Below the pieces are notes generated by a model, which was not told the DNA's origin, did no database searches, and was given only the letters and a program-made list of their open reading frames with translations. From assembly GCF_030161595.1 (NCBI RefSeq), contig NZ_BSUM01000001.1:248001-312000 (forward strand): a DNA stretch of 64,000 bases, given 5' to 3'. Numbering within the stretch: position 1 is the first letter of the stretch; the number at the start of each line of letters is the position of its first letter. The DNA is from Litorihabitans aurantiacus. GTDB taxonomy: Bacteria; Actinomycetota; Actinomycetes; Actinomycetales; Beutenbergiaceae. The translations under genes were made by a program, and so were the position numbers. Shown piece after piece: positions 1 through 64,000 of this stretch.

Positions 1-38
1 TGACCGGCCCTGCCCGCACGCGGGGGAGGATGGGCGCC

Positions 39-695
39 ATGACAGGAGCTGACGGAACCTCCGCGGGGCCCGGACCCTTCCGGCGTCCCGCGTCGCTCGA
101 CCAGGTGCGCGCCTCCCAGGTCCCGGGCGGACTCGACCCGGCCGCGCGCGCCCAGGCCGCGCACCTCACGGCGCACGCCCTGCTGGGGCGCGGGCACGAG
201 GCCGACATCACGCCCGAGGAGGTCGGCCGCCTCGTCCGGCTCGTCGAGACCGAGGGGCTCGACACCCTCGCGGCCCTGTGGGCCGACAGCGCCGGCGACT
301 CGCTGCCCGGTGCGCTGTGGCGCCTGTACGTGCTGCGCGAGTGGATCCGCCGGGCACCTCGCGAGGTCGCGGACCGGTACGCGCTCGGGTCGCGCCGTGC
401 GGAGGTCGACGACGTCGTCGCCGGGCTCCCGCACCCGCCGTCGCCCGACGAGGTGGCCGCCCTCGCGGACGCGGTGCTGACCGGTGCGGTCACGGCCGAC
501 CTCGACGTCGCGCTCGACCGCGCCGCCGCGTTCTACCGCGTGGTGGGCACCGGGGCGGCGCTCGACGCCGACCTGCACGAGCTGCCCCACGGGGACGAGG
601 CGGAGACGGCCACGCGCCGCGCCTCCAACCTCGTGCGCACGTCGCAGGAGCTCCAGCTCGCGGCGCGACGGGCCCGCGCCGGGACGCTGCGATGA
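39..695 (+). CDS. Hypothetical protein, mainly alpha-helical, upstream of mshD
   Basis: I do not recognise the family. The predicted product has 218 residues, rich in Ala, Arg, Asp and Glu. It has no signal peptide or membrane segment, so it is probably a soluble helical protein. I chose the ATG at 39 over the in-frame ATG at 30 because the GGGGGAGG ribosome-binding site at about 22-28 is well spaced from 39 and almost touches 30. Its stop overlaps the mshD start (ATGA), so the two are probably translated together. That suggests, without proving, a link to mycothiol or the following polyphosphate genes. Confidence 0.7.
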   Translation: MTGADGTSAGPGPFRRPASLDQVRASQVPGGLDPAARAQAAHLTAHALLGRGHEADITPEEVGRLVRLVETEGLDTLAALWADSAGDSLPGALWRLYVLREWIRRAPREVADRYALGSRRAEVDDVVAGLPHPPSPDEVAALADAVLTGAVTADLDVALDRAAAFYRVVGTGAALDADLHELPHGDEAETATRRASNLVRTSQELQLAARRARAGTLR

Positions 696-1620
696 GCGCG
701 CCGGTCGCGCCCACCGTGCTCGACGCGGCCGCCCGCGCGCAGGTGCGCGAGCTCGCGGACCGCGCCCACGCCGTCGACGGCGTCGCCCCGCTCTCGGAGG
801 CCCACCTCCTCGCGCTGCGCGACGGTGACGCGCCGCAGCTCGTCCACCGCACGGACGGCGTGCTCGACGGCGCGGCGGTCCGGGCCGACGGCTCGGTCGA
901 GATCGTCGTCGACCCGGGTGCGCGACGGCGCGGGACCGGCACGCGGCTGCTCGCCGCCGCCGAGGAGGCCGAGCCGGGGGCGGCTACTGGGCCCACGGGG
1001 ACCTGCCGCCCGCGCGGGCGTTCGCGACCGCCGTCGGGCTCGCACCGACGCGCGAGCTGCTCGTGCTCGGGCGGGCGCTGGGCGAGCAGGACGCCGCGCA
1101 GCCCGCCGACCCGCGGATCCACTCGCTCGCGCAGCGCGACGGCGCCGCCGCCCGCGAGCCGCACCTCGCCTCGTGGCTCGCCCTGAACGCGCTCGCGTTC
1201 GCCGACCACCCGGAGCAGGGCCGGTGGACGCGCGCCGACCTCGACGCCCGGCTCGCCGAGCCGTGGTTCGACGCCTCGACGCTGTGGGTGCTCGACGACG
1301 AGGCGTCCGACGACGAGGCGTCCGACGGCCCCGCAGCGGCGAGCGTGTGGGTCAAGTGGCCGGCGGGTGAGGCCGCCGAGATCTACGTGCTCGCCGCGCA
1401 CCCGGACCGCGGCGGCCGGGGTCTGGGCGGCCGCGTGCTGCGCCACGCGCTGGGCGAGATCGCGCGGGTGGGCGCTCGCGACGTCGAGCTCTACGTGGAC
1501 GGCGGCAACGCCGCGGCGCGACGGCTGTACGAACGCGAGGGGTTCACCGTGCGAACGCGCGACGTCCGGTACACGACGTCCTCGCGACCCGCCGACGGGG
1601 GTGCCACGATAGGGCCATGA
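692..1620 (+). CDS. mshD: Mycothiol synthase (frameshifted by one missing base)
   Basis: MshD acetylates Cys-GlcN-Ins with acetyl-CoA in the last step of mycothiol synthesis. Two GNAT domains are visible. The first has the acetyl-CoA loop RRRGTGT at about residues 78-84. The second has [14 protein letters not shown] followed by [13 protein letters not shown], typical of the family. The frame breaks at the G run 976-980: adding one G joins the N-terminal half to [13 protein letters not shown], a family-typical segment, and gives about 309 residues, the usual length. The start overlaps the upstream stop, and the stop overlaps the ppk start by ATGA, so this is an operon. I read the break as a sequencing error rather than decay. 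Confidence 0.88.
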
Positions 1621-4003
1621 CGGATCCCTCGCCCGAGACCGCGCCCACGCCCGACGACGCCGGCGCCCCCGCCGGTCCGGTCGACACCGCTGTCGACACC
1701 GCGGTCGACGAGCTCGAGGAGGACCTCGAGGACCTGCGCGAGGCCGAGTCCGCCGACGCCGCCGCGGAGGCGCTCGTGAGCGCCGCCGTCCCGCTGCCGC
1801 AGGCACCGGTGGAGCCGCTCGACGGACCGGAGGGCGCCGACGGCGTCGACGGAGCCGAGGGCGAGGCGTCCACCGAGACCCCGCTGCCCGCCGACCGCTT
1901 CGCCGACCGCGAGATCTCCTGGCTGGCGTTCAACGAGCGCGTGCTCGAGCTCGCCGAGGACGAGACGAAGCCGCTGCTCGAGCGCTGCCGGTTCGCCGCG
2001 ATCTTCGCCTCCAACCTCGACGAGTTCTTCATGGTGCGCGTCGCCGGCCTCAAGCGCCGGATCGCCACCGGCCTCGCCGTCACGGCCGCCTCGGGCCTGA
2101 CCCCGCGCCAGGTGCTCGAGGCGATCTCCGTGCGGGCGCACGAGCTGATGGCCCGCCACGCGGCGGTCTTCGCCGACCTGCTCACCCCGGCGCTCGCGGC
2201 CGAGCAGATCACCTTCGTGCACTGGGACGAGCTGGGCACGGGGGAGCAGGACCGCCTGCACAAGTACTTCCGCCGGCAGATCTTCCCGGTGCTGACGCCG
2301 CTCGCCGTCGACCCGGCCCACCCCTTCCCCTACATCTCGGGCCTCTCGCTCAACCTCGCCGTCGTGGTGAAGAACCCCTCGACCGAGAAGGAGCACTTCG
2401 CCCGGGTCAAGGTGCCGCCGTCCCTGCCGCGCTTCATCGCCGTCGACGAGGCCGTGGCCAAGGGCGAGATCGACCCGACGCCCGTGCGCCGGTTCATCTC
2501 GCTCGAGGAGCTGATGGCCGCGCACCTGCACTACCTCTTCCCCGGGATGGAGGTCGTGGAGCACCACTCCTTCCGCGTCACGCGCAACGAGGACCTCGAG
2601 GTCGAGGAGGACGACGCCGAGAACCTGCTCAAGGCGCTCGAGAAGGAGCTGCTGCGCCGCCGGTTCGGCCCCGCCGTCCGGCTCGAGCTCGCGCCCGACA
2701 TCTCGCCGCAGGTGCGCCGCCTCCTGGTGCGCGAGCTCGGGGTGAGCGAGCACGAGGTGTACGAGCTGCCCGCGCCGCTCGACCTCACGGGGCTGAACGT
2801 CGTGGCCGACGTCGACCGCCCGGAGCTGCAGTACCCGCGGTTCGTGGGGCGGACGCCGCGCGCGCTGGCCGAGGTCGAGAGCGCGAGCCCGACCGACTTC
2901 TTCGCCGCGATCCGCGAGCGCGACATCCTGCTGCACCACCCCTACGACTCCTTCTCCACGAGCGTGCAGCAGTTCCTCGCGCAGGCCGCGGCCGACCCGA
3001 CCGTGCTGGCGATCAAGCAGACGCTCTACCGGACCTCCGGCGACTCCCCGATCGTGGATGCGCTCATCGACGCCGCGGAGGCCGGCAAGCAGGTGCTCGC
3101 GATCGTCGAGATCAAGGCCCGCTTCGACGAGCAGGCCAACATCTCCTGGGCGCGCAAGCTCGAGCAGGCCGGCGTGCACGTCGTCTACGGGATCGTCGGT
3201 CTCAAGACCCACTGCAAGCTCTCGCTCGTGGTGCGGCAGGAGGCCGACGGGCTGCGCCGCTACTGCCACATCGGCACGGGCAACTACAACCCGAAGACGG
3301 CGCGCATCTACGAGGACCTGGGCCTGCTGACGTGCGACGGCGAGGTCGGCCAGGACCTCACGCGCCTGTTCAACCAGCTCTCGGGCTACGCGCCGAAGTC
3401 GCGCTTCCACCGCCTGCTGGTCGCCCCCGCTCCATCCGGGCCGGCCTCGTCGAGCGGATCGAGCGGGAGATCGAGCACCACCGCGCGGGCCGCGAGGCCT
3501 GGGTCAACCTGAAGATCAACTCGATCGTCGACGAGGCCACGATCGACGCGCTCTACCGCGCGTCGCAGGCGGGCGTGCCGGTCGGCGTCGTGGTGCGCGG
3601 GATCTGCGCGATCCGCGCCGGCGTCCCGGGGCTCAGCGAGAACATCCGGGTGCGCTCGATCCTCGGTCGCTTCCTCGAGCACTCGCGGGTGTACGCGTTC
3701 GGGAACGGGGGCGAGCCCGAGTACTTCATCGGCAGCGCCGACCTGATGCACCGCAACCTCGACCGCCGGGTGGAGGTGCTCGTGCGGCTCGTCGACCCCG
3801 ACCACGTCGCGACGCTCGCCCGCCTCTTCGAGGCCTCGCTCGCGGACACGACGGCGTCGTGGCACCTGCGCGACGAGGAGGGGGAGCAGCGGTGGGTGCG
3901 GGTGGCGACGTCGGAGGACGGCGAGCCGCTGCTCGACCTGCAGGCGAGCCTCATGCCGCGCTCGCGGCAGCGCGCCCGCGTCCGCCGCAGCGGCCTGCGC
4001 TGA
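1617..4003 (+). CDS. ppk1: RNA degradosome-type polyphosphate kinase 1 (frameshifted)
   Basis: PPK1 makes polyphosphate reversibly from ATP through a phosphohistidine. After an acidic, low-complexity N-terminal extension of about 90 residues, the core opens with [18 protein letters not shown]. The catalytic-domain blocks [14 protein letters not shown] (about residue 548) and [12 protein letters not shown] (about 710) are both present. The reading frame is lost at the C run 3424-3428. One extra C restores [17 protein letters not shown] and a product of about 795 residues; typical PPK1 proteins have about 700, and the extension accounts for the excess. The gene sits between mshD (ATGA overlap) and a Nudix gene 4 bp downstream, close to the pst operon. 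Confidence 0.93.
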
Positions 4004-4007
4004 CGTC

Positions 4008-5126
4008 GTGGCGGGCGACGGCGACGGGCGCGGGGCGAGGGTGACGGGGGCGGGGGCCCAGCGGCGCAGCGCCGCGACGGTGCACGCCGCGGGCGCGCTG
4101 GTCTGGCGCGCGAGCGGCAAGCACCTCGAGGTGCTGCTCGTGCACCGGCCCCGCTACGACGACTGGTCCATCCCGAAGGGCAAGCTCGACCCCGGCGAGG
4201 CGCTCCCGGCGTGCGCGGTGCGCGAGGTGGCCGAGGAGACCGGGGAGCAGGTCGTGCTCGGGCAGCCGCTCCCGGGGGTGCGGTACCGGCTCACGGACGG
4301 TCGCGTGAAGCAGTGCCACTACTGGGCGGCGCGCGTCGTCGCCCCCTCGCACCCCGCGGTGCTGGCCCGGGGCGAGGTGCCGCGCTGCGACCCGCGCGAG
4401 GTGGACGAGGCGCGCTGGGTCCGCGCGTCGCACGCGCGCGAGATGCTGACGCGCCACGCGGACCGCGCACCGCTGGACGCCCTGGTGGACCACTGGGAGG
4501 ACGGCACGCTGGACACGCGGGCGTTCGTGGTGCTGCGGCACGCGCGGGCGCGCAAGCGCAGCGCGTGGCCCGGCGGCGAGACCGACCGGCCGCTGACGGC
4601 GACCGGTGTGCAGGACGCCGAGGGCGTGATCAGCACCCTGGCGGCCTACGGCGTCGCCGACGTGTTCACGAGCCCGTGGGAGCGCTGCCGCGCGACCGTG
4701 GCGCCGTACGCGGTGGCGGCGCGGCTCGGCGTCGTGCCCGTGCCCGAGATCACCGAGGCGGCCAACGCGAAGCGGCCCAGCGGCGCCGCCCGAACCGTGG
4801 ACCGCCTGCTGGCCGCCTTCCGCTCGCGCCGGAAGGAGGCGGAGCGCGACGGCGCCCGCCGGGACACCGACACGGACCTGGCGCACGCGGACCTGGCGCA
4901 CGCCGGGGAGAAGGTCGACGACGGAGCCGTGCTGTGCACGCACCGCCCGGTCCTGCCCACGGTGCTGGAGGCGCTGTCGGCGCGCGCGCCGCGCCGGGTG
5001 AGCTCGCGGTTCCCCGACACCAACCCGTACCTGCGCACGGCCGAGATGCTCGTCAGCCACGTGCTGCCCCGCCACCGACGCGGCGTGCGGGTCCACGCCG
5101 TCGAGCTCCGGCGGCCCTCCGCGTGA
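4008..5126 (+). CDS. Nudix hydrolase fused to a histidine phosphatase (MutT1-like)
   Basis: This 372-residue protein has two domains. A complete Nudix box (G-x5-E-x7-REVAEETG) spans residues 58-80 and should cleave nucleoside-diphosphate-linked substrates with Mg2+. A phosphoglycerate-mutase/SixA-type domain begins with the RHA motif at 177-179 and has a second catalytic histidine in CTHRPVLP near 312. Mycobacterial MutT1, with the same architecture, hydrolyses 8-oxo-GTP/dGTP and diadenosine polyphosphates. The substrate here is inferred from that relative. The GTG start lies 4 bp after ppk1, suggesting a phosphate-metabolism operon. A short internal duplication (DLAHADLAHA) sits near residue 291. 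Confidence 0.88.
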   Translation: MAGDGDGRGARVTGAGAQRRSAATVHAAGALVWRASGKHLEVLLVHRPRYDDWSIPKGKLDPGEALPACAVREVAEETGEQVVLGQPLPGVRYRLTDGRVKQCHYWAARVVAPSHPAVLARGEVPRCDPREVDEARWVRASHAREMLTRHADRAPLDALVDHWEDGTLDTRAFVVLRHARARKRSAWPGGETDRPLTATGVQDAEGVISTLAAYGVADVFTSPWERCRATVAPYAVAARLGVVPVPEITEAANAKRPSGAARTVDRLLAAFRSRRKEAERDGARRDTDTDLAHADLAHAGEKVDDGAVLCTHRPVLPTVLEALSARAPRRVSSRFPDTNPYLRTAEMLVSHVLPRHRRGVRVHAVELRRPSA

Positions 5127-5215
5127 CTTGCACTTGGTGCGATCACGAGGTGACGCTGAGGCGATGCGAACACTCCGGCGAGGCGTCGGGCGTGGGTGGG
5201 AAGGTGTCGACCCTC

Positions 5216-5237
5216 GTTCAACTCCCGTTCACCTTCG
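5216..5237 (+). promoter_or_regulatory. Tandem PhoP box before pstS
   Basis: Two adjacent 11-nt direct repeats, GTTCAACTCCC and GTTCACCTTCG, lie about 90 bp upstream of pstS. They match the actinobacterial PHO-box pattern in which PhoP binds 11-nt direct repeats beginning GTTCA. The position predicts activation of pstSCAB under phosphate limitation. Confidence 0.75.
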
Positions 5238-5326
5238 ACGGGAACCATGGTCACCCGCGGTCCCTACGTTCTCGTCCTGGCGGACGTGAGACGCGTGCCG
5301 CCCACACAGACGAGAGGGACAGATTC

Positions 5327-6466
5327 GTGAAGAAGTCGATCCGCCGCGGGATGCTCGCCGGCCTGGCCGCCAGCACGGCCATCGTCCTCGCCGCGTGCGG
5401 CGGTGGCGTGACCGCGGGTGACTCCGCGTCGCCGTCCGGCTCGGGTGACGGCTCCGGCGACACGGCCGCACCGGCCGGTGAGCTGAGCGGCAACCTCGCG
5501 GGCGCCGGCGCCTCCGCCCAGGGCAAGGCCCAGGAGGGCTGGATGGCCGGGTTCTACGACGCCGAGCCCGGTGTGACGGTCTCCTACGACGCCGTCGGCT
5601 CCGGCGGCGGCCGCGAGCAGTTCCTCGCGGGCGGCACGCTGTTCGCCGGCACCGACTCGATCTTCAAGGAGGACGAGATCGCCTCGGCCACCGACCGCTG
5701 CTTCGGCGGCGAGCTGATCGAGCTCCCCCTCTACATCTCGCCGATCGCCGTGATCTACAACCTTCCGGACACGGGCGTGGAGAACATCCAGCTCGACGCC
5801 GAGACGATCGCGAAGATCTTCGCGGGCGAGATCACGAGCTGGGACGACGCCGCGATCGCCGATCAGAACCCCGACGCGACGCTCCCGGCCACGTCCATCA
5901 CGGTCGTCAACCGCTCGGACGACTCCGGCACCACGGAGAACTTCACCGAGTACCTGTCCGAGGCCGGCAACGGCGCGTGGACCGAGGAGCCGGGCGACGC
6001 CTGGCCGATCGCCTCGCAGCAGTCGGGTGACGGCACCTCCGGCATGGTGACGACCGTCGCCGCGGCCGAGGGTGCGATCGGCTACGCCGACGCCTCGCAG
6101 GCGGGCGACCTGGGCACCGTGGCGCTGAAGGTGGGCGAGGAGTACGTGCCCTTCAGCCCCGCGGCCGCGGCGACCGCCGTCGACGCCTCCCCGCTGACCG
6201 AGGACGCGACCGAGAAGCGCATCACGTACGCTCTCGACCGCACCACGACCGCGGCCGGCGCCTACCCGCTGGTCCTCATCTCCTACCTCGCGGCGTGCGA
6301 CACCTACGACAACGCCGGTGACGCCGCCAACGTGGCCGCCTACCTCGGCTACATCGCGAGCGAGGCCGGTCAGGAGCGCGGGTCGGAGGCGGCCGGTTCC
6401 GCCCCGATCTCCTCGGAGCTGCGCACGCAGGTCGAGGCCGCGATCGAGATGATCTCGGCGTCCTGA
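5327..6466 (+). CDS. pstS: Phosphate ABC transporter, substrate-binding lipoprotein
   Basis: PstS captures inorganic phosphate outside the cell and delivers it to PstCA. The 379-residue product starts with KKSIRRG, a hydrophobic stretch and the lipobox LAAC (Cys 24), so it should be a lipoprotein. A Gly/Ser-rich linker follows, then the PstS fold with GAGASAQGK and VNRSDDSGTTENF, the latter a phosphate-contacting segment of the family. The GTG at 5327 is preferred because it directly precedes the positively charged signal-peptide start; the longer open frame upstream has no such feature. It is the first gene of pstSCAB, behind the PhoP box at 5216-5237. Confidence 0.95.
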   Translation: MKKSIRRGMLAGLAASTAIVLAACGGGVTAGDSASPSGSGDGSGDTAAPAGELSGNLAGAGASAQGKAQEGWMAGFYDAEPGVTVSYDAVGSGGGREQFLAGGTLFAGTDSIFKEDEIASATDRCFGGELIELPLYISPIAVIYNLPDTGVENIQLDAETIAKIFAGEITSWDDAAIADQNPDATLPATSITVVNRSDDSGTTENFTEYLSEAGNGAWTEEPGDAWPIASQQSGDGTSGMVTTVAAAEGAIGYADASQAGDLGTVALKVGEEYVPFSPAAAATAVDASPLTEDATEKRITYALDRTTTAAGAYPLVLISYLAACDTYDNAGDAANVAAYLGYIASEAGQERGSEAAGSAPISSELRTQVEAAIEMISAS

Positions 6467-6568
6467 TCCACCTCGGCACGTCATGACGCAGCGCTGCGGC
6501 GGCACCCCCGGGGGTGTCGCCGCAGCGGTGGGTCCGCCGCCAGACACCACCACCTCGAGAGGGAGCCC

Positions 6569-7573
6569 GTGAGCACCGACGTCACGCCGGAGACGGCGTC
6601 CGCCCCCGACGGCGAGGGCAAGCCCCTCGGCGCACGTCGGGGCCGGCACCCCGGCCGCCTGGGCAACCGGATCTTCGCCGGGCTGTCCACCGGTGCCGGC
6701 ATCCTCATCCTGGTGACGCTCGCCGCCGTCGCGATCTTCCTGGTCCGTGAGGCGATGCCGGCGATCACGGCGTCACCGGAGGCCTACTCCGACTTCACCC
6801 GCGGGCTCAACCTCGGCCAGTACATCGCGCCCCTGGTCTTCGGCACGGTCCTGGCGGCGCTGCTCGCGCTCGTCGTGGCGGTGCCGCTCTCGATCGGGAT
6901 CGCGCTCTTCATCGCGCACTACGCCCCCAAGCGCCTCTCGGGGCCGGTCGCGTACGTGATCGACCTCCTCGCGGCGATCCCCTCGGTGGTCTACGGCCTG
7001 TGGGGCTTCTTCTGGCTGGTGCCGAAGATCGGTCCGATCATGGACTGGATCTCGGAGCGCCTCGGCTTCATCCCGATCTTCGCCGACTACGCCCCGCCCG
7101 CGAAGAACATCACCTCGGCGGCCCTCGTGCTCGCCGTCATGATCCTGCCGATCATCACCGCCGTCTCGCGCGAGGTGTTCCTGCAGACGCCGCGCCTGCA
7201 CATCGAGGCGTCGCTCGCGCTCGGCGCCACGCGCTGGGAGGTGGCGCGCCAGGCGATCCTCCCGTTCGGCCGCTCCGGCGTCGTGTCCGCCTCGATGCTC
7301 GGGCTCGGTCGCGCGCTGGGGGAGACCATGGCCGTGCTGATGATCCTCGCGCCGTTCGCCAAGGGCACCGAGATCTACAGCTTCAAGCTGTTCGCCAGCG
7401 CGGAGCACCAGACCATCGCCGCGAACATCGCGCAGCAGATCCGCGAGGCGCACGGCATGAGCGTCAGCGTGCTCATCGCGAGCGGCCTCGCGCTGTTCGC
7501 CATCACCCTCGTCGTCAACATGGCCGCCCGCGCGATCGTCGCGCGCCGCGCCGCCTTCTCGGGAGCGAACTGA
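6569..7573 (+). CDS. pstC: Phosphate ABC transporter permease PstC
   Basis: PstC forms the membrane channel together with PstA. The 334-residue protein has an N-terminal basic tail, six predicted membrane segments and the binding-protein-dependent permease EAA loop near EASLALGATRWEVARQAILP, the coupling site for PstB. The GTG start at 6569 follows GAGAGGGAG. The stop overlaps the start of pstA (TGATG). Confidence 0.95.
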   Translation: MSTDVTPETASAPDGEGKPLGARRGRHPGRLGNRIFAGLSTGAGILILVTLAAVAIFLVREAMPAITASPEAYSDFTRGLNLGQYIAPLVFGTVLAALLALVVAVPLSIGIALFIAHYAPKRLSGPVAYVIDLLAAIPSVVYGLWGFFWLVPKIGPIMDWISERLGFIPIFADYAPPAKNITSAALVLAVMILPIITAVSREVFLQTPRLHIEASLALGATRWEVARQAILPFGRSGVVSASMLGLGRALGETMAVLMILAPFAKGTEIYSFKLFASAEHQTIAANIAQQIREAHGMSVSVLIASGLALFAITLVVNMAARAIVARRAAFSGAN

Positions 7574-8493
7574 TGACCGCCGTGACCGACCGGCCCGTCA
7601 CCGACCTCGACGCCGGAACCCTCACCACGAGCGCGTCGGGCCGTCGCCGCAAGCGCACCAACGCCGTCATGGCCGGTCTCGTGACCCTGGCGTTCCTCAT
7701 CGCGCTCGTCCCGTTGATCTCCCTGGTCGTCGAGGTCGTCGTGCGCGGCGGCCAGATGCTGAACTGGCAGTTCCTCAGCACCGACATGGCCGGGATCTTC
7801 GGTGACACGACCGAGGGCGGGGTCAAGCACGCCATCTTCGGCACGCTCCAGATCACCGGCCTCGCGACGCTGATCTCCGCCCCGATCGGGCTGCTCGCCG
7901 CGATCTACCTCGTGGAGTACGGCACCGGACGGCTCGCCAAGGTGCTGACCTTCCTGGTCGACGTCATGACCGGCATCCCCTCGATCGTGGCCGGCCTCTT
8001 CGCCGTCGCCCTCTTCGCCGTGCTCATCGGTCCGGCCTACCGCTCGGGGCTGATGGGCGCCGTCGCGCTGTCGGTGCTGATGATCCCGGTGGTCGTGCGC
8101 TCGTGCGAGGAGATGCTCAAGCTGGTGCCGAACGAGCTGCGCGAGGCCTCCTACGCGCTCGGCGTCCCGAAGTGGCTGACCATCGTCAAGGTGGTGCTGC
8201 GCACCTCCCTCGCCGGGATCGTCACGTCGATCGTGCTGGCGATCGCGCGCGTCATCGGCGAGACGGCGCCGCTGCTGCTCACCGTCGGCATCGTCACCCA
8301 GATGAACGGCAGCATGCTGGACGGCCGGGTCGCTACGCTGCCCGTGTTCGCCTTCAGCCAGTACAGCCAGGACAGCCAGGGCGTCGGCGCGGACCGCGCC
8401 TGGGGCGCGGCCCTCGTCCTCATCCTCATCATCATGATCCTCAACCTCGTCGCACGGTTCATCTCGAGCCGGTTCTCGATCGCCGAGAAGTAA
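7573..8493 (+). CDS. pstA: Phosphate ABC transporter permease PstA
   Basis: This is the second permease of the phosphate importer, 306 residues with about six membrane helices. The EAA loop [19 protein letters not shown] contacts PstB. The ATG overlaps the pstC stop, which fixes the start and implies translational coupling. The open frame extends far upstream but there it is only a shadow of pstC. Confidence 0.94.
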
Positions 8494-8507
8494 GTCAGGA
8501 GATCCTC

Positions 8508-9287
8508 ATGTCCAAGCGCATCGACGTCAGCGACCTCGACATCTACTACGGCGACTTCAAGGCCGTGCAGGGCGTCACGATGGCCATCGAGCCCCGCTCG
8601 GTGACCGCCCTGATCGGCCCGTCCGGCTGCGGCAAGTCCACCTTCCTGCGCACCCTCAACCGCATGCACGAGGTCATCCCCGGGGCGCGCGTCGAGGGCA
8701 AGGCCGTCATGGACGGCGTCGACATCTACGGCAAGGACGTCGACCCGGTCGAGGTCCGCCGTCAGATCGGGATGGTGTTCCAGCGCCCCAACCCGTTCCC
8801 CACGATGTCGATCCGCGAGAACGTGCTCGCCGGCGTGAAGCTGAACAACCGCCGCATGCCGAAGCCGATGGCCGAGGAGCTGGTGGAGTCGTCGCTGCGC
8901 GGCGCGAACCTCTGGAACGAGGTCAAGGACCGCCTGGACAAGCCGGGGTCGGGCCTCTCGGGCGGCCAGCAGCAGCGCCTGTGCATCGCGCGCGCCATCG
9001 CGGTTTCGCCGCAGGTGCTGCTCATGGACGAGCCGTGCTCCGCGCTCGACCCGATCTCCACGCTCGCGATCGAGGACCTCATCCACCAGCTGAAGGAGGA
9101 CTTCACGATCGTGATCGTCACGCACAACATGCAGCAGGCCTCCCGCGTCTCCGACCGCACGGGGTTCTTCAACCTCGAGGCGACCGGTCAGCCCGGCCAG
9201 CTCGTGGAGATGGACGACACCACGACGATGTTCTCCTCGCCGTCCAAGAAGGCCACCGAGGACTACATCTCGGGCCGCTTCGGGTGA
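8508..9287 (+). CDS. pstB: Phosphate ABC transporter ATP-binding protein
   Basis: PstB is the ATPase of the phosphate importer. In 259 residues it has Walker [10 protein letters not shown] (37-45), the Q-loop in VFQRPNPFP, the ABC signature LSGGQQQR, Walker B VLLMDEP and the switch histidine in [10 protein letters not shown], so all catalytic motifs are intact. The ATG at 8508 lies behind TCAGGAGATCC, 14 bp after pstA. It is the last gene of the operon and is followed by a strong hairpin. Confidence 0.96.
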
Positions 9288-9313
9288 GCCCCGCTCCCCA
9301 CTGACCGGTACCG

Positions 9314-9350
9314 ACGAACGGCCGGCCCCCGCCCGGGGCCGGCCGTTCGT
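9314..9350 (+). terminator. Hairpin terminator after pstB
   Basis: A perfect 16-bp inverted repeat (9314-9329 with 9335-9350, core CGGCCGGCCCC) with a 5-nt loop lies 26 bp after pstB. There is no clear T-tract, as is common in high-GC actinobacteria. It probably ends pstSCAB transcription. Confidence 0.7.
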
Positions 9351-9367
9351 CGTCGTCGCACCCCGTC

Positions 9368-9525
9368 GGCCCTCGCTCACAGCGGCGCCGTCTCGCTGGG
9401 AGCGGCTGGTGGTGCCGACGTCGCGACCCGCTCCGCATCACCGCAGGTCAGGGGCCTGCGGAATCGCGCGGTCATGCAGCGAGCCGCTGTCAGCGAGGGC
9501 CCAGCCGCTGTGGGCGAGGGTGCGG
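9368..9525. repeat. Long hairpin element, copy A
   Basis: The outer arms 9368-9385 and 9484-9501 pair at all but one position. A second outer arm, CCAGCCGCTGTGGGCGAG, lies at about 9501-9518. The interior carries GCAGGTCAGG. Arms and interior align collinearly with the element at 41851-42000. It fills the gap between pstB and the convergent pit gene. It may be a mobile palindromic repeat or a structured RNA; function unknown. Confidence 0.6.
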
Positions 9526-9551
9526 GGGCCCGACGACGATCCGGTCGGGGC

Positions 9552-10564
9552 TCAGAGCAGCACGAGGTGCGCGAGCCAGAACGTGAGCGCGGCGATCACC
9601 GCCGCCATGGGGATCGTCAGCACCCACGCCACCGCGATGTTCCCCGCCACGCCCCACCGCACCGAGGAGAGCCGCTTCGTCGCGCCGACGCCCATGATCG
9701 CCGAGGTGATCGTCTGGGTGGTGGAGACCGGGGCGTGGAGCCCCATCGCCATCACGTAGAGCACGACGGCGGAGACCGACTCCGCCACGAAGCCGCGCGC
9801 CGGGTCGAGGTCGATGAGGCGCCGGCCGAGCGTCCGCATGATGCGCCAGCCGCCCGCGTACGTCCCGAGCGAGATCGCGGCGGCCGCCGCCAGCTTCACC
9901 CAGAGCGGGATCCCGTCGTCGGGCTGGGCCCACCCGACGGTGAGCAGCGCCAGGAAGATCACGCCCATCGTCTTCTGGGCGTCCTGCAGGCCGTGGCCGA
10001 GCGCCATCGCGGCGGCCGAGACCGTCTGCGCCATCCGGAAGCGGCGTGTCGTCGGGCCCGGCCGGGCGTTCCGGAAGGCCCACAGCAGCCCGATCATCAG
10101 CGCGAACGCCAGCCCGAACCCCACGAGGGGCGAGAGGACCATCGGGATCACGACCTTCTCGACCACCTCCCCCACTGCACCACGAACGAGCCCGCGAGGC
10201 CCGCGCCCACCAGGCCGCCGATGAGTGCGTGCGAGGACGAGGACGGCATGCCGAACCACCAGGTCACGAGGTTCCACCCGATCGCCCCGACCAGCGCGGC
10301 GAGCACCACCACCAGCGCGGTGGCGGCGTGCGAGGGGTCGGTGACGTCGAGCGTGACGATGCTGGTCGCGATGGTCTCGGCCACCGAGGTTCCCAGCAGG
10401 GCGCCCACGAAGTTCATCACCGCGGCCATGATCAGCGCCGCGCGCGGCGTGAGCGCGCGCGTGGAGACCGACGTCGCGATGGCGTTCGCGGCGTCGTGGA
10501 AGCCGTTCGTGTAGTCGAACGTGAGGGCGAGCGCGACGACGGCGACGACGAGCGCGATCTCCAC
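9552..10564 (-). CDS. pit: PiT-family inorganic phosphate transporter (frameshifted)
   Basis: This is a low-affinity phosphate (or metal-phosphate) permease. The first half carries the family signature FDYTNGFHDAANAIATSV and GMPSSSSHALIGG. The second half has MALGHGLQDAQKTMGVI and APVSTTQTITSAI, the inverted-repeat partner motifs. The frame breaks at the C run 10169-10173; one added base joins FVVQWG to EVVEKVVIP, giving about 337 residues with some ten membrane helices. The GTG start lies 3 bp after the DUF47 gene stop, so the two genes form an operon. Lying end to end with pstSCAB, it completes a high- plus low-affinity phosphate uptake cluster. Confidence 0.9.
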
Positions 10565-10567
10565 CGA

Positions 10568-11199
10568 TCAGGCCTCCTTGACGGCGATGACCTCGACCGC
10601 CGCGGCCGCCTCCTCGAAGGCGTCGACGGCGAGCTCGAGCCGGTCGGTGACCTCCTTGAGGCGGAGGATCTCGACGGCGTCGCCACCGGCGGGGAGCGCC
10701 CGGCCCAGAGGTCGCCCAGGAGCTGGCGGTGCACGCGACCGGCCTCGTTCTCGACGCTGTTGACCTGGACCCAGAACTCGCGCAGCCCTCCGATCGAGGT
10801 CAGGCGCGCCGTCGCGTCGGCCGTGAGCTCGGCGCAGCGCTGCAGGGCGTCGGCCTGGGCGACCACACCGGCCGGCAGCTCGCCGGCGCCGGTGAGCACG
10901 ACGTGCGCCGCGGCGCCCTCCAGCGCGTCCGCGCAGTCGTCCAGCCGCTGCACGAGGCGGTAGATGTCGTCGCGGTCGAACGGTGTCACGAAGGTGTCGC
11001 CGACCCGGCGCAGCACGGCGTGCGCGGCGTCGTCGGCCTGCTGCTCGATCTCGGCGAGACGTTCGGCGAGCTCTTGTCGCGACGCGGGGGCGCTGCCCAC
11101 CAGCTCGACGAGCACCCGCGCGGCGACGGGGAGGAGGGCGCCCTGCGCGGCCAGGAGGTCGAGCAGCGAGGTGTCACGAGGCTTGAGGCGCAGGCGCAC
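10568..11199 (-). CDS. DUF47 (PhoU-like) Pit-accessory protein (frameshifted)
   Basis: DUF47 proteins are PhoU-like helical-bundle partners usually encoded directly before pit genes and thought to control Pit activity. The product, about 210 residues, begins RLRLKPRDTSLLDLLAAQG and contains the family-typical DRDDIYRLVQRLDDCADALE. The frame is lost at the G run 10691-10694. One added G restores GDAVEILRLKEVTDRLE and an in-frame stop 3 bp before pit. The GTG at 11199 is the first start that begins the recognised domain. Confidence 0.85.
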
Positions 11200-11276
11200 G
11201 GGGGCTCCGGGTTCGGTGGGACGGGTCGAGCGGTGGGACGAGGGCGGGCGGTCGAGGCCGCCGGTGGTGGGCGCGG

Positions 11277-12050
11277 TCAGCCGCGCGAGCGCGGGGCCCG
11301 GGTGACGACGTCGGCCTCGCCGAGACCGGCCGTCGGCCCCGCGTCGTCGGGATCGGCCGCGGCCTCGCCCTGGCGGTCGCGCGGCGGCTCGAACCGGTAC
11401 CCGACGTTGCGCACCGTGCCGATGAGGGTCTCGTGCTCGATCCCGAGCTTCGCCCGCAGCCGCCGCACGTGCACGTCGACGGTGCGCGTGCCCCCGTAGT
11501 AGTCGTAGCCCCAGACCTCCTGGAGCAGCTGCGCCCGGGTGAAGACGCGGCCGGGGTGCTGCACCAGGTACTTCAGCAGCTCGAACTCCTTGTAGGTGAG
11601 GTCGAGCGCGCGCCCGCGCAGCCGCACGGTGTAGCCGCTGGGGTCGATGGCGAGCTCGCCGGAGGAGATCTCGGCGTCCTCGTCGGTGACGCGCTGCTGG
11701 CGCTGTCCGTCGGCCAGCAGGCGCAGCCGTGCCGAGAGCTCGGCGGGTCCGGCGGTGTCGAGGACGATGTCGTCCGTGCCCCAGTCGGCGTTCACGACCG
11801 TCAGGCCACCCTCGGTCAGCACCAGCAGCAGCGGCACCGTCAGGCCGGTCGAGCGGATGAGGCGGCAGGTCGTGCGAGCGGTCGCGAGGTCGCGGCGGCC
11901 GTCGAGGATCACGAGGTCGGAGTCCGGGGCGTCCAGGAGCGCCGACGGTTCGACGGGCAGCACGCGGACCCGGTGGCTGAGGAGTCCGAGCGCGGGCAGG
12001 ACCTGCGAGGAGCCCCCGGGTTCCGACGTCAGCAGCAGCAGCTCGGCCAC
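11277..12050 (-). CDS. glnR: Nitrogen regulator GlnR (OmpR-type winged helix)
   Basis: GlnR is the global nitrogen regulator of actinobacteria, controlling glnA, amtB, nir and related genes. The 257-residue protein has the atypical GlnR receiver domain ([20 protein letters not shown], later VILDGRRDL), followed by a winged helix with [19 protein letters not shown] and [19 protein letters not shown]. As I recall them, these segments closely match Streptomyces GlnR. The GTG start at 12050 begins the conserved domain; the open frame upstream is not conserved-looking. A ~30-residue acidic C-terminal tail is present. Placement beside pst and pit fits known PhoP-GlnR cross-talk. Confidence 0.92.
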
Positions 12051-12183
12051 GCGCGTCCCTTCGCTCGGGTGGAGGATCGGGCCCCACTGTATTGCAGTAC
12101 CGTGGGTGGGGCCCCGCAGGGCACGAGCGGTGGGCACGAGCAGCCCGTCGCCGCCGATCGACGGACGGACGAGGGAGTGGTGG

Positions 12184-12921
12184 GTGCGGACCCTCATCGG
12201 CGCATCGACCCGGGCTGTCGTCAGCTCGCTCGCCACGGCGCTCCTCGCCGTCGCCGCCCTCCTCGCCTGGGAGGCCGCGCTCGCCGTCCTGGCCCTGCTG
12301 GTCGCGATCTTCGCGTGGGGCTGGCCGCAGCTGCTGGCGCTCCCCGCCTTCACGGGGACCCGCGTGCTGCTCGCCCTCGTCGCTGCCGCGAGCTTCGCCG
12401 CCGTCACCCTCACCGGTGACATCCGCCTCCTGACCCTCGTCGCCGCGCTCGGCGTCGTGGCCGCGTTCGTGCGCGAGTTCGCCCGGCGCGACGGCCGCCC
12501 CCGCCTCATCGAGTCGCTCGCCGCCTCCGCCGCCGGCATCGCCGTCGTGGTCTCCGCCGCCGGCTGGGTCGCGGTGGGCGAGAGCCCGACGTCGCTCACG
12601 GTCGTCCTGACGGCGGCCGTCGCCCTGGCCGCGGGCTCGGCGTGCGCCGCGATCCACCTCCCGCCCTGGCCGCACGCGCTCCTGACGATCGCGGCCGCGA
12701 CCGGCGTCGGGATCGGGGGCGGGTACTTCCTGCCCGAGGTCGGGTACGTCGTCTCCGGGCTCCTGGGACTCAGCGCGGGTCTGCTGAGCGCCGCGCTCCA
12801 CGCGCTGCTCGGGCGCTACCCCTCGGCCGGCCGGCCGGCCGCGGCCCTCGCCGCGGCGGTGCTGCCCGTCGCCGTCGTCGGCATCCCGGTCTACGTGCTG
12901 CTGCGCTTCTACCTGGTGTGA
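12184..12921 (+). CDS. Multi-pass membrane protein, unknown function
   Basis: This 245-residue hydrophobic protein has about seven or eight predicted membrane helices rich in Ala, Val and Leu and no motif I recognise. The GTG at 12184 precedes RTLIGAS and the first helix. It diverges from glnR across about 130 bp, which should hold both promoters. It may be an integral membrane protein conserved beside glnR in this group, but no role can be assigned. Confidence 0.72.
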
Positions 12922-12996
12922 CGCCGCCCCTCCTGGTGCGACGGCGCCTCTCGCGCGGGCGCGTGCGCGCACGGGCGACGCCGTAGGCTGGGTCGC

Positions 12997-13131
12997 ATGA
13001 GCACGCTGCCCCTGATCGGCTCCATGAGCACCCTCCACCTGGTCTTCACGCTGCTGATCGCCGTCGTGGCCGTCACCGTCACGTGGTTCGCCGGGTACGT
13101 CGTCTACCGGCTGCTGAAGCAGAACCGCTGA
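12997..13131 (+). CDS. Small single-pass membrane protein (44 aa)
   Basis: The short reading frame starts at ATG 12997 and encodes 44 residues with one clear membrane helix (about 12-36) and a basic tail ending LLKQNR. Its stop overlaps the ATG of the next gene by one base (TGATG), which supports real translation. It has no recognised motif. Confidence 0.6.
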   Translation: MSTLPLIGSMSTLHLVFTLLIAVVAVTVTWFAGYVVYRLLKQNR

Positions 13132-13723
13132 TGTCGTTCGAGCTGCCCGACGACCTGAGCCCCGACCTCTACCCGCTCGCGTGGCTGGTCGGTCGCTGGC
13201 GCGGCGCGGGGGTCATGGCCTACCCGGGTATCGACGAGCGCGGCATCGTGGTCGACGTCGAGCTCACCCACGACGGCGGCCCCTACCTCGCCTACAGCTC
13301 CACGATCTCGCTGCTCGAGAGCGCCCTGCCCGACCGTGAGCAGAGCTTCGACCCGGCCGAGCTCGTGCCAGGCGCCGTGTGGTCGCGCGAGTCCGGCTTC
13401 TGGCGTCCCGCGTCCGAGGGGAGGCGCTGCCCGTGCAGGGAGCGCCCGCCGACGCCCCTGCCCCGAGCGGGCTCGAGGTCCTGATCGCCGAGGCCAGCGG
13501 GCACGTGTCGGTGCACGTCGGCTCCGCGCAGGGACCGCGCGTCGACCTCGTCTCCCACCACGTCGCCCGGACCGCCACCGCGTCCGAGGTCGTGGGCCAG
13601 CGGCGCATGTACGGCTGGGTGCGAGGCGAGGTGTTCTTCTCCATCGAGCTCGCCGCCTTCGGGCACGAGCTGCAGTCCTACGCCACCGGGCGGCTGGTGC
13701 GGTACACGCCCGCCGGTTCCTGA
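13131..13723 (+). CDS. Nitrobindin-like FABP-family heme-binding protein (frameshifted)
   Basis: The N-terminal LAWLVGRWRGAGVMAYPG carries the G-x-W-x-G-x-G motif of the nitrobindin/FABP-like beta-barrel family, whose members bind heme and interact with nitric oxide and peroxynitrite. The frame shifts at the G run 13418-13421. One added G joins RPASEG to EALPVQGAP, and the rest (EVLIAEASGHVSVHVG, QRRMYGWVRGEVFFS) completes the barrel, about 197 residues. In the family a histidine near the C-terminus ligates heme iron; FGHELQSYATGRL is the candidate here. It overlaps the small upstream gene and ygfZ (TGATG on both sides), so the three are co-translated. Confidence 0.83.
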
Positions 13724-14853
13724 TGCTGGACGTCGCGGGCGCCGTCGTCGCCTCCGGTCCGGACGCCGGGGTCGCGGCGCACTACGGCGACCCGATGCGC
13801 GAGCAGCGCCTGCTGGCCGCGGGTCGCGCCGTCGTCGACCTCAGCCATCTCGGCGTCGTCGCCGTCACCGGGTCCGACCGTCTCGGGTGGCTCGACACGC
13901 TGTCCTCGCAGCGGGTGCGCGACCTCGCCCCGGGGCAGTCCGCGGAGCTGCTGCTGCTCGACGTGCACGGCCGCGTCGAGCACTCCGCCGCGCTCGTGGA
14001 CGACGGCGTGCGCACCCTGCTGGTGACCGAGGCCGCGCACGCGGAGCCGCTGGCGACCTACCTCGACCGCATGCGGTTCATGCTCGACGTCGCCGTGGCG
14101 CCCGCGCACGTCGCCGTGCTCGGCGTGGTCACGGCGGGGGAGGCCGCCGGGGAGGCTGCAGTCGCGAAGGCTGCGGCCGCCGTCGGCGACGGCGCCTTGC
14201 TGGCCACCTGGCGCGACCCGTGGCCCGGCGTCGTCCCGGGCGGCACGCGCTACGCGCTGGTCACCGACCACCCGGGTGCGATCGCACCCACCGCCCTCCT
14301 GCTGGTCGCGGGAGAGGCGTTCGACGACGTCGCGGGTCGCCTCCTCGCCGACGGCACGCCCGTGGCGGGCACGCTCGCGTGGGAGGCGCTGCGCGTGGCC
14401 GGCTGGCGGCCGCGGCTCGCCGCCGAGGTGGACGAGAAGTCGCTGCCGCACGAGCTGGACTGGCTGCGCACCGCCGTCCACCTCGACAAGGGCTGCTACC
14501 GCGGGCAGGAGGGTGTCGCGCGGACGTTCAACCTCGGGCGACCGCCGCGCCGCCTGGTCATGCTGCACCTCGACGGGTCCGACCACCTGCTGCCCGAGGC
14601 GGGTGCTGCCGTCGCGCACGGTGATCGCGTCGTCGGACGCGTCACGAGCGTCGCGCGCCACCACGAGCTCGGGCCGGTCGCGCTGGCCGTCCTCAAGCGC
14701 TCGGTGCCCGCGGACGTCGAGCTGCGGGTCCAGGGACCGGCCGGCGACATCGCGGCGTCGCAGGAGGTCGTCGTCGGGACCGACGGGTTCGGTCAGGGGC
14801 GCCCCGCCGACCGCGGGCCCGTGACGCCGGGGCTGCGCCGCCCGCAGGGATGA
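13723..14853 (+). CDS. ygfZ: YgfZ/GcvT-type folate-binding protein
   Basis: YgfZ proteins use tetrahydrofolate in Fe-S cluster assembly or repair and affect tRNA methylthiolation. The 376-residue product has the diagnostic K-G-C-Y-x-G-Q-E motif in LDKGCYRGQEGVAR (about residues 259-272) and the GcvT-like fold before it. A ~10-residue AAGEAAGEA low-complexity stretch interrupts the middle. The ATG overlaps the nitrobindin stop. Pairing with a heme-protein gene suggests shared redox or iron-related duty. Confidence 0.9.
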   Translation: MLDVAGAVVASGPDAGVAAHYGDPMREQRLLAAGRAVVDLSHLGVVAVTGSDRLGWLDTLSSQRVRDLAPGQSAELLLLDVHGRVEHSAALVDDGVRTLLVTEAAHAEPLATYLDRMRFMLDVAVAPAHVAVLGVVTAGEAAGEAAVAKAAAAVGDGALLATWRDPWPGVVPGGTRYALVTDHPGAIAPTALLLVAGEAFDDVAGRLLADGTPVAGTLAWEALRVAGWRPRLAAEVDEKSLPHELDWLRTAVHLDKGCYRGQEGVARTFNLGRPPRRLVMLHLDGSDHLLPEAGAAVAHGDRVVGRVTSVARHHELGPVALAVLKRSVPADVELRVQGPAGDIAASQEVVVGTDGFGQGRPADRGPVTPGLRRPQG

Positions 14854-14893
14854 GCGCGCGCGAGCGGCGCGTTCCGGGGGCGTCGCGCGGCGG

Positions 14894-15976
14894 GTGCAGC
14901 AGGGCCTGCAGGGGGCGCGGACCGGCGTGCTGCGCTCGCGTGACGCGGCGGGGCCGATCGCCTGGGTGAGCCTCGCCTCGGGCGTGGCCTACGCCGGCGC
15001 CGGCGCCCTGCTCGGGCACCCGTACCCGTTCTTCGCGGCCGTGGCCGCGTTCTCGGCGCTGGGGTTCACGGCGGACGTGCAGCCGCGCCGCGTGGGCGAG
15101 GTCGCCATCGGCATCTCGCTCGGCGTCGCGATGGGCGAGGCGATCGCGCTGCAGTTCGGCTCGGGGCCGATCCAGACGGCGGTCGTGGTGTTCGTGGCCG
15201 CGATGATCGCGAAGGCGCTCGACCCCTCGCCCGTGCTCACCACGCAGTCCGCGGTGCAGGCGATCGTGGTGCTCGGGCTGCCCCTGATGTCCTCCTCCGG
15301 GGGCGGCGTGGGGCGCTGGACCGACGCGCTCATCGGCGGCGCGATCGCGCTGGTCTTCTCGCTGTTCATCCCGCGCGACCCCCGACGGCGGCCGCGCACC
15401 CTCGCGCGCGGCACGCTGGAGGAGCTCGCCGAGGTGCTCGCGCGGCTCGGGCGCGGCCTGCACACGGGCGACGGCGTCGCGGTGCAGACCGCGCTCGACC
15501 GCGCGCGCTCGACGCAGGCGAAGCTCGTCGCGTGGGAGGCCTCGGTGAGCGCGTCGGGGTCGACGGCGAAGCTCTCGCCCGCGTGGCACCGGCACGTCGC
15601 GGCGGTCGCCGACCTCGCCGACGCGTGCGAGTACACCGACCGCGCGATCCGCACCACGCGCGTGCTGGCGCGCCGCAGCGCCGTCGCGGTCCGGGAGGGG
15701 TGGAGCGACGGCGAGGTGGCCGGCCTCGTGGAGGAGCTGGGCATCGTGGCGCGCCGGCTGGGCGGCCTGATCGGGTCCGGGCGCACCGGCGACGGCGCCG
15801 CGGCCGAGCTGGCGGAGATCGCCGCGCGGCTGGGGACGGCCGGGGAGCGCGACCCGGTGCGCCACACGCTGCTGTCGCTGCTGCGGTCGGCGACCTTCGA
15901 CCTGCTGCGGGCGGCGGGGCAGGACGAGGCCGCCGCGACGCGGGCGCTGCGGCAGCCGCCGGGCACGGGCGCGTAG
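14894..15976 (+). CDS. FUSC/aromatic-acid-exporter-like membrane protein
   Basis: This 360-residue protein has about five to six N-terminal membrane helices (residues ~22-165), including HPYPFFAAVAAFSALGF, then a cytoplasmic helical domain. That layout resembles FUSC/ArAE family proteins, which export aromatic acids or other small anions. The GTG at 14894 is 40 bp after ygfZ and no closer start has a better ribosome-binding site. The substrate is unknown. Confidence 0.75.
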   Translation: MQQGLQGARTGVLRSRDAAGPIAWVSLASGVAYAGAGALLGHPYPFFAAVAAFSALGFTADVQPRRVGEVAIGISLGVAMGEAIALQFGSGPIQTAVVVFVAAMIAKALDPSPVLTTQSAVQAIVVLGLPLMSSSGGGVGRWTDALIGGAIALVFSLFIPRDPRRRPRTLARGTLEELAEVLARLGRGLHTGDGVAVQTALDRARSTQAKLVAWEASVSASGSTAKLSPAWHRHVAAVADLADACEYTDRAIRTTRVLARRSAVAVREGWSDGEVAGLVEELGIVARRLGGLIGSGRTGDGAAAELAEIAARLGTAGERDPVRHTLLSLLRSATFDLLRAAGQDEAAATRALRQPPGTGA

Positions 15977-16015
15977 GCAGGCGCGCGGACACACGGCGGC
16001 GCGTAGGCTCGGGGC

Positions 16016-16366
16016 GTGGCCTTCACCATCCAGACGTACGTCTTCGCGCTGCTCTTCCTCGTGGGCTTCCTGCTGTCCGTGTGGGCGTTCGCCGACGCGG
16101 TGCGGCGCCCGGCCGTGGGGTTCACCAACGCGGAGAAGCGCACCAAGCCGTTCTGGGTGGCGATCATCGCCGCCGGCGTCTTCTTCGGCTACCTCGCGAT
16201 CCCGCCGGTCTCGATCTTCGGGTTCGTCATCGGGTTCGGGCTGCCGCTGCTGTTCGGTCTGATCGCCGTGCTCCCTGGCGCGATCTACCTCGCCGACGTC
16301 AAGCCCGAGGTCATCCGGTTCTCGCCGCGCCGCCCGGGACCCTCGGGTTCCAGCGGACGCTGGTAG
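16016..16366 (+). CDS. DUF2516 family membrane protein
   Basis: This 116-residue protein has three membrane helices. [23 protein letters not shown] between helices one and two and the ending ADVKPEVI are characteristic of the actinobacterial DUF2516 family, of unknown function. The GTG start follows FUSC by 39 bp, and dtd lies 22 bp downstream. The conserved helix-loop spacing argues for a real gene. Confidence 0.85.
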
Positions 16367-16388
16367 ACCGGGTCGCTCGGGTCACCTC

Positions 16389-16820
16389 GTGCGGGCGCTC
16401 CTGCAGCGGGTCGACGGTGCCCGCGTGCTGGTCGACGGCGCCGTCGTCGGCTCGGTCGAGGGTGAGGGTCTGCTCGCTCTCGTCGGCGTGACGCACGGCG
16501 ACGGCGCGGACCAGGTCGCGCACGTGGCGCGCAAGATCGCGCACCTGCGGATCCTGCGGGGCGAGCGCTCGGTGCTCGACGCCGGCGCCGGGGTGCTCCT
16601 GGTCAGCCAGTTCACGCTGTACGCGGACGTGCGCAAGGGGCGCCGGCCCACCTGGAACGCCGCGGCGCCGGGTGACGTCGCGCAACCGCTGGTCGACGAC
16701 GTCGCGACCGCGCTGCGGGACCTCGGCGTCCCGGTCGAGACCGGCGTCTTCGGCGCGGACATGCGGGTGGAGCTGACGAACGACGGCCCGACGACGATCC
16801 TGGTGGACACCGCCGGCTGA
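16389..16820 (+). CDS. dtd: D-aminoacyl-tRNA deacylase
   Basis: Dtd hydrolyses D-aminoacyl-tRNAs (and Gly-tRNA-Ala), protecting translation. The 143-residue product is the normal length and shows both active-site motifs: [10 protein letters not shown] (SQxxL, about residue 75) and [12 protein letters not shown] near the C-terminus, equivalent to the family's NxGPxT. It begins [12 protein letters not shown], the usual first strand. The GTG start at 16389 fits this N-terminus. Confidence 0.95.
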
Positions 16821-16854
16821 TCGCCGGCGGTGTCCACCCGGGCGTCACGGGACG

Positions 16855-17294
16855 TCAGGCGGGCGTCTGCTCGCCGTCGCCCGCCTGCGCGAACGCGGCC
16901 GCGGCCGCCTCCTGGTCCATGAAGAACGGCTCCCACACGTGACCGTCGAGGTCGCGGAAGCTGCGGCCGTACATGAAGCCCATGTCCTCGGTCGGACGGG
17001 CCTCGGTGCCGCCCGCGGCCAGCACCCGCTCGAGGAGGGCGTCGACGGCGTCGCGACCCTCGAGGTCGAAGGACAGCAGCACCTGCGTCGTCGTGCCCGG
17101 GTCGGAGGGGAGGTGCCGGGCAGGAACCGGGCGAACGACGAGGGCGCGTGCAGCATGACGGCGACCTGGCCGGGGATCAGCTCCAGGCACAGGACGTCCT
17201 CGGTGGTGTACATCGGGTTGAAGCCGTAGCCGAGGGCGGACCAGAACTCGCGCGTGGCGGCGACGTCGGCGACCTGCAGGTTGGGGAAGAACAT
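16855..17294 (-). CDS. VOC (glyoxalase-fold) family protein (frameshifted)
   Basis: The beginning [20 protein letters not shown] and the end [16 protein letters not shown] fit a single-domain VOC protein of the PhnB/glyoxalase-like kind. These are small metal-binding dioxygenase-, isomerase- or resistance-type folds. The glutamate in HVWEPF is a likely metal ligand. One base is missing at the G run 17107-17110; correction yields about 146 residues. The ATG at 17294 follows GAGGAG; an upstream in-frame start would add 18 residues. It diverges from clpC. Confidence 0.8.
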
Positions 17295-17546
17295 CGGGGA
17301 CTCCTCGGTGGTGCCGGCGGGGCGGCCGGAGCGGGTGGTGCGGGACATCGTGGTGGACCGCGCGGCGCAGCGGAAGTCATCGGTGGGCGACCGATCCGGT
17401 GGGGCCCTGGCGACGAACCACGGGTGAGCGTCTTTCACGCCTGGGGCGAACAGCGGCATGGATTGTCGGACCCGCCCGTTAGATTGGGTGAACGCCGCCC
17501 GACGGTCGTGCTTCGCGACCGACGCAGCCGGAAAGAAGGTGCCGCC

Positions 17547-20092
17547 ATGTTCGAGAGATTCACCGACCGAGCACGTCGCGTCGTCGTCCTTGCGCAGGAC
17601 GAGGCACGCATGCTCAACCACAACTACATCGGCACGGAGCACATCCTGCTCGGGCTGATCCACGAGGGCGAGGGCGTGGCCGCCAAGGCGCTCGAGTCCC
17701 TCGGCATCTCCCTCGACGTCGTGCGCCAGCAGGTCGTGGACATCATCGGCGAGGGTCAGCAGGCCCCGACCGGTCACATCCCGTTCACGCCGCGAGCGAA
17801 GAAGGTGCTCGAGCTGTCGCTGCGCGAGGCGCTGCAGCTGGGGCACAACCACATCGGCACCGAGCACATCCTGCTCGGGCTCATCCGCGAGGGCGAGGGC
17901 GTCGCCGCCCAGGTCCTCGGCAACCTCGGCGCCGACCTCGGTCGCGTGCGCCAGCAGGTGCTGCAGCTCCTCCAGGGGCAGCCCGGCAAGGAGCCCGTGG
18001 CCGCCGGTGGTCCGCAGGAGGGCACGCCGTCGGGCTCGGCCGTGCTGGACCAGTTCGGGCGCAACCTCACGCAGCTGGCCCGCGAGGGCAAGCTCGACCC
18101 GGTCATCGGTCGCGAGACCGAGGCCGAGCGCGTCATGCAGGTGCTCTCGCGCCGCACGAAGAACAACCCGATCCTCGTCGGCGAGCCGGGTGTGGGTAAG
18201 ACCGCCGTGGTCGAGGGCCTCGCGCAGGACATCGTGCGCGGCACCGTGCCCGAGACGCTGAAGGACAAGCAGCTCTACACGCTCGACCTCGGTGCGCTCG
18301 TGGCGGGTTCGCGCTACCGCGGCGACTTCGAGGAGCGCCTGAAGAAGGTCCTCAAGGAGATCCGCACGCGCGGCGACATCATCCTGTTCATCGACGAGGT
18401 GCACACCCTCGTGGGTGCGGGTGCCGCCGAGGGCGCGATCGACGCGGCCAGCATCCTCAAGCCGATGCTGGCGCGCGGCGAGCTCCAGACGATCGGCGCG
18501 ACGACGCTCGACGAGTACCGCAAGCACATCGAGAAGGACCCGGCGCTCGAGCGCCGCTTCCAGCCGATCACGGTCAACGAGCCGACGCTGCCGCACGCCA
18601 TCGAGATCCTCAAGGGTGTGCGGGACCGGTACGAGGCGCACCACCGCGTCACGATCACCGACCCGGCGCTGGTGGCCGCGGCCACCCTGGCCGACCGCTA
18701 CATCAACGACCGCTTCCTGCCGGACAAGGCGATCGACCTGATCGACGAGGCCGGAGCCCGGCTGCGGATCCGTCGCATGACGGCGCCGCCCGAGCTGCGC
18801 GAGCTCGACGACCAGATCGCCGAGGCGAAGCGTGCCAAGGAGTCGGCGATCGACGACCAGGACTTCGAGCGCGCCGCGCGCCTGCGCGACGACGAGAAGA
18901 ACCTCGCCGCGCGCCGTCTCGAGCGCGAGAAGGCGTGGAAGTCGGGTGACCTCGACGTCGTGGCGACCGTCGACGAGGAGCTCATCGCCGAGGTGCTGGC
19001 CGCCTCGACCGGTATCCCGGTCTTCAAGCTGACCGAGGAGGAGTCCTCGCGGCTGCTGCGCATGGAGGACGTGCTGCACCAGCGCATCGTCGGCCAGAAG
19101 GCCGCCGTCACGGCGCTCTCGCAGGCGATCCGCCGCACGCGCGCCGGCCTGAAGGACCCGAAGCGTCCCGGTGGTTCGTTCATCTTCGCCGGGCCCACCG
19201 GCGTCGGGAAGACGGAGCTCGCCAAGGCGCTCGCGGAGTTCCTGTTCGGTGACGAGGACTCCCTCATCCAGCTCGACATGAGCGAGTTCTCCGAGAAGCA
19301 CACGGTCTCGCGGCTGTTCGGCTCGCCCCCGGCTACGTCGGGTACGAGGAGGGCGGCCAGCTGACCGAGAAGGTGCGGCGCCGTCCGTTCTCCGTGGTGC
19401 TGTTCGACGAGGTGGAGAAGGCGCACGCCGACATCTTCAACTCGCTGCTGCAGATCCTCGAGGACGGGCGTCTGACCGACTCCCAGGGTCGCGTGGTCGA
19501 CTTCAAGAACACCGTGATCATCATGACCACCAACCTCGGTGCGCGGGACATCAGCAAGGGTCTGCAGACCGGCTTCCAGGCCGGCGGTGACCTCTCGACG
19601 TCCTACGAGCGGATGAAGACGAAGGTCAACGAGGAGCTCAAGCAGCACTTCCGGCCCGAGTTCCTCAACCGTGTCGACGACGTCGTGGTGTTCCCGCAGC
19701 TGAGCCGCGACGAGATCTTCCAGATCGTCGACCTCCTCATCGCGCGTCTCGACAAGCGCCTCGAGGACAAGGACATGACGATCGAGCTGACCGAGGCCGC
19801 CAAGGTCCTGCTGGCCGACCGCGGCTACGACCCCGTGCTCGGGGCTCGGCCGCTGCGCCGCGCGATCCAGCGCGAGATCGAGGACACGCTCAGCGAGAAG
19901 ATCCTGTTCGGCGAGCTCCGCGCGGGTCAGAAGATCATCGTCGACGCGCGCGGCGAGGGTCTCCTCGGCGAGTTCCTGTTCACCGGTGTGGACAAGGACG
20001 ACCCGCGGCTCGAGGCCGAGGTCGTCACGGTCGGTGCCGCGACCGACGCCCCCGTGACCGCCGTCGAGGACGCGCCGTCGCAGGAGAGCTGA
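17547..20092 (+). CDS. clpC: ATP-dependent Clp protease regulatory ATPase ClpC (frameshifted)
   Basis: ClpC unfolds proteins for ClpP. The gene encodes two Clp-N repeats (residues ~1-150, both with [14 protein letters not shown]), AAA domain 1 (Walker A GEPGVGKT, sensor region after [12 protein letters not shown]), a UVR-containing middle segment, and AAA domain 2 (GPTGVGKTE). The frame breaks at the C run 19326-19330. One added C restores [18 protein letters not shown], the universal pore-loop region, and a normal 848-residue length. The ATG follows GGAAAGAAGG. A ClpC broken in vivo would be surprising since ClpC is essential in several actinobacteria, so this is strong evidence that the frameshifts are artefacts. 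Confidence 0.95.
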
Positions 20093-20136
20093 GGTCGGGC
20101 CCCGGCGGCTGCGCCGTCGGGGACCGGAACGCTGAC

Positions 20137-20170
20137 GAGGGCCGTCGCACCGCAGGGTGCGGCGGCCCTC
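20137..20170 (+). terminator. Hairpin terminator after clpC
   Basis: The arms 20137-20151 and 20156-20170 (GAGGGCCG... / ...CGGCCCTC) pair over 15 bp with one G-T pair and a tiny loop, 44 bp after the clpC stop. It probably ends clpC transcription. Confidence 0.65.
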
Positions 20171-20260
20171 GCCGCGTCTCCGCCCCCGTGAGTGGGTCGG
20201 GAGCGACTTGTGGGGTGCCGAGTGCCGGGTGCCGAGTGCCGAGTGGCCCGCGTCGACGAA

Positions 20261-20653
20261 TCGAGTGCTGCGTTGAGCGCGGATAGGACGTCGAGTGCTG
20301 CGTTGAGCGCGGATAGCGGGGCTTAACCGCGGCTGTTGAAGCAGTCGGTGTCGCGTGCGCGTGCGCGTGTCGCTGGGGAACGTCGGGTGGCCGGGTCCGC
20401 TGCACTGCCGCGTCGGTCGGAACGAGTGTTGCGCTCGGCACCGATAAGCCATCGAGTGTTGCGCTCAACACGGATACGGCGGCTTAACCGTGCGTGGCGC
20501 AACAGTCGACCTCGCGACTTCGTGACCTCACGGCCTGGCGGCCGGCGGCTGGCGGCCGGGCAAGTCGGGTCGCCGCCTCCGCCGGGCGGCTACGGGTCGA
20601 GTGTTGCGCTTGGCGCGGATACAGCGGCCCAACCGTGCGTGGCGGAACAGTCG
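20261..20653. repeat. Cluster of ~58-bp palindromic repeats between clpC and 20746
   Basis: Three full units lie at 20291-20348, 20452-20509 and 20597-20653. Each begins TCGAGTGYTGCG and ends near GAACAGTCGG or a variant, and the two ends are complementary. For unit two the arms pair at 12 of 13 positions. Inside each unit are CGGATA and, in two units, GGCTTAACCG. Two half units (20261-20286 and 20423-20446) each precede a full unit by about 30 bp. No gene is visible in this ~650-bp gap. The repeats may be REP-like elements or structured RNAs; function unknown. Confidence 0.6.
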
Positions 20654-20745
20654 GCGGGTCGGCGGAGCGGCAGCGAGGGGTCGTGGGAGGCGCGTTCGGG
20701 TGCCGATCCCCGCGCGGGGGTGCGGCTTCACTACAGTGTCGAGGC

Positions 20746-21303
20746 GTGAGCACTCCTTCGCCCGGATACGGCCAGCAGCCCCAGCAGCACTCGCCCCAGC
20801 AGCCCCAGCAGCCGCAGCAGCACGGCACCCCTCCGCCGGCCGGCTACGGCGCCCCTGCCGCGCACGGCGGCGGCAGCCCGGTCCCGCCCGGCTACGGTGC
20901 TCCGGTCCCGGGCCCGTCGCAGCAGGGCCCGCAGGCCACCATCGACCTCACCGTCCAGGGCTCGGTCATGATGCGGAGCTTCGTGCCCCCGACCATCTGG
21001 GTCAACGGTCACGTGCTGACGCCGAAGTACGGCCAGCGCGACGTGCCGGTCCCCGCCGGCCCCGTCCGCGTCGACGTCGAGTGCCAGTGGATGCGCAAGT
21101 ACGGCCAGGCGTCGCTGAGCTTCACCGCCCAGCCCGGCCAGACCGTCCCCGTCTTCTACGCGGCACCGGCGCACCAGTTCACGACCGGCGCCATCGGCCA
21201 CACGAAGCAGAAGCACAAGGGCATGGGCTTCGTCTGGGGCATTCTCGGCGTCGCGCTCGCGCTGATCGTGTTCGCCGTCGTGCTCCCCTTCGCCCTGGGC
21301 TGA
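20746..21303 (+). CDS. Pro/Gln-rich protein with a C-terminal membrane anchor
   Basis: The 185-residue product has a low-complexity N-terminus of PQQPQQ and PPGYGAP repeats (~1-60). A compact beta-rich region follows (~65-145, with VMMRSFVPPTIWVNGHV), then a single C-terminal helix (~160-184), so it is tail-anchored. I do not recognise the beta domain beyond its resemblance to small actinobacterial proteins of this layout. The GTG at 20746 follows the repeat cluster; the open frame upstream is repeat sequence. The thioesterase gene begins 8 bp downstream. Confidence 0.75.
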   Translation: MSTPSPGYGQQPQQHSPQQPQQPQQHGTPPPAGYGAPAAHGGGSPVPPGYGAPVPGPSQQGPQATIDLTVQGSVMMRSFVPPTIWVNGHVLTPKYGQRDVPVPAGPVRVDVECQWMRKYGQASLSFTAQPGQTVPVFYAAPAHQFTTGAIGHTKQKHKGMGFVWGILGVALALIVFAVVLPFALG

Positions 21304-21311
21304 CCCCCGCC

Positions 21312-21845
21312 GTGGCACGCCAGCTCCACCTCCTGCTCGCCTCCACCCGCCCGCGCGCGGCGGTCCCGGACGCTGATCCGCTCGCCGTCTCGGTCACGCG
21401 CATGCGGGTGCGCCCGGGCGACCTCGACTTCTACATGCACGTCAACAACGGCACGTACCTGCAGATGATGGACGTCGCGCGCAGCAACTACATCGCCGAC
21501 ATCGACGGCGTCGCCAAGCTCGCCCGCCGGCGCTGGTACCCGGTCGTCTCGGCCTCCACCATGCGCTACCGCCGTTCGCTCACGCTCGGCCAGCGGTTCG
21601 AGATCCACACCCGGATGGTCGGGTGGGACGAGCGCATCACGTACCTCACCCAGGAGTTCGTCCGGGGCGGCCAGGTCGTCGCGCGCGGCCTGGTGGCCGG
21701 TCGGTTCCTCACGCGCGGCAGCGGGGAGCGGGTCCCGGCGCCCGACGTCGTCGAGCTGCTGGCCCCGGGACTCGCCCAGCCGACCCTCCCGGAGGACGTC
21801 GCGGAGTGGGCCCACGCCGTCGGCGTCGCCTACCGCGGGGACTGA
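21312..21845 (+). CDS. Hot-dog-fold acyl-CoA thioesterase-like protein
   Basis: The 177-residue protein shows the 4HBT/FatA-like segment RPGDLDFYMHVNNGTYLQMMD, where the conserved D-x-x-x-H-V-N-N motif positions the acyl thioester. LTLGQRFEIHTRMVGWDE and ITYLTQEFVRGGQVVARG match the following strands. It probably hydrolyses an acyl-CoA or acyl-ACP, substrate unknown. It is 8 bp downstream of the preceding gene. Confidence 0.85.
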   Translation: MARQLHLLLASTRPRAAVPDADPLAVSVTRMRVRPGDLDFYMHVNNGTYLQMMDVARSNYIADIDGVAKLARRRWYPVVSASTMRYRRSLTLGQRFEIHTRMVGWDERITYLTQEFVRGGQVVARGLVAGRFLTRGSGERVPAPDVVELLAPGLAQPTLPEDVAEWAHAVGVAYRGD

Positions 21846-21869
21846 GCACCGTCCGCCCGACGGCGGCGG

Positions 21870-23195
21870 TCACCGATCGCCGTCGGGCCTCACCCCGATC
21901 CCGGCCCGGGCCCGGGTGGTCCGGTTCGCGTGCACCGAGTAGCGCGGCACGAAGCGCCACAGCGCGCCGGCCGCGCCGAGCGACAGCACGGCGACCGCGC
22001 CGACGCCGCCCGCCAGGGACCCGAGCGCCGCACCGGCCGAGAGCACGAGCGGGCCGCCGGCGCTGCCGAGGTCCTGCAGCAGTCGCCACGCGCCGAGGAA
22101 CGGGGCGCGGGAGGCGGGCGGGGCGACGTCGGCGCCCAGCGTCATCACGACGCCCGATCCCATCCCGTTGCCCAGCCCCAGCAGGAGGGCGACCAGCCCG
22201 AGGGTGGTCGCCGTCGTCGTGAACGGGACGAGCGCAAGCGCGAGACCCATCGTGAGCATCGACGGGATCGCGATCCACAACCGCCCGCGCGCGTCCATCA
22301 CCTTCCCGGCGGGGTAGAAGAGCAGCATGTCGACGGCGCCGGAGACACCGAAGACGAGCGCGGTCGTCGTCGGGTCGAGGCCGAGGTGCGCGCCCCACAG
22401 CGGCAGGACCACCTGACGCGCGCCGCGGATGAGGCCGATGGCGCCGGTCGCGATGCCGAGGCGTGCGAGGACGGCGCGGTGCTCGCGCAGCACCGCGACG
22501 ACGCCGCCGTGTCCCTCGGTGGCGCGCACGTCGTCGGCCCCGGGCAGCTCGCGCGAGAGCGTCACGATCAGCCACGCCAGCAGCGAGGTCCCGACGGCGA
22601 GCGCGAACGCCCGCGCCGGTGACCCGCCCGCCACCACGAGTGCGCCGGCGAACGGCCCGATGAACAGGCCGATCCGATGGACACCGCCGAGCGTGGACAG
22701 GGCGCGGGCCCGCCGCAGCGGCGGCACCACCGCGGTGAGGTAGGAGTGGCGCGCGAGACCGAAGACGGCGTCGGCGCACCCCACGAGGAACAGGCACACG
22801 GCGAGCACGGCGATCGACGGCGCCAGGGCGGCCCCCGCCGTCGCGACGGCCACGAGCAGGCACGCGAGCTGCATCGCGCGGCGGTCGCCGATGCGACCGG
22901 CGAGCGCACCGGCGGGGATGTCGGCGACGATGTGCCCGATCGGCAGCATGGCGGCCAGGACGCCGGCGACGGCGAGGCTGCCGCCCTGCGCCGTCACCAC
23001 CGCGGGCACGAACGGGATGATCGCGCCGATCCCCGCCTCGACCACGATGGCGGGGAGGTAGACGCCGGGCCACAGGCGGCGCAGGCTCCAGGCGTCGGGG
23101 GCGGGGAGGTCACCGCTCCATCGTGGACCACCGGCCGACCGGGCGAGGAATAGTCGGTGTCGTCCCGTCCGTTGACGAGGACGTGACCACGCCAT
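21870..23195 (-). CDS. MFS transporter (exporter-like)
   Basis: The product has 12 predicted membrane helices, with the MFS loop motif ALAGRIGDRRAMQ between helices two and three and a similar GKVMDARGRLW in the second half. The pattern resembles drug or metabolite exporters. The open frame starts at ATG 23195 and would overlap the divergent gene by 13 bp. A GTG at 23113 with one missing base in the G run 23103-23106 would give VTSPAPDAW joined to the same protein, a more natural start. Both starts leave all helices intact. Confidence 0.8.
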   Translation of the reverse strand: MAWSRPRQRTGRHRLFLARSAGGPRWSGDLPAPDAWSLRRLWPGVYLPAIVVEAGIGAIIPFVPAVVTAQGGSLAVAGVLAAMLPIGHIVADIPAGALAGRIGDRRAMQLACLLVAVATAGAALAPSIAVLAVCLFLVGCADAVFGLARHSYLTAVVPPLRRARALSTLGGVHRIGLFIGPFAGALVVAGGSPARAFALAVGTSLLAWLIVTLSRELPGADDVRATEGHGGVVAVLREHRAVLARLGIATGAIGLIRGARQVVLPLWGAHLGLDPTTTALVFGVSGAVDMLLFYPAGKVMDARGRLWIAIPSMLTMGLALALVPFTTTATTLGLVALLLGLGNGMGSGVVMTLGADVAPPASRAPFLGAWRLLQDLGSAGGPLVLSAGAALGSLAGGVGAVAVLSLGAAGALWRFVPRYSVHANRTTRARAGIGVRPDGDR

Positions 23196-23896
23196 CCACG
23201 CCCCCGCGCGAGTCCCGCGAGCCGCACGATCCTCTGACCGTCGAGATCTGGTCCGACGTGCAGTGCCCGTGGTGCTACATCGGCAAGCGCCGGTTCGAGC
23301 GTGCGCTCGCCACCTCCGGCGAGGACGTGACGATCACCTACCGCTCGTTCGAGCTGGCCCCCGACACCCCGGTCGACTACGAGGGCACCCCGGCGGACTA
23401 CCTGAGTGAGCGCCGTGGCGTCTCACCGGCGCAGGCGGCCGAGATGATGGCTCACGTGACCGGCCTCGCGGCCGACGAGGGGCTCGCGTTCGACTACGAC
23501 CACGTGCACCAGACCAACACGGTGCTGGCGCACGAGCTGCTGCACCTCGCGCGCGAGCACGGCCTCCAGCTCGAGCTGAAGGAGCGGCTTCTGGCCGCCT
23601 ACTTCGAGCAGGGGAGGCACGTCGGCCGCGTGGAGGAGCTGATCGAGCTGGGCGCCGACGTCGGTCTCGATCCAGACGAGATCCGCGCAGCCCTCACCGA
23701 CCACCGCCACCTCCCCGCCGTGAAGGCCGACGTCGCCCAGGCCGCCGCCTACGGCATCCGCGGGGTGCCGTTCTTCGTGATCGACGGCGCGCTCGGGGTC
23801 TCCGGAGCGCAGAGCCCCGAGACGTTCGTCGCTGCGCTCGCCCAGGCCCGAGCGATGCGCGAGCAGCCCGCCGCGGTTCCCGGGGCGACGGCGTGA
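23183..23896 (+). CDS. DsbA-family oxidoreductase (FrnE-like)
   Basis: This 237-residue cytoplasmic DsbA/2-hydroxychromene-2-carboxylate-isomerase-like protein carries a CPWC active site in VQCPWCYIGKRRFERAL (about residue 33) and the cis-proline region RGVPFFVIDG. FrnE-like proteins act as disulfide oxidoreductases or isomerases in polyketide biosynthesis and oxidative stress. No signal peptide is present. The GTG at 23183 begins with a short polar leader. A tiny cysteine-containing gene overlaps its stop. Confidence 0.9.
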   Translation: MTTPSTPPRESREPHDPLTVEIWSDVQCPWCYIGKRRFERALATSGEDVTITYRSFELAPDTPVDYEGTPADYLSERRGVSPAQAAEMMAHVTGLAADEGLAFDYDHVHQTNTVLAHELLHLAREHGLQLELKERLLAAYFEQGRHVGRVEELIELGADVGLDPDEIRAALTDHRHLPAVKADVAQAAAYGIRGVPFFVIDGALGVSGAQSPETFVAALAQARAMREQPAAVPGATA

Positions 23897-24048
23897 CGGT
23901 GTCGCCCCGACAGGACGTCGACGCCGCGGTGGAGCCGTCGGACGCCGCTGCTGCGCCGCGGCCGCTCACGTTCGTCACCCCCGTCGAGGACTCGCTCGAG
24001 GCGGGTGTCTGCGTCGACGGCGTCTGCGCGGTCGACCCGCCCGGCTGA
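23893..24048 (+). CDS. Small protein with a CVDGVC motif (51 aa)
   Basis: A GTG overlapping the dsbA-like stop (GTGA) opens a 51-residue frame. It ends with a segment carrying two cysteines four residues apart (VCVDGVCAVD). The coupled start and codon use like its neighbours support translation. The paired cysteines could be a substrate or partner of the upstream dithiol oxidoreductase, or a metal site. No family is recognised. Confidence 0.5.
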   Translation: MTVSPRQDVDAAVEPSDAAAAPRPLTFVTPVEDSLEAGVCVDGVCAVDPPG

Positions 24049-24052
24049 GCCC

Positions 24053-24191
24053 GTCCCGTCGTGAGGTGTCGCCGTTCCGCCGTGAGGTGCGGAACGGGCT
24101 GTCTCGTCGGAAGCGCGGCGTGTCGGCACGGACGCGCCGTCGCCACCGAGGCCGCACCTCACGACGGGACACCCGCACCTCACGACGGGAC
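24053..24191. repeat. Inverted-repeat region after the small cysteine ORF
   Basis: GTCCCGTCGTGAGGTG at 24053-24068 has two exact reverse-complement copies, at 24155-24170 and 24176-24191. A third, shorter related stretch (CCGTGAGGTGC) lies at about 24080. The spacing between arms (~86 bp) is too wide for a simple terminator. It occupies the whole gap before the GNAT gene. Confidence 0.6.
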
Positions 24192-24216
24192 ACCGACCCG
24201 CCCGTAGGGTCGGACG

Positions 24217-24768
24217 ATGATCGCCTGGCACGCCGTCCGCGAGACCGACCTCAGCACTGAGGAGCACACCGGCCTCGCGGCCCTCCTCGCCCGCGCGTTC
24301 CCCGACACCGACATGTGCGGCCGCAGCTGGTGCTCCGAGCGCCCCGAGCTCCGGCTGATCGGTACCGACGCCGGCTCCGACGAGCCCGACGACACCGCCA
24401 CCCCCGTCGCCCACCTCGCCGTCCTGCGCCGCTTCGTGCGCGTGGGCGAGACTGACGTGCTGGTGGCCGACACGGGGCTGGTCGCCGTCGACCCCGACCG
24501 CCAGGGCCGGGGGATCGGGGCGCAGCTCCTGGCCGAGGCCGCGCAGGTCCTGGGCGGTCTCGGCGTCCCGCACGGCTTCCTCACGACGGGCCCGGACCGC
24601 GAGGCGTTCTACGCGCGCGGCGGCTGGCTCCGGACCCCGACCCAGCTCACGCGCACCATCGAGCGCGACGAGAGCCTCCAGGTCTGGACGGGGCCGTCGC
24701 TCCACCTGCCGCTGGGCCACGCACCCTTCCCGGCCGGCGAGATCACCCGCGACGGCTACGAGGTGTGA
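24217..24768 (+). CDS. GNAT N-acetyltransferase (NodA/AAC(2')-like)
   Basis: The 183-residue protein contains the acetyl-CoA site VAVDPDRQGRGIGAQLLAEA (Q/R-x-x-G-x-G) and a C-terminal FYARGGWLR. The layout resembles aminoglycoside 2'-N-acetyltransferases and NodA-like enzymes, but substrate residues cannot be read. A role in antibiotic resistance is possible, not shown. The ATG at 24217 is short of RBS support. Confidence 0.75.
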   Translation: MIAWHAVRETDLSTEEHTGLAALLARAFPDTDMCGRSWCSERPELRLIGTDAGSDEPDDTATPVAHLAVLRRFVRVGETDVLVADTGLVAVDPDRQGRGIGAQLLAEAAQVLGGLGVPHGFLTTGPDREAFYARGGWLRTPTQLTRTIERDESLQVWTGPSLHLPLGHAPFPAGEITRDGYEV

Positions 24769-24810
24769 ACGGGTCCTCCGCCGCGACGAGCCCGAGCCGC
24801 CCCCAGCCCC

Positions 24811-24858
24811 CTCGTGGGGAAGGTCCGCAGGCTCAGGCCTGCGGAACTTCCCCACGAG
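24811..24858. terminator. 22-bp hairpin between convergent genes
   Basis: The arms 24811-24832 and 24837-24858 pair at 21 of 22 positions around a TCAG loop; each arm contains GTGGGGAAG and CCGCAGGC. It lies between the convergent GNAT gene and the gene ending at 24892, so it could terminate both. Its length also resembles the other extragenic palindromes of this window. Confidence 0.6.
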
Positions 24859-24891
24859 AGACTCTCGGGGTCGGGTGCTGCTCGCCGCGCC

Positions 24892-25778
24892 TCAGTCCTC
24901 GAGCCGGTAGGCGCCGCTCGCGTCGGTGAACAGCGCCGTCTGCCCCTCCTGCGCGGCCTGCACGAACTCGGCCGTCCACGGCGCCGACCGCAGGAACGTC
25001 TCGACGGCCACGAACTCGTGGTTGCCGTTGTCCTGCATGTACTCCGGCGACTCGTAGCCCGTCACCGACTGGAACACCCCGTCGTCCAGGGTCACCCAGC
25101 GCGGCGGGTGCTCGGCATGCATCTTCGTGCGGATCACCACGGAGCGGTCGCGCGGCGGACCCGAGCGGCGCTCGGCCGGGTCGGAGCCCGACGGCGCAGC
25201 ACCGGCCCCGCCAGCCCCGCCATCGGCCCCGCCACGCGTCACGTCGACCAGCGCCTCCTCCGACCCCGAGTCCCCGACCAGCGCGTCCCAGCCGCGCTCG
25301 GCCACGACCGCCGCCTCGGCGTCCGTCAGCAGCCGCAGCGTGCGGACGTGCCCGACGACGGTGCCGTCTGCCTCGCGCACGTCGTCGAGCTCTGCGCCCC
25401 AGCGCGACGGCGTCGCGACGATCGCGCTGATGGCGGTGCCGGCCAGGAACGGCTGGTCGTTGCGCCACGGCGCCCCGACCGGGGAGTACGACGGCGGCCG
25501 GCGACGTCGTCGCACACGATCCGCAGCGCCACGAGCGCCGCACCCTCCTGCCCGGGCACGACCTCGACCGCCAGCTCGACCGGGAGCCCCGAGTCGACCG
25601 GCAGCCGCGCCACACCGGCGGTCAGGAGCAGTCGCGTCCCCGAGGGCAGGTCCTTCGCGAGCACCATGACGGACCCGCCGATCCGCTCGTCCAGCACGCG
25701 CGGCGGCAGCCCGAGCGCGTCGAAGACGTGGGTCGGGAAGGCCTCGGACGGGTGCACCAGCGGGGTCGGCTCGCTCAT
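24892..25778 (-). CDS. Hypothetical protein, unrecognised family (frameshifted)
   Basis: The product has about 295 residues after correcting one missing base near 25498-25502, which joins CDDVAG to PPSYSPVGAPW. The protein looks soluble and mixed alpha/beta. The C-terminal half contains a Gly/Ala-rich linker (GGADGGAGGAGAAPSG), then a conserved-looking domain with VTGYESPEYMQDNGNHEFVA. I do not recognise either half. The ATG at 25778 is 9 bp downstream of the ROK repressor stop on the same strand, so it may be co-transcribed. Confidence 0.65.
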
Positions 25779-25787
25779 CCTCCGACG

Positions 25788-26954
25788 CTAGCGGGCGCCC
25801 GCGGCCAGCAGCGGTTCGGGATCGGCCAGCGCCGCGAGCACCGGCGCGAGCGCCGCGCCGTGCAGCCCGGGATAGTCGCGCACCGCGGCCGCGCTGACGT
25901 CGACGGGTGCCCACGGGTGCGCGAGCACCCGGGTCTCCAGCTCGGCCACCAGCGCCGGCCGCAGGCCGGGCAGCGCCTCGCCGAGACCCCCGCCGACCAC
26001 CACGGCGGCGACGTCGAGCACGTTGATCGCGCTCGCCAGCGCGATCCCGAGCGCGCGGCCCACCTCGTGCGGCGCGAGCCGCGCCACCGCCTGCGCGCCC
26101 GCGTACTGCTCGAGGCACCCCGTCGCGCCGCACCGGCAGTCGGGACCGTCGGGGTCGACCACGACGTGCCCGAGCTCGCTCGCGAACCCGTGCACCCCGC
26201 CCTGGACCACGCCGTCGACCACGTGCGCGCCGCCCACGCCGACCCCGCCGGAGATGTACAGGAAGGTGCTCGCGGGGCGCGCGTGCGACTCCGCGAGCGC
26301 CGCCAGCGACGCCTCGTTGCCGATGGTCACCGCCACGTCCGGGTCCACCTCGCGCAGCACCGCCGCGGCGTCGACGTCGAGCCACCCCAGGCGCGGCGCG
26401 TCCAGCACGACGCCGCGGCGCACGATGCCGGGGACGGCGAGCGTCACGCCGAGGAGGGCCAGGCCGGGGTGGGCGGCGCGCGCGGCCGCGAGCGTCACGC
26501 GGGCGAGCTCGACGGCGGAGGCCAGGGACGCCGTCGGCGCACCGGCCGCGAGATCGCCGCGCACCTCGCGGAAGGCGAGGCGCTCACCGCGCAGGTCGAC
26601 GACGCTGGCGCACAGGTGGTTCGCGCCGATCTCGAGGCCCAGGCCGACGCGCGTGGCCGAGGCGAGGCGCACGGGTGAGGCGGGGCGGCCGACGCTCCCG
26701 GAGGACGACGGCGCAGGCGCCCACTCCAGCAGGCGCGCCGCGATCAGGGGTTCCACCAGGCTCGAGACGGTGGCGCGCGTCAGGCCCGTGGCGGCGGCGA
26801 CGTCGGCGCGCGAGATCGTCCCGGCGGCCGCGACCTGCGCGACCACCAGCGCGAGGTTCTGGCTGCGCAGCCCCGCCTGGCGCGCGGCGCCCTCCCGGCG
26901 CGCGGCACCCGGGGCGACCCGGCGCGGGGGTCGGGGCTCGCCGTCGACGATCAC
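25788..26954 (-). CDS. xylR: ROK-family transcriptional repressor (XylR-type)
   Basis: The 388-residue protein has an N-terminal winged helix ([20 protein letters not shown]), followed by a ROK sugar-kinase-like domain with the zinc motif [10 protein letters not shown] and the glycine-rich DxGxT-like region. ROK repressors of this layout bind xylose and release xylAB promoters. It is divergent from xylA, which supports that role. The GTG at 26954 fits the start of the conserved part; the longer open frame extends into the promoter. Confidence 0.86.
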
Positions 26955-27028
26955 GCCTTGACGGTAGCGCACCCGCGCGCCTAAGTTCAGCGAGTAAACC
27001 AATCTCGACGACGAGCGAAGAGGCAGTG
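26955..27028 (+). promoter_or_regulatory. xylR-xylA divergent control region
   Basis: The 74-bp gap holds a weak inverted repeat, AGTTCAG-CGA-GTAAACC (26984-27000), a candidate ROK operator of the TTAGTTT...AAACTAA kind. AGAGGCAG just before xylA may serve as its ribosome-binding site. The call rests on position and partial symmetry only. Confidence 0.35.
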
Positions 27029-28210
27029 ATGGTGCGCGCAGCAACCCCTGAGGAAAAATTCAGCTTCGGCCTGTGGACCGTGGCCTGGGCGGGCAAGGAC
27101 CAGTTCGGCGACGCGACGCGCGCCGACCTCGACCCGGGCGCCTACCTCGCCCCGCTGGCGGAGGCGGGAGCGTGGGGCGTGACGTTCCACGACGACGACG
27201 TCGTGCCGTTCGGTGCGAGCGACGCCGAGCGCGAGCGCATCCTGGGCGACTTCAAGAAGGCGGCCGACGCCGCGGGCCTGACCATCGAGATGGTCACGAC
27301 CAACACCTTCAGCCACCCCGTCTTCAAGGACGGCGGCTTCACCGCCAACGACCGCGCGGTGCGCCGCTTCGGCCTGCGCAAGGTCATCCGCAACGTCGAC
27401 CTCGCCGCCGAGCTCGGCGCCTCGACCTTCGTGATGTGGGGCGGCCGCGAGGGCGCCGAGTACGACGGCTCCAAGGACGTCAACGCCTCGCTCGACCGCT
27501 ACCGCGAGGGCATCGACACCGTCGCCGGCTACATCAAGGAGAAGGGCTACGACCTGCGCATCGCGCTCGAGCCCAAGCCCAACGAGCCCCGCGGCGACAT
27601 CTTCCTCCCGACCGTCGGCCACGCGCTCGGCTTCATCGCCGAGCTCGAGCACGGCGACATCGTCGGTCTGAACCCGGAGACCGGCCACGAGCAGATGGCC
27701 GGCCTCAACTACACGCACGGCATCGCCCAGGCGCTGTGGTCGGGCAAGCTCTTCCACATCGACCTCAACGGTCAGCGCTCGATCAAGTACGACCAGGACC
27801 TGGTGTTCGGCCACGGCGACCTGCTCTCGGCGTTCTTCACGGTCGACCTCATCGAGAACGGCTTCCCCAACGGCGGCCCGACGTACGACGGCCCGCGCCA
27901 CTTCGACTACAAGCCCTCGCGCACCGAGAACTTCGACGGCGTGTGGGCCTCCGCGAAGGCGAACATCGACACCTACCTGCTGCTTGCCGAGAAGGCGAGG
28001 GCCTACCGCGCCGACCCGCGCGTGCAGGCCGCGTTCGAGGCCGCCGGGCTGTTCGAGGCCGCGAAGCCGACGCTCGCCGAGGGCGAGACCCTCGCGGACC
28101 TCCTCGCCGACCGCAGCGCGTTCGAGGACTTCGACGCCGACGCGTCGGGCGCCCGCGAGACGAACTACGTCGCGCTGAACCAGCTCGCGCTCGACCACCT
28201 CATCGGCTGA
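27029..28210 (+). CDS. xylA: Xylose isomerase
   Basis: XylA converts D-xylose to D-xylulose. The 393 residues include the family landmarks: VTFHDDD (catalytic His region), FVMWGGREG, the metal-binding [24 protein letters not shown] and HIDLNGQ, all intact. Length and motifs match the Actinoplanes/Streptomyces type. The ATG at 27029 has GAGGCAG just before it. It lies 10 bp before xylB. Confidence 0.97.
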
Positions 28211-28220
28211 GGGGCACGCC

Positions 28221-29690
28221 ATGACGCTGGTCGCCGGGATCGACTCCTCCACCCAGTCCTGCAAGGTCGTCGTGCGCGACGCCGAGACGGGCGCGCTCGT
28301 GCGCCACGGCTCGGCGCCGCACCCGAGCGGCACCGAGGTCGACCCCCGGGCGTGGTGGGACGCGCTCGAGGTCGCCGCGCGGGCGGCGGGCGGGCTCGAG
28401 GACGTCTCGGCGATCAGCGTCGGCGGCCAGCAGCACGGCATGGTCGCGCTCGACGAGGCGGGCGAGGTCGTCCGCCCCGCGCTGCTGTGGAACGACAGCC
28501 GTTCCGGCGGTGCCTCGGCGGACCTCGTGGCCGAGCTCGGCGCCCAGGCGTGGGCGGAGGGGACCGGCACGGTGCCGGTCGCCTCGATCACGGCGACCAA
28601 GCTGCGCTGGCTCGCCCAGCACGAGCCCGAGAACGCCGCGCGGGTGGCGGCCGTCTGCCTCCCGCACGACTACCTCACCTGGCGCCTGACCGGATCGACG
28701 TCGCTGGCGGACCTCGTCACCGACGCCTCCGACGCCTCGGGCACCGGCTACTACTCGGGTGCCACGGGCGGCTACCGGCGCGACCTGCTGGCGCACGCGT
28801 TCGGGCGCGACGACGTCGTGCTGCCGCGCGTCGCGGGACCGCGCGAGGCCGTGGGGGTGGCGACGGCGCTGCGGGCCGGTGCCGCCGTCGAGGGCGGTGC
28901 GCTCCTCGGTCCCGGCGCGGGTGACAACGCCGCCGCGGCGCTCGCCCTCGGGCTCGGCCCGGGTGACGTCGCGATCTCGCTGGGCACCTCGGGGGTCGTC
29001 AGCGCCGTCGTCGCGCAGCCGGTGGCCGACCCGAGCGGCACGGTCGCCGGGTTCTCCGACGCGACCGGCAACTTCCTGCCCCTGGTCGTGACAGTCAACT
29101 GCGCGCAGGTGCTCGACGCCGCGCGCCGCGTGCTCGGCGTCGACGTCGACGAGCTCGCCGCGCTGGCGCTCGCGGCCCCGGCCGGTGCCCAGGGCGTGGT
29201 GCTCGCCCCCTACCTGCAGGGCGAGCGCACGCCGAACCTGCCCGACGCCACCGGTGCGCTGCACGGGCTCACCCTCGAGAACTGGACGCGGGAGAACGTG
29301 GCGCGCGCCGCGTTCGAGGCGATCGTCAGCGCGCTCGCCGTCGGGATCGACGCCGTGCGCGACCTCGGGCTCGACGTCGCCTCGATCCGCCTCCTGGGCG
29401 GCGCGGCGAAGTCGCCCGCGCTGCGCCAGGTCGCGCCGAGCGTGCTGGGCAGCGACGTCCTGCTGCCCGCGGCGGGGGAGTACGTGGCCGACGGCGCGGC
29501 GCGGCAGGCCGCGTGGGTGCTGGCTGCCCAGCGTGACGGCGGTGACGGTGACACGGCGCTCCCCGCGTGGGAGACGGGCGCCGTCGAGGTCGCGAGCGCG
29601 CCCGCCGCCCCGCACGTGCGTGAGCAGTACGCCCGCGCCGTGCCGCTGCACCTCGACCGCGCGGCGGGCGACGGGCCCCCATCCGGCTGA
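28221..29690 (+). CDS. xylB: Xylulokinase
   Basis: XylB phosphorylates D-xylulose to the 5-phosphate for the pentose-phosphate pathway. The 489-residue FGGY kinase starts [14 protein letters not shown] (phosphate-1 loop) and has [11 protein letters not shown], substrate-binding [14 protein letters not shown] (phosphate-2) and [14 protein letters not shown] (adenosine motif). It directly follows xylA, in an operon under the divergent ROK repressor. Confidence 0.96.
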
Positions 29691-29737
29691 CGTACGGTGT
29701 GCGCACCGTCCCGAGCGCACCAGGAGAACCCGTCACG

Positions 29738-30418
29738 ATGCCCGTACCCCCGATCCTCGCCGCGACCGAGACGCACCCCGCCGAGGGGTACGACGGCTTC
29801 ATCGGCTGGGTCCTCGGCCTGATGGAGTCCCTCGGGGAGGTCGGCGTCGGCATCGCCGTGCTGCTCGAGACGTTCATCCCGCCGATCCCGTCCGAGGCCG
29901 TCCTGCCCGTGGCGGGGTTCCTCGCCTACGAGGGACGCATGAACGGCTGGTGGGCGTGGGTCGCGGCGACGCTCGGCGCGCTGGTCGGTGCGTGGCTGTG
30001 GTGGCTCATCGGGCGCGCGCTCGGACGCGACCGCACGCGACGCATCGTGGGCGCCATCCCGTTGATGGACACCGACGACTTCGACCGCGCCGAGAAGGTG
30101 TTCCAGCGCTGGGGCACGACGGCGGTCCTCGTGGGTCGCTGCGTGCCGCTCGTGCGCTCGTTCATCTCGATCCCGGCCGGCATCGAGCGGATGCCGTTCT
30201 GGACGTTCTCGCTCTACACGACCCTCGGCTCCGCGGTCTGGAACGGCATCTGGGTCGGGCTCGGCGTGGCGTTCGGACCGGCGATCAAGCCGATCCTCGA
30301 GGAGTGGAGCGGCATCCTGTCGAACGCCGTCCTCGTGGTGATCGCGCTGCTGGTCGTGTGGTTCGTGGTGTCGCGGCTGCGGCGCCGCCGCAAGCAGCGC
30401 GAGGTCGCGGCCGGCTGA
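29738..30418 (+). CDS. DedA family membrane protein
   Basis: This 226-residue SNARE-associated/DedA protein has the family blocks LLETFIPPIPSEAVLPVAGFLA and FQRWGTTAVLVGRCVPLVRSF, the latter carrying the essential arginine region, with about five membrane helices. DedA proteins flip phospholipids or undecaprenyl phosphate and maintain proton motive force. The ATG at 29738 follows CAGGAGA. It is 47 bp after xylB with no sign of co-function. Confidence 0.9.
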   Translation: MPVPPILAATETHPAEGYDGFIGWVLGLMESLGEVGVGIAVLLETFIPPIPSEAVLPVAGFLAYEGRMNGWWAWVAATLGALVGAWLWWLIGRALGRDRTRRIVGAIPLMDTDDFDRAEKVFQRWGTTAVLVGRCVPLVRSFISIPAGIERMPFWTFSLYTTLGSAVWNGIWVGLGVAFGPAIKPILEEWSGILSNAVLVVIALLVVWFVVSRLRRRRKQREVAAG

Positions 30419-30453
30419 GGCCTCTGCTCTCGGTGCTCAGCTGCGCTCGGTGC

Positions 30454-31107
30454 TCAGCCGCGCTCGGCCTCGACCAGCTCGCGCAGCCGCCGCGCCGCGG
30501 CCGGCTGGGGGAGCGCCTCCAGCCCGCCCGCGCGCCAGCCGCGCACCATCGCCGGCTCGGCCAGCGTGAGCGCGACGCCGCGCCGCACCAGCGCAGGGAG
30601 GGGCTTGCGCGCCTCGCCGACGTCGCGCGCGAACCGCCGCACCGCCGTCGTGATCCGGGACTGCTGGAGGTAGAACGCCCCGGCCAGGACGCCCTCGGCC
30701 CGCAGCGCACCGGCGATCTCCGCCGCGAAGATGCCCTCGGCGACGACGGCGGGGGCCCCCGAGATGTCGATCGTCTCGCTCCCGGTCCGGCGCGAGGTGG
30801 GGATGTCGTAGACCGGCAGCTCGAGGCGGTCGCCCCGGCACGCCTCGACGAGAGCGGCGACGGCGGCCGGCGCGTCCCAGGTCGCGGGGGAGTCCCAGTC
30901 GACGATCCCGTGCCGCCGCGGCAGACCCGGGTGGTCGTGGTCGCGGTAGAAGTCGTCGAGCCGGATGACGGGGACGCCGAGGCGGTGCGCGATCGAGCTC
31001 TTGCCGCTGCCGGAGGCGCCCGCCAGGACGACCACCCGTCGCAGCGGGACGCGGGCCTCGTCCGGGAGGTCGAACAGCGTCGGGTCGGACGGGGCATCCT
31101 GCGGCAC
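30454..31107 (-). CDS. Uridine kinase-like P-loop ATPase
   Basis: The 217-residue product has Walker A GASGSGKSS, DDFYRDHDHPGLP as in uridine kinases, the YDIPTSRRTGSE loop and VVAEGIFAAE (Walker B-like). It probably phosphorylates uridine or a related nucleoside, though members of this subgroup are often unproven. It is monocistronic and convergent with the DedA gene. Confidence 0.82.
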   Translation of the reverse strand: MPQDAPSDPTLFDLPDEARVPLRRVVVLAGASGSGKSSIAHRLGVPVIRLDDFYRDHDHPGLPRRHGIVDWDSPATWDAPAAVAALVEACRGDRLELPVYDIPTSRRTGSETIDISGAPAVVAEGIFAAEIAGALRAEGVLAGAFYLQQSRITTAVRRFARDVGEARKPLPALVRRGVALTLAEPAMVRGWRAGGLEALPQPAAARRLRELVEAERG

Positions 31108-31268
31108 CCGGGGAGTTTACCGGGGAGCGCCACCCGCCCGGCGCGGGGCGGGGTCGCGGCGGCGTGATCCTTGCGCCAGCGCTGCGGGCCTGGCCATAGT
31201 GGCCACGGCACCACCCGCACCAGACCGCGCGGCCCCGGCCGCGACCATCCGTGAGAGAGGGCGAGACC

Positions 31269-31685
31269 GTGAGCGAGCAGGGCTTCTTCGACAGGCTGAA
31301 GGACAGGGCCGAGCAGGTCGCGGACGACGTGCGTGAGAAGGCGGGACCCGCGCTGGAGCAGGCGCGCGAGAAGGCCGGGGCAGCGTTCGCCGACGCGAAG
31401 GAGAAGGCCGGTCCGGCGCTGGAGCAGGCGCGGGAGAAGGCGGGGCCGGCGCTCGAGAACGCGCGCGAGCGGGCCGGCGAGCTGTTCGACGTGGCGAAGG
31501 AGCGCGCGGGCGAGGCGGTGGCTGACGTGCGCGAGCGTTTCGACGGCGCCGGTGACGGTGGTGCTGACGCCGTGCCGGGGACCCCGGAAGCGGCCGAGCC
31601 GCCGGCGCCGAGCACGCCCGTCACCCCGGTGACGCCGTCGGACGTGCCGCCGACCACCCCGCCGACCCCGCCCTCGCAGGACTGA
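31269..31685 (+). CDS. Soluble 11-residue-repeat amphipathic helix protein
   Basis: In the 138 residues, positions ~23-90 consist of six consecutive 11-residue repeats (consensus K/R-A-G-x-A-x-x-x-A-x-E, for example KAGPALEQARE). This periodicity is typical of LEA-group-3 and apolipoprotein-like amphipathic helices. A Pro/Thr-rich tail (PSTPVTPVTPS) follows. Such proteins protect membranes or proteins in stress, which is an inference here. The GTG at 31269 follows GAGAGGGCGAG. It is oriented away from the preceding gene and followed by a TspO-like gene. Confidence 0.75.
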   Translation: MSEQGFFDRLKDRAEQVADDVREKAGPALEQAREKAGAAFADAKEKAGPALEQAREKAGPALENARERAGELFDVAKERAGEAVADVRERFDGAGDGGADAVPGTPEAAEPPAPSTPVTPVTPSDVPPTTPPTPPSQD

Positions 31686-31743
31686 CGGCTCGCCCGAGCA
31701 ACGCAGTCCACGGCCGCTCCATCGTTCGGGTGGGGCGGCCGGT

Positions 31744-32562
31744 TCAGGCGGTGCGCGCCGCCGTCGGACCGGTGTCACCGCGCACGAGCGCCACGACGCC
31801 CGCGACCGCCACCACCGCGGCCGCGGCGAGCGCGCCGACGACGGCCGTCGGGTTGTCCGGCCCGTCGGTGAGGCGCCCGACGGCGATCCACGCCAGCCCC
31901 CACGTCGCCGTGAGGGCGGCGCCCACACCCACCGTCCGCCGTCCGGCGCGCAGCGCCACCCCGCCGCAGACGAGCGCCGCGACGGCGAGCACGACGCCGA
32001 CCCACACCGCCTCCGGCAGGAAGCCGAGGTCCAGGTCGGAGAAGCTGAGGACGGCCGTGACGTTCGCGACCGTCGCGACGCACACCCACCCGAGGTAGAT
32101 GCCCACCGTCCCGCCGAGGACGACGGCGTCGAGGCGCGGCGCCGTCGGGAGCCTGCGCAGCCGCACCAGGCACACGGCGAGCACGGCCACGAGCGCGGCG
32201 ATGATCGGCACCGTCAGGCCGAGCAGTCCCACCTGGGCGGCGCAGATCCACGCGGCGTTGAGCACCATGCTGGCCAGAACCCACCAGCCCAGTGCCCGGT
32301 GGTGCGGCGACGCCGCTCGCGACGGCAGCGCGTGCAGCACCGCCGTCGCGATCAGGGCGAGATAGATGACGCTCCAGACCGAGAACGCGCCCGTGCCCGG
32401 GGCCAGGGGCGTCGCCGTCGCGGCCAGCGCGCCGCTCGAGGCGTTCTGGATCTCGGTGCCGCCGAAGGCGCCGGAGCCCCATCCGGCCGCGACGATCGCA
32501 CCGGCACCCCCGACGACGAGCGCGATCTGCCGGACCCTGTCTGCTGCGGTTGCGTGACTCAT
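31744..32562 (-). CDS. TspO/MBR-related seven-helix membrane protein
   Basis: The 272-residue hydrophobic protein has about seven membrane helices. FSVWSVIYLALIATAVLHALP near residue 60 and the W-rich WVLASMVLNAAWICAAQ fit the TspO/MBR-related (tryptophan-rich sensory) superfamily. Porphyrin or lipid binding is known in that family, but this length and layout belong to a longer, poorly characterised branch. Confidence 0.72.
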   Translation of the reverse strand: MSHATAADRVRQIALVVGGAGAIVAAGWGSGAFGGTEIQNASSGALAATATPLAPGTGAFSVWSVIYLALIATAVLHALPSRAASPHHRALGWWVLASMVLNAAWICAAQVGLLGLTVPIIAALVAVLAVCLVRLRRLPTAPRLDAVVLGGTVGIYLGWVCVATVANVTAVLSFSDLDLGFLPEAVWVGVVLAVAALVCGGVALRAGRRTVGVGAALTATWGLAWIAVGRLTDGPDNPTAVVGALAAAAVVAVAGVVALVRGDTGPTAARTA

Positions 32563-32641
32563 GCCTCCAGCATCGCGCGGGGACGCACGGGAGGCGAGGG
32601 CTGCGTCGTCGCGACCCCCGCCCCCTCGGCTGCAGCGGGTC

Positions 32642-33747
32642 TCAGCGGTCGACGCGCGCGTTCCCGCCGCCGGCCAGCTTGAGCACCTCGGCCTTCGTGA
32701 CCATCGTGGTGTCGCCCGGCGTCGTCATCGCCAGGGCGCCGTGGGCGGCGCCGTACTCGACCGCCGTGGCCAGGTCCTGACCGTCCAGGAGCCCGTAGAT
32801 GAGACCGGAGGCGAAGGAGTCGCCGCCGCCGACGCGGTCGAGGATCTCCAGGCCGGGCCGGTGCGTCGCCTCGACGACGCCGGTCTCGCGCGACCAGGCG
32901 AGCGCGCCCCAGTCGTTGATCGTGGCGGAGCGCACCGTGCGCATCGTGGTGCCGATGACCTTGAAGTTCGGGAACGCGTCGGCCGCCGTCGTGATCATGG
33001 ACTTGAACGAGTCCGTCTCGAGGTGGGAGAGGTCGGCGTCCGCGCCCTCGACCTCGAACCCGAGCGAGGCGGTGAAGTCCTCCTCGTTACCGATCATCAC
33101 GTCGATGTACGGGGCGATCGCGCGGTTGACCTCCTGCGCCTTCGCCTGGCCACCGATCGACTTCCACAGCGAGGGGCGGTAGTTGAGGTCGTAGGAGACG
33201 ATCGTGCCGTGCTCCTTCGCCTTCTGGACGGCGGTGATGACGGTCTCGGCGGAGACCTCCGACAGTGCGGCGAAGATGCCGCCGGTGTGCAGCCAGCGCA
33301 CGCCGTACTCGCCGAACAGGCGGTCCCAGTCCACGTCGTCGGCCCGCAGCTGCGAGGCCGCGGTGATGCCGCGGTCGGAGACGCCGACGGCGCCGCGCAC
33401 GCCGAAGCCGCGCTCGGTGAAGTTCAGGCCGTTGCGCACGGTGCGCCCGATGCCGTCGTAGGGCACCCACTGCACGAACTCGGTGTCGAGGCCGCCGGTG
33501 AGGATGAGGTCCTCCACGAGGCGACCGACCTCGTTGTCGGCGAGCGCGGTGACGATCGCGCCGCGCAGACCGAACGCGCGCCGCAGACCGCGCGAGACGT
33601 TGTACTCGCCGCCGCCCTCCCAGGCGCGGAAGCTGCGGGCGGTGCGGATGCGGCCCTCGCCCGGGTCGAGGCGCAGCATGACCTCGCCGAGCGAGACGGC
33701 GTCGAAGCGGCAGTCGGCCGCGGGGCGGATGTCGAGGGGGTGCTCAC
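32642..33747 (-). CDS. kdgK: 2-keto-3-deoxygluconate kinase (PfkB family, frameshifted)
   Basis: KdgK phosphorylates 2-keto-3-deoxygluconate to KDPG. The first residues are lost through one missing base in the G run 33736-33740. Correction from GTG 33747 gives TPLDIRPAADCRFDAVSLGE followed by the typical VMLRLDPGEGRIRTARSF. The C-terminus has the PfkB signature DRVGGGDSFASGLIYG (catalytic Asp). Corrected length is about 368 residues. It lies 49 bp after eda, so the pair converts KDG to pyruvate and glyceraldehyde-3-phosphate. Confidence 0.92.
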
Positions 33748-33796
33748 GGGGTGCTCCTGGAGGTGGGGGACGGCGGTGTCGGTCGGGCGGTGTCGG

Positions 33797-34432
33797 TCAG
33801 GCGGGGCGCAGCGACCGGGCGAGGTCGACGGCGGTGCGCGTCAGGTCGGTGATCGCGTCGAACTCGTGGGCGGCGACGGTCGCGGCGGGCACCATCCAGG
33901 ACCCGCCGACGGCGACGACGCTCGGCAGCGCGAGGTAGTCGCCGAGGTTGGCGGGGCCGACGCCGCCGGTCGGCACGAAGCGCACGTCGCCGAAGGGCGC
34001 CGCGAGCGCCTTGATGGCGGGGGCGCCGCCGGACGTGCCGGCCGGGAAGAACTTCACGGTGCGCAGGCCGAGCTCGAGCGCGGCCTGGATCTCGGTCGCG
34101 GTGACGGCACCGGGCAGGACGGCGACGCCGTGCTCCTGGCAGCGCTCGACCACGGCGCGGCTCGTGCCGGGGGAGACGACGTACTGCGCGCCGGCCTTGA
34201 CGGCGACGTCGACCTGCTCGGGGGTGAGGACGGTTCCGGCGCCGACGAGGATGTCGCCGCGGTCGGCCATCGCTCGGATCGCGTCCGGGGCGGCGGCGGT
34301 GCGGAAGGTGACCTCGGCGACGGGCAGCCCACCGGCGACGAGTGCGCCGGCGAGGCCGTCGGCGTCGGCGGCGTCCTGCAGGACGACGACCGGCACGAGG
34401 GTGGCGGCGGAGAGCTGGGAGAGGACGTCCAC
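33797..34432 (-). CDS. eda: KDPG aldolase (2-dehydro-3-deoxyphosphogluconate aldolase)
   Basis: Eda cleaves KDPG to pyruvate and glyceraldehyde-3-phosphate. In the 211 residues, VAEVTFRTAAA holds the catalytic glutamate, VGAGTVLTPEQ and VSPGTS follow, and VKFFPAGTSGG contains the Schiff-base lysine. All active-site features are present and the length is normal. It lies between iclR and kdgK, preceded by an operator-like palindrome. Confidence 0.95.
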   Translation of the reverse strand: MDVLSQLSAATLVPVVVLQDAADADGLAGALVAGGLPVAEVTFRTAAAPDAIRAMADRGDILVGAGTVLTPEQVDVAVKAGAQYVVSPGTSRAVVERCQEHGVAVLPGAVTATEIQAALELGLRTVKFFPAGTSGGAPAIKALAAPFGDVRFVPTGGVGPANLGDYLALPSVVAVGGSWMVPAATVAAHEFDAITDLTRTAVDLARSLRPA

Positions 34433-34453
34433 GGTGACTCCAGACTGTGGGGT

Positions 34454-34470
34454 GTTGCGCTAGGCGGAAC
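34454..34470 (-). promoter_or_regulatory. IclR-type operator before eda-kdgK
   Basis: GTTGCGC-TAG-GCGGAAC is a 7-3-7 inverted repeat with one mismatched pair, and it closely resembles IclR-family operators. A second half site, GTTGCGCTC, lies about 20 bp further upstream of eda. It sits between iclR and eda, where the IclR protein would block the eda-kdgK promoter. Confidence 0.6.
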
Positions 34471-34530
34471 GCGCGTTGCGCTCAGTGGTGAGTCTAGCGC
34501 GTTGCGCGCCCGCGGGCGGACGGTCGGCGG

Positions 34531-35291
34531 CTAGTCAGTCGTCGCGAGCACGAGGCCGGGGGCGCCAGCTCGCCGAGCACGCGGCGCACGGTCGCCACGA
34601 CGGCGGGCAGCCGCTCGCCGTCGAGACGCTCGGCCGGGACCGTGACGGACACGGCGGCGACGGCGTTCGCACCGCGCAGGAGGGCGACGGCGACGCACGC
34701 GATCCCGGGCTCGTTCTCCTCGCGCTCCTGCGCGTAGCCGGTCGTGCGGGCCGCGGCGACGGCGTCCCACGTCCGCCCCCGCGCGTCCGGGTCCGCGCCG
34801 GGGTCGAGGTAGGAGTCGAGGGACTCGCGCGTCGGGGCGCGGCCGGCCAGGAGGGCCCGGCCGAGCGCCGTCGTCGCCGCGGGCATCCGGCGGCCGACCG
34901 CGGACCACACCCGCAGCGGGCGCTCGGGCTCGACCTTGTCGAGGTAGACGACGTGCGTGCCCACCAGGGTCCCGAGGTGGACGAGCTCGCCGAGCTCGCG
35001 CGAGATCGCCACGAGGGCGGGGTGGAGCGCCGAGGCGAGGCTCTGCTCGGCGAGGTAGCCGTCGCCCAGCGTGAGGGCGGTGGCGCCGAGGCGGTAGGCG
35101 CCGCCGTCGGGATCCTGCGCGACGAAGCCGCGAAACCGCAGGGCCGTCAGCGCGCGGTGCAGCGTGGTCTTGTGGACGCCGACGCGGTCGGCGAGCACGG
35201 CGAGCGACAGCCCGTCCGCTCCGGCGGCGGCGAGCTCCGTGAGCGCCAGCAGCGCGCGGTCGATGCTCTCGACGGGGGAGGCCTCGGTCAT
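34531..35291 (-). CDS. IclR family transcriptional regulator (frameshifted near the end)
   Basis: The regulator has an N-terminal winged helix (LADRVGVHKTTLHRALTALRF) and the IclR effector domain ending EENEPGIACVAVALLRG. It is probably the repressor of the downstream eda-kdgK genes. The C-terminus shifts at the G run 34558-34562; one added base gives LGELAPPGLVLATTD and a stop at 34531, about 253 residues. The ATG at 35291 begins TEASPVESIDRALLAL, the usual IclR opening. Confidence 0.87.
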
Positions 35292-35363
35292 GCCCCCACT
35301 GTCCCAGACGCCACCCCTCGACTCACCCGCCCATCTACCCACCGCTCTCACCCCACTCCCGGC

Positions 35364-35492
35364 GAGAATGCGCTGGGCTGCTGTATCGGTGCGATACGGC
35401 AGCCCAGCGCATTCTCGAGCTCGGCGCCACCGGCCGAGAATGCGGTGCGCTGCTGTATCCGGGGGATAGGGCAGCCCGGCGCATTCTCGGCC
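35364..35492. repeat. Two tandem extragenic palindromes (GAGAATGC family)
   Basis: Copy one (35364-35416) is a 24-bp stem with a single G-T pair and a 5-nt loop; its arms begin GAGAATGCGCTGGGCTGC. Copy two (35432-35492) has the same outer arms (GGCCGAGAATGC with GCATTCTCGGCC) and the same GCTGCTGTATC core, but a less perfect inside. They occupy the gap between iclR and the end of the liv operon, both minus-strand genes. The second could terminate transcription, but two related copies suggest a REP-like family. Confidence 0.65.
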
Positions 35493-35546
35493 CGCGGCGG
35501 GGCGCGGCGGGGCGCGGTGGGGCGGGGCGGGCGAGGACCGAAGCCG

Positions 35547-36347
35547 TCAGGCGTCGGCCTTCACCTCGCCCGGTCGTCCTCCCAGGTACAGCTCGGACAG
35601 CTGCGGGTCCGCGAGCAGCTCGGGCGCCGGGCCGGTGATGTGCACCCGGCCGAGGTCGAGCACGCAGCCGATGTCCGCCGTCTCCAGGGCGCGCCGGGCG
35701 TTCTGCTCGACGAGGAGGACGGCGACGCCGGCGTCGCGCATCCGCACGACCTGCTCGAACACCTTCGTGGTGGTCTTCGGGTCGAGACCCATCGAGGGCT
35801 CGTCCAGCAGCACGACCTTCGGGCTGACCATGAGCGAGCGGGCGAACTCGACCTGCTTCTGCTGGCCGCCCGAGAGCAGACCGGCCAGCTGCTTCCAGCG
35901 CTCGCCCACGATCGGGAACAGGTTCTGCACGAACGCGACCCGCTCGGCGATCTGCGCCTTGTCGCGCAGGCTGTAGGCACCGAGCATGACGTTCTCCTGG
36001 ACCGTCATCTCGCGGAAGACGCTGTGGCCCTGGAGCACGTGCGCCAGGCCCGAGCCCAGCATCTGCTGGGGTCCCTGACCGGTGACGTCCTTGCCGCCCA
36101 CGAGGATCTTCCCCGAGGCGGGCTTGAGCAGGCCGCTCGCGACCTTCAGGACGGTGGACTTGCCGGCACCGTTGGGACCGACCAGGCAGACCACGGTCGA
36201 GGCCGGCACGCGGATGGTGAGGCCGCGCAGCACCATGGCGGCCCGGCCGTAGCCGGCCTGCACGTCGTCCAGGACGAGCAGGTCGCCGTCGTCACCCCCG
36301 GCTCCGGCGGGTGAGGCGTGCTTCGGGGTCGAGGTGTCAGACGCCAA
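35547..36347 (-). CDS. livF: Branched-chain/amide-type ABC transporter ATPase LivF
   Basis: This 266-residue LivF-type ATPase has Walker A GPNGAGKST, the Q-loop region HVLQGHSVFREMTVQEN, signature LSGGQQKQ, Walker B VVLLDEPSMGLDP and the VLLVEQNARRAL switch typical of LivF. It energises import of branched-chain amino acids, or of urea/amides in sister systems. The start is tentatively a TTG at 36347 overlapping the livG stop by 11 bp. Confidence 0.9.
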   Translation of the reverse strand: MASDTSTPKHASPAGAGGDDGDLLVLDDVQAGYGRAAMVLRGLTIRVPASTVVCLVGPNGAGKSTVLKVASGLLKPASGKILVGGKDVTGQGPQQMLGSGLAHVLQGHSVFREMTVQENVMLGAYSLRDKAQIAERVAFVQNLFPIVGERWKQLAGLLSGGQQKQVEFARSLMVSPKVVLLDEPSMGLDPKTTTKVFEQVVRMRDAGVAVLLVEQNARRALETADIGCVLDLGRVHITGPAPELLADPQLSELYLGGRPGEVKADA

Positions 36348-37103
36348 GGTAGGCCTCCAGGACTCGCGGGTCGGACTGGACGATGTCGGGGGTGCCCTCG
36401 GCGATCGGGGCCCCGCGGTCGAACACGACGACGTGGTGGGACAGGCTCATCACGAGGTCCATGTTGTGCTCGACGATGAGGAACGTGGTGCCCTCGGCGT
36501 TGAGCTCCTGCACGAGCGAGCCGATCCGCCCGATGAGCGAGGGGTTCACGCCGCCCGCGGGCTCGTCGAGCATGATCGTGTCCGGGTCGCCCATGAGGAC
36601 GCCGGCGAGCTCGAGCAGCTTCTGCTGGCCGTAGGACAGGTCGCGCGCCTCGGAGTTCTCGAGGTGGTCGATGCCCACGCGGACGAGGAGCTGCCGAGCC
36701 TTGGCCACCTCGGCCTCGGTGCGGGCCGGCGCGAGCAGGCCCTTGATCCCGGTGCGCCGGACGGCGACGAGCACGTTGTCGAGCACCGTCATCCGGGGAA
36801 GATCCGGCACAGCTGGAAGCTGCGCCCGATCCCCGCGTGGGCGATGGCGTGCGGGGCCCTGCCCGTGATGTCGCGGTCCTTGAACGTGACCGTGCCCGAG
36901 TCCGGCTTGATCATGCCGGTGACGCAGTTGAAGAACGTCGTCTTGCCGGAGCCGTTCGGGCCGATGAGGGCGTTGATCTTGCCCTCGTGGAAGGTGACGT
37001 CGGCGCCGTCGACGGCGCGGACGCCTCCGAAGACCTTCGTCAGGCCGCGCGTGCTGAGGTTCGAGACGGCGGTGGTGGTCGCCGGTGCGGCGGTGGCGGT
37101 CAT
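36337..37103 (-). CDS. livG: ABC transporter ATPase LivG (frameshifted)
   Basis: LivG-type ATPase with Walker A GPNGSGKTT and GIGRSFQLCRIFP. After the break at the G run 36795-36798 come the signature LSYGQQKLLELA, Walker B TIMLDEPAGGVNP and LIVEHNMDLVM, typical of LivG. One added base gives RIFPRMTVLDNVLVA and about 255 residues. The ATG overlaps the livM stop (ATGA). Confidence 0.9.
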
Positions 37104-38304
37104 CGCTTCCCCCGGGGTTCGTGGTGGTGGCCGTCGGTGGCGTGGCCGCGTCCTCGTCCGCCGCGCCCTCGCGCTCGACGGGCCTGCCCGCGAACACCGA
37201 GGCGCCGCTGACGCCGGCCGCGCGGTTGCGCTCGGCCAGCTCGGCCGCCGTCATCTCGCGGATGGAGGAGGACTGCGGGCCGAACCGCTTGAGCAGGGAC
37301 TGCACGGCCGGGATGATCCCGTCCGGCATGAACAGCACGACCAGGGCCAGCAGGAGTCCGGTGGCCACGAGGTGGAACTGCGTGTCACCGAACTGCAGCT
37401 TGAAGACCTCCAGGCCGATGCCGACGATGATCGCGCCGACCAGCGGGCCCCACAGGTTCCGGATGCCGCCGAGCAGCGCCATCAGCACCATGTAGGAGCC
37501 GAGCAGGATCGAGAACTGGAAGATCGGGTCCAGGTCGCCGAACCACAGGGCGTACATGCCGCCGGCGAGGCCGGTGAACGTCGCGGAGATGACGTAGGCG
37601 ACCAGCTTGTAGTTGCGGGTCGGGATGCCGAGCGCCTCCGCCTTGTCCTCGTCCTCGCGGATCGCCTTGAGGCCGATGCCGAAGCGCGAGCGGTTGATCG
37701 CCCACCACAGCAGGAGCATCACCGCCAGCAGCGCGGCGAAAAGGTAGAAGAACACCTGGTGGTGCACGGGCCGCAGCAGGTCCGGGAACGGGCGGGGGAC
37801 CACGAGGCCGTTCGAGCCGCCCGTGAAGCTGCCCCAGCCCTGGAAGACCAGCAGCATGATGAGCACGAACGCGATCGAGACGATCACGAAGGACGCCCCG
37901 CGCACCCGCAGGGCGGCGATGCCGACCGGCACGGTGATGACCGCGACGATCACGCCGGCCAGCGCCCACGCCACGAAGGAGGGGAGTGCGGCGTCGCGGA
38001 TCAGGATGCCGGTGCCGTAGGCGCCGAGACCGAACCAGGCCGCGTGGCCCAGCGAGATGTAGCCCGTGAACCCGCCCATGAAGTTCCACGAGGTGGCCGT
38101 GCAGGCGTAGGACAGGATGACCACGCCGGCCGAGAGGATGTAGGCGTTCGGGGCGGCCGAGGGGAAGAGTGCGACGACCACGAGGCCGACGGCGAGGGCG
38201 GCACCGGCGAGGATCTTCCGGTTCCGGGACGTGCCGGACGGCGCGGGGCCGGCCGGTGCGGCGCCGCGCACGGGCGCTGCCAGGGTGTCAGAAGCGTTGG
38301 GCAA
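37100..38304 (-). CDS. livM: ABC transporter permease LivM (frameshifted at its 3' end)
   Basis: LivM-type permease with about nine to ten membrane helices and the conserved motif YISLGHAAWFGLGAYG; the coupling loop is ...SRFGIGLKAIREDEDKAEALG. The C-terminal ~60 residues are a hydrophilic tail. The frame should end at a TGA overlapping the livG ATG, but one base is missing in the C/G run 37109-37117, so the raw frame runs on into livG. Corrected length is about 401 residues. The start is a TTG at 38304 overlapping livH, as livF overlaps livG. Confidence 0.88.
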
Positions 38305-39172
38305 GGCGACCTCCGAAGAACCCCTGCGGACGCACCATGAGCGTCACGAACAGGGCGACGTAGAAGATGGTCTGCGCCCAGGTGGTGCCGAGCGGGACCT
38401 GGAGCAGGCTCTGGCCCACCCCGAGCACGAGGGCGGCGATGGCCGCCCCCGGGATGGACCCGAGACCGCCGACGACGATGATCGCCATGAGCGGGCCGAT
38501 CCAGTGCCAGTGGAGCGAGGGGTAGATCGTCGCGTCCAGCGAGAGCGCCGTGCCGCCGAGCGCGGCCGTCGCGAGGCCGAGGCCGAAGCCGAGACCCGCC
38601 ACGCGGTCGGTCCGGATGCCCACGAGCTGGGCGGCCTCCGGGTGCTGGATCGTCGCGCGCAGCGCCTGCCCGAAGCGGGTGTGCTTCATGAGCAGGTACA
38701 GCGCGAGCAGCGACAGGGCGGCGAGGCCGAAGGCGATGAGCTTCACGACGGCGATGCGCGCCCCGAAGATCTCGAGGCTCGCGCTCGAGTACGGCAGCTG
38801 GATGCGACGCTGCGTGCCGCCCCAGACGAAGCCGATGACGCCCTCGATGGTGAGCGCGACGGCGAACGTCAGCAGCACGGACATCATCGTGAGGGTCGCC
38901 GGCCGCAGTCGCGTGATGAGCAACCGCTGCATGAAGACGCCGATGCCGAAGAACAGGGGCACGGTGACCACGAGCGTGAGCAGCGGGTCGATGCCGAGCT
39001 CGGTGTTGGCGTACCACGCGAGGTAGGCCGCCAGCACGAGGAACGAGGCGTGCGCGATCATCACGACGCGCATGACGCCGAAGTAGAGCGTCAGACCCGC
39101 TGCCAGGAGGGCGTAGAGCCCTCCCAGCAGCACGCCCAGGATCAGGCTCTGGAGGAGGAGTGAACCGGTCAC
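38288..39172 (-). CDS. livH: ABC transporter permease LivH
   Basis: LivH-type permease of 294 residues with about eight membrane helices. The coupling loop KHTRFGQALRATIQHPEAAQLVG is intact, and GLTLYFGVMRVVMIAHASFL at the N-terminus is the family motif. It has a 7-bp gap after the binding-protein gene and forms the transmembrane channel with LivM. Confidence 0.92.
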   Translation of the reverse strand: MTGSLLLQSLILGVLLGGLYALLAAGLTLYFGVMRVVMIAHASFLVLAAYLAWYANTELGIDPLLTLVVTVPLFFGIGVFMQRLLITRLRPATLTMMSVLLTFAVALTIEGVIGFVWGGTQRRIQLPYSSASLEIFGARIAVVKLIAFGLAALSLLALYLLMKHTRFGQALRATIQHPEAAQLVGIRTDRVAGLGFGLGLATAALGGTALSLDATIYPSLHWHWIGPLMAIIVVGGLGSIPGAAIAALVLGVGQSLLQVPLGTTWAQTIFYVALFVTLMVRPQGFFGGRLAQRF

Positions 39173-39179
39173 GCGTCGA

Positions 39180-40451
39180 TCACCAGGCCGGCTTAGGGAA
39201 GATGAGCTCGGCCTCGGCGGCGTCGGCCGGGAGGACGATCTCGATCTGACCGTCGACGTACTGCTGGATGAGGTGGGCGCCCTGCGGCTTGCCCGTCTCG
39301 TCCCAGGTCAGCGGACCGACAACGGTCTCGACCTCGTTGTCGCGCAGCCAGTCGATGAGCTGCTGCTGGCACTCGCCCTGCTCGGCGCAGCCGACGGCCT
39401 CGACGGCCGCGGCCACGACCTGGCCGGTGGTGTAGGCGTTCGCCTCGTCCTCTCCGGGCGGGTTGCCGTGGATCTCGGTGTACTTCTCGACGAAGTCGAC
39501 GTTCGAGGGCCAGCTCGCGTCCGGCGTGTAGCCGGTCGGGGAGAGGATGCCCTCGGTGCGCGAGCCGATGGCCGCGGAGAACTCCGGGTTGGTCGGCGCC
39601 GTCGAGAACGCGGCGATCTGCGGCTGGTAGTTGAGCTGCTGCAGCGCGACGATCAGGTTGACCGCGTCCTGGTACTGCGTGCCGCCGATGACGACGTCGG
39701 CGCCCGAGTCCGCGATCTTGGCGGCGATCGGCGAGAAGTCGGTCGTGTTGGGCGGGTAGACCTCGTCGGCGACGATCGTCAGGCCACCCTCCTCCAGCTT
39801 GTCGCGCAGGCCGTAGGCGGTGCCCTGGGCGAACGGGTCGTCCATGGAGGCGACCGCCACGGTGGTGGGGCGCTCGCCGTCGGGCATCGCGAGGATCTGC
39901 TCGGCGAGGTAGTTGTAGTGGTCCTCGGCGATGGCCGGGGCGGCGTAGAAGAGGTTCTCGAAGCCCTGCTCGAAGACCTCGGCGGCGGCGCCGGCCGGCT
40001 CGACGAAGAGCATCCCGTACTCCTCCGCCACGCGGGCGGACGGCACCACGAGGCGCGTGGAGAACGGACCGAAGACGAGGTCGACCTCGTCCTGGGCGAT
40101 CAGCACCTCGTAGTCGGCGACGACGCGGTCCGCGTTGGACTGGTCGTCGAGGATCTTGAGCTCGACCTGGCGCCCGAGGAGCCCGCCGTTCTCGTTGACG
40201 ATCTGCGCCCAGGCCTCGTACCCGCGCTGCACGCCCTTGCCGGGCTCGGAGAAGTCCCCGGTCAGCGGGAGCGAGATGCCGATGGTGATGGGGGAGTCGG
40301 TGTCGTCACCGCCGCCCCCACCCCCGCCCCCGGCGGTGGCGCAGGCCGAGAGGCCGACGAGCGCGGCGGCGGCAGCTGCGGCCGTGAGGGCGCGGCCGCG
40401 GCCGCGTCGGACGGTGCTGGTGCCGCGGGTGCGGCGAGTGAGTGGTGCCAC
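39180..40451 (-). CDS. livJ: Liv/amide-type ABC substrate-binding lipoprotein
   Basis: The 423-residue lipoprotein has a basic start, a hydrophobic segment and the lipobox ALVGLSAC (Cys ~37), then a run of eight glycines. A type I periplasmic-binding fold follows, with ITIGISLPLTGDFSEPGKG and GYEAWAQIVNENGGLLGRQVE, typical of branched-chain-amino-acid, urea and short-chain-amide receptors. The substrate is not readable from sequence. It is the first gene of a five-gene importer (livJHMGF), divergent from a LacI regulator, which is unusual for this transporter class. Confidence 0.88.
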   Translation of the reverse strand: MAPLTRRTRGTSTVRRGRGRALTAAAAAAALVGLSACATAGGGGGGGGDDTDSPITIGISLPLTGDFSEPGKGVQRGYEAWAQIVNENGGLLGRQVELKILDDQSNADRVVADYEVLIAQDEVDLVFGPFSTRLVVPSARVAEEYGMLFVEPAGAAAEVFEQGFENLFYAAPAIAEDHYNYLAEQILAMPDGERPTTVAVASMDDPFAQGTAYGLRDKLEEGGLTIVADEVYPPNTTDFSPIAAKIADSGADVVIGGTQYQDAVNLIVALQQLNYQPQIAAFSTAPTNPEFSAAIGSRTEGILSPTGYTPDASWPSNVDFVEKYTEIHGNPPGEDEANAYTTGQVVAAAVEAVGCAEQGECQQQLIDWLRDNEVETVVGPLTWDETGKPQGAHLIQQYVDGQIEIVLPADAAEAELIFPKPAW

Positions 40452-40519
40452 GGCTGGTTCTCCTACCTCGTCGTAAGAAGGTGGTGCTGGTCCCGCTGCG
40501 CCCGATCGACCTCGATCTT

Positions 40520-40532
40520 GGAAAGCGCATTC
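40520..40532 (-). promoter_or_regulatory. LacI-type operator before the liv operon (weak)
   Basis: GGAAAGCGCATTC lies 69 bp upstream of livJ. It differs from the two stronger sites in this window (GGAAAGCGCTTCC and TGAAAGCGCTTCC) mainly in its right half. If used, it would tie the importer to the sugar regulon. Confidence 0.4.
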
Positions 40533-40561
40533 AGAAAGCGGTTACTGCACAGTAGGCTGCG

Positions 40562-40613
40562 GATGTGATCCACGCAACACCGATGTTGCGAACGGCTCGA
40601 TCGTGATCACATC
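40562..40613. promoter_or_regulatory. Nested inverted repeats before the LacI gene at 40644
   Basis: An outer pair, GATGTGATC (40562-40570) and GATCACATC (40605-40613), is perfectly complementary. An inner palindrome CGCAACA-CCGA-TGTTGCG lies at 40573-40590. The region is between livJ and the LacI gene, where either regulator could act on both promoters. It could be an operator or an mRNA leader structure. Confidence 0.45.
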
Positions 40614-40643
40614 GAGATGGTGTCGGAGCCTGGAGGGCGTGCG

Positions 40644-41710
40644 ATGGCGCACCGGTGGCGAGCTCAGCAGGAGGGTCGGGGCGCGGCGGCGCCGCGGTTG
40701 ACGGACGTGGCGCGGTTGGCGGACGTGTCGATCGCGACGGCGTCGCGCGCCCTGTCGGGTTCGGGCGTGGTCTCGCCCGCGCTGACGACGCGCGTGCTCG
40801 AGGCGGTGGACGCGCTGCGCTACACCGTGAACCCGCACGCGCGCTCCCTGGCGGGCGGCGCGACGTCGGTGATCGGTCTGATGGTCTACGAGATCGACGA
40901 CCCGTACTTCGGGGAGATCGCGGGCGGGGTGATCCAGGTGGCGGGGGGCGCGGCTGGAGCGTGCAGGTCAGCCACCAGGACCGCGAGGCCGCCAGCGACC
41001 TCGCCGGGGTGCGGCTGCTGCGCGCGCAGCGGGTGGGGGCGCTGGTGATCGCCGGGTCGGGCTACCGCGACCCGGCGAAGAACGCCAGCGTCAACGCCGA
41101 GCTGGAGGCCTACGCGGCCGCCGGCGGTCGGCTCGTGGCGATCGGGCGCCGCGACCTCGACTGCGACGCCGTGCTGCCGGACAACGCCGGGGCGGCCAGG
41201 GCCGCGGCCGAGCACCTCATCGGGCTCGGCCACCGCCGGATCGGCGTCGTGTCCGGGCCCGAGACCCTGACGACCGTCGTGGACCGGGGGCGCGGGATCG
41301 AGGAGGCGGCGCGCACGGCCGGGATCCCCGACGTCGTGTGGCAGCACGCGGGCTTCACGCGCGACGGCGGCCGGGCTGCGACCGCCCGGTTGCTCGAGGA
41401 GCGCCCCGACGTCACCGCGATCATCGCGCTGAACGACACGATGGCGATCGGGGCGCTCTCGGTGCTCCGCGAGCGTGGGATCGCGGTCCCCGGTGCGGTC
41501 TCGGTGACCGGGATCGACGACGTCCAGGTGGCGCAGGACGTCGCGCCCGCGCTGACGACGGTCCGGCTGCCGATGGCCGCCATGGGCCGGCACGCGGCGC
41601 ACCTGGCGCTGAGCCCCCGGCCGAGGCGCCCAGGATCGTGGAGGTCGAGCACGAGCTGGTGGCCCGCGCCTCGACCGCCCCACCCCCTGACTGCCCGCCC
41701 CACCCCCTGA
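40644..41710 (+). CDS. LacI family transcriptional regulator (two frameshifts)
   Basis: The N-terminal HTH LTDVARLADVSIATASRALSG is typical LacI, followed by the hinge and GLMVYEIDDPYFGEIAGGV. One base is missing near 40950, after which WSVQVSHQDREAASDLAG continues the sugar-binding domain. A second is missing in the C run 41614-41618, after which the corrected frame reads LSPPAEAPRIVEVEHELV. The true end is uncertain: the raw frame stops at 41710, the corrected one at 41862, or earlier with one further base. Product is about 345-400 residues. Its own operator and ligand are unknown. Confidence 0.85.
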
Positions 41711-41725
41711 CCTCCGCGAGAGCTT

Positions 41726-41798
41726 TGCCGACCCTCCGCGAGAGGATCGCCGACCCTTGCCGAGAGCCCTGCCGACCCTCCGCGAGAGGATCGCCGAC
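41726..41798. repeat. 29-bp direct repeat
   Basis: An identical 29-base stretch starting TGCCGACCCTCCGCGAGAGG lies at 41726-41754 and again at 41770-41798. Shorter related CGAGAG pieces occur around it. It sits directly before hairpin element B. Confidence 0.75.
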
Positions 41799-41850
41799 GG
41801 TACCCCCGGGGCGGTCCGGTCGCGCCCGAGGCCGGACGGGCCCGCCGTCG

Positions 41851-42000
41851 CCCTCGCTGTGAGCGGCTGGGTCTCGCTGACAGCGGCCAGGTGCGTCCCG
41901 ACGGTGGCGCTCGCGGCGTCGTCGCAGGTCAGGCGGGTGAGGGTGCGGGGCTCGTTGCGCCCAGCCGCTGTGGGCGAGACCCAGCCGCTGTGAGCGAGGG
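41851..42000. repeat. Long hairpin element, copy B
   Basis: The arms 41851-41877 and 41974-42000 pair at 24 of 27 positions. Inside are CAGCCGCTGTGGGCGAG and GCAGGTCAGG in the same order as element A at 9368-9525, so the two are homologous. The remaining DNA up to 42330 shows no gene; it is a GC-rich spacer with a few short repeats. Confidence 0.65.
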
Positions 42001-42336
42001 GTGGGTGGGCGGTCGGCCGGTCGCGACGGGGCACGGGCCCGCCCTCGGTCAGCGAGGAGGCCGCCGTGCCGCCGTGCCGCGCTGCCGCTGTGCCGTCGTA
42101 CCGCAGAGCGGTGGCGCCTCAGCGCCCGCAGTGCCTGCCGTGCCGCCGAGCTGCGGGAGGGCCCGTCGAACGGCGACGCCGTCGGGCCCAGCGTCCGGGC
42201 CGCGCCGCCCCTCGATCGCACCGCCGGTCGGCCCGCGCCGGGTGCCGAACCGCTGCCGAGATCGTTCGGTGGAAAACGAAGGGGAAAGCGCCAGCCCGTT
42301 GCGGGGCTCGCTGACCCGTGTCAGGGTGGCCGAGCG

Positions 42337-42349
42337 TGAAAGCGCTTCC
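42337..42349 (+). promoter_or_regulatory. LacI-type operator before the surface protein gene
   Basis: TGAAAGCGCTTCC, a palindromic core (GAAAGCGCTTC), ends 20 bp before the start codon. It matches the site at 47845 in 12 of 13 positions. LacI-family repressors typically bind such sites at promoters. Confidence 0.7.
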
Positions 42350-42369
42350 CAACGATGAGGAGCCGGACG

Positions 42370-45300
42370 ATGACGTCAGCACGACCCCGCACGACCCCCT
42401 GGAGAGCCGGCCTGGCGCTCTCCCTCTCGACGGCGCTCGCCGTCACCCTGGCAGCGGTTCCCGGGGCCGCCGCCACGGCCGCACCGGCTGACGCTCCCGG
42501 AGCCGCCCCACCCGCACCCGAGGCTGCCGAGGCCGCACAGGCCGCCGACGCCGCGGGCTTCACCGAGCACCTCGACTTCGAGGACCTCACGGTGGGCCCG
42601 CTGGACGGTCAGGACGGCTGGACCTCCCACCCGGCCGGCCAGGTGATCCTCGACCCGGTGAACCAGAACAACCGCGCCCTCGAGCTGACGGGGGGCAACC
42701 GGTCCGCGCACCGCGCCGTCACGCCGATCGAGGACGGCACCACCGGCACGGTCTTCCTCCGCATGCGCCGGGACGCGTCGTCGGACAACTCCTTCGGCCT
42801 CACCGACGTCGACGCGCCCTCGAGCACCAGCCACAGCCGCGCCTACGTCAACAACCAGAACAGCGACGTCCTCAAGGTCCGCGACGGCGGCGCGTTCGCC
42901 GACGTCGGCACCTGGTCGGAGGACGTGTGGCAGTGCGTGTGGATCGTGGCGGACAACGCCGCGGACCGCGTCACCGTCTACACCCAGGGCGGCATCTACG
43001 ACGAGCAGACGCGTCTGCCGGCCGGCGCCGAGCAGACGTTCGGGTTCCGCGAGGCCGTCGACGGCGCGCTGGACCGCTTCTTCTGGATCAACGGCGGCAA
43101 CAGCAACGGGCGCATCATGCTCGACGACGTCGCGATCGACCCGAGCGCGGCCAACCTCGCGCTCCCCACCGGCAACCCGGGTGACTGCGAGACGGCGCCC
43201 TCCCAGGAGCAGCCGCTCGAGAACCCGCTGCCGGACCCGACCCCGGTCAGCCTCGGCATCGAGGTCGAGGAGCTGGCCCAGCTCCCCGCCTCCACCACGA
43301 CGCCCGAGACCCAGGACCAGCGCCTGATCCGGCACAACCGCGTCCAGCACGTCGACGAGGTCCCGGACGGCTCCGGCCGCCTCGCGGTGCCCGACATGAA
43401 CGCCATCCTCTACACGGTCGACGAGGAGACGGGCGACTACGTCGACTACCTGAACGTGCGCGAGCGCTTCATCGACAACTTCCACAACCACGCCGGCCTC
43501 GGCACGGGCCTCGGGTTCGCCGAGTTCCACCCGGAGTTCGCCGAGAACGGGAAGTTCTACACCGTCCACACCGAGGCGGGCTCCGCCCTCACGGAGGACA
43601 CCCCCGACTTCCCGGCCTACGGCGGCACCGGATTCCACAGCGTCATCACCGAGTGGACCGCCACCGACCCCGCGGCCGAGCGGTTCGAGGGCACGAGCCG
43701 CGAGGTCATGCGCGTCCCGTTCGCCGGCCGCGTGCACACCGTGCAGCAGATCGCCTTCAACCCGACGGTCGAGCCCGGCGACGCCGACTACGGCAACCTC
43801 TACATCCTCGTGGGCGACGGCGGCAACGGCGTCAACAACTCCAACCCGCAGGACCTCGCCACCCCGCACGGCAAGATCTTCCGCATCGACCCGCTCGGCA
43901 GCGACAGCACGAACGGCGAGTACGGCATCCCGGCCGACAACCCCTTCGTCGACGACGAGGGCGCGCTCCCGGAGATCTACGCCGTCGGCATGCGCGACCC
44001 GCACCGCATGAGCTGGGACCTCGGCGGCGAGCACACCATGTACATGGCGCACATCGGCGAGTGGCAGGTGGAGTCGGTCTACGCCGTCGAACCCGGTGAC
44101 AACTTCGGCTGGTCGGAGCGCGAGGGCTCCTTCGTCGCCCGCGACCGCCAGATCTTCCCGCTCCCGGCCGACGACGCCGAGGTGAACGACTTCACCTACC
44201 CGGTCGCGGCCTACGACCACAACCGCGACCCCGGCCAGACCGGTGACGCCGGCGTGGCCGTGAACGGCGGGTTCGTCTACCGCGGGGACATCGAGGCGCT
44301 GCAGGGCAAGTACCTGTTCACCGACCTCGTGCGCGGCTGGGTGCTGTCCACCGAGGCCGACGAGATGGTCCGCAACGCAGGTGACCCGGCCGACCTGGCC
44401 GAGATCTCGGAGCTCAAGGTGTTCGTCGACGGCGAGGAGACGACCTTCCAGGAGCTGGTGGGGGACACCCGCGTGGATCTCCGCTTCGGGTCGGACGGCG
44501 AGAACCAGCTCTACCTGGTCTCCAAGGCCGACGGGAAGATCTGGAAGGTCGTCGGCGCTCGCGAGGGCGAGGTCGAGCCGCCGTTCGAGGCCGCACCGCA
44601 GGTGCTGCCCGAGCTGGCCGAGAGTCTGGTGGCGCACTACGACTTCGACACCCCGCTCGCGGGTGACGCCACGAAGGAGACCGACCGCGGCGCCTCCGGC
44701 ACCGCGCTCGACCTCGTCAACGGCGGCGTCGAGATGCGGGTGCGCGACTCGGCCTACCCGAGCGCCGGCAACGCGCTGCAGACGCAGCAGCTGAGCAAGG
44801 GCGTCGCGTCCAACGACGACTGGAAGGCCGGTGTCTACGACGTCGACGGCGTGGCCTCGCTGGGCAGGTTCAACGGCGCCGACGCCACGAGCATCATGGG
44901 CTGGTTCAAGCCCATGGGCGAGATGCCGGCGCTCAACTCGAACACCGAGGACCCCGCGGACCGCTTCAACGCCGTCGGGCTCGCGGGCATCCTCTCGGGT
45001 ACCTCGGACGGCCACGCCGTGCGAGCGCTGCTCGAGGTGATCAACGTGAACGGCGAGCCGCACGTGGTCGGGCTCGCGCGCAGCGTCGACAGCGGGTCCT
45101 CCTGGACGTACGCGGCGGAGCTGCCGTGGGAGGAGATCCTGCGGAAGGGCGAGTGGGTGCACCTGACCGCGACGTTCGACTTCGCGGGCGGCTCGATGGC
45201 GCTGTACATGAACGGTGAGCCGCTCGAGGGCTTCTACACGAGCGCGACCAACCCGTGGGGCGAGGGCGGCACGACCGACTCCGACCCGCGCGGCATCAAG

Positions 45301-46662
45301 ATCGGCGGCAGCTTCCCGCAGAACACCCGGGAGCAGAACCCGTTCAACGGCCGCATGGACGACCTGATGTTCCTGGACTCGGCCGTGACTCCTGCGCAGG
45401 TCGCGGCGCAGTACGCGCGCTACGGCGTCACCGAGCAGCCCGAGCCGACCGTGCCGCAGTGCGCGACCGGGGGCGTCGAGCTCACGGACGTGATGGCCGG
45501 GGAGAACTGGGCCCCGCGCACGCCGGCGAAGTGGCAGTTCCCGGGCGAGGAGATCGTCCTGGTGGAGGCGGGCACGAACCCGGACGACGGCATCCGCCGC
45601 CCGTTCGAGTACGCGATCCTCTCCGAGGGCCCGGTGCTGGGCGACGTCGACCTCACCGCCCAGGTGCGGCTCGACGAGCCCGTCTCGGTCAACAACCGCG
45701 ACGTCATCCTCGTGTTCGGGTACCAGTCGGACACGGAGTACTACTACGCGCACCTGAGCCAGGACAACCGCATCTACCCCCACAACGGGATCTTCAAGGT
45801 GGACGGCGCCGACCGCGAGCGCATCGACGACCAGTGGGACGGGACCGTGGGCGCCCCGCCCGCCGTCACCGATGACGACTGGCACGACGTGCGCCTCGTG
45901 CACTGTGCCGACACGGGCGAGATCGCCGTCTGGCTCGACGGTCTGGAGCGCCCGCTCCTGACTGCCACGGACGACACGTTCACCTCGGGTCGCGTCGGGT
46001 TCGGCTCGTTCGACAACGTCGGCCGCATGCGTGACCTCACGGTGCGCGCGACGGCGGCCACCGAGCCGCCGGCGCCCGTCACCTTCGTGGACGTGACGCC
46101 GGAGACGAAGTTCGCCGCGGAGATCTCCTGGCTCGCGCAGCGCGGGGTCACCCGCGGCTGGGAGCTCCCGGACGGTACGCGGGAGTTCCGCCCGGTCACC
46201 CCGGTGGCGCGCGATGCGATGGCGGCGTTCCTGTACCGGCTGGCCGAGGAGCCCGAGTTCGAGGCGCCGGACGTCTCGCCGTTCACCGACGTCGCGACGG
46301 ACAACCAGTTCTACAAGGAGATCGCCTGGCTCCACGCCGAGGAGATCTCCACGGGCTGGGCCAACGGGGACGGGACGTACTCCTTCCGCCCGCTCGAGCC
46401 GATCGCGCGCGACGCCATGGCGGCGTTCCTGTACCGCTGGGACGACGGCCAGGACTCCGGTGTCCCGACGCCGAGCGTCTCGCCGTTCGACGACGTCGCC
46501 ACGGACAACCAGTTCTACACGGAGATCGCGTGGCTCGCCGAGACGGGTGTCGCGACCGGCTGGGTCGGGGAGGGCAACGACGGGACGACGATCTTCCGCC
46601 CGCTCAGCCCCGTCAACCGCGATGCGATGGCCGCGTTCATGTACCGGCTCGTGAACGACTGA
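42370..46662 (+). CDS. Secreted sugar dehydrogenase-LamG-SLH wall-anchored protein
   Basis: A signal peptide (~1-38, ending AAATAAPA) begins this 1430-residue protein. Domains in order: a jelly-roll-like region (~64-260); a glucose/sorbosone-dehydrogenase-type six-bladed propeller (~318-735, with GMRDPHRMSWD and GDNFGWSEREG); a LamG/concanavalin region (~750-1020); another beta-sandwich with LVFGYQSDTEYYYAHLSQ (~1037-1230), resembling DUF1080-type 3-keto-glycoside hydrolase folds; and three S-layer-homology repeats (~1237-1430, each ending RDAMAAFLYR or a variant) that bind the cell wall. The ATG at 42370 follows GAGGAG. A LacI operator precedes it. The enzyme probably oxidises a sugar or glycan at the cell surface; PQQ dependence and substrate are inferred. 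Confidence 0.85.
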   Translation: MTSARPRTTPWRAGLALSLSTALAVTLAAVPGAAATAAPADAPGAAPPAPEAAEAAQAADAAGFTEHLDFEDLTVGPLDGQDGWTSHPAGQVILDPVNQNNRALELTGGNRSAHRAVTPIEDGTTGTVFLRMRRDASSDNSFGLTDVDAPSSTSHSRAYVNNQNSDVLKVRDGGAFADVGTWSEDVWQCVWIVADNAADRVTVYTQGGIYDEQTRLPAGAEQTFGFREAVDGALDRFFWINGGNSNGRIMLDDVAIDPSAANLALPTGNPGDCETAPSQEQPLENPLPDPTPVSLGIEVEELAQLPASTTTPETQDQRLIRHNRVQHVDEVPDGSGRLAVPDMNAILYTVDEETGDYVDYLNVRERFIDNFHNHAGLGTGLGFAEFHPEFAENGKFYTVHTEAGSALTEDTPDFPAYGGTGFHSVITEWTATDPAAERFEGTSREVMRVPFAGRVHTVQQIAFNPTVEPGDADYGNLYILVGDGGNGVNNSNPQDLATPHGKIFRIDPLGSDSTNGEYGIPADNPFVDDEGALPEIYAVGMRDPHRMSWDLGGEHTMYMAHIGEWQVESVYAVEPGDNFGWSEREGSFVARDRQIFPLPADDAEVNDFTYPVAAYDHNRDPGQTGDAGVAVNGGFVYRGDIEALQGKYLFTDLVRGWVLSTEADEMVRNAGDPADLAEISELKVFVDGEETTFQELVGDTRVDLRFGSDGENQLYLVSKADGKIWKVVGAREGEVEPPFEAAPQVLPELAESLVAHYDFDTPLAGDATKETDRGASGTALDLVNGGVEMRVRDSAYPSAGNALQTQQLSKGVASNDDWKAGVYDVDGVASLGRFNGADATSIMGWFKPMGEMPALNSNTEDPADRFNAVGLAGILSGTSDGHAVRALLEVINVNGEPHVVGLARSVDSGSSWTYAAELPWEEILRKGEWVHLTATFDFAGGSMALYMNGEPLEGFYTSATNPWGEGGTTDSDPRGIKIGGSFPQNTREQNPFNGRMDDLMFLDSAVTPAQVAAQYARYGVTEQPEPTVPQCATGGVELTDVMAGENWAPRTPAKWQFPGEEIVLVEAGTNPDDGIRRPFEYAILSEGPVLGDVDLTAQVRLDEPVSVNNRDVILVFGYQSDTEYYYAHLSQDNRIYPHNGIFKVDGADRERIDDQWDGTVGAPPAVTDDDWHDVRLVHCADTGEIAVWLDGLERPLLTATDDTFTSGRVGFGSFDNVGRMRDLTVRATAATEPPAPVTFVDVTPETKFAAEISWLAQRGVTRGWELPDGTREFRPVTPVARDAMAAFLYRLAEEPEFEAPDVSPFTDVATDNQFYKEIAWLHAEEISTGWANGDGTYSFRPLEPIARDAMAAFLYRWDDGQDSGVPTPSVSPFDDVATDNQFYTEIAWLAETGVATGWVGEGNDGTTIFRPLSPVNRDAMAAFMYRLVND

Positions 46663-46679
46663 CGAGTCGCACCCCCGGC

Positions 46680-46711
46680 GGCGGGGCCCACCCCTCGAGG
46701 TGGGCCCCGCC
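46680..46711 (+). terminator. Hairpin terminator after the surface protein gene
   Basis: GGCGGGGCCCACC (46680-46692) and its exact complement (46699-46711) form a 13-bp stem with a 6-nt loop, 17 bp after the stop codon. Confidence 0.75.
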
Positions 46712-46752
46712 GTCGTCCCCGTACCAGCCACGAATCCACCTAGGGTGACCCC

Positions 46753-47805
46753 ATGCGCGATCGAACGACCCTGAGCGACGTGGCCCGGGAGGCGGGCGTC
46801 TCGCTCGCGACGGCGTCCCGCGCGATCAACGGTTCGGCCGACCGGTCGGTCCGGCCCGAGCTCGTCGCGCGCGTGCGCGCCGCCGCGGAGGCGCTGCACT
46901 ACAGCCCGGACGCGACGGCGCAGGCCATGGCCCGCGGCCGGACCACCACGCTCGGCCTCCTCGTGCACGACATCGCCGACCCGTACTTCTCGGCGATCGC
47001 CTCCGCCGTCGTCCGCACGGCCGAGGCCGAGGGGCTGCAGGTCTCGCTCGCGACGACGCAGAACGACCCCGCCCGCGAGGCCGCCCTGCTGGACCTGGTG
47101 CGGCGGCAGCGGGCCCGCGCCGTCGTCATCGCCGGCGGGCGGTCGGCCGGTGCGGATGCGGAGCGCGACGGCGCCGACCCGGCCTCCTCCGCCCTGACCG
47201 ACGCCCTGACGGCGCTCGCGCGTCAGGGCGTCGGCGTGGCCGCGATCGGCCAGCCGGTCCCGGGGGTGGCCTCGGTCGCCGTCGACAACGCCGGCGGCGC
47301 CGCGGCGCTCGCGGACGCGCTGCTCGGGCGCGGCTACCGCCGGTTCGCGCTCCTGGACGGCCCGGCCGACCGCGTCACCGCCCGCGACCGGCGTGACGCG
47401 TTCGAGGCCGCTGCGCGCGCCGGGGGTGGCGACGTCGTCGCCCGCGAGCGCACGCCCTTCACCTGGGAGGGTGGCCACGAGGGCCTCGACAGGCTCGCGG
47501 ACGCGGGTGTGCTCGCCGAGGTCGACGCCGTCGTCGCCACCAACGACGTGATGGCGCTCGGGGCGCTGGCCGCCGCCCGGGCCCGGGACCTGAGCGTGCC
47601 CGGCGACCTGGCCCTGGCCGGGTTCGGCGGGATCTCGACGCTGCGCGACGTCGTGCCCGGCCTCACCACCGTCGCGGTGCCGATGGAGGAGCTCGGGGTG
47701 CGCGCGGTGCGCCTCGCCCTGGGCGACCCCGCGACGACCCGCGACGTCGTGGAGCAGGTGGGCTGCGACGTCGTGCTGCGCGACTCGACGCCACCGCTGG
47801 ACTGA
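46753..47805 (+). CDS. LacI family transcriptional regulator, candidate local repressor
   Basis: The intact 350-residue protein has the HTH LSDVAREAGVSLATASRAINGS and hinge residues up to QAMARG, then a periplasmic-binding-like effector domain (LLVHDIADPYFSAIAS, TNDVMALGAL). It is placed between two transcription units that both carry GAAAGCGCTTCC-type operators, so it is the best candidate for the regulator of this sugar regulon. The ligand is unknown. The ATG at 46753 begins RDRTTLSDVA. Confidence 0.9.
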   Translation: MRDRTTLSDVAREAGVSLATASRAINGSADRSVRPELVARVRAAAEALHYSPDATAQAMARGRTTTLGLLVHDIADPYFSAIASAVVRTAEAEGLQVSLATTQNDPAREAALLDLVRRQRARAVVIAGGRSAGADAERDGADPASSALTDALTALARQGVGVAAIGQPVPGVASVAVDNAGGAAALADALLGRGYRRFALLDGPADRVTARDRRDAFEAAARAGGGDVVARERTPFTWEGGHEGLDRLADAGVLAEVDAVVATNDVMALGALAAARARDLSVPGDLALAGFGGISTLRDVVPGLTTVAVPMEELGVRAVRLALGDPATTRDVVEQVGCDVVLRDSTPPLD

Positions 47806-47844
47806 CCTCGACCTGTTGACGGGCGGGACGGTCGCCAGTAAGTT

Positions 47845-47857
47845 GGAAAGCGCTTCC
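47845..47857 (+). promoter_or_regulatory. LacI-type operator before the Gfo/Idh operon
   Basis: GGAAAGCGCTTCC lies 27 bp before the ATG at 47885. It has the same palindromic core as the sites at 42337 and 53863. Confidence 0.72.
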
Positions 47858-47884
47858 CTCGGATCTGACAGCAACGGAGCCACG

Positions 47885-49043
47885 ATGACCCGCACCCTTC
47901 GCATCGCCATGAACGGCATCACCGGCCGGATGGGGTACCGCCAGCACCTGCTGCGCTCGATCCTCCCGATCCGCGAGCAGGGGGCGTGCAGCTCCCCGAC
48001 GGCTCGCGGCTCCAGGTCGAGCCCGTGCTCGTGGGCCGCAACGCCGAGAAGGTCGAGGCCCTGGCGAAGCAGCACGACGTCGAGCACTGGACGACCGACC
48101 TCGACGCCGTGATCGACGACCCCGCGACGGACATCGTGTTCGACGCCTCGATGACGTCGCTGCGCTACGAGACCCTCGCCCGCGCCATGCGGGCCGGCAA
48201 GCACATCTACACCGAGAAGCCGACGGCGGAGACGCTCGCCGAGGCGGTCGACCTCGCGCGGATCCGCCGGGAGACCGGGGTGAGCGCCGGCGTCGTGCAC
48301 GACAAGCTGTACCTGCCCGGCCTCGTGAAGCTGCGCCGGCTCGTGGACGAGGGGTTCTTCGGCCGCATCCTGTCGCTGCGCGGCGAGTTCGGCTACTGGG
48401 TGTTCGAGGGGAGTTCCAGCCGGCGCAGCGCCCGTCGTGGAACTACCGGAAGGAGGACGGCGGTGGCATGACCACCGACATGTTCTGCCACTGGAACTAC
48501 GTCCTCGAGGGCATCATCGGCTCGGTCGAGACCGTCTCGAGCCAGACCGTCACGCACATCCCCACGCGCTGGGACGAGCGGGGCGAGGCCTACGACGCCA
48601 CGGCGGACGACGCCGCCTACGGCGTCTTCCAGCTTCGCACCCCGCAGGGCGACCCCGTGATCGCGCAGATCAACTCCTCCTGGGCCGTGCGCGTGCACCG
48701 CGACGAGCTCGTGGAGTTCCAGGTCGACGGGACGCACGGCTCCGCCGTCGCCGGCCTGTTCAGCTGCGTGGCGCAGCAGCGCGGCAGCACGCCCAAGCCC
48801 GTGTGGAACCCCGACCTCCCGACCACCGAGAAGTTCCGCGAGCAGTGGGCCGACGTGCCCGCCAACGCCGAGCTCGACAACGGGTTCAAGGCGCAGTGGG
48901 AGGAGTTCCTGCGCGACGTCGCGGCCGGGCGCGAGCACCGCTTCGACCTGCTGTCGGCCGCGCGCGGGGTCCAGCTGGCGGAGCTCGGGCTGCGCTCCTC
49001 CGACGAGGGCCGGCGTCTGCCGGTGCCGGAGATCGCGCTGTGA
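47885..49043 (+). CDS. Gfo/Idh/MocA family oxidoreductase (two frameshifts)
   Basis: This NAD(P)-dependent sugar or inositol-type dehydrogenase-family protein opens with TLRIAMNGITGRMGYRQHLL. Deletions at the G runs 47980-47984 and 48418-48421 break it. Corrected, it reads EQGGVQLPDGS, then GKHIYTEKPTAETLAEAV (the conserved EKP), FEGEFQPAQRPSWNYRKEDGG and a C-terminal alpha/beta domain, about 386 residues. Members oxidise a sugar ring hydroxyl. Overlap with the TIM-barrel gene (GTGA) indicates a two-enzyme catabolic step. Confidence 0.88.
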
Positions 49044-50058
49044 GCGCCGAGTCGGCCCTCGGGGGCGACGGCGCGCTGGGGACACTCCCGGCGCCGGTCG
49101 TCGACGTCGACGCGGGCCGTCCGGCCGACCTCGCGCGCCTCTCGCTCAACACCGCGACCGTCAAGCACCTCACGCTCGCGCAGGCGGCGCAGGTGGCGGC
49201 CGACGCGGGGCTGAGCGCGATCGGGCCGTGGCGCGACCGGGTGCAGGAGGTCGGGGCGCCGGCTGCCGCGCGGATCCTGGCCGACCACGGGCTGCGCGCG
49301 TCCTCGCTGTGCCGCGGCGGGTTCCTCACCGCCGTCGACACCGAGGGCCGCCGCGCCGCGCTCGAGGACAACCGCAGGGCGATCGAGGAGGCCGCGACGA
49401 TCGGGGCCACCGAGCTGATCATGGTCGTGGGCGGGCTGCCCGCGGCGACGGCGCCCGGGGGCCGGCGGCGCCGTACGCGCCGGTGGCGGCCGACGGTGGT
49501 CCCGGAGCTTCCGGGGCCGCGGCGGGTGCCGGCGGTGTCGATCCCGGCCGCGACCTCGTCGGTGCACGCGCCCGGGTGGCCGACCGGATCGGCGAGCTCG
49601 TGCCGTTCGCGGCGCAGCACGGGGTGCGCCTCGTGCTCGAGCCGCTGCACCCGATCTTCGCGGCGGACCGCGCCGTGATCTCCACGCTCGGCCAGGCGCT
49701 GACGATGGCGGAGCAGTTCGAGAGCTCCGCCGTCGGCGTGGTGGTGGACACCTACCACGTGTGGTGGGACCCGCGGCTGCGCTCGCAGATCCACCGGGCC
49801 GGGATGGAGAAGCGCATCGCCTCCTACCAGGTGTGCGACTGGACGCTCCCGCTCGCGGCCGACCCGCTGCTCTCGCGCGGGCACGTCGGTGACGGGTACG
49901 TCGACTTCGCCTCGATCACGAACTGGATCGCGGCGACGCGGTACCGGGGTGACGTCGAGGTCGAGATCTTCAACGCCGAGGTCTGGGACGCGCCGGCCGA
50001 GGCCACGCTGGCGACGATGGTCGAGCGCTACCGGCGGCACGTGGCGCCGCACCTGTAG
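49040..50058 (+). CDS. TIM-barrel sugar phosphate isomerase/epimerase-like protein (frameshifted)
   Basis: This xylose-isomerase-like AP endonuclease-2 family protein includes ELIMVVGGLPAATAP, LVLEPLHPIF, GVVVDTYHVWWDP and EVEIFNAEVWD, the metal-ligand strands of such barrels (E, D, H and E). The frame breaks in the G run 49457-49461; correction gives about 339 residues. Partners of Gfo/Idh dehydrogenases often isomerise or eliminate the resulting keto-sugar. The GTG start at 49040 overlaps the upstream stop. Confidence 0.87.
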
Positions 50059-50138
50059 GTCCGGGCCCGGCCACGCGCGACGGACGACGGCGGGGCTCCT
50101 GCGGAATGCGCGGGGGTCCCGCCGTCGTTGTGCCGTGC

Positions 50139-50798
50139 ATGACGACCTACGGGATCATCGGAGCAGGCAACATCGGCGCCCAGGTGGCGCGCGCGCTCGT
50201 CGCGCTCGGCGAGGACGTGGTCATCGCGAACTCGCGCGGGCCGGAGACGCTGGTCGACCTCGTCGCGGAGCTGGGCGACCGCGCACGGGCCGCGACGGCG
50301 CGCGAGGCCGCGGAGGCGGCGGACGTCGCCGTCGTGACGGTGCCGCTGCGCGCCTACCGCGAGGTGCCCGTGGCGGAGCTGGCCGGCAAGGTCGTGCTCG
50401 ACACGAACAACTACTACTGGGAGCGCGACGGTCACATCGCCGAGCTGGACCGCGGCGAGGCGACGGTGAGCGGGATGCTGCAGCAGCACCTGCCGACGTC
50501 CGTGGTCGCCAAGGCGTTCAACCACATCGAGGCGGCGGGCATCACCACCACCGGGGCGCCCGCCGGCACGCCGGACCGCCGGGCGCTCGCGACCGCGTCG
50601 GACTCGCCCGAGGCGATCGCGCTGGTGACCGAGCTCTACGACCGCCTCGGGTTCGACACCGTCTCCGTCGGTTCGCTGGCGGAGTCCTGGCGGGTCGAGC
50701 GCGACCGGCCCGCCTACGTCGTGCGGCAGAACGCCGCCGAGCTGCGGGACAACCTGGCCCGCGGCTTCCGCGTGCGGCCCGAGGACTCCGAGGGCTGA
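50139..50798 (+). CDS. NADPH-dependent F420 reductase-like dinucleotide-binding protein
   Basis: The 219-residue protein begins YGIIGAGNIGAQVARALVALG (Rossmann G-x-G-x-x-G) and continues as F420H2:NADP oxidoreductase/NPD-like proteins do, with VVTVPLRAY and VSGMLQQHLPTSVVAKAFN. Whether it uses F420 is not readable. It is 80 bp after the TIM-barrel gene on the same strand, with no operator of its own, so it may belong to that operon. It is convergent with the flavoprotein gene. Confidence 0.82.
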   Translation: MTTYGIIGAGNIGAQVARALVALGEDVVIANSRGPETLVDLVAELGDRARAATAREAAEAADVAVVTVPLRAYREVPVAELAGKVVLDTNNYYWERDGHIAELDRGEATVSGMLQQHLPTSVVAKAFNHIEAAGITTTGAPAGTPDRRALATASDSPEAIALVTELYDRLGFDTVSVGSLAESWRVERDRPAYVVRQNAAELRDNLARGFRVRPEDSEG

Positions 50799-50820
50799 GC
50801 CGGCGCCGCGTCGGTCGGCG

Positions 50821-53002
50821 TCAGTAGACGTTGCCGCTCTCGCGGAAGTCGCGCCAGACGTTCTCGAAGAAGTCGTCGTCGGCGGGCACCGGTCGGCGCG
50901 GTCGCCAGCGGAAGGCGGGGAGCCCGCCTCCCCGTGGCCGGCCGCGTCGCCCGCGTCGGCGAACGGTGCCGCCTCCCAGCCCTCGCCGTCCGGCACGTGC
51001 GAGTCCCCGACCCCCTCCTCGGGCGCGAGCAGGGCGGACTCCTGCACGACGTCGTCGAGCGCCCCGCCGTCGAGCCGGAACCGGAACACCTCGGGCAGGT
51101 CGGCCAGCGGTTCGCCGGCCGACGGACCCCAGCTGCGCTGCGGCAGGTCGCCCTCGGCGTCGGAGTACAGCACCGATCCGCGCGAGCGACCGCCGTGCGC
51201 CACGTAGTCGCGCATCGCCGACAGGTAGACGAAGGCCGCGGTCAGCGTGTCGCGCACGAGGAAGACCCGGTTGACCGACTGCCGCGAGGAGGCGGAGGCG
51301 ACGACGTCGCCCGCGTAGGTCGCGAGCCAGGCGCGCACCTCCGCCAGGGCCTCCTCGATCGAGGCGGCGCTGCGCACGGGACCGGCCTTCTCGCTCATGA
51401 GCGCCTGGACCGCGCGCAGGATGTCGCCGGTGTTCTCGGCGTCCCCGGCCGCGGCGCGGAGGTCGCCGCCGCCACCAGGCCCTGGGCGTTCGCGACCACG
51501 GGCGCCGCGGCGGCCGCGAACGCGGCGTCGTCCAGGAGCGGGGCCGCATCGGCGTCGCGCCGGGCCGCGATGAACTGCGCCGCGCGCGTCGCGCCCACCT
51601 GGCCGGAGTTCAGCGCCGCGCCGCCGGGGCGGTAGACGCCGTGCGCGCCGCCGGCCTCGCCCACGGGGAAGAACCCGGCGACGTTGGACTGCCACCACGC
51701 GTCGACCACGAGGCCGCCGTTGTTGTGCTGCGCACAGACGTCGACCTCCAGCAGCTCCTTCTCCAGGTCCACGTACGGGTTCTTCTCGAGGTAGAAGCGG
51801 TAGGCCGGCTCGTTCATGGTGCGCAGGCGCTCGATCGGGGTGCCGGTGAGGGCGCCCGCACGCTCGAGGTAGGCGTACGCCTCCGGTGACAGCGCGCTGG
51901 GGTCGAAGTCGTCGCGGACCGGGTTTCGCGTGAAGTCCAGGAACACCCGACGCCCGCGGAGCACCGTCTCGCGGTAGACGAGCAGGTCGATCAGGCTGGA
52001 GCCGTCGCGCGCCTTGCGGATGTCGAACGGCCACTGGTAGCCCTTGAGGAACACCAGGCTCATGAGGTGGCCGTAGTCGTCGATCACCTCGGTGAGGAAC
52101 TCGCGCTCGTCACCGCCGTCGGCGTCGAAGGAGACGAACCGCGGCACCACCTGCATGTACGTGCCCGAGACGTTCCACCGCGGCTTGGTCGAGGCGAGCC
52201 CGAACTGCCACTCGGTGAGGTTCTTGCCGTGCACGCCGGCGCGGTAGGCGGCGCCCGAGGCACCCCACTGGCCGTTCGGGAACACGCGCGTGCGGTACAT
52301 GCCGGCGGGGCCGCCCGTGGCGTAGACGAGGTTGGCGCACCGCAGGAGGAGGTAGGGGGAGCGGGGCTCGTCGTCGTCCCCCTCGTCGGGCACGTGCGGC
52401 ACGTCCGTGCGCAGCACGAGCAGACCGGCGACGGCGCGGCTCCCGTCCGGCGCGGTCGTCGTCACGACGTCGACGACGCGGCACTCGTCGAGCACGGGCG
52501 TGCCGTCGCGCTGCACCTTCTTCTCGAGCTGCGTCACCATCGAGCGGCTCGTGTACGGGCCGACCGAGGTCGCCCGACGGCGCGGGTCGTGGTCGGTCTT
52601 GTAGCCGATGAACTCGCCGTAGCGGTTCTGCGGGAACGGGACGCCGAGGTCCACGAGGTGCAGGAACCCGCGGGCGGAGAGCGCGGCCTCGGCGAGCGCG
52701 TTGTCGCCGTCCATCGCACCGCCCGAGAACAGGGTCTGGGCCATCTCGTGCACGGAGTCGTCGTCGCCGCCCGAGAGGGTCAGCTTGTAGTACGTCTGCT
52801 TGTCGCTGCCGGCGTTGCGGCTCGCGCCGGCCCCGATCTTGTCCGCGACGACGACCACGTCGTCGGCACCGAGGTCGTGCAGCCGGTCGGCGGCGCAGTA
52901 GCCCGCCGAGCCGGTGCCGACCACGACGGTGCGGGCGGTCAGGACGGGGACGTCGAGGCCGTCGATGCGGGTGAGGGAGGGCTCGGGTCGCTGGATCGTC
53001 AC
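50821..53002 (-). CDS. Fumarate-reductase/AprA-like FAD-binding oxidoreductase (two frameshifts)
   Basis: The FAD site TVVVGTGSAGYCAADRLHDLG lies near residue 30. Further along, CANLVYATGGPAGMYRT and VGEAGGAHGVYRPGGAALNSGQ are typical of fumarate-reductase-like flavoproteins. After breaks near 51466 and in the G run 50917-50920, the corrected C-terminus ends RPVPADDDFFENVWRDFRES, about 727 residues. No Fe-S subunit is encoded nearby, so the electron acceptor is unknown. The GTG at 53002 follows GAGGACGAGGA, 16 bp after the SDR gene. Confidence 0.82.
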
Positions 53003-53018
53003 GATCGGGTCCTCGTCC

Positions 53019-53837
53019 TCAGAGCGTCGGGATGTGGAAGCCGCCGTCGACGTTGACGACCTCACCGGTGGAGTAGGGCATCTGGCCGGAGGCGAGGACG
53101 GCGACGGCGCCCGCGACGTCGGCAGGTCGCCCCCAGCGGGCGATCGGTACGTTCCCGCCGGCGAAGAACGCGTCGTACTTCTCCTTGACGCCGGCCGTCA
53201 TGTCGGTCTCGATCACACCGGGGCGGACCTCGTAGACCACGATCCCCTCGGGGGCGAGGCGGGCGGCGAACAGCTGGGTGGCCATGCCGACACCGGCCTT
53301 GCTCAGGCAGTAGTCGCCGCGGTTGACGCTCACGGTGACGGCCGAGGTGGAGGAGACGTTGATGATCGTGGCGAGCGGGGTGGTGTCGTCGGGGGTGTGC
53401 GCCGCGGCGTCGCGCAGCTCGAGCACGCGGTTCGCGAAGTGCTGCGTGAGGAAGTACGGGCCGCGCAGGTTGATACCGATCACGCGGTCGAAGCTCTCGG
53501 TGCTCGCCTCCAGGATGTCGGCGCGCACGCTCGGGGCGACGCCGGCGTTGTTGACGAGGAGGTCGAGACGGCCCCAGGCGTCGACGGTGTCCGCGACGTA
53601 TCGGGCGTGGTCGGCGGGGTCGGCCACGGAGCCGGCGACGTACCGCACGCGTGCGGGGTCCCCGGCGAGCTCGCGCAGCGGGTCGAGGACCTCGGCGGGC
53701 GCCTCGCGGGTGGCGAGGATCGAGACGGCGTACCCGTCGGCGAGCAGGCGCTGCGTGATCCCGAGCCCGATGCCGCGGCTGCCGCCGGTGACGAGGGCGA
53801 CGGGGTGGTCGGCGCGTGCGGCGGGTGCGTGGGTCAT
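53019..53837 (-). CDS. Short-chain dehydrogenase/reductase
   Basis: Classical SDR of 272 residues: TGGSRGIGLGITQRL (cofactor loop), NNAG, catalytic Ser in INVSSTSAV and YCLSKAG (Tyr-x-x-x-Lys). The ATG at 53837 follows AGCGAGGACC; an ATG at 53858 would add seven residues. It is the first gene of an operon with the flavoprotein and has a LacI-type operator just upstream. Likely a sugar or keto-sugar dehydrogenase. Confidence 0.93.
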   Translation of the reverse strand: MTHAPAARADHPVALVTGGSRGIGLGITQRLLADGYAVSILATREAPAEVLDPLRELAGDPARVRYVAGSVADPADHARYVADTVDAWGRLDLLVNNAGVAPSVRADILEASTESFDRVIGINLRGPYFLTQHFANRVLELRDAAAHTPDDTTPLATIINVSSTSAVTVSVNRGDYCLSKAGVGMATQLFAARLAPEGIVVYEVRPGVIETDMTAGVKEKYDAFFAGGNVPIARWGRPADVAGAVAVLASGQMPYSTGEVVNVDGGFHIPTL

Positions 53838-53862
53838 GGGGGTCCTCGCTGTCGACATTGAC

Positions 53863-53876
53863 GGTAAGCGCTATCC
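53863..53876 (-). promoter_or_regulatory. LacI-type operator before the SDR-flavoprotein operon
   Basis: GGTAAGCGCTATCC is a palindrome centred on AGCGCT that shares its core with the sites at 42337 and 47845. It lies 26 bp before the SDR start at 53837. Confidence 0.65.
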
Positions 53877-53968
53877 AAACATGCCCCCCGCCGCGTGTCC
53901 ACCGGCGGCCCGCCTCTGCCCGCGTGCCCGCGTGCCCGCGTGCCCCCGTGCCCCGGCTACCCCTCGCC

Positions 53969-54100
53969 CGCCGAGAACGCCCAGTGCTGCTCGGGGCTGC
54001 CCGTCGAGCCGCACCTGCCGTTCTCGGCGGCCCGCACGCCGGACGAGAACGCTCGGTGCGGCTCGACCGCATGTTTCGAGCAGCACCGGCCGTTCTCGGC
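53969..54100. repeat. Two tandem extragenic palindromes (GAGAACG family)
   Basis: Unit one (53969-54029) and unit two (54044-54100) each open with CGAGAACG and close with CGTTCTCG, with inner arms around GTGCTGCTCG / GTGCGGCTCG that also pair. They resemble the GAGAATGC pair at 35364-35492 in spacing and order. A short 8-bp tandem repeat (CCCGCGTG, three to four copies) precedes them at about 53919-53951. They fill the gap between the SDR gene and the acyl-CoA-dehydrogenase gene. Confidence 0.6.
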
Positions 54101-54129
54101 GGGGGTGAGGGCGGGGGCAGGGGCGCGGG

Positions 54130-55290
54130 TCAGGGCTGGGGGAGCGGACCCAGGATCGAGGTGGCGATCGTGCGGTGCGCCGAGCGCTCGTCGCTCGGGT
54201 GGAAGATCCCGGCGAGCACGTCCCGGTACAGGCGCCCGACCTCGCTCCCGGTCCGGTACGCCGCGCCGCCACTCACCGCGACGACCGACTCGACGACGGC
54301 GCGCGCGTCCGCCACCGCCCGCACCTTCAGTCCCACGAGCTGCGCGAACCAGCGCGCGCCGTGGTCGGTGCCCTCGTCCACGTCGCGCGCGAGCGCGAGG
54401 ACCTGGAGCCGCGCGCCGTCGTGCCGGGTGGCTGCCTCCGCGATGGCGCGGCGCACGTCGGCGTCGTGCGCGAGCGGCTCACCCTCACCCCGGCGGGAGC
54501 GACGGCCGAGCGCCGACTCGGCCCCGAGCTCCACGGCGCGCCCGGCGATCCCCGTGTAGGCCGCCGCGATGAGCACCTCGAACGTCGCGAACAGCGCGAA
54601 CATGAACGGATCCGCGCTCGGACCCACCGGGAGTGACCGGTAGACGCGGTCGGCGGGGGCGTGCGCGCCCTCCAGCACGGTGCTGCGCGACTGCGTCGCC
54701 CGCATGCCGAGCGTGTCCCAGTCGTCGATCGTCCGCGTCCCCTCCAGCGTGACGACGCCGTGCACGAGCCGCGGGTCGTCGGGGTCGGAGTCGTCGCGGC
54801 CGAAGGTCGCCAGCCGGGTCCACACCGGCGCGAGCGAGGTGAAGATCTTGGTGCCGTGGAAGCGGAACCCGCCCGCGCCGTCGGGCTCGGCGCGGGTGAG
54901 CGAGTCGAACATGACGAGGTCGTTGCCCGCCTCGGAGTTGCCGAACGCGAAGATCTCGCCGGCCGCGGCGTCGCGCAGCACGAACGCGACCGAGTCGTCG
55001 CCGCCCGCCACCAGGCGTGCCGCCAGTCCCGTGACGATCAGGTGCATCCCGACGGCGAGCGCCGTCGCCGGGGCGGCCGCCGCCAGCCTCATCTGCTCCC
55101 GCGCCACCTCCTCGAGGCTCAGCCCGGCGCCGCCGAGCGGCTCCGGGACGAACGCGCGCAGGTACCCGAGGTCGACGAGATCCGCGAGGTCGGCGTCGGG
55201 GAAGGTGTTGGTGGCGTCGTGCCCGGCGGCGCGGTCGTGGATGCGCGCCAGCACGTCGTCGGTGAGGAGGGTGCGCAGGGTGCGGGCCAT
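54130..55290 (-). CDS. Acyl-CoA dehydrogenase family flavoprotein
   Basis: The 386-residue protein has an N-terminal helical domain (FVPEPLGGAGLSLEEVAREQ), the middle beta domain (GFRFHGTKIFTS; TLGMRATQSRSTVLEGAH) and a C-terminal helical bundle. No catalytic Glu motif is obvious, so it may belong to the DszC/monooxygenase-like or nitroalkane-oxidase branch instead of beta-oxidation. It is not clearly under the LacI operator and may be separate from the sugar operon. Confidence 0.82.
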   Translation of the reverse strand: MARTLRTLLTDDVLARIHDRAAGHDATNTFPDADLADLVDLGYLRAFVPEPLGGAGLSLEEVAREQMRLAAAAPATALAVGMHLIVTGLAARLVAGGDDSVAFVLRDAAAGEIFAFGNSEAGNDLVMFDSLTRAEPDGAGGFRFHGTKIFTSLAPVWTRLATFGRDDSDPDDPRLVHGVVTLEGTRTIDDWDTLGMRATQSRSTVLEGAHAPADRVYRSLPVGPSADPFMFALFATFEVLIAAAYTGIAGRAVELGAESALGRRSRRGEGEPLAHDADVRRAIAEAATRHDGARLQVLALARDVDEGTDHGARWFAQLVGLKVRAVADARAVVESVVAVSGGAAYRTGSEVGRLYRDVLAGIFHPSDERSAHRTIATSILGPLPQP

Positions 55291-55465
55291 GACGCCAGCG
55301 TGCCATCGGTGCGGCCGCGTGCGTGAGGGCGGGTCGTCGCACCGAGCTGCGCACTGTCATGACGGACGGCGTCGTGGATTGCCTCGTGACCGACGGCGGA
55401 CGACCGGTCCACCGTCCCGATGGTGCGACGGGTCATCATGGTGGCTCGCCACCCGAGGGAGCAGT

Positions 55466-55945
55466 ATGACGGAGCCGTACGACGGCGCAGGCCACCGGGG
55501 TGCGGACTCCGGGCACGAAGCACCGCCTCCGCCCCTCCCGCCACCGCCCTCGGCGTTCCCGCCCTCCCCGCACCCACCTTCGCCGCACGCCGGCACCGGT
55601 GCCGGCCAGGCCACGGCGTACCCCCACGTCTACGCGCCCGCCCAGCCCTGGGACGCGCCGCGGCACCGTCCCGGGGCGACGCTCGCCGTCGGCTGGACCC
55701 TGTTCGGCCTGTCGGTCCCGCTGAACGTGCTCGTGGGATTCTTCGCGGGCTTCATCGGGATCTTCTCGCTGATCGAGCCGGGTTGGTGGACCGCCCTGCT
55801 GTTCGGGATCCCGGTGGTCCTGCTCGCCGGGACGATCGTGGCGCTCGCCCGCCTGATCCGGCGCCGGCCGTCGATCGTCCTGTGCTCGGTGCTGCTCGCC
55901 GTCGGGGTCGCGGCCTGGCTGCTGGGTCGCGGATCGGTGTTCTGA
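55466..55945 (+). CDS. Pro-rich membrane protein
   Basis: The 159-residue protein has a proline-rich N-terminal ~60 residues (APPPPLPPPPSAFPP) and three predicted membrane helices at ~75-95, ~105-125 and ~135-155. The ATG at 55466 follows GAGGGAGCAG. No family is recognised. It ends before a hairpin and is convergent with glpK. Confidence 0.7.
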   Translation: MTEPYDGAGHRGADSGHEAPPPPLPPPPSAFPPSPHPPSPHAGTGAGQATAYPHVYAPAQPWDAPRHRPGATLAVGWTLFGLSVPLNVLVGFFAGFIGIFSLIEPGWWTALLFGIPVVLLAGTIVALARLIRRRPSIVLCSVLLAVGVAAWLLGRGSVF

Positions 55946-55962
55946 CGCGACCGGTACCGAAG

Positions 55963-56000
55963 GCTGTGGCCGGTCGGCAGGGGGACTGCGACCGGCCACA
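55963..56000 (+). terminator. Hairpin after the Pro-rich membrane protein gene
   Basis: CTGTGGCCGGTC (55963-55974) pairs with GACCGGCCACAG (55989-56000). An inner GCAG/CTGC pair extends the stem around a GGGGA loop. Confidence 0.65.
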
Positions 56001-56070
56001 GCACGGGTGCCCGCGACGTTGAGGACGGCGTCCACGGTACCCCCGGGTCCGTGACCTGGCTCACGCGGAC

Positions 56071-56126
56071 GACGGAGCCCGCCGGATCGTGGCCACATCG
56101 TGACCTTCGACCCGGCGGGCTCCGTC
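56071..56126 (-). terminator. Hairpin after glpK
   Basis: GACGGAGCCCGCCGG (56071-56085) and CCGGCGGGCTCCGTC (56112-56126) form a perfect 15-bp stem with a 26-nt loop, 11 bp beyond the glpK stop. Confidence 0.65.
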
Positions 56127-56136
56127 GGTGTTCGGG

Positions 56137-57654
56137 CTACTGCTCGACGTCGTCGTCGACCCAGTCCAGGGTCTTCGTGACGGCCTTCTTCCAGTTGCGT
56201 AGCAGGCGTCCGCGCTCGGCCTCGTCCATCGACGGGGTCCAGCGCTTGTCCTCGGACCAGTTGTCGATGACGTCCTGCTCGCCCGACCAGAAGCCGACGG
56301 CGATCCCGGCCGCGTAGGCGGCACCGAGGGCGGTGGTCTCGGCGACCTTCGGGCGCACGACGTCGACGCCGAGGACGTCGGCCTGGAACTGCATGAGGAC
56401 GTCGTTGGCGACCATGCCGCCGTCGACCTTGAGCTCGGTGAGGTTGACGCCGGAGTCGGCGTTCATGGCCTCGAGCACCTCGGCGGTCTGGAACGCCGTC
56501 GCCTCGAGGGCGGCGCGCGCGATGTGACCGATGTTGACGTACCGCGTCAGCCCGACGAGCGCGCCGCGGGCGTCGCTGCGCCAGTGCGGCGCGAACAGAC
56601 CCGAGAACGCGGGCACGAAGTACGCACCGCCGTTGTCCTCGACCGTCTCGGCGAGCTTCTCGATCTCCGGCGCCGAGGAGATGACCTTGAGGTTGTCGCG
56701 CAGCCACTGCACCAGCGAGCCGGAGACCGCGATCGAGCCCTCGAGGGCGTAGACCGTGGGCTGGTCGCCGATCTTGTAGCAGACGGTGGTCAGCAGGCCG
56801 TTCTCGCTCGGGACGATCTCGGTGCCCGTGTTGATGAGCATGAAGTTGCCGGTGCCGTAGGTGTTCTTGGCCATGCCGACCTCGAAGCACGCCTGGCCGA
56901 ACGTCGCCGCCTGCTGGTCGCCGAGGATGCCGGCGATCGGCACGCCGGCGAGCAGGCCGCCCTCGCGGCCCTTGCCGTACTCCTCGGAGGATGAGCGGAT
57001 CTCGGGGAGCATCGACAGCGGGATGCCCATGTCCTTCGCGATGTCCTCGTTCCACGAGAGCGTGTCGAGGTTCATCAGGAGGGTGCGCGAGGCGTTCGTG
57101 ACGTCGGTGACGTGCACACCGCCGTCGGGCCCGCCGGTCATGTTCCACAGCACCCAGGAGTCGACCGTGCCGGCGATGAGGTCGCCCGCCTCGGCCTTCT
57201 CGCGCGCACCCTCGACGTTCTCGAGGATCCAGGCGATCTTCGGGCCGGCGAAGTAGGTCGCCAGCGGCAGACCGACCTTGTCCTTGTAGCGGTCGTCACC
57301 GCCGTTCTCGGCGAGCCGGTCGCAGATCTTCTGCGTGCGCGTGTCCTGCCAGACGATCGCGTTGTAGGCCGCCTCGCCGGTGTTCCTGTCCCAGACCACC
57401 GCGGTCTCGCGCTGGTTGGTGATGCCGATCGAGACGATGTCCTTGGCCTGGAGGCTCGCGCGGCCGAGGGCCTGCCCGACGACGTCGCGCACGTTGGTCC
57501 AGATCTCGGCCGGGTCGTGCTCGACCCAGCCGGCCTTCGGGAAGATCTGCTCGTGCTCCTTCTGGCCGGTCGCGACGATCGACCCGGAGTGGTCGAAGAT
57601 GATCGCGCGGGAGCTCGTGGTGCCCTGGTCGATGGCGAGGACGTAGTCAGCCAC
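56137..57654 (-). CDS. glpK: Glycerol kinase
   Basis: GlpK phosphorylates glycerol to glycerol-3-phosphate. The 505-residue FGGY kinase shows [38 protein letters not shown] and [18 protein letters not shown], and ends near [10 protein letters not shown]. Motifs and length are fully typical. It is the last gene of glpD-glpF-glpK, 78 bp after glpF. Confidence 0.97.
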
Positions 57655-57664
57655 GGTGGGGTCC

Positions 57665-57679
57665 TTTCACTTCGTCGTG
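57665..57679 (-). promoter_or_regulatory. Duplicated leader before glpK (also before glpF)
   Basis: TTTCACTTCGTCGTG lies 11 bp upstream of glpK, and TTTCACTTCGTTGTG (58487-58501) lies 11 bp upstream of glpF, differing at one base. On the coding strand each contributes the GTGAAAGG/GAGG ribosome-binding region. It may be a duplicated leader or a small regulatory site. Confidence 0.4.
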
Positions 57680-57732
57680 TGGGGGTGTGTCGTACGGGTG
57701 CTGCGGTGGTGGTGCGAGGTGGTGGGTGCGGG

Positions 57733-58476
57733 TCAGGCCATCGCCGCGCCGGCGAGGCCGCCGAGGACGCCGCCCACCAGCGGGCCGACGATCGGCACCC
57801 AGGCGTAGCCCCAGTCGGAGGTGCCCTTGCCCTTGATCGGCAGGAGGGCGTGCGCGATGCGCGGACCGAGGTCGCGGGCAGGGTTGATCGCGTAGCCGGT
57901 GGGGCCACCGAGGCTGGCGCCGATACCGACCACGAGGAGGGCGACGGCGAGCGGGCCGAGTCCCGAGGGCGTGTTGCCGAACATCACGACGATGAAGACG
58001 AGGACGAACGTCGCCAGCACCTCGGTCACGAAGTTCCAGCCGTAGGAGCGGATCGCGGGGCCGGTGGCGAACACGCCGAGCTTGGCGCCCGGGTCCTCCT
58101 CGGCGTCGAAGTGCTGCTTGTAGGCCAGGTAGACCAGGACGGCGCCGATGATCGCGCCGAGCAGCTGCGCCACGAGGTAGAGCAGGATGTTGCCGGCGGT
58201 GGCGGGGATCGCCTCGAGGCCGAGGTCGGGGTTGCCCCCGAACAGGTCACCGCCGCTCGCCCACAGGCCGAACGTCACGGCGGGGTTGAGGTGGGCGCCG
58301 GACTTGAACGCGGCGTAGACACCGGTGAAGACCGCGAGGCCCCAACCGAAGTTGATCAGCAGCCAGCCGCCGGCGTTGCCCTTGGTGCCCTTGAGCACGA
58401 CGTTGGCGACGACGCCACCGCCCAGGAGGATCAGCAGGGCGGTCCCGACGAGCTCGGGGAGGAAGATGTTGCTCAC
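57733..58476 (-). CDS. glpF: Glycerol uptake facilitator (aquaglyceroporin)
   Basis: MIP-family channel of 247 residues. Both NPA boxes are present: HLNPAVTFG (64-66 region) and INPARDLGP, with six membrane helices. It admits glycerol by facilitated diffusion. It lies between glpD and glpK; the GTG at 58476 follows GAAAGAGG. Confidence 0.95.
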   Translation of the reverse strand: MSNIFLPELVGTALLILLGGGVVANVVLKGTKGNAGGWLLINFGWGLAVFTGVYAAFKSGAHLNPAVTFGLWASGGDLFGGNPDLGLEAIPATAGNILLYLVAQLLGAIIGAVLVYLAYKQHFDAEEDPGAKLGVFATGPAIRSYGWNFVTEVLATFVLVFIVVMFGNTPSGLGPLAVALLVVGIGASLGGPTGYAINPARDLGPRIAHALLPIKGKGTSDWGYAWVPIVGPLVGGVLGGLAGAAMA

Positions 58477-58558
58477 GGACGACCTCTTTCACTTCGTTGT
58501 GAGGGCGGCGCTGGTGCACCGCCACGACGGTGGGGGCGGCGGCGCCGCCCCGGGGATC

Positions 58559-60298
58559 TCAGGACGCTGCGGGCTGCAGCGGCTGCATGGGGGCGACGTC
58601 GGCGGCGGCGAGGCGCGCCGCCTCGGCGTCGGCGTCGGTCGTGGTGAGCGCCGCGGCCTCGCTGGCCTCGACGCGCTCGATCCAGGACGCCTTCTCGGCC
58701 TCGACCTTCGCCTCGTCCCACCCGAGCACGCCGGCGACGATCGCGGCGATCTCGTCCAGCGCGGCGCGGCCGGCGTCGGCGATCTCGTAGGACAGACGGG
58801 TGCGGTGCAGCATCACGTCCTCGAGGTGGAGCACCTGCTCGTGCGTGGCTGCGAAGTGGATCTCGGCGCGCAGGTAGGCGGGTGCGTGCTCGAGCGGTCG
58901 GGCGAGGTCGGGCTGCTCCTCGATGGCGGCGAGCAGGTCGCGCAGCGCCGAGCCGTACCGGTGCAGGAGGTGGTCGACCATCGCGGTGCTCCACCCGAAG
59001 CGCCGCTCGAGGCGGCCCGTCTGACGCTTGACGGCCTGGAGGCCGACGGCGCCGATGAGCGGGATGCGCTCGGTGATGGAGGGCAGGGAGCGCGCGCGGT
59101 CGCCGAGCGCGAAGTCGACGGCGTCCTTGGCCATCACGCGGTACGTCGTGAGCTTCCCGCCCGCGATCGCGGTGAGGCCCGGGGTGGGGGAGGCGACGGT
59201 GTGCTCGCGCGAGACCTTGGCCGAGGAGGTGCCCTCCTTGGTGCCGGGCTGCAGCAGCGGCCGCAGACCCGCCCACGTGCCGATGACGTCCTCGCGGCCG
59301 ATCGGCTCGGCGAGCACCGCGTTGGCGTGCTCGATGACGTAGTCGATGTCGGCCGCCGTCGCCACGGGGTGCGTCGGGTCCTGCTCGTAGGGGGTGTCGG
59401 TGGTCCCGATGACCCAGTACCGCGACCACGGGATCACGAACAGGACGCTCTTCTCGGTCTGCAGGATCAGCCCGACGTCGCCGCGGATACGCTCGCGCGG
59501 CACGACGATGTGGATGCCCTTGGACGCGAGGACCTTGAGACCGCCGTCGGTCCCGGCCAGGGACTCGGTCTCCTCGGTCCACACGCCGGTGGCGTTGATG
59601 ACGTGCGTGGCCTTCACGGTGCGCTGCTCGCCCGTCTCGAGGTCGCGCACGACGGCGCCGTTCACCCGTCCGAGGCCGCTCTTGGTCAGCTCCACGAGCT
59701 GCGTGCGCGAGGCGGCGAGCGCACCGTAGGAGGCCGCCGTCCGCACGAGGGTGAGCACGAGGCGCGCGTCGTCGACCGAGGCGTCCCAGTACTTCACGGC
59801 GCCGAGCGCGGCGTCGTCGGAGAGGTCGGGGAAGGCGCGGTGCAGCGCCTTCTTCGAGAGGTGGCGGTGGAACGGCATCGCGCGGCCCTTGCGGCTGCCG
59901 ATCGTGGCGAGCACGTCGTACAGCGCGATGCCGGCGCCGATGTAGGGCCGCTCCCACTGCTTGAGCACGGGGTAGAGGAACGGCACGGGCTTGACCAGGT
60001 GCGGGGCGATCTCCTTGATGAGGAGGTCGCGCTCGGTGAGCGCCTCGTGCACGAGGGAGAAGTCGAGCATCTGGAGGTAGCGCAGCCCGCCGTGCACGAG
60101 CTTGCTCGAGCGGCTGGAGGTGCCCGAGGCCCAGTCCTGGGCCTCGATGACGGCGGTGCGCAGGCCGCGGGTCGCGGCGTCGAGCGCGATGCCGGCGCCG
60201 GTGACGCCGCCGCCGATGACGAGGACGTCGACGCCCGCGTCGTCGCTCATGGCCGCCAGGGCCTCGGTGCGGGTCGCGGGAGTGATCGCGGTGGTCAC
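58559..60298 (-). CDS. glpD: Aerobic glycerol-3-phosphate dehydrogenase
   Basis: GlpD oxidises glycerol-3-phosphate to dihydroxyacetone phosphate and passes electrons to quinone. The 579-residue protein has the FAD motif VLVIGGGVTGAGIALDAATRG (starting ~residue 25), KLVHGGLRYLQ and VINATGVW. The GTG at 60298 is preferred because CAGGAGGAACT precedes it perfectly. It is the first gene of the glp operon, divergent from a SorC-type regulator. Confidence 0.95.
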   Translation of the reverse strand: MTTAITPATRTEALAAMSDDAGVDVLVIGGGVTGAGIALDAATRGLRTAVIEAQDWASGTSSRSSKLVHGGLRYLQMLDFSLVHEALTERDLLIKEIAPHLVKPVPFLYPVLKQWERPYIGAGIALYDVLATIGSRKGRAMPFHRHLSKKALHRAFPDLSDDAALGAVKYWDASVDDARLVLTLVRTAASYGALAASRTQLVELTKSGLGRVNGAVVRDLETGEQRTVKATHVINATGVWTEETESLAGTDGGLKVLASKGIHIVVPRERIRGDVGLILQTEKSVLFVIPWSRYWVIGTTDTPYEQDPTHPVATAADIDYVIEHANAVLAEPIGREDVIGTWAGLRPLLQPGTKEGTSSAKVSREHTVASPTPGLTAIAGGKLTTYRVMAKDAVDFALGDRARSLPSITERIPLIGAVGLQAVKRQTGRLERRFGWSTAMVDHLLHRYGSALRDLLAAIEEQPDLARPLEHAPAYLRAEIHFAATHEQVLHLEDVMLHRTRLSYEIADAGRAALDEIAAIVAGVLGWDEAKVEAEKASWIERVEASEAAALTTTDADAEAARLAAADVAPMQPLQPAAS

Positions 60299-60419
60299 AG
60301 TTCCTCCTGTGCCTGGTGCGGCGGAACGCGTGGGGGCGCGTGTTCCCTGGTCGGGCGCGGCGGGTGGCCGCGGCTCCGGGATCCACCCTGGCCCGCAGTT
60401 CACATCTGCGCAACACTGG

Positions 60420-60433
60420 TGCACGAACGTGCA
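60420..60433. promoter_or_regulatory. Candidate operator between glpD and its divergent regulator
   Basis: TGCACGAACGTGCA is a perfect palindrome apart from its two-base centre, like the inverted repeats bound by SorC/DeoR-like regulators. It lies 18 bp before the regulator and about 120 bp before glpD. Confidence 0.55.
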
Positions 60434-60450
60434 GTACGGGAGGAGACGGC

Positions 60451-61407
60451 GTGAGCGGGCGTGACGAGCTGATGCACGAGGCGGCCACCATGTACTACCT
60501 GCAGGACGCCACGATGGAGACGATCGGGCGGCAGCTGCGGATGTCCCGGTCAGGGGTCAGCCGCCTGCTGAAGGCGGCCCGCGAGCGGGGGATGGTCCAG
60601 GTCCAGGTGCGCGCGCCGGGGGCGGGCGGCGCCGTCGCACGGCGGGTGGAGCAGCTGTTCGGCGTCCGCGCGCACGTCGTGCCCGTGCGCAGCCCGCTCA
60701 CCGACGACGTACGCCTCGACCACGTCGCCCGCTACGCCGCCCAGCTCCTGCAGGGCTGGTTCGGCCACGGGATGACGCTCGGCCTCGCGTGGGGCACCAC
60801 CGTCGCCGCCGTCTCCACCCACCTCGTGCCCACCCCGATCCGCGACGCCGTCGTGGTCCAGCTCAACGGCGCGGCGAACACGCTCTCCTCCGGCCTCGCC
60901 TACGGCACCGACCTCGTGAGCCAGTTCGCGCAGTCGTTCGGTGCCGTGCCCGAGCACTTCCCCGTGCCCGCGTTCTTCGACTACGCCGCGACGCGCGAGC
61001 AGATGTGGCGCGAGCGCAGCGTGCGGCACGTCCTCGGCGTCCAGGCGCGCGCCGACCTGGCCGTCTTCGGCGTCGGCGCGCTCGTGGCGCCCGTGCCCTC
61101 GCACGTCTACACCTCCGGCTACCTCGAGCCCGAGGACCGTGAGGCGCTCGCGGCCGACGGCGTCGTGGGCGACGTCTGCACCGTGTTCCTGCGCGAGGAC
61201 GGCTCGTGGGAGGACGTCGCGATCAACGACCGCGCCACGGGGCCGACGCCGCGGCAGCTGCAGGCGATCCACCGCCGCGTCTGCGTGGTGGCGGGGGAGG
61301 CGAAGGTCGTGCCGCTGCGGGCGGCGCTGCGGGCCGGGGCCGCCACCGACCTCGTGATCGACGAGCCGACGGCGAACGCGCTCGTGCGTGGCACGATGCC
61401 CGGGTGA
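60451..61407 (+). CDS. SorC-type sugar-binding transcriptional regulator
   Basis: The 318-residue product has an N-terminal sigma-70-like HTH (AATMYYLQDATMETIGRQLRMSRSGVSRLLK) and a sugar-phosphate-binding domain with LGLAWGTTVAAVS and FGVGAL. Regulators of this kind sense phosphorylated sugars. Being divergent from glpD, it is the likely regulator of the glp operon by glycerol-3-phosphate or a related metabolite. Its stop overlaps the next gene. Confidence 0.88.
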   Translation: MSGRDELMHEAATMYYLQDATMETIGRQLRMSRSGVSRLLKAARERGMVQVQVRAPGAGGAVARRVEQLFGVRAHVVPVRSPLTDDVRLDHVARYAAQLLQGWFGHGMTLGLAWGTTVAAVSTHLVPTPIRDAVVVQLNGAANTLSSGLAYGTDLVSQFAQSFGAVPEHFPVPAFFDYAATREQMWRERSVRHVLGVQARADLAVFGVGALVAPVPSHVYTSGYLEPEDREALAADGVVGDVCTVFLREDGSWEDVAINDRATGPTPRQLQAIHRRVCVVAGEAKVVPLRAALRAGAATDLVIDEPTANALVRGTMPG

Positions 61408-61940
61408 GCACCCCACCCGCCGTGACGATCCGCCCCGCGGTCGCGGCCGACGCCCGTCACATCCGCGACCTCGTGGTCCCCTACGCGGAGCGACGCATCC
61501 TGCTCGCCAAGGAGCTGGTCGGGTACTACGAGTCGGTGCAGGAGTTCCTCGTCGCGGTCGGGCCCGACGGCGACGTCGTCGGCTGCGGCGCCCTGCACGT
61601 CATGTGGCGCGACCTGGGGGAGGTGCGCACGCTGGCCGTGCGCGAGGACCGGGCGCGCGCCGGCGTCGGGCGCGCCCTGGTGTCGGCGCTGCTGGACCGC
61701 GCCGAGGACCTCGGCCTCGAGCGCGTGTTCTGCCTGACGTTCGAGACCGACTTCTTCGCACGCCTCGGGTTCGTGCCGCTCGAGGGCGACGCCGTCGACC
61801 CCGAGGTGTTCGCGCAGCTCCTGCGCAGCCACGACGACGGCGTGGCCGAGTTCCTCGACCTGGCGCACGTCAAGCAGAACACCCTCGGCAACACCCGGAT
61901 GATCGCCTCGCTCGCCGATCGGCGGCGAGCGGTCGGCTGA
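61404..61940 (+). CDS. N-acetylglutamate synthase-like GNAT (ArgA type)
   Basis: The 178-residue protein resembles the short actinobacterial N-acetylglutamate synthases: ARHIRDLVVPYAERRILLAK, VRTLAVREDRARAGVGRAL (acetyl-CoA loop) and FCLTFETDFFARLGF. It would feed arginine biosynthesis. The GTG overlaps the regulator stop (GTGA). The link to glp genes is unexplained. Confidence 0.83.
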   Translation: MSTPPAVTIRPAVAADARHIRDLVVPYAERRILLAKELVGYYESVQEFLVAVGPDGDVVGCGALHVMWRDLGEVRTLAVREDRARAGVGRALVSALLDRAEDLGLERVFCLTFETDFFARLGFVPLEGDAVDPEVFAQLLRSHDDGVAEFLDLAHVKQNTLGNTRMIASLADRRRAVG

Positions 61941-61944
61941 GGGG

Positions 61945-62469
61945 TCAGGCCGCCGGGGTGGGCGGCCCGGCCGCGGGACGCCGCGCCCGGGGCCGGAGCA
62001 CGAGGATCCGCGAGCGGACCAGGCCGATGACGAACGCGACCTGGACGGCGACGACGGCGCCGAGGATCGCGGAGATGGCCGTCCCCGGCCGCGCCACGAG
62101 CCAGTAGACGACGCCGGCGGCGCAGCCCACCACGAGGAAGCGCGAGCACAGGCCGAGCGCGCGCCCCAGGCCGGCGACGCCGTGGGCGGGGTCGGGGACG
62201 CGGCGTCGCAGCAGCTGCACGAGGGCCCAGGCGGCGAGCCCGGTCGCGACGAGCGCGGCCAGCTGCCCGATCATCAGGACGGACACGCCGGGGACGACGA
62301 CCTCGGCACCACCGCCTCCGCGTTCGACCTGGGCCATGCTCGCCGCGCCGGCGCCGACCAGTCCGATGCCGACCGCGCAGGCGGCCATCGCCAGGAGCGT
62401 GCGGGAGACGGCGCGCACGGCGAGGCCGGCCACGACGTCGGGGTCGCTCGCCGCGGGTGTCTCGCTCAC
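61945..62469 (-). CDS. Membrane protein, four helices, unknown function (DUF2975-like?)
   Basis: The 174-residue protein has four predicted membrane helices (~22-45, 60-85, 100-125, 135-155) and a basic C-terminus. The layout resembles DUF2975 proteins, but no specific motif proves that. The GTG at 62469 begins SETPAASDPDVVAG. Confidence 0.68.
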   Translation of the reverse strand: MSETPAASDPDVVAGLAVRAVSRTLLAMAACAVGIGLVGAGAASMAQVERGGGGAEVVVPGVSVLMIGQLAALVATGLAAWALVQLLRRRVPDPAHGVAGLGRALGLCSRFLVVGCAAGVVYWLVARPGTAISAILGAVVAVQVAFVIGLVRSRILVLRPRARRPAAGPPTPAA

Positions 62470-62537
62470 GTGTCCACGGTAGCCGCGGCGGGGGCCGTCG
62501 GCCCGGTGGCGCACCGGTCGTCCGCGCCGATCCCGCC

Positions 62538-63497
62538 TCACCCGCCGAGCGCGTAGCTCCCGTCCTGCTCGCCGACCGGGCCGATCAGGCCGTCGTCGAC
62601 CAGCGACGCCAGGCACCGCAGCGCCTGCTCGTCACCGCACCCGGCCGCCACCACGAGCTCCTCGCGCGTCAGGGCGCCGTCGGCCGCCCGCAGCGCCGCC
62701 ATCACCCGGCCGCGGACCTGGCGATCGGTGCCGTTCCAGGCCTGCGTGCGACGGCGGTCGGCGTGCTCGTCCGCCGGCCGGCCCGCGGCGAGCCAGGCGC
62801 AGGACGCCCGGACCGGGCACTCCTCGCACCGGGGCGCGCGCGCCGTGCAGACCAGGGCGCCGAGCTCCATCACCGCCACGTTCCAGCGCGCCGACGTCGC
62901 GGCGTCCGTCGGCAGCAGCGCCGCGGCCGCCGCGTTCTCGCCGCGCGTGAGGTGCGGCCGCGGCAGGGCCTCGCCGCGGGTGAGGCGGCCGAGCACCCGC
63001 CGCACGTTCGTGTCGAGCACGACGGCGCGGCGGCCGTGCGCGAACGCCGCCACCGCTGCGGCGGTGTACGACCCGATGCCGGGCAGCGCGAGGAGCGCGG
63101 ACTCGTCCGCGGGGACCACTCCGTCGTGCCGATCGACGATCGCTGCGGCGCACTGCTGCAGCCGCAGCGCCCGGCGCGGGTAGCCCAGCCGTCCCCACGC
63201 GCGCAGCACCTCCGCCGTGGGCGCGGCGGCGAGGTCGGCCGGCGTCGGCCAGCGCTCCAACCAGGCCCGCCAGGGGCCCTCGACCCGGACGACGGGCGTC
63301 TGCTGCAGCATGATCTCGCTGACCAGCACGCCCCAGGGCGTGGCCGACGGCGCGCGCCACGGCAGGTCGCGCGCCGTCGCCCCGTACCAGTCCAGGAGGG
63401 TGCGGTGGAGGGCGGCGACGTCGGGAGGGGCGTCGGTTGCGCCGGCTGAGCCGGCCGTGTCGGCGCGGGTCTCGGCGGGGGCGGGGCGCGGGGGCAT
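62538..63497 (-). CDS. mutY: A/G-specific adenine glycosylase
   Basis: MutY removes adenine mispaired with 8-oxoguanine. In the 319 residues, SEIMLQQTPV, the helix-hairpin-helix LPGIGSYTAAAV with VVLDTNVRRVL (catalytic Asp), and the Fe-S cysteines C-x6-C-x2-C-x5-C (CTARAPRCEECPVRASC) are all present. The short C-terminus lacks the typical MutT-like domain seen in Escherichia coli, as usual in many actinobacteria. The ATG at 63497 precedes a Pro-rich N-terminus. Confidence 0.95.
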   Translation of the reverse strand: MPPRPAPAETRADTAGSAGATDAPPDVAALHRTLLDWYGATARDLPWRAPSATPWGVLVSEIMLQQTPVVRVEGPWRAWLERWPTPADLAAAPTAEVLRAWGRLGYPRRALRLQQCAAAIVDRHDGVVPADESALLALPGIGSYTAAAVAAFAHGRRAVVLDTNVRRVLGRLTRGEALPRPHLTRGENAAAAALLPTDAATSARWNVAVMELGALVCTARAPRCEECPVRASCAWLAAGRPADEHADRRRTQAWNGTDRQVRGRVMAALRAADGALTREELVVAAGCGDEQALRCLASLVDDGLIGPVGEQDGSYALGG

Positions 63498-63595
63498 CGC
63501 GGTCGATCATGCCGCGGGTCGGGCGGTCGCCGGGACAGGCGCGACGTCGGCGTGGGCTCACCGCCGCGCGGGCGAGAGCCGCCTACGGTGTCCGG

Positions 63596-64000
63596 GTGCC
63601 GCCGTCCAAGCCCGAGCAGACGCCGCGACCCGGGCAGGGGTCGCGGCGGCGTCTGCCCGCGACGGGGCGGCTGGGCGCGAATCCGGGATCCGGGAGGTCG
63701 ACGCAGCGATCGCCGCAGGGGTCGAAGCAGCAGCCGCCGCGCCCCGGACCCGCGACCTTCCGCCGTCGCCGTCTGACCCTGGCGGTCCTCGTGGTGCTGG
63801 TGCTCGCCGGGATCGCCGCGGGGGTGTGGGCGCTCGTGGCGACGCTGGGGGTCGAGTCCGCCGACGACGCCGCGCCGGGCACGACGCCGACCTCCGGCAC
63901 GACACCCGGACCGACCGACGAGCCCGGGTCGCCCGGGGCGACCGCACCCGAGCCGAGCGAGCCCGAGACGACCGAGTACCCGCCGGGCTCGACGCCGCCC
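63596..64000 (+). CDS. Single-pass membrane protein with a Pro/Thr-rich exterior (partial)
   Basis: The frame opens at GTG 63596 and is still open at the window end (135 codons). After a long basic, Gly/Gln-rich cytoplasmic stretch (~1-63) comes one membrane helix (about residues 64-85, LTLAVLVVLVLAGIAAGVWAL). An Asp-, Pro- and Thr-rich region (GTTPTSGTTPGP, EPSEPETTEYPPG) follows. It looks like a type II surface protein; the C-terminal domain lies outside the window. Confidence 0.65.
   Translation, partial: MPPSKPEQTPRPGQGSRRRLPATGRLGANPGSGRSTQRSPQGSKQQPPRPGPATFRRRRLTLAVLVVLVLAGIAAGVWALVATLGVESADDAAPGTTPTSGTTPGPTDEPGSPGATAPEPSEPETTEYPPGSTPP

Follow-up and report, generated by a model that had tools for sequence, protein, structure and literature searches.

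A stretch of 64,000 nucleotides of actinobacterial DNA (hereafter the window) contains a gene for a large, putatively secreted protein that joins a GSDH-type propeller to beta-sandwich domains and SLH repeats. The first-pass annotation read this fusion as a means of oxidising and cleaving a glycan at the cell surface, and the locus raises the question of what such a combination of domains might do. Sequence comparison brings out the domains and their conservation, operator-like sites, the gene neighbours and a swapping of tails between relatives.

Gene, domain layout and relatives

The open reading frame had been placed at 42370, giving 1430 residues; the frame is real, but that ATG is the second one, five codons in (Table 1). 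With a GC content at third codon positions of 0.97 and a core that is conserved in 18 relatives, the frame from 42355 to 46662 is not due to chance. Secretion, which had also been claimed, is supported by a Sec-type signal recognised by eye, and the GSDH, LamG and SLH parts hold up too, the propeller belonging to the GSDH family by sequence and the SLH repeats being present in this genus. All three exceed their Pfam-A cut-offs: GSDH (PF07995) matches residues 382-670 with 74.3 bits against 25, Laminin_G_3 (PF13385) matches residues 925-1017 with 48.6 bits against 27.6, and SLH scores 35.1 bits against 20.8, with two stretches over the cut-off.

Table 1. Features of the gene and its neighbourhood (coordinates in the window)
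Feature	Position	Strand	Details and basis
Secreted multidomain protein with GSDH propeller, three ConA-like sandwiches and an SLH tail	42355..46662	+	1435 aa; ORF, GC3, Pfam, 18 relatives
Sec-type signal sequence	42355..42480	+	residues 1-42; judged by eye
N-terminal ConA-like sandwich	42559..43149	+	residues about 69-265; structure match of core model
GSDH-type propeller	43204..44589	+	residues 284-745; H461, R547, D548 at PQQ positions; PF07995, profile matches, motif table
LamG domain	44602..45432	+	residues about 750-1026; Pfam Laminin_G_3, outer limits from alignment
C-terminal ConA-like sandwich (earlier DUF1080-like domain)	45460..46056	+	residues 1036-1234; AF2, structure matches
Three SLH repeats	46084..46656	+	residues 1244-1434; Pfam, repeat motif
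Candidate LacI-type operator TGAAAGCGCTTCCC	42337..42350		starts 18 nt before ATG of 42355 gene; source of search pattern
Candidate LacI-type operator GGAAAGCGCATTCA	40520..40533		between divergent solute-binding protein and LacI genes
Weaker candidate operator GGAAAGCGCTTCCC	47845..47858		11/14; before Gfo/Idh/MocA gene
LacI-family regulator	40617..41710	+	Pfam; frame broken near N-terminus relative to S. arcticus; only residues 97-321 align to L024
Peripla_BP_6 solute-binding protein	39180..40451	-	Pfam; importer cluster in 8/16 loci
Branched-chain-type permease	38288..39172	-	Pfam
Branched-chain-type permease and ATPase, one frame	36337..38304	-	Pfam
ABC ATPase	35547..36347	-	Pfam
KDPG/KHG aldolase	33797..34432	-	Pfam; also in L033-L035; 4/16 loci, remaining stretches too short to tell
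PfkB-family sugar kinase	32642..33679	-	Pfam; 4/16 loci, remaining stretches too short to tell
Second LacI-family regulator	46753..47805	+	Pfam
Gfo/Idh/MocA oxidoreductase	47986..49043	+	Pfam; two frames here against a single ORF in L024
Xylose-isomerase-like TIM barrel	49228..50058	+	Pfam; only residues 78-276 align to L024

The four-domain core is not unique, since it recurs at 69-83% identity in the 18 relatives, which belong to several actinobacterial families. Although sequences with this architecture are thus numerous, no described ones were found, and the openly licensed literature yielded no paper joining GSDH with SLH, LamG or DUF1080. Proteins of the GSDH fold are widespread among the phylum's genomes, 240 of 396 sampled ones having a match, and the source genome has five, in frames of 704, 1440, 1709, 427 and 513 aa. 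The assertion that GSDH enzymes are usually single-domain is not a rule here, as three of these five matches lie in the 704-, 1440- and 1709-aa frames and the fungal AA12 enzymes are three-domain (accessible text of PMC4332668). Two of these long frames contain what look, by eye, like ThuA-like and PKD-like parts. The same-genome proteins L071 and L072 resemble the window protein in being secreted (by eye) and in coupling GSDH to partner domains, but those partners are ThuA-like or PKD-like (by eye) and the RN pair is kept in both.

The propeller and its predicted active site

The propeller is the most conserved of the domains, with 257 of 462 positions invariant compared with 38-43% in the three sandwiches (19 sequences). 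Its profile matches chains of HHIP, of Asd-type proteins and of sGDH in the PDB, with HHIP chains as the top sequence matches. An AF2 model of the whole core has a pLDDT of only 48 and a pTM of 0.31, so that the propeller assignment rests on sequence; only the better N- and C-terminal parts of this model were read, and it was left unused for the propeller. The list of structure matches drawn from those parts has no propeller row, which is not evidence against the fold.

The catalytic His and Arg columns are kept in 50 of 50 aligned sequences (H461 in the window protein). The His column is taken to be that of His144 of sGDH by our own placing, in an alignment that has no sGDH row. His144 of sGDH, like His363 of CcPDH, is the catalytic residue (accessible text of PMC6881789), and Arg430-Asn431 of CcPDH is the pair that contacts the quinone. 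In the window family only half of this Arg-Asn mark of a PQQ-dependent sugar dehydrogenase is found: the Arg is kept, but all 20 members carry Asp where the PQQ-contacting Asn would be, a residue present in 29 of the 30 other GSDHs; these are not 20 independent events because 19 of the 20 rows are at least 69% identical to the window protein over the core. Position His+2 is Val or Met in all 20 and Gly in 29 of the 30 others. The underlying motif table excludes L005, L010, L011 and L074 as duplicates, together with matches spanning fewer than 150 residues. One of the other GSDHs, L039, violates both motif rules. At one otherwise almost invariant ligand position, the predicted active site thus differs from that of PQQ enzymes.

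The soluble PQQ sugar dehydrogenases (sGDH of Acinetobacter, Asd of E. coli and 3das of Streptomyces; PF07995) share with the window protein a GSDH match over the cut-off and the His and Arg, whereas the window protein is much larger, has three sandwiches and carries Asp in place of the Asn ligand; the Asd-type chain 2g8s has RN at the aligned position. The fungal AA12 pyranose dehydrogenase CcPDH (cytochrome-AA12-CBM1) is likewise secreted and multidomain, with a GSDH fold and a carbohydrate-binding partner, but the window protein has no cytochrome domain by Pfam and other partner domains, and its family has Asp where CcPDH has Asn431. At the RDP position the HHIP propeller shares the Asp-Pro but has His in place of the Arg. 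HHIP is an animal signalling protein and not a bacterial sugar enzyme. PqqD gave no match in the source genome. PqqE was over the cut-off in none of eight genomes carrying the window family, all eight having weak background matches, a test that has no positive control because none of the 14 control genomes passed and all 14 gave weak background matches. PQQ-dependent oxidation by the propeller is a possibility.

Sandwich domains and the variable tail

The N-terminal sandwich is an extra domain that had not been set apart earlier. It is without a Pfam match, and the corresponding part of the core model resembles a domain of the A. muciniphila sialidase Am1547 (8hls; Z 18.2, 166 aligned residues, rmsd 2.2). 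The C-terminal sandwich had been described as DUF1080-like (residues 1037-1230) and as a possible keto-glycoside hydrolase. An AF2 model (pLDDT 84, pTM 0.84) upholds the beta-sandwich and gives it a ConA-like fold with some similarity to DUF1080, but its nearest structures are CBM66 of Bacillus subtilis (4azz) and the thrombospondin C-terminal domain (TSP-C, 2rhp), at Z 18.3 each, with identities of 14 and 19% over aligned residues, the likeness to CBM66 being by fold only. DUF1080-type structures are less close (4jqt, Z 15.9; 9fbe, Z 14.3); 4jqt and 3imm, whose titles read putative glycosyl hydrolase, are presumed by us to be DUF1080 folds.

Sequence tests speak against membership of PF06439, and the DUF1080 identity of residues 1030-1236 finds no support. 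The whole protein has no PF06439 match at E up to 1, and among 17 family members the best match is marginal (E 0.053, in one member) and none is significant, whereas the TSP_C, Laminin_G_3 and Methyltransf_FA models match more of the 17, all weakly. Profile-profile comparisons of each sandwich with PF06439 and with one another were all insignificant, PF06439 reaching a probability of 0.3% with these shallow profiles, and a PDB sequence search with the C-terminal sandwich profile returned nothing up to E 1. The motif G[YH]E[VI]Q of aligned PF06439 members from the same order, used as a diagnostic and not as a catalytic site, occurs in none of the 17 family members and in eight of nine PF06439 regions, the ninth of which ends before the motif. 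The 3-keto-disaccharide hydrolases (DUF1080, PF06439; for example BT2157) resemble the window sandwich in their ConA-like fold, but there is neither a significant family match nor a common motif. In its likeness the sandwich appears closer to sugar-binding domains than to a second enzyme domain; keto-glycoside cleavage by it is unsupported, and a tempting reading of the protein is thereby corrected.

The SLH tail, in which three FRP-x-x-P-x-x-RDAMAAF repeats start at residues 1278, 1344 and 1414, is present in all three of the Serinibacter proteins, whereas 19 other carriers whose tails were read all lack it; these relatives have different tails, Ig-like ones among them. Among these carriers the putative wall anchor is thus seen only in the Serinibacter clade, and the idea that it belongs to a conserved design was rejected. 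LPXTG anchoring of the relatives was also rejected, as their tails contain no LPXTG motif by eye. As for the CsaB-type pyruvyl transferase that goes with SLH anchoring, PF04230 is over its Pfam cut-off at two places in the genome, but the best CsaB score, 63.1, falls far short of the cut-off of 213.1. The tail may provide an example of how a secreted protein that already existed can acquire a surface anchor late.

Operator-like sites, neighbouring genes and competing explanations

What is new at this locus is an operator pattern that appears to tie the gene to the importer and, more weakly, to the Gfo/Idh/MocA gene, and that is repeated at related loci. Allowing up to two mismatches, the pattern matches twice in the window against 0.02 expected and nowhere else in the 3.85-Mb genome. 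Only the match at 40520 is independent, since the idealised pattern was itself derived from the site at 42337. A control pattern has four forward matches genome-wide, so that two matches as such do not exceed background and only the position is informative. Fifteen related loci, several of them close relatives of one another, contain 24 sites matching at least 11 of 14 positions, 21 of which lie near a called gene start within this set, and three loci (L025, L028 and L030) have no 11/14 site. Where relatives lack the importer, the neighbours (19 proteins scanned) show no common theme. A sugar-processing role is supported by the putative operators and the neighbours, and the gene appears to be one of a small group for sugar uptake under local control.

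Our tentative preference is for a GSDH-fold protein that binds glycans and processes sugar outside the cell, within a dedicated LacI-controlled sugar-utilisation regulon. The three ConA-like sandwiches would bind carbohydrate and present it to the propeller, which would most likely oxidise the end of a sugar; the PQQ for this would come from outside, because the tests run found no PQQ gene. The co-regulated branched-chain-type ABC importer would then bring the product into the cell, to be processed there by the Gfo/Idh/MocA, TIM-barrel, sugar kinase and KDPG-aldolase enzymes, with the regulator encoded by the adjoining LacI-family gene controlling the set; in Serinibacter the three SLH repeats would hold the protein on the wall, and relatives have other tails. 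The GSDH, LamG and SLH scores, the conservation of the propeller, its His and Arg, the sandwich folds, the operators and the importer cluster count for this explanation. Counting against it are the change from Asn to Asp, the negative results for PQQ genes, the core model's pLDDT of 48, the operator caveats, the presence of KDPG aldolase and kinase in 4 of 16 loci (with the stretches too short to tell for the others) and the usual cargo of the importer family, which is amino acids and related acids, not sugars.

Alternatively, the propeller may have lost PQQ chemistry and be a binding scaffold or a non-redox enzyme (lactonase, lyase or hydrolase) resembling HHIP, which has the same fold and is not known to be a dehydrogenase. 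This we regard as a serious but doubtful alternative: the substitutions at the Asn and His+2 positions, the HHIP chains at the top of the PDB matches and the negative PQQ gene tests point towards it, whereas the catalytic His and Arg are retained in every member. Moreover, one of the control genomes with a GSDH match is that of E. coli, which is not known to make PQQ, so that absent PQQ genes do not exclude PQQ use, and the same-fold PQQ enzymes AA12 and sGDH vary in other ligands (accessible text of PMC6881789). It seems unlikely that the proteins form a distinct actinobacterial secreted GSDH-fold family that has abandoned PQQ chemistry, with Asp fixed in place of Asn, and that acts on a glycan outside the cell in some undescribed way, its product entering a dedicated route under LacI control via the branched-chain-type ABC importer.

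The earlier proposal, in which the propeller makes a 3-keto sugar from a glycoside and the C-terminal sandwich, acting as a 3-keto-disaccharide hydrolase, then cleaves this sugar, is highly improbable, given the PF06439 searches, the profile comparison and the absent motif, and also that six-bladed GSDH enzymes are known to oxidise C1. In its favour are the sandwich fold seen also in 4jqt and 9fbe, the one marginal PF06439 match and the TIM-barrel gene nearby, a TIM-barrel enzyme being part of the 3-keto levoglucosan route. The nearby Gfo/Idh/MocA gene likewise recalls that route (accessible text of PMC7676230). The protein might instead be structural or adhesin-like, its propeller and sandwiches doing no more at the surface than bind glycans of a host, a plant or the cell itself. 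This would fit the three lectin-like sandwiches, the SLH or Ig-like tails and the likeness to TSP-C, but is improbable, as the sandwiches are less conserved than the propeller and the gene has operator-like sites in common with the importer and sugar-metabolic genes. These sites and the gene order tie the GSDH-fold protein to an importer and to catabolic genes, so that its substrate should be findable by growth tests and gene removal.

The core and its variable tail

The fusion is encoded by a single large open reading frame with a third-position GC of 0.97 in a 3.85-Mb draft genome; the start given in the first-pass annotation, 42370, is the second ATG of this frame, which opens further upstream (Table). 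The joining of GSDH, LamG and SLH parts in one protein was borne out by Pfam-A, and the three SLH units are each marked by a repeat with an RDAMAAF end.

Table. Coding and operator-like features of the window, and domains of the fusion protein.
Feature	Position	Strand	Details
Fusion ORF	42355-46662	+	1435 residues
GSDH	residues 382-670 of fusion		Pfam-A
Laminin_G_3	residues 925-1017 of fusion		Pfam-A
SLH	C-terminal end of fusion		Pfam-A match
Palindrome site	42337		just upstream of fusion gene; origin of search pattern
Palindrome site	40520		between divergent solute-binding protein and LacI genes; independent match
Weaker third site (11/14)	47845		upstream of Gfo/Idh/MocA
LacI gene	40617-41710		split over frames relative to S. 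arcticus
Gfo/Idh/MocA and TIM barrel genes	47986-50058		split over frames relative to S. arcticus

Over residues 66-1236, the core shares 83% identity with those of Serinibacter arcticus and of the genus-mate G001, the latter being its neighbour in the tree (support 94/95), and 69-83% with those of 18 relatives. It occurs in 8 of 59 genomes, own genome counted, when rows must match >1000 query residues; in the other 11 genomes with matches, the match is confined to the SLH end. Scanning one genome per species gave 46 propeller relatives, 14 of which (L024-L037) show 74-86% identity in the best segment. Among these, L036, on a contig filed as Sphaerisporangium, falls inside Cellulosimicrobium in the tree, reflecting either a mislabelled record or transfer. 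Of 396 genomes of the order, 16 carry the C-terminal sandwich, and 14 of these have it in open frames of 1310-1687 aa. Genome G521 has it in a 772-aa frame with the propeller end and without LamG, and in G665 it is split over three frames (L089-L092 are the loci of these two genomes). Three carriers outside the alignment (G473, G548, G649) all have propeller end, LamG and sandwich in one frame, and in the Streptomyces locus L038 LamG is encoded by an ORF of its own upstream, the propeller and C-terminal sandwich still being fused. No description of GSDH combined with SLH, LamG or DUF1080 turned up in searches of the openly licensed literature; fungal AA12 enzymes are known multidomain GSDH relatives (PMC4332668, PMC6881789). 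Our genome has three more GSDH proteins, L071-L073, with frame lengths of 704, 1709 and 513 aa; two of these frames appear to stop early.

After residue 1236 the relatives diverge in make-up. The SLH tail, the proposed wall anchor, is present in the window protein, its S. arcticus relative L024 and L006, in which a Big_2 domain precedes SLH; such a tail was found by eye in none of 16 other aligned proteins, and in 0/3 of the further carriers. The tail of L033 is Big_3_5, that of L007 gives a Big_6 match below the cut-off, and those of L025, L026 and L037 match nothing over any cut-off. Since the three SLH-tailed proteins form one clade in the core tree (support 100/100), the simplest account is that the anchor is an add-on to the core, gained once.

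The C-terminal sandwich

This domain had been called DUF1080-like (PF06439) and a putative keto-glycoside hydrolase; DUF1080 proteins have been described as hydrolysing 3-keto sugars (PMC9007349). Structure prediction upheld the beta-sandwich fold (AF2 model from 17 sequences, pLDDT 84, pTM 0.84) and did not place the hydrolases nearest. In structural comparison CBM66 (4azz; 161 residues aligned at rmsd 2.6) and the thrombospondin C-terminal domain (2rhp; 177 residues at rmsd 2.9) tied at Z 18.3, above the putative glycosyl hydrolases 4jqt (Z 15.9) and 3imm (Z 14.4), which we take to be of DUF1080 type, and above 9fbe, a 3-keto-glycoside eliminase/hydratase (Z 14.3; 167 residues at rmsd 3.1). 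Foldseek agreed: its top ranks went to TSP and CBM66 chains, and chains labelled DUF1080 or 3-keto began at rank 10 (E about 1e-6). Pfam found no PF06439 match across the whole fusion protein and one among the 17 sandwich members (E 0.053). The motif G[YH]E[VI]Q, present in eight of nine aligned PF06439 regions of the order (including L001 of our own genome; the ninth ends before the motif position), occurs in 0/17 sandwiches, and profile comparison with PF06439 gave a probability of 0.3%. Fold ranking, Pfam search, motif and profile comparison thus give the hydrolase identity no support. Judging from the model, the sandwich and PF06439 appear to share a fold, and remote kinship is possible.

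Elsewhere in this genome, the 1677-aa open frame L001 (G000:C1:3413588-3417124) combines CBM35 with a full PF06439 domain scoring 125.8 bits, a xylose-isomerase-like TIM barrel and the beginning of repeats that resemble SLH; it is a better candidate than the fusion for a wall-anchored keto-sugar enzyme. A PF06439 + SLH protein, L002 (G000:C1:1556070-1559291), has an apparently broken frame.

Propeller function and a possible pathway

In the proposed mechanism, the sandwiches would bind a substrate on which the propeller would act, the product then being taken up and broken down inside the cell. Oxidation with scavenged PQQ is, narrowly, the likelier role of the propeller, just ahead of one that does not involve PQQ. 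Its best PDB sequence match is HHIP, followed by Asd-type enzymes and sGDH. The catalytic His and following Arg are kept in all 50 aligned GSDH sequences; His363 of fungal AA12 corresponds to catalytic His144 of sGDH (PMC6881789). Of 30 GSDHs from outside the fusion family, 29 carry Asn at the position after this Arg and L039 carries His; all 20 family members carry Asp. In fungal AA12 the equivalent Asn431 bonds quinone O-4, and Arg430 likewise lies at the quinone (PMC6881789). Two positions after the His, 29/30 outside sequences have Gly and the family has Val (18) or Met (2). PqqD gave no match in our own genome, and PqqE exceeded the cut-off in 0/8 carriers in a test without positive control. 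Conservation is nevertheless highest in the propeller (257/462 positions invariant, against 86/215, 107/279 and 87/201 in the sandwiches), which points to a function kept in the family, whether or not PQQ takes part.

Neighbouring genes were counted in 16 loci (window and L024-L038) from simple gene calls and Pfam. LacI lies near the fusion in ten, solute-binding protein and permease genes in eight, Gfo/Idh/MocA in five, and KDPG aldolase with PfkB kinase in four; in G001, importer genes resembling the S. arcticus ones by sequence adjoin it. Gfo/Idh/MocA enzymes act in an intracellular levoglucosan route of 3-oxidation and beta-elimination (PMC7676230). As the importer, IclR, KDPG aldolase and kinase genes of the window all share one strand, a sugar acid would fit as the imported compound. 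The split frames (Table) are either draft errors or decayed genes.

Operator-like sites

A search palindrome, TGAAAGCGCTTTCA, was idealised from the fusion-gene site; when up to two mismatches are allowed, it has two matches in the 64 kb (0.02 expected) and none elsewhere in the genome. Because the fusion-gene site suggested the pattern, the other is the independent match. A reversed control pattern gave four forward matches genome-wide, so what counts is the placing of the two sites, 1.8 kb from each other, and not how many there are. Beyond the third site, the window holds no further site of 11/14. Either of the two LacI-family proteins encoded here may be the one that binds these sites. The 15 related loci hold 24 sites of at least 11/14, with none in L025, L028 or L030; when one locus was shuffled by mononucleotides, it gave 0.25 sites per 15.4 kb. 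Twenty-one of the 24 fall -60 to +260 bases from the called start of a fusion, solute-binding protein, LacI, Gfo/Idh/MocA or KDPG aldolase gene; the remaining three (two in L034, one in L035) are placed as in L033, the simple gene caller having picked an earlier start there. Since some sites overlap a called start, the true starts may lie further downstream.
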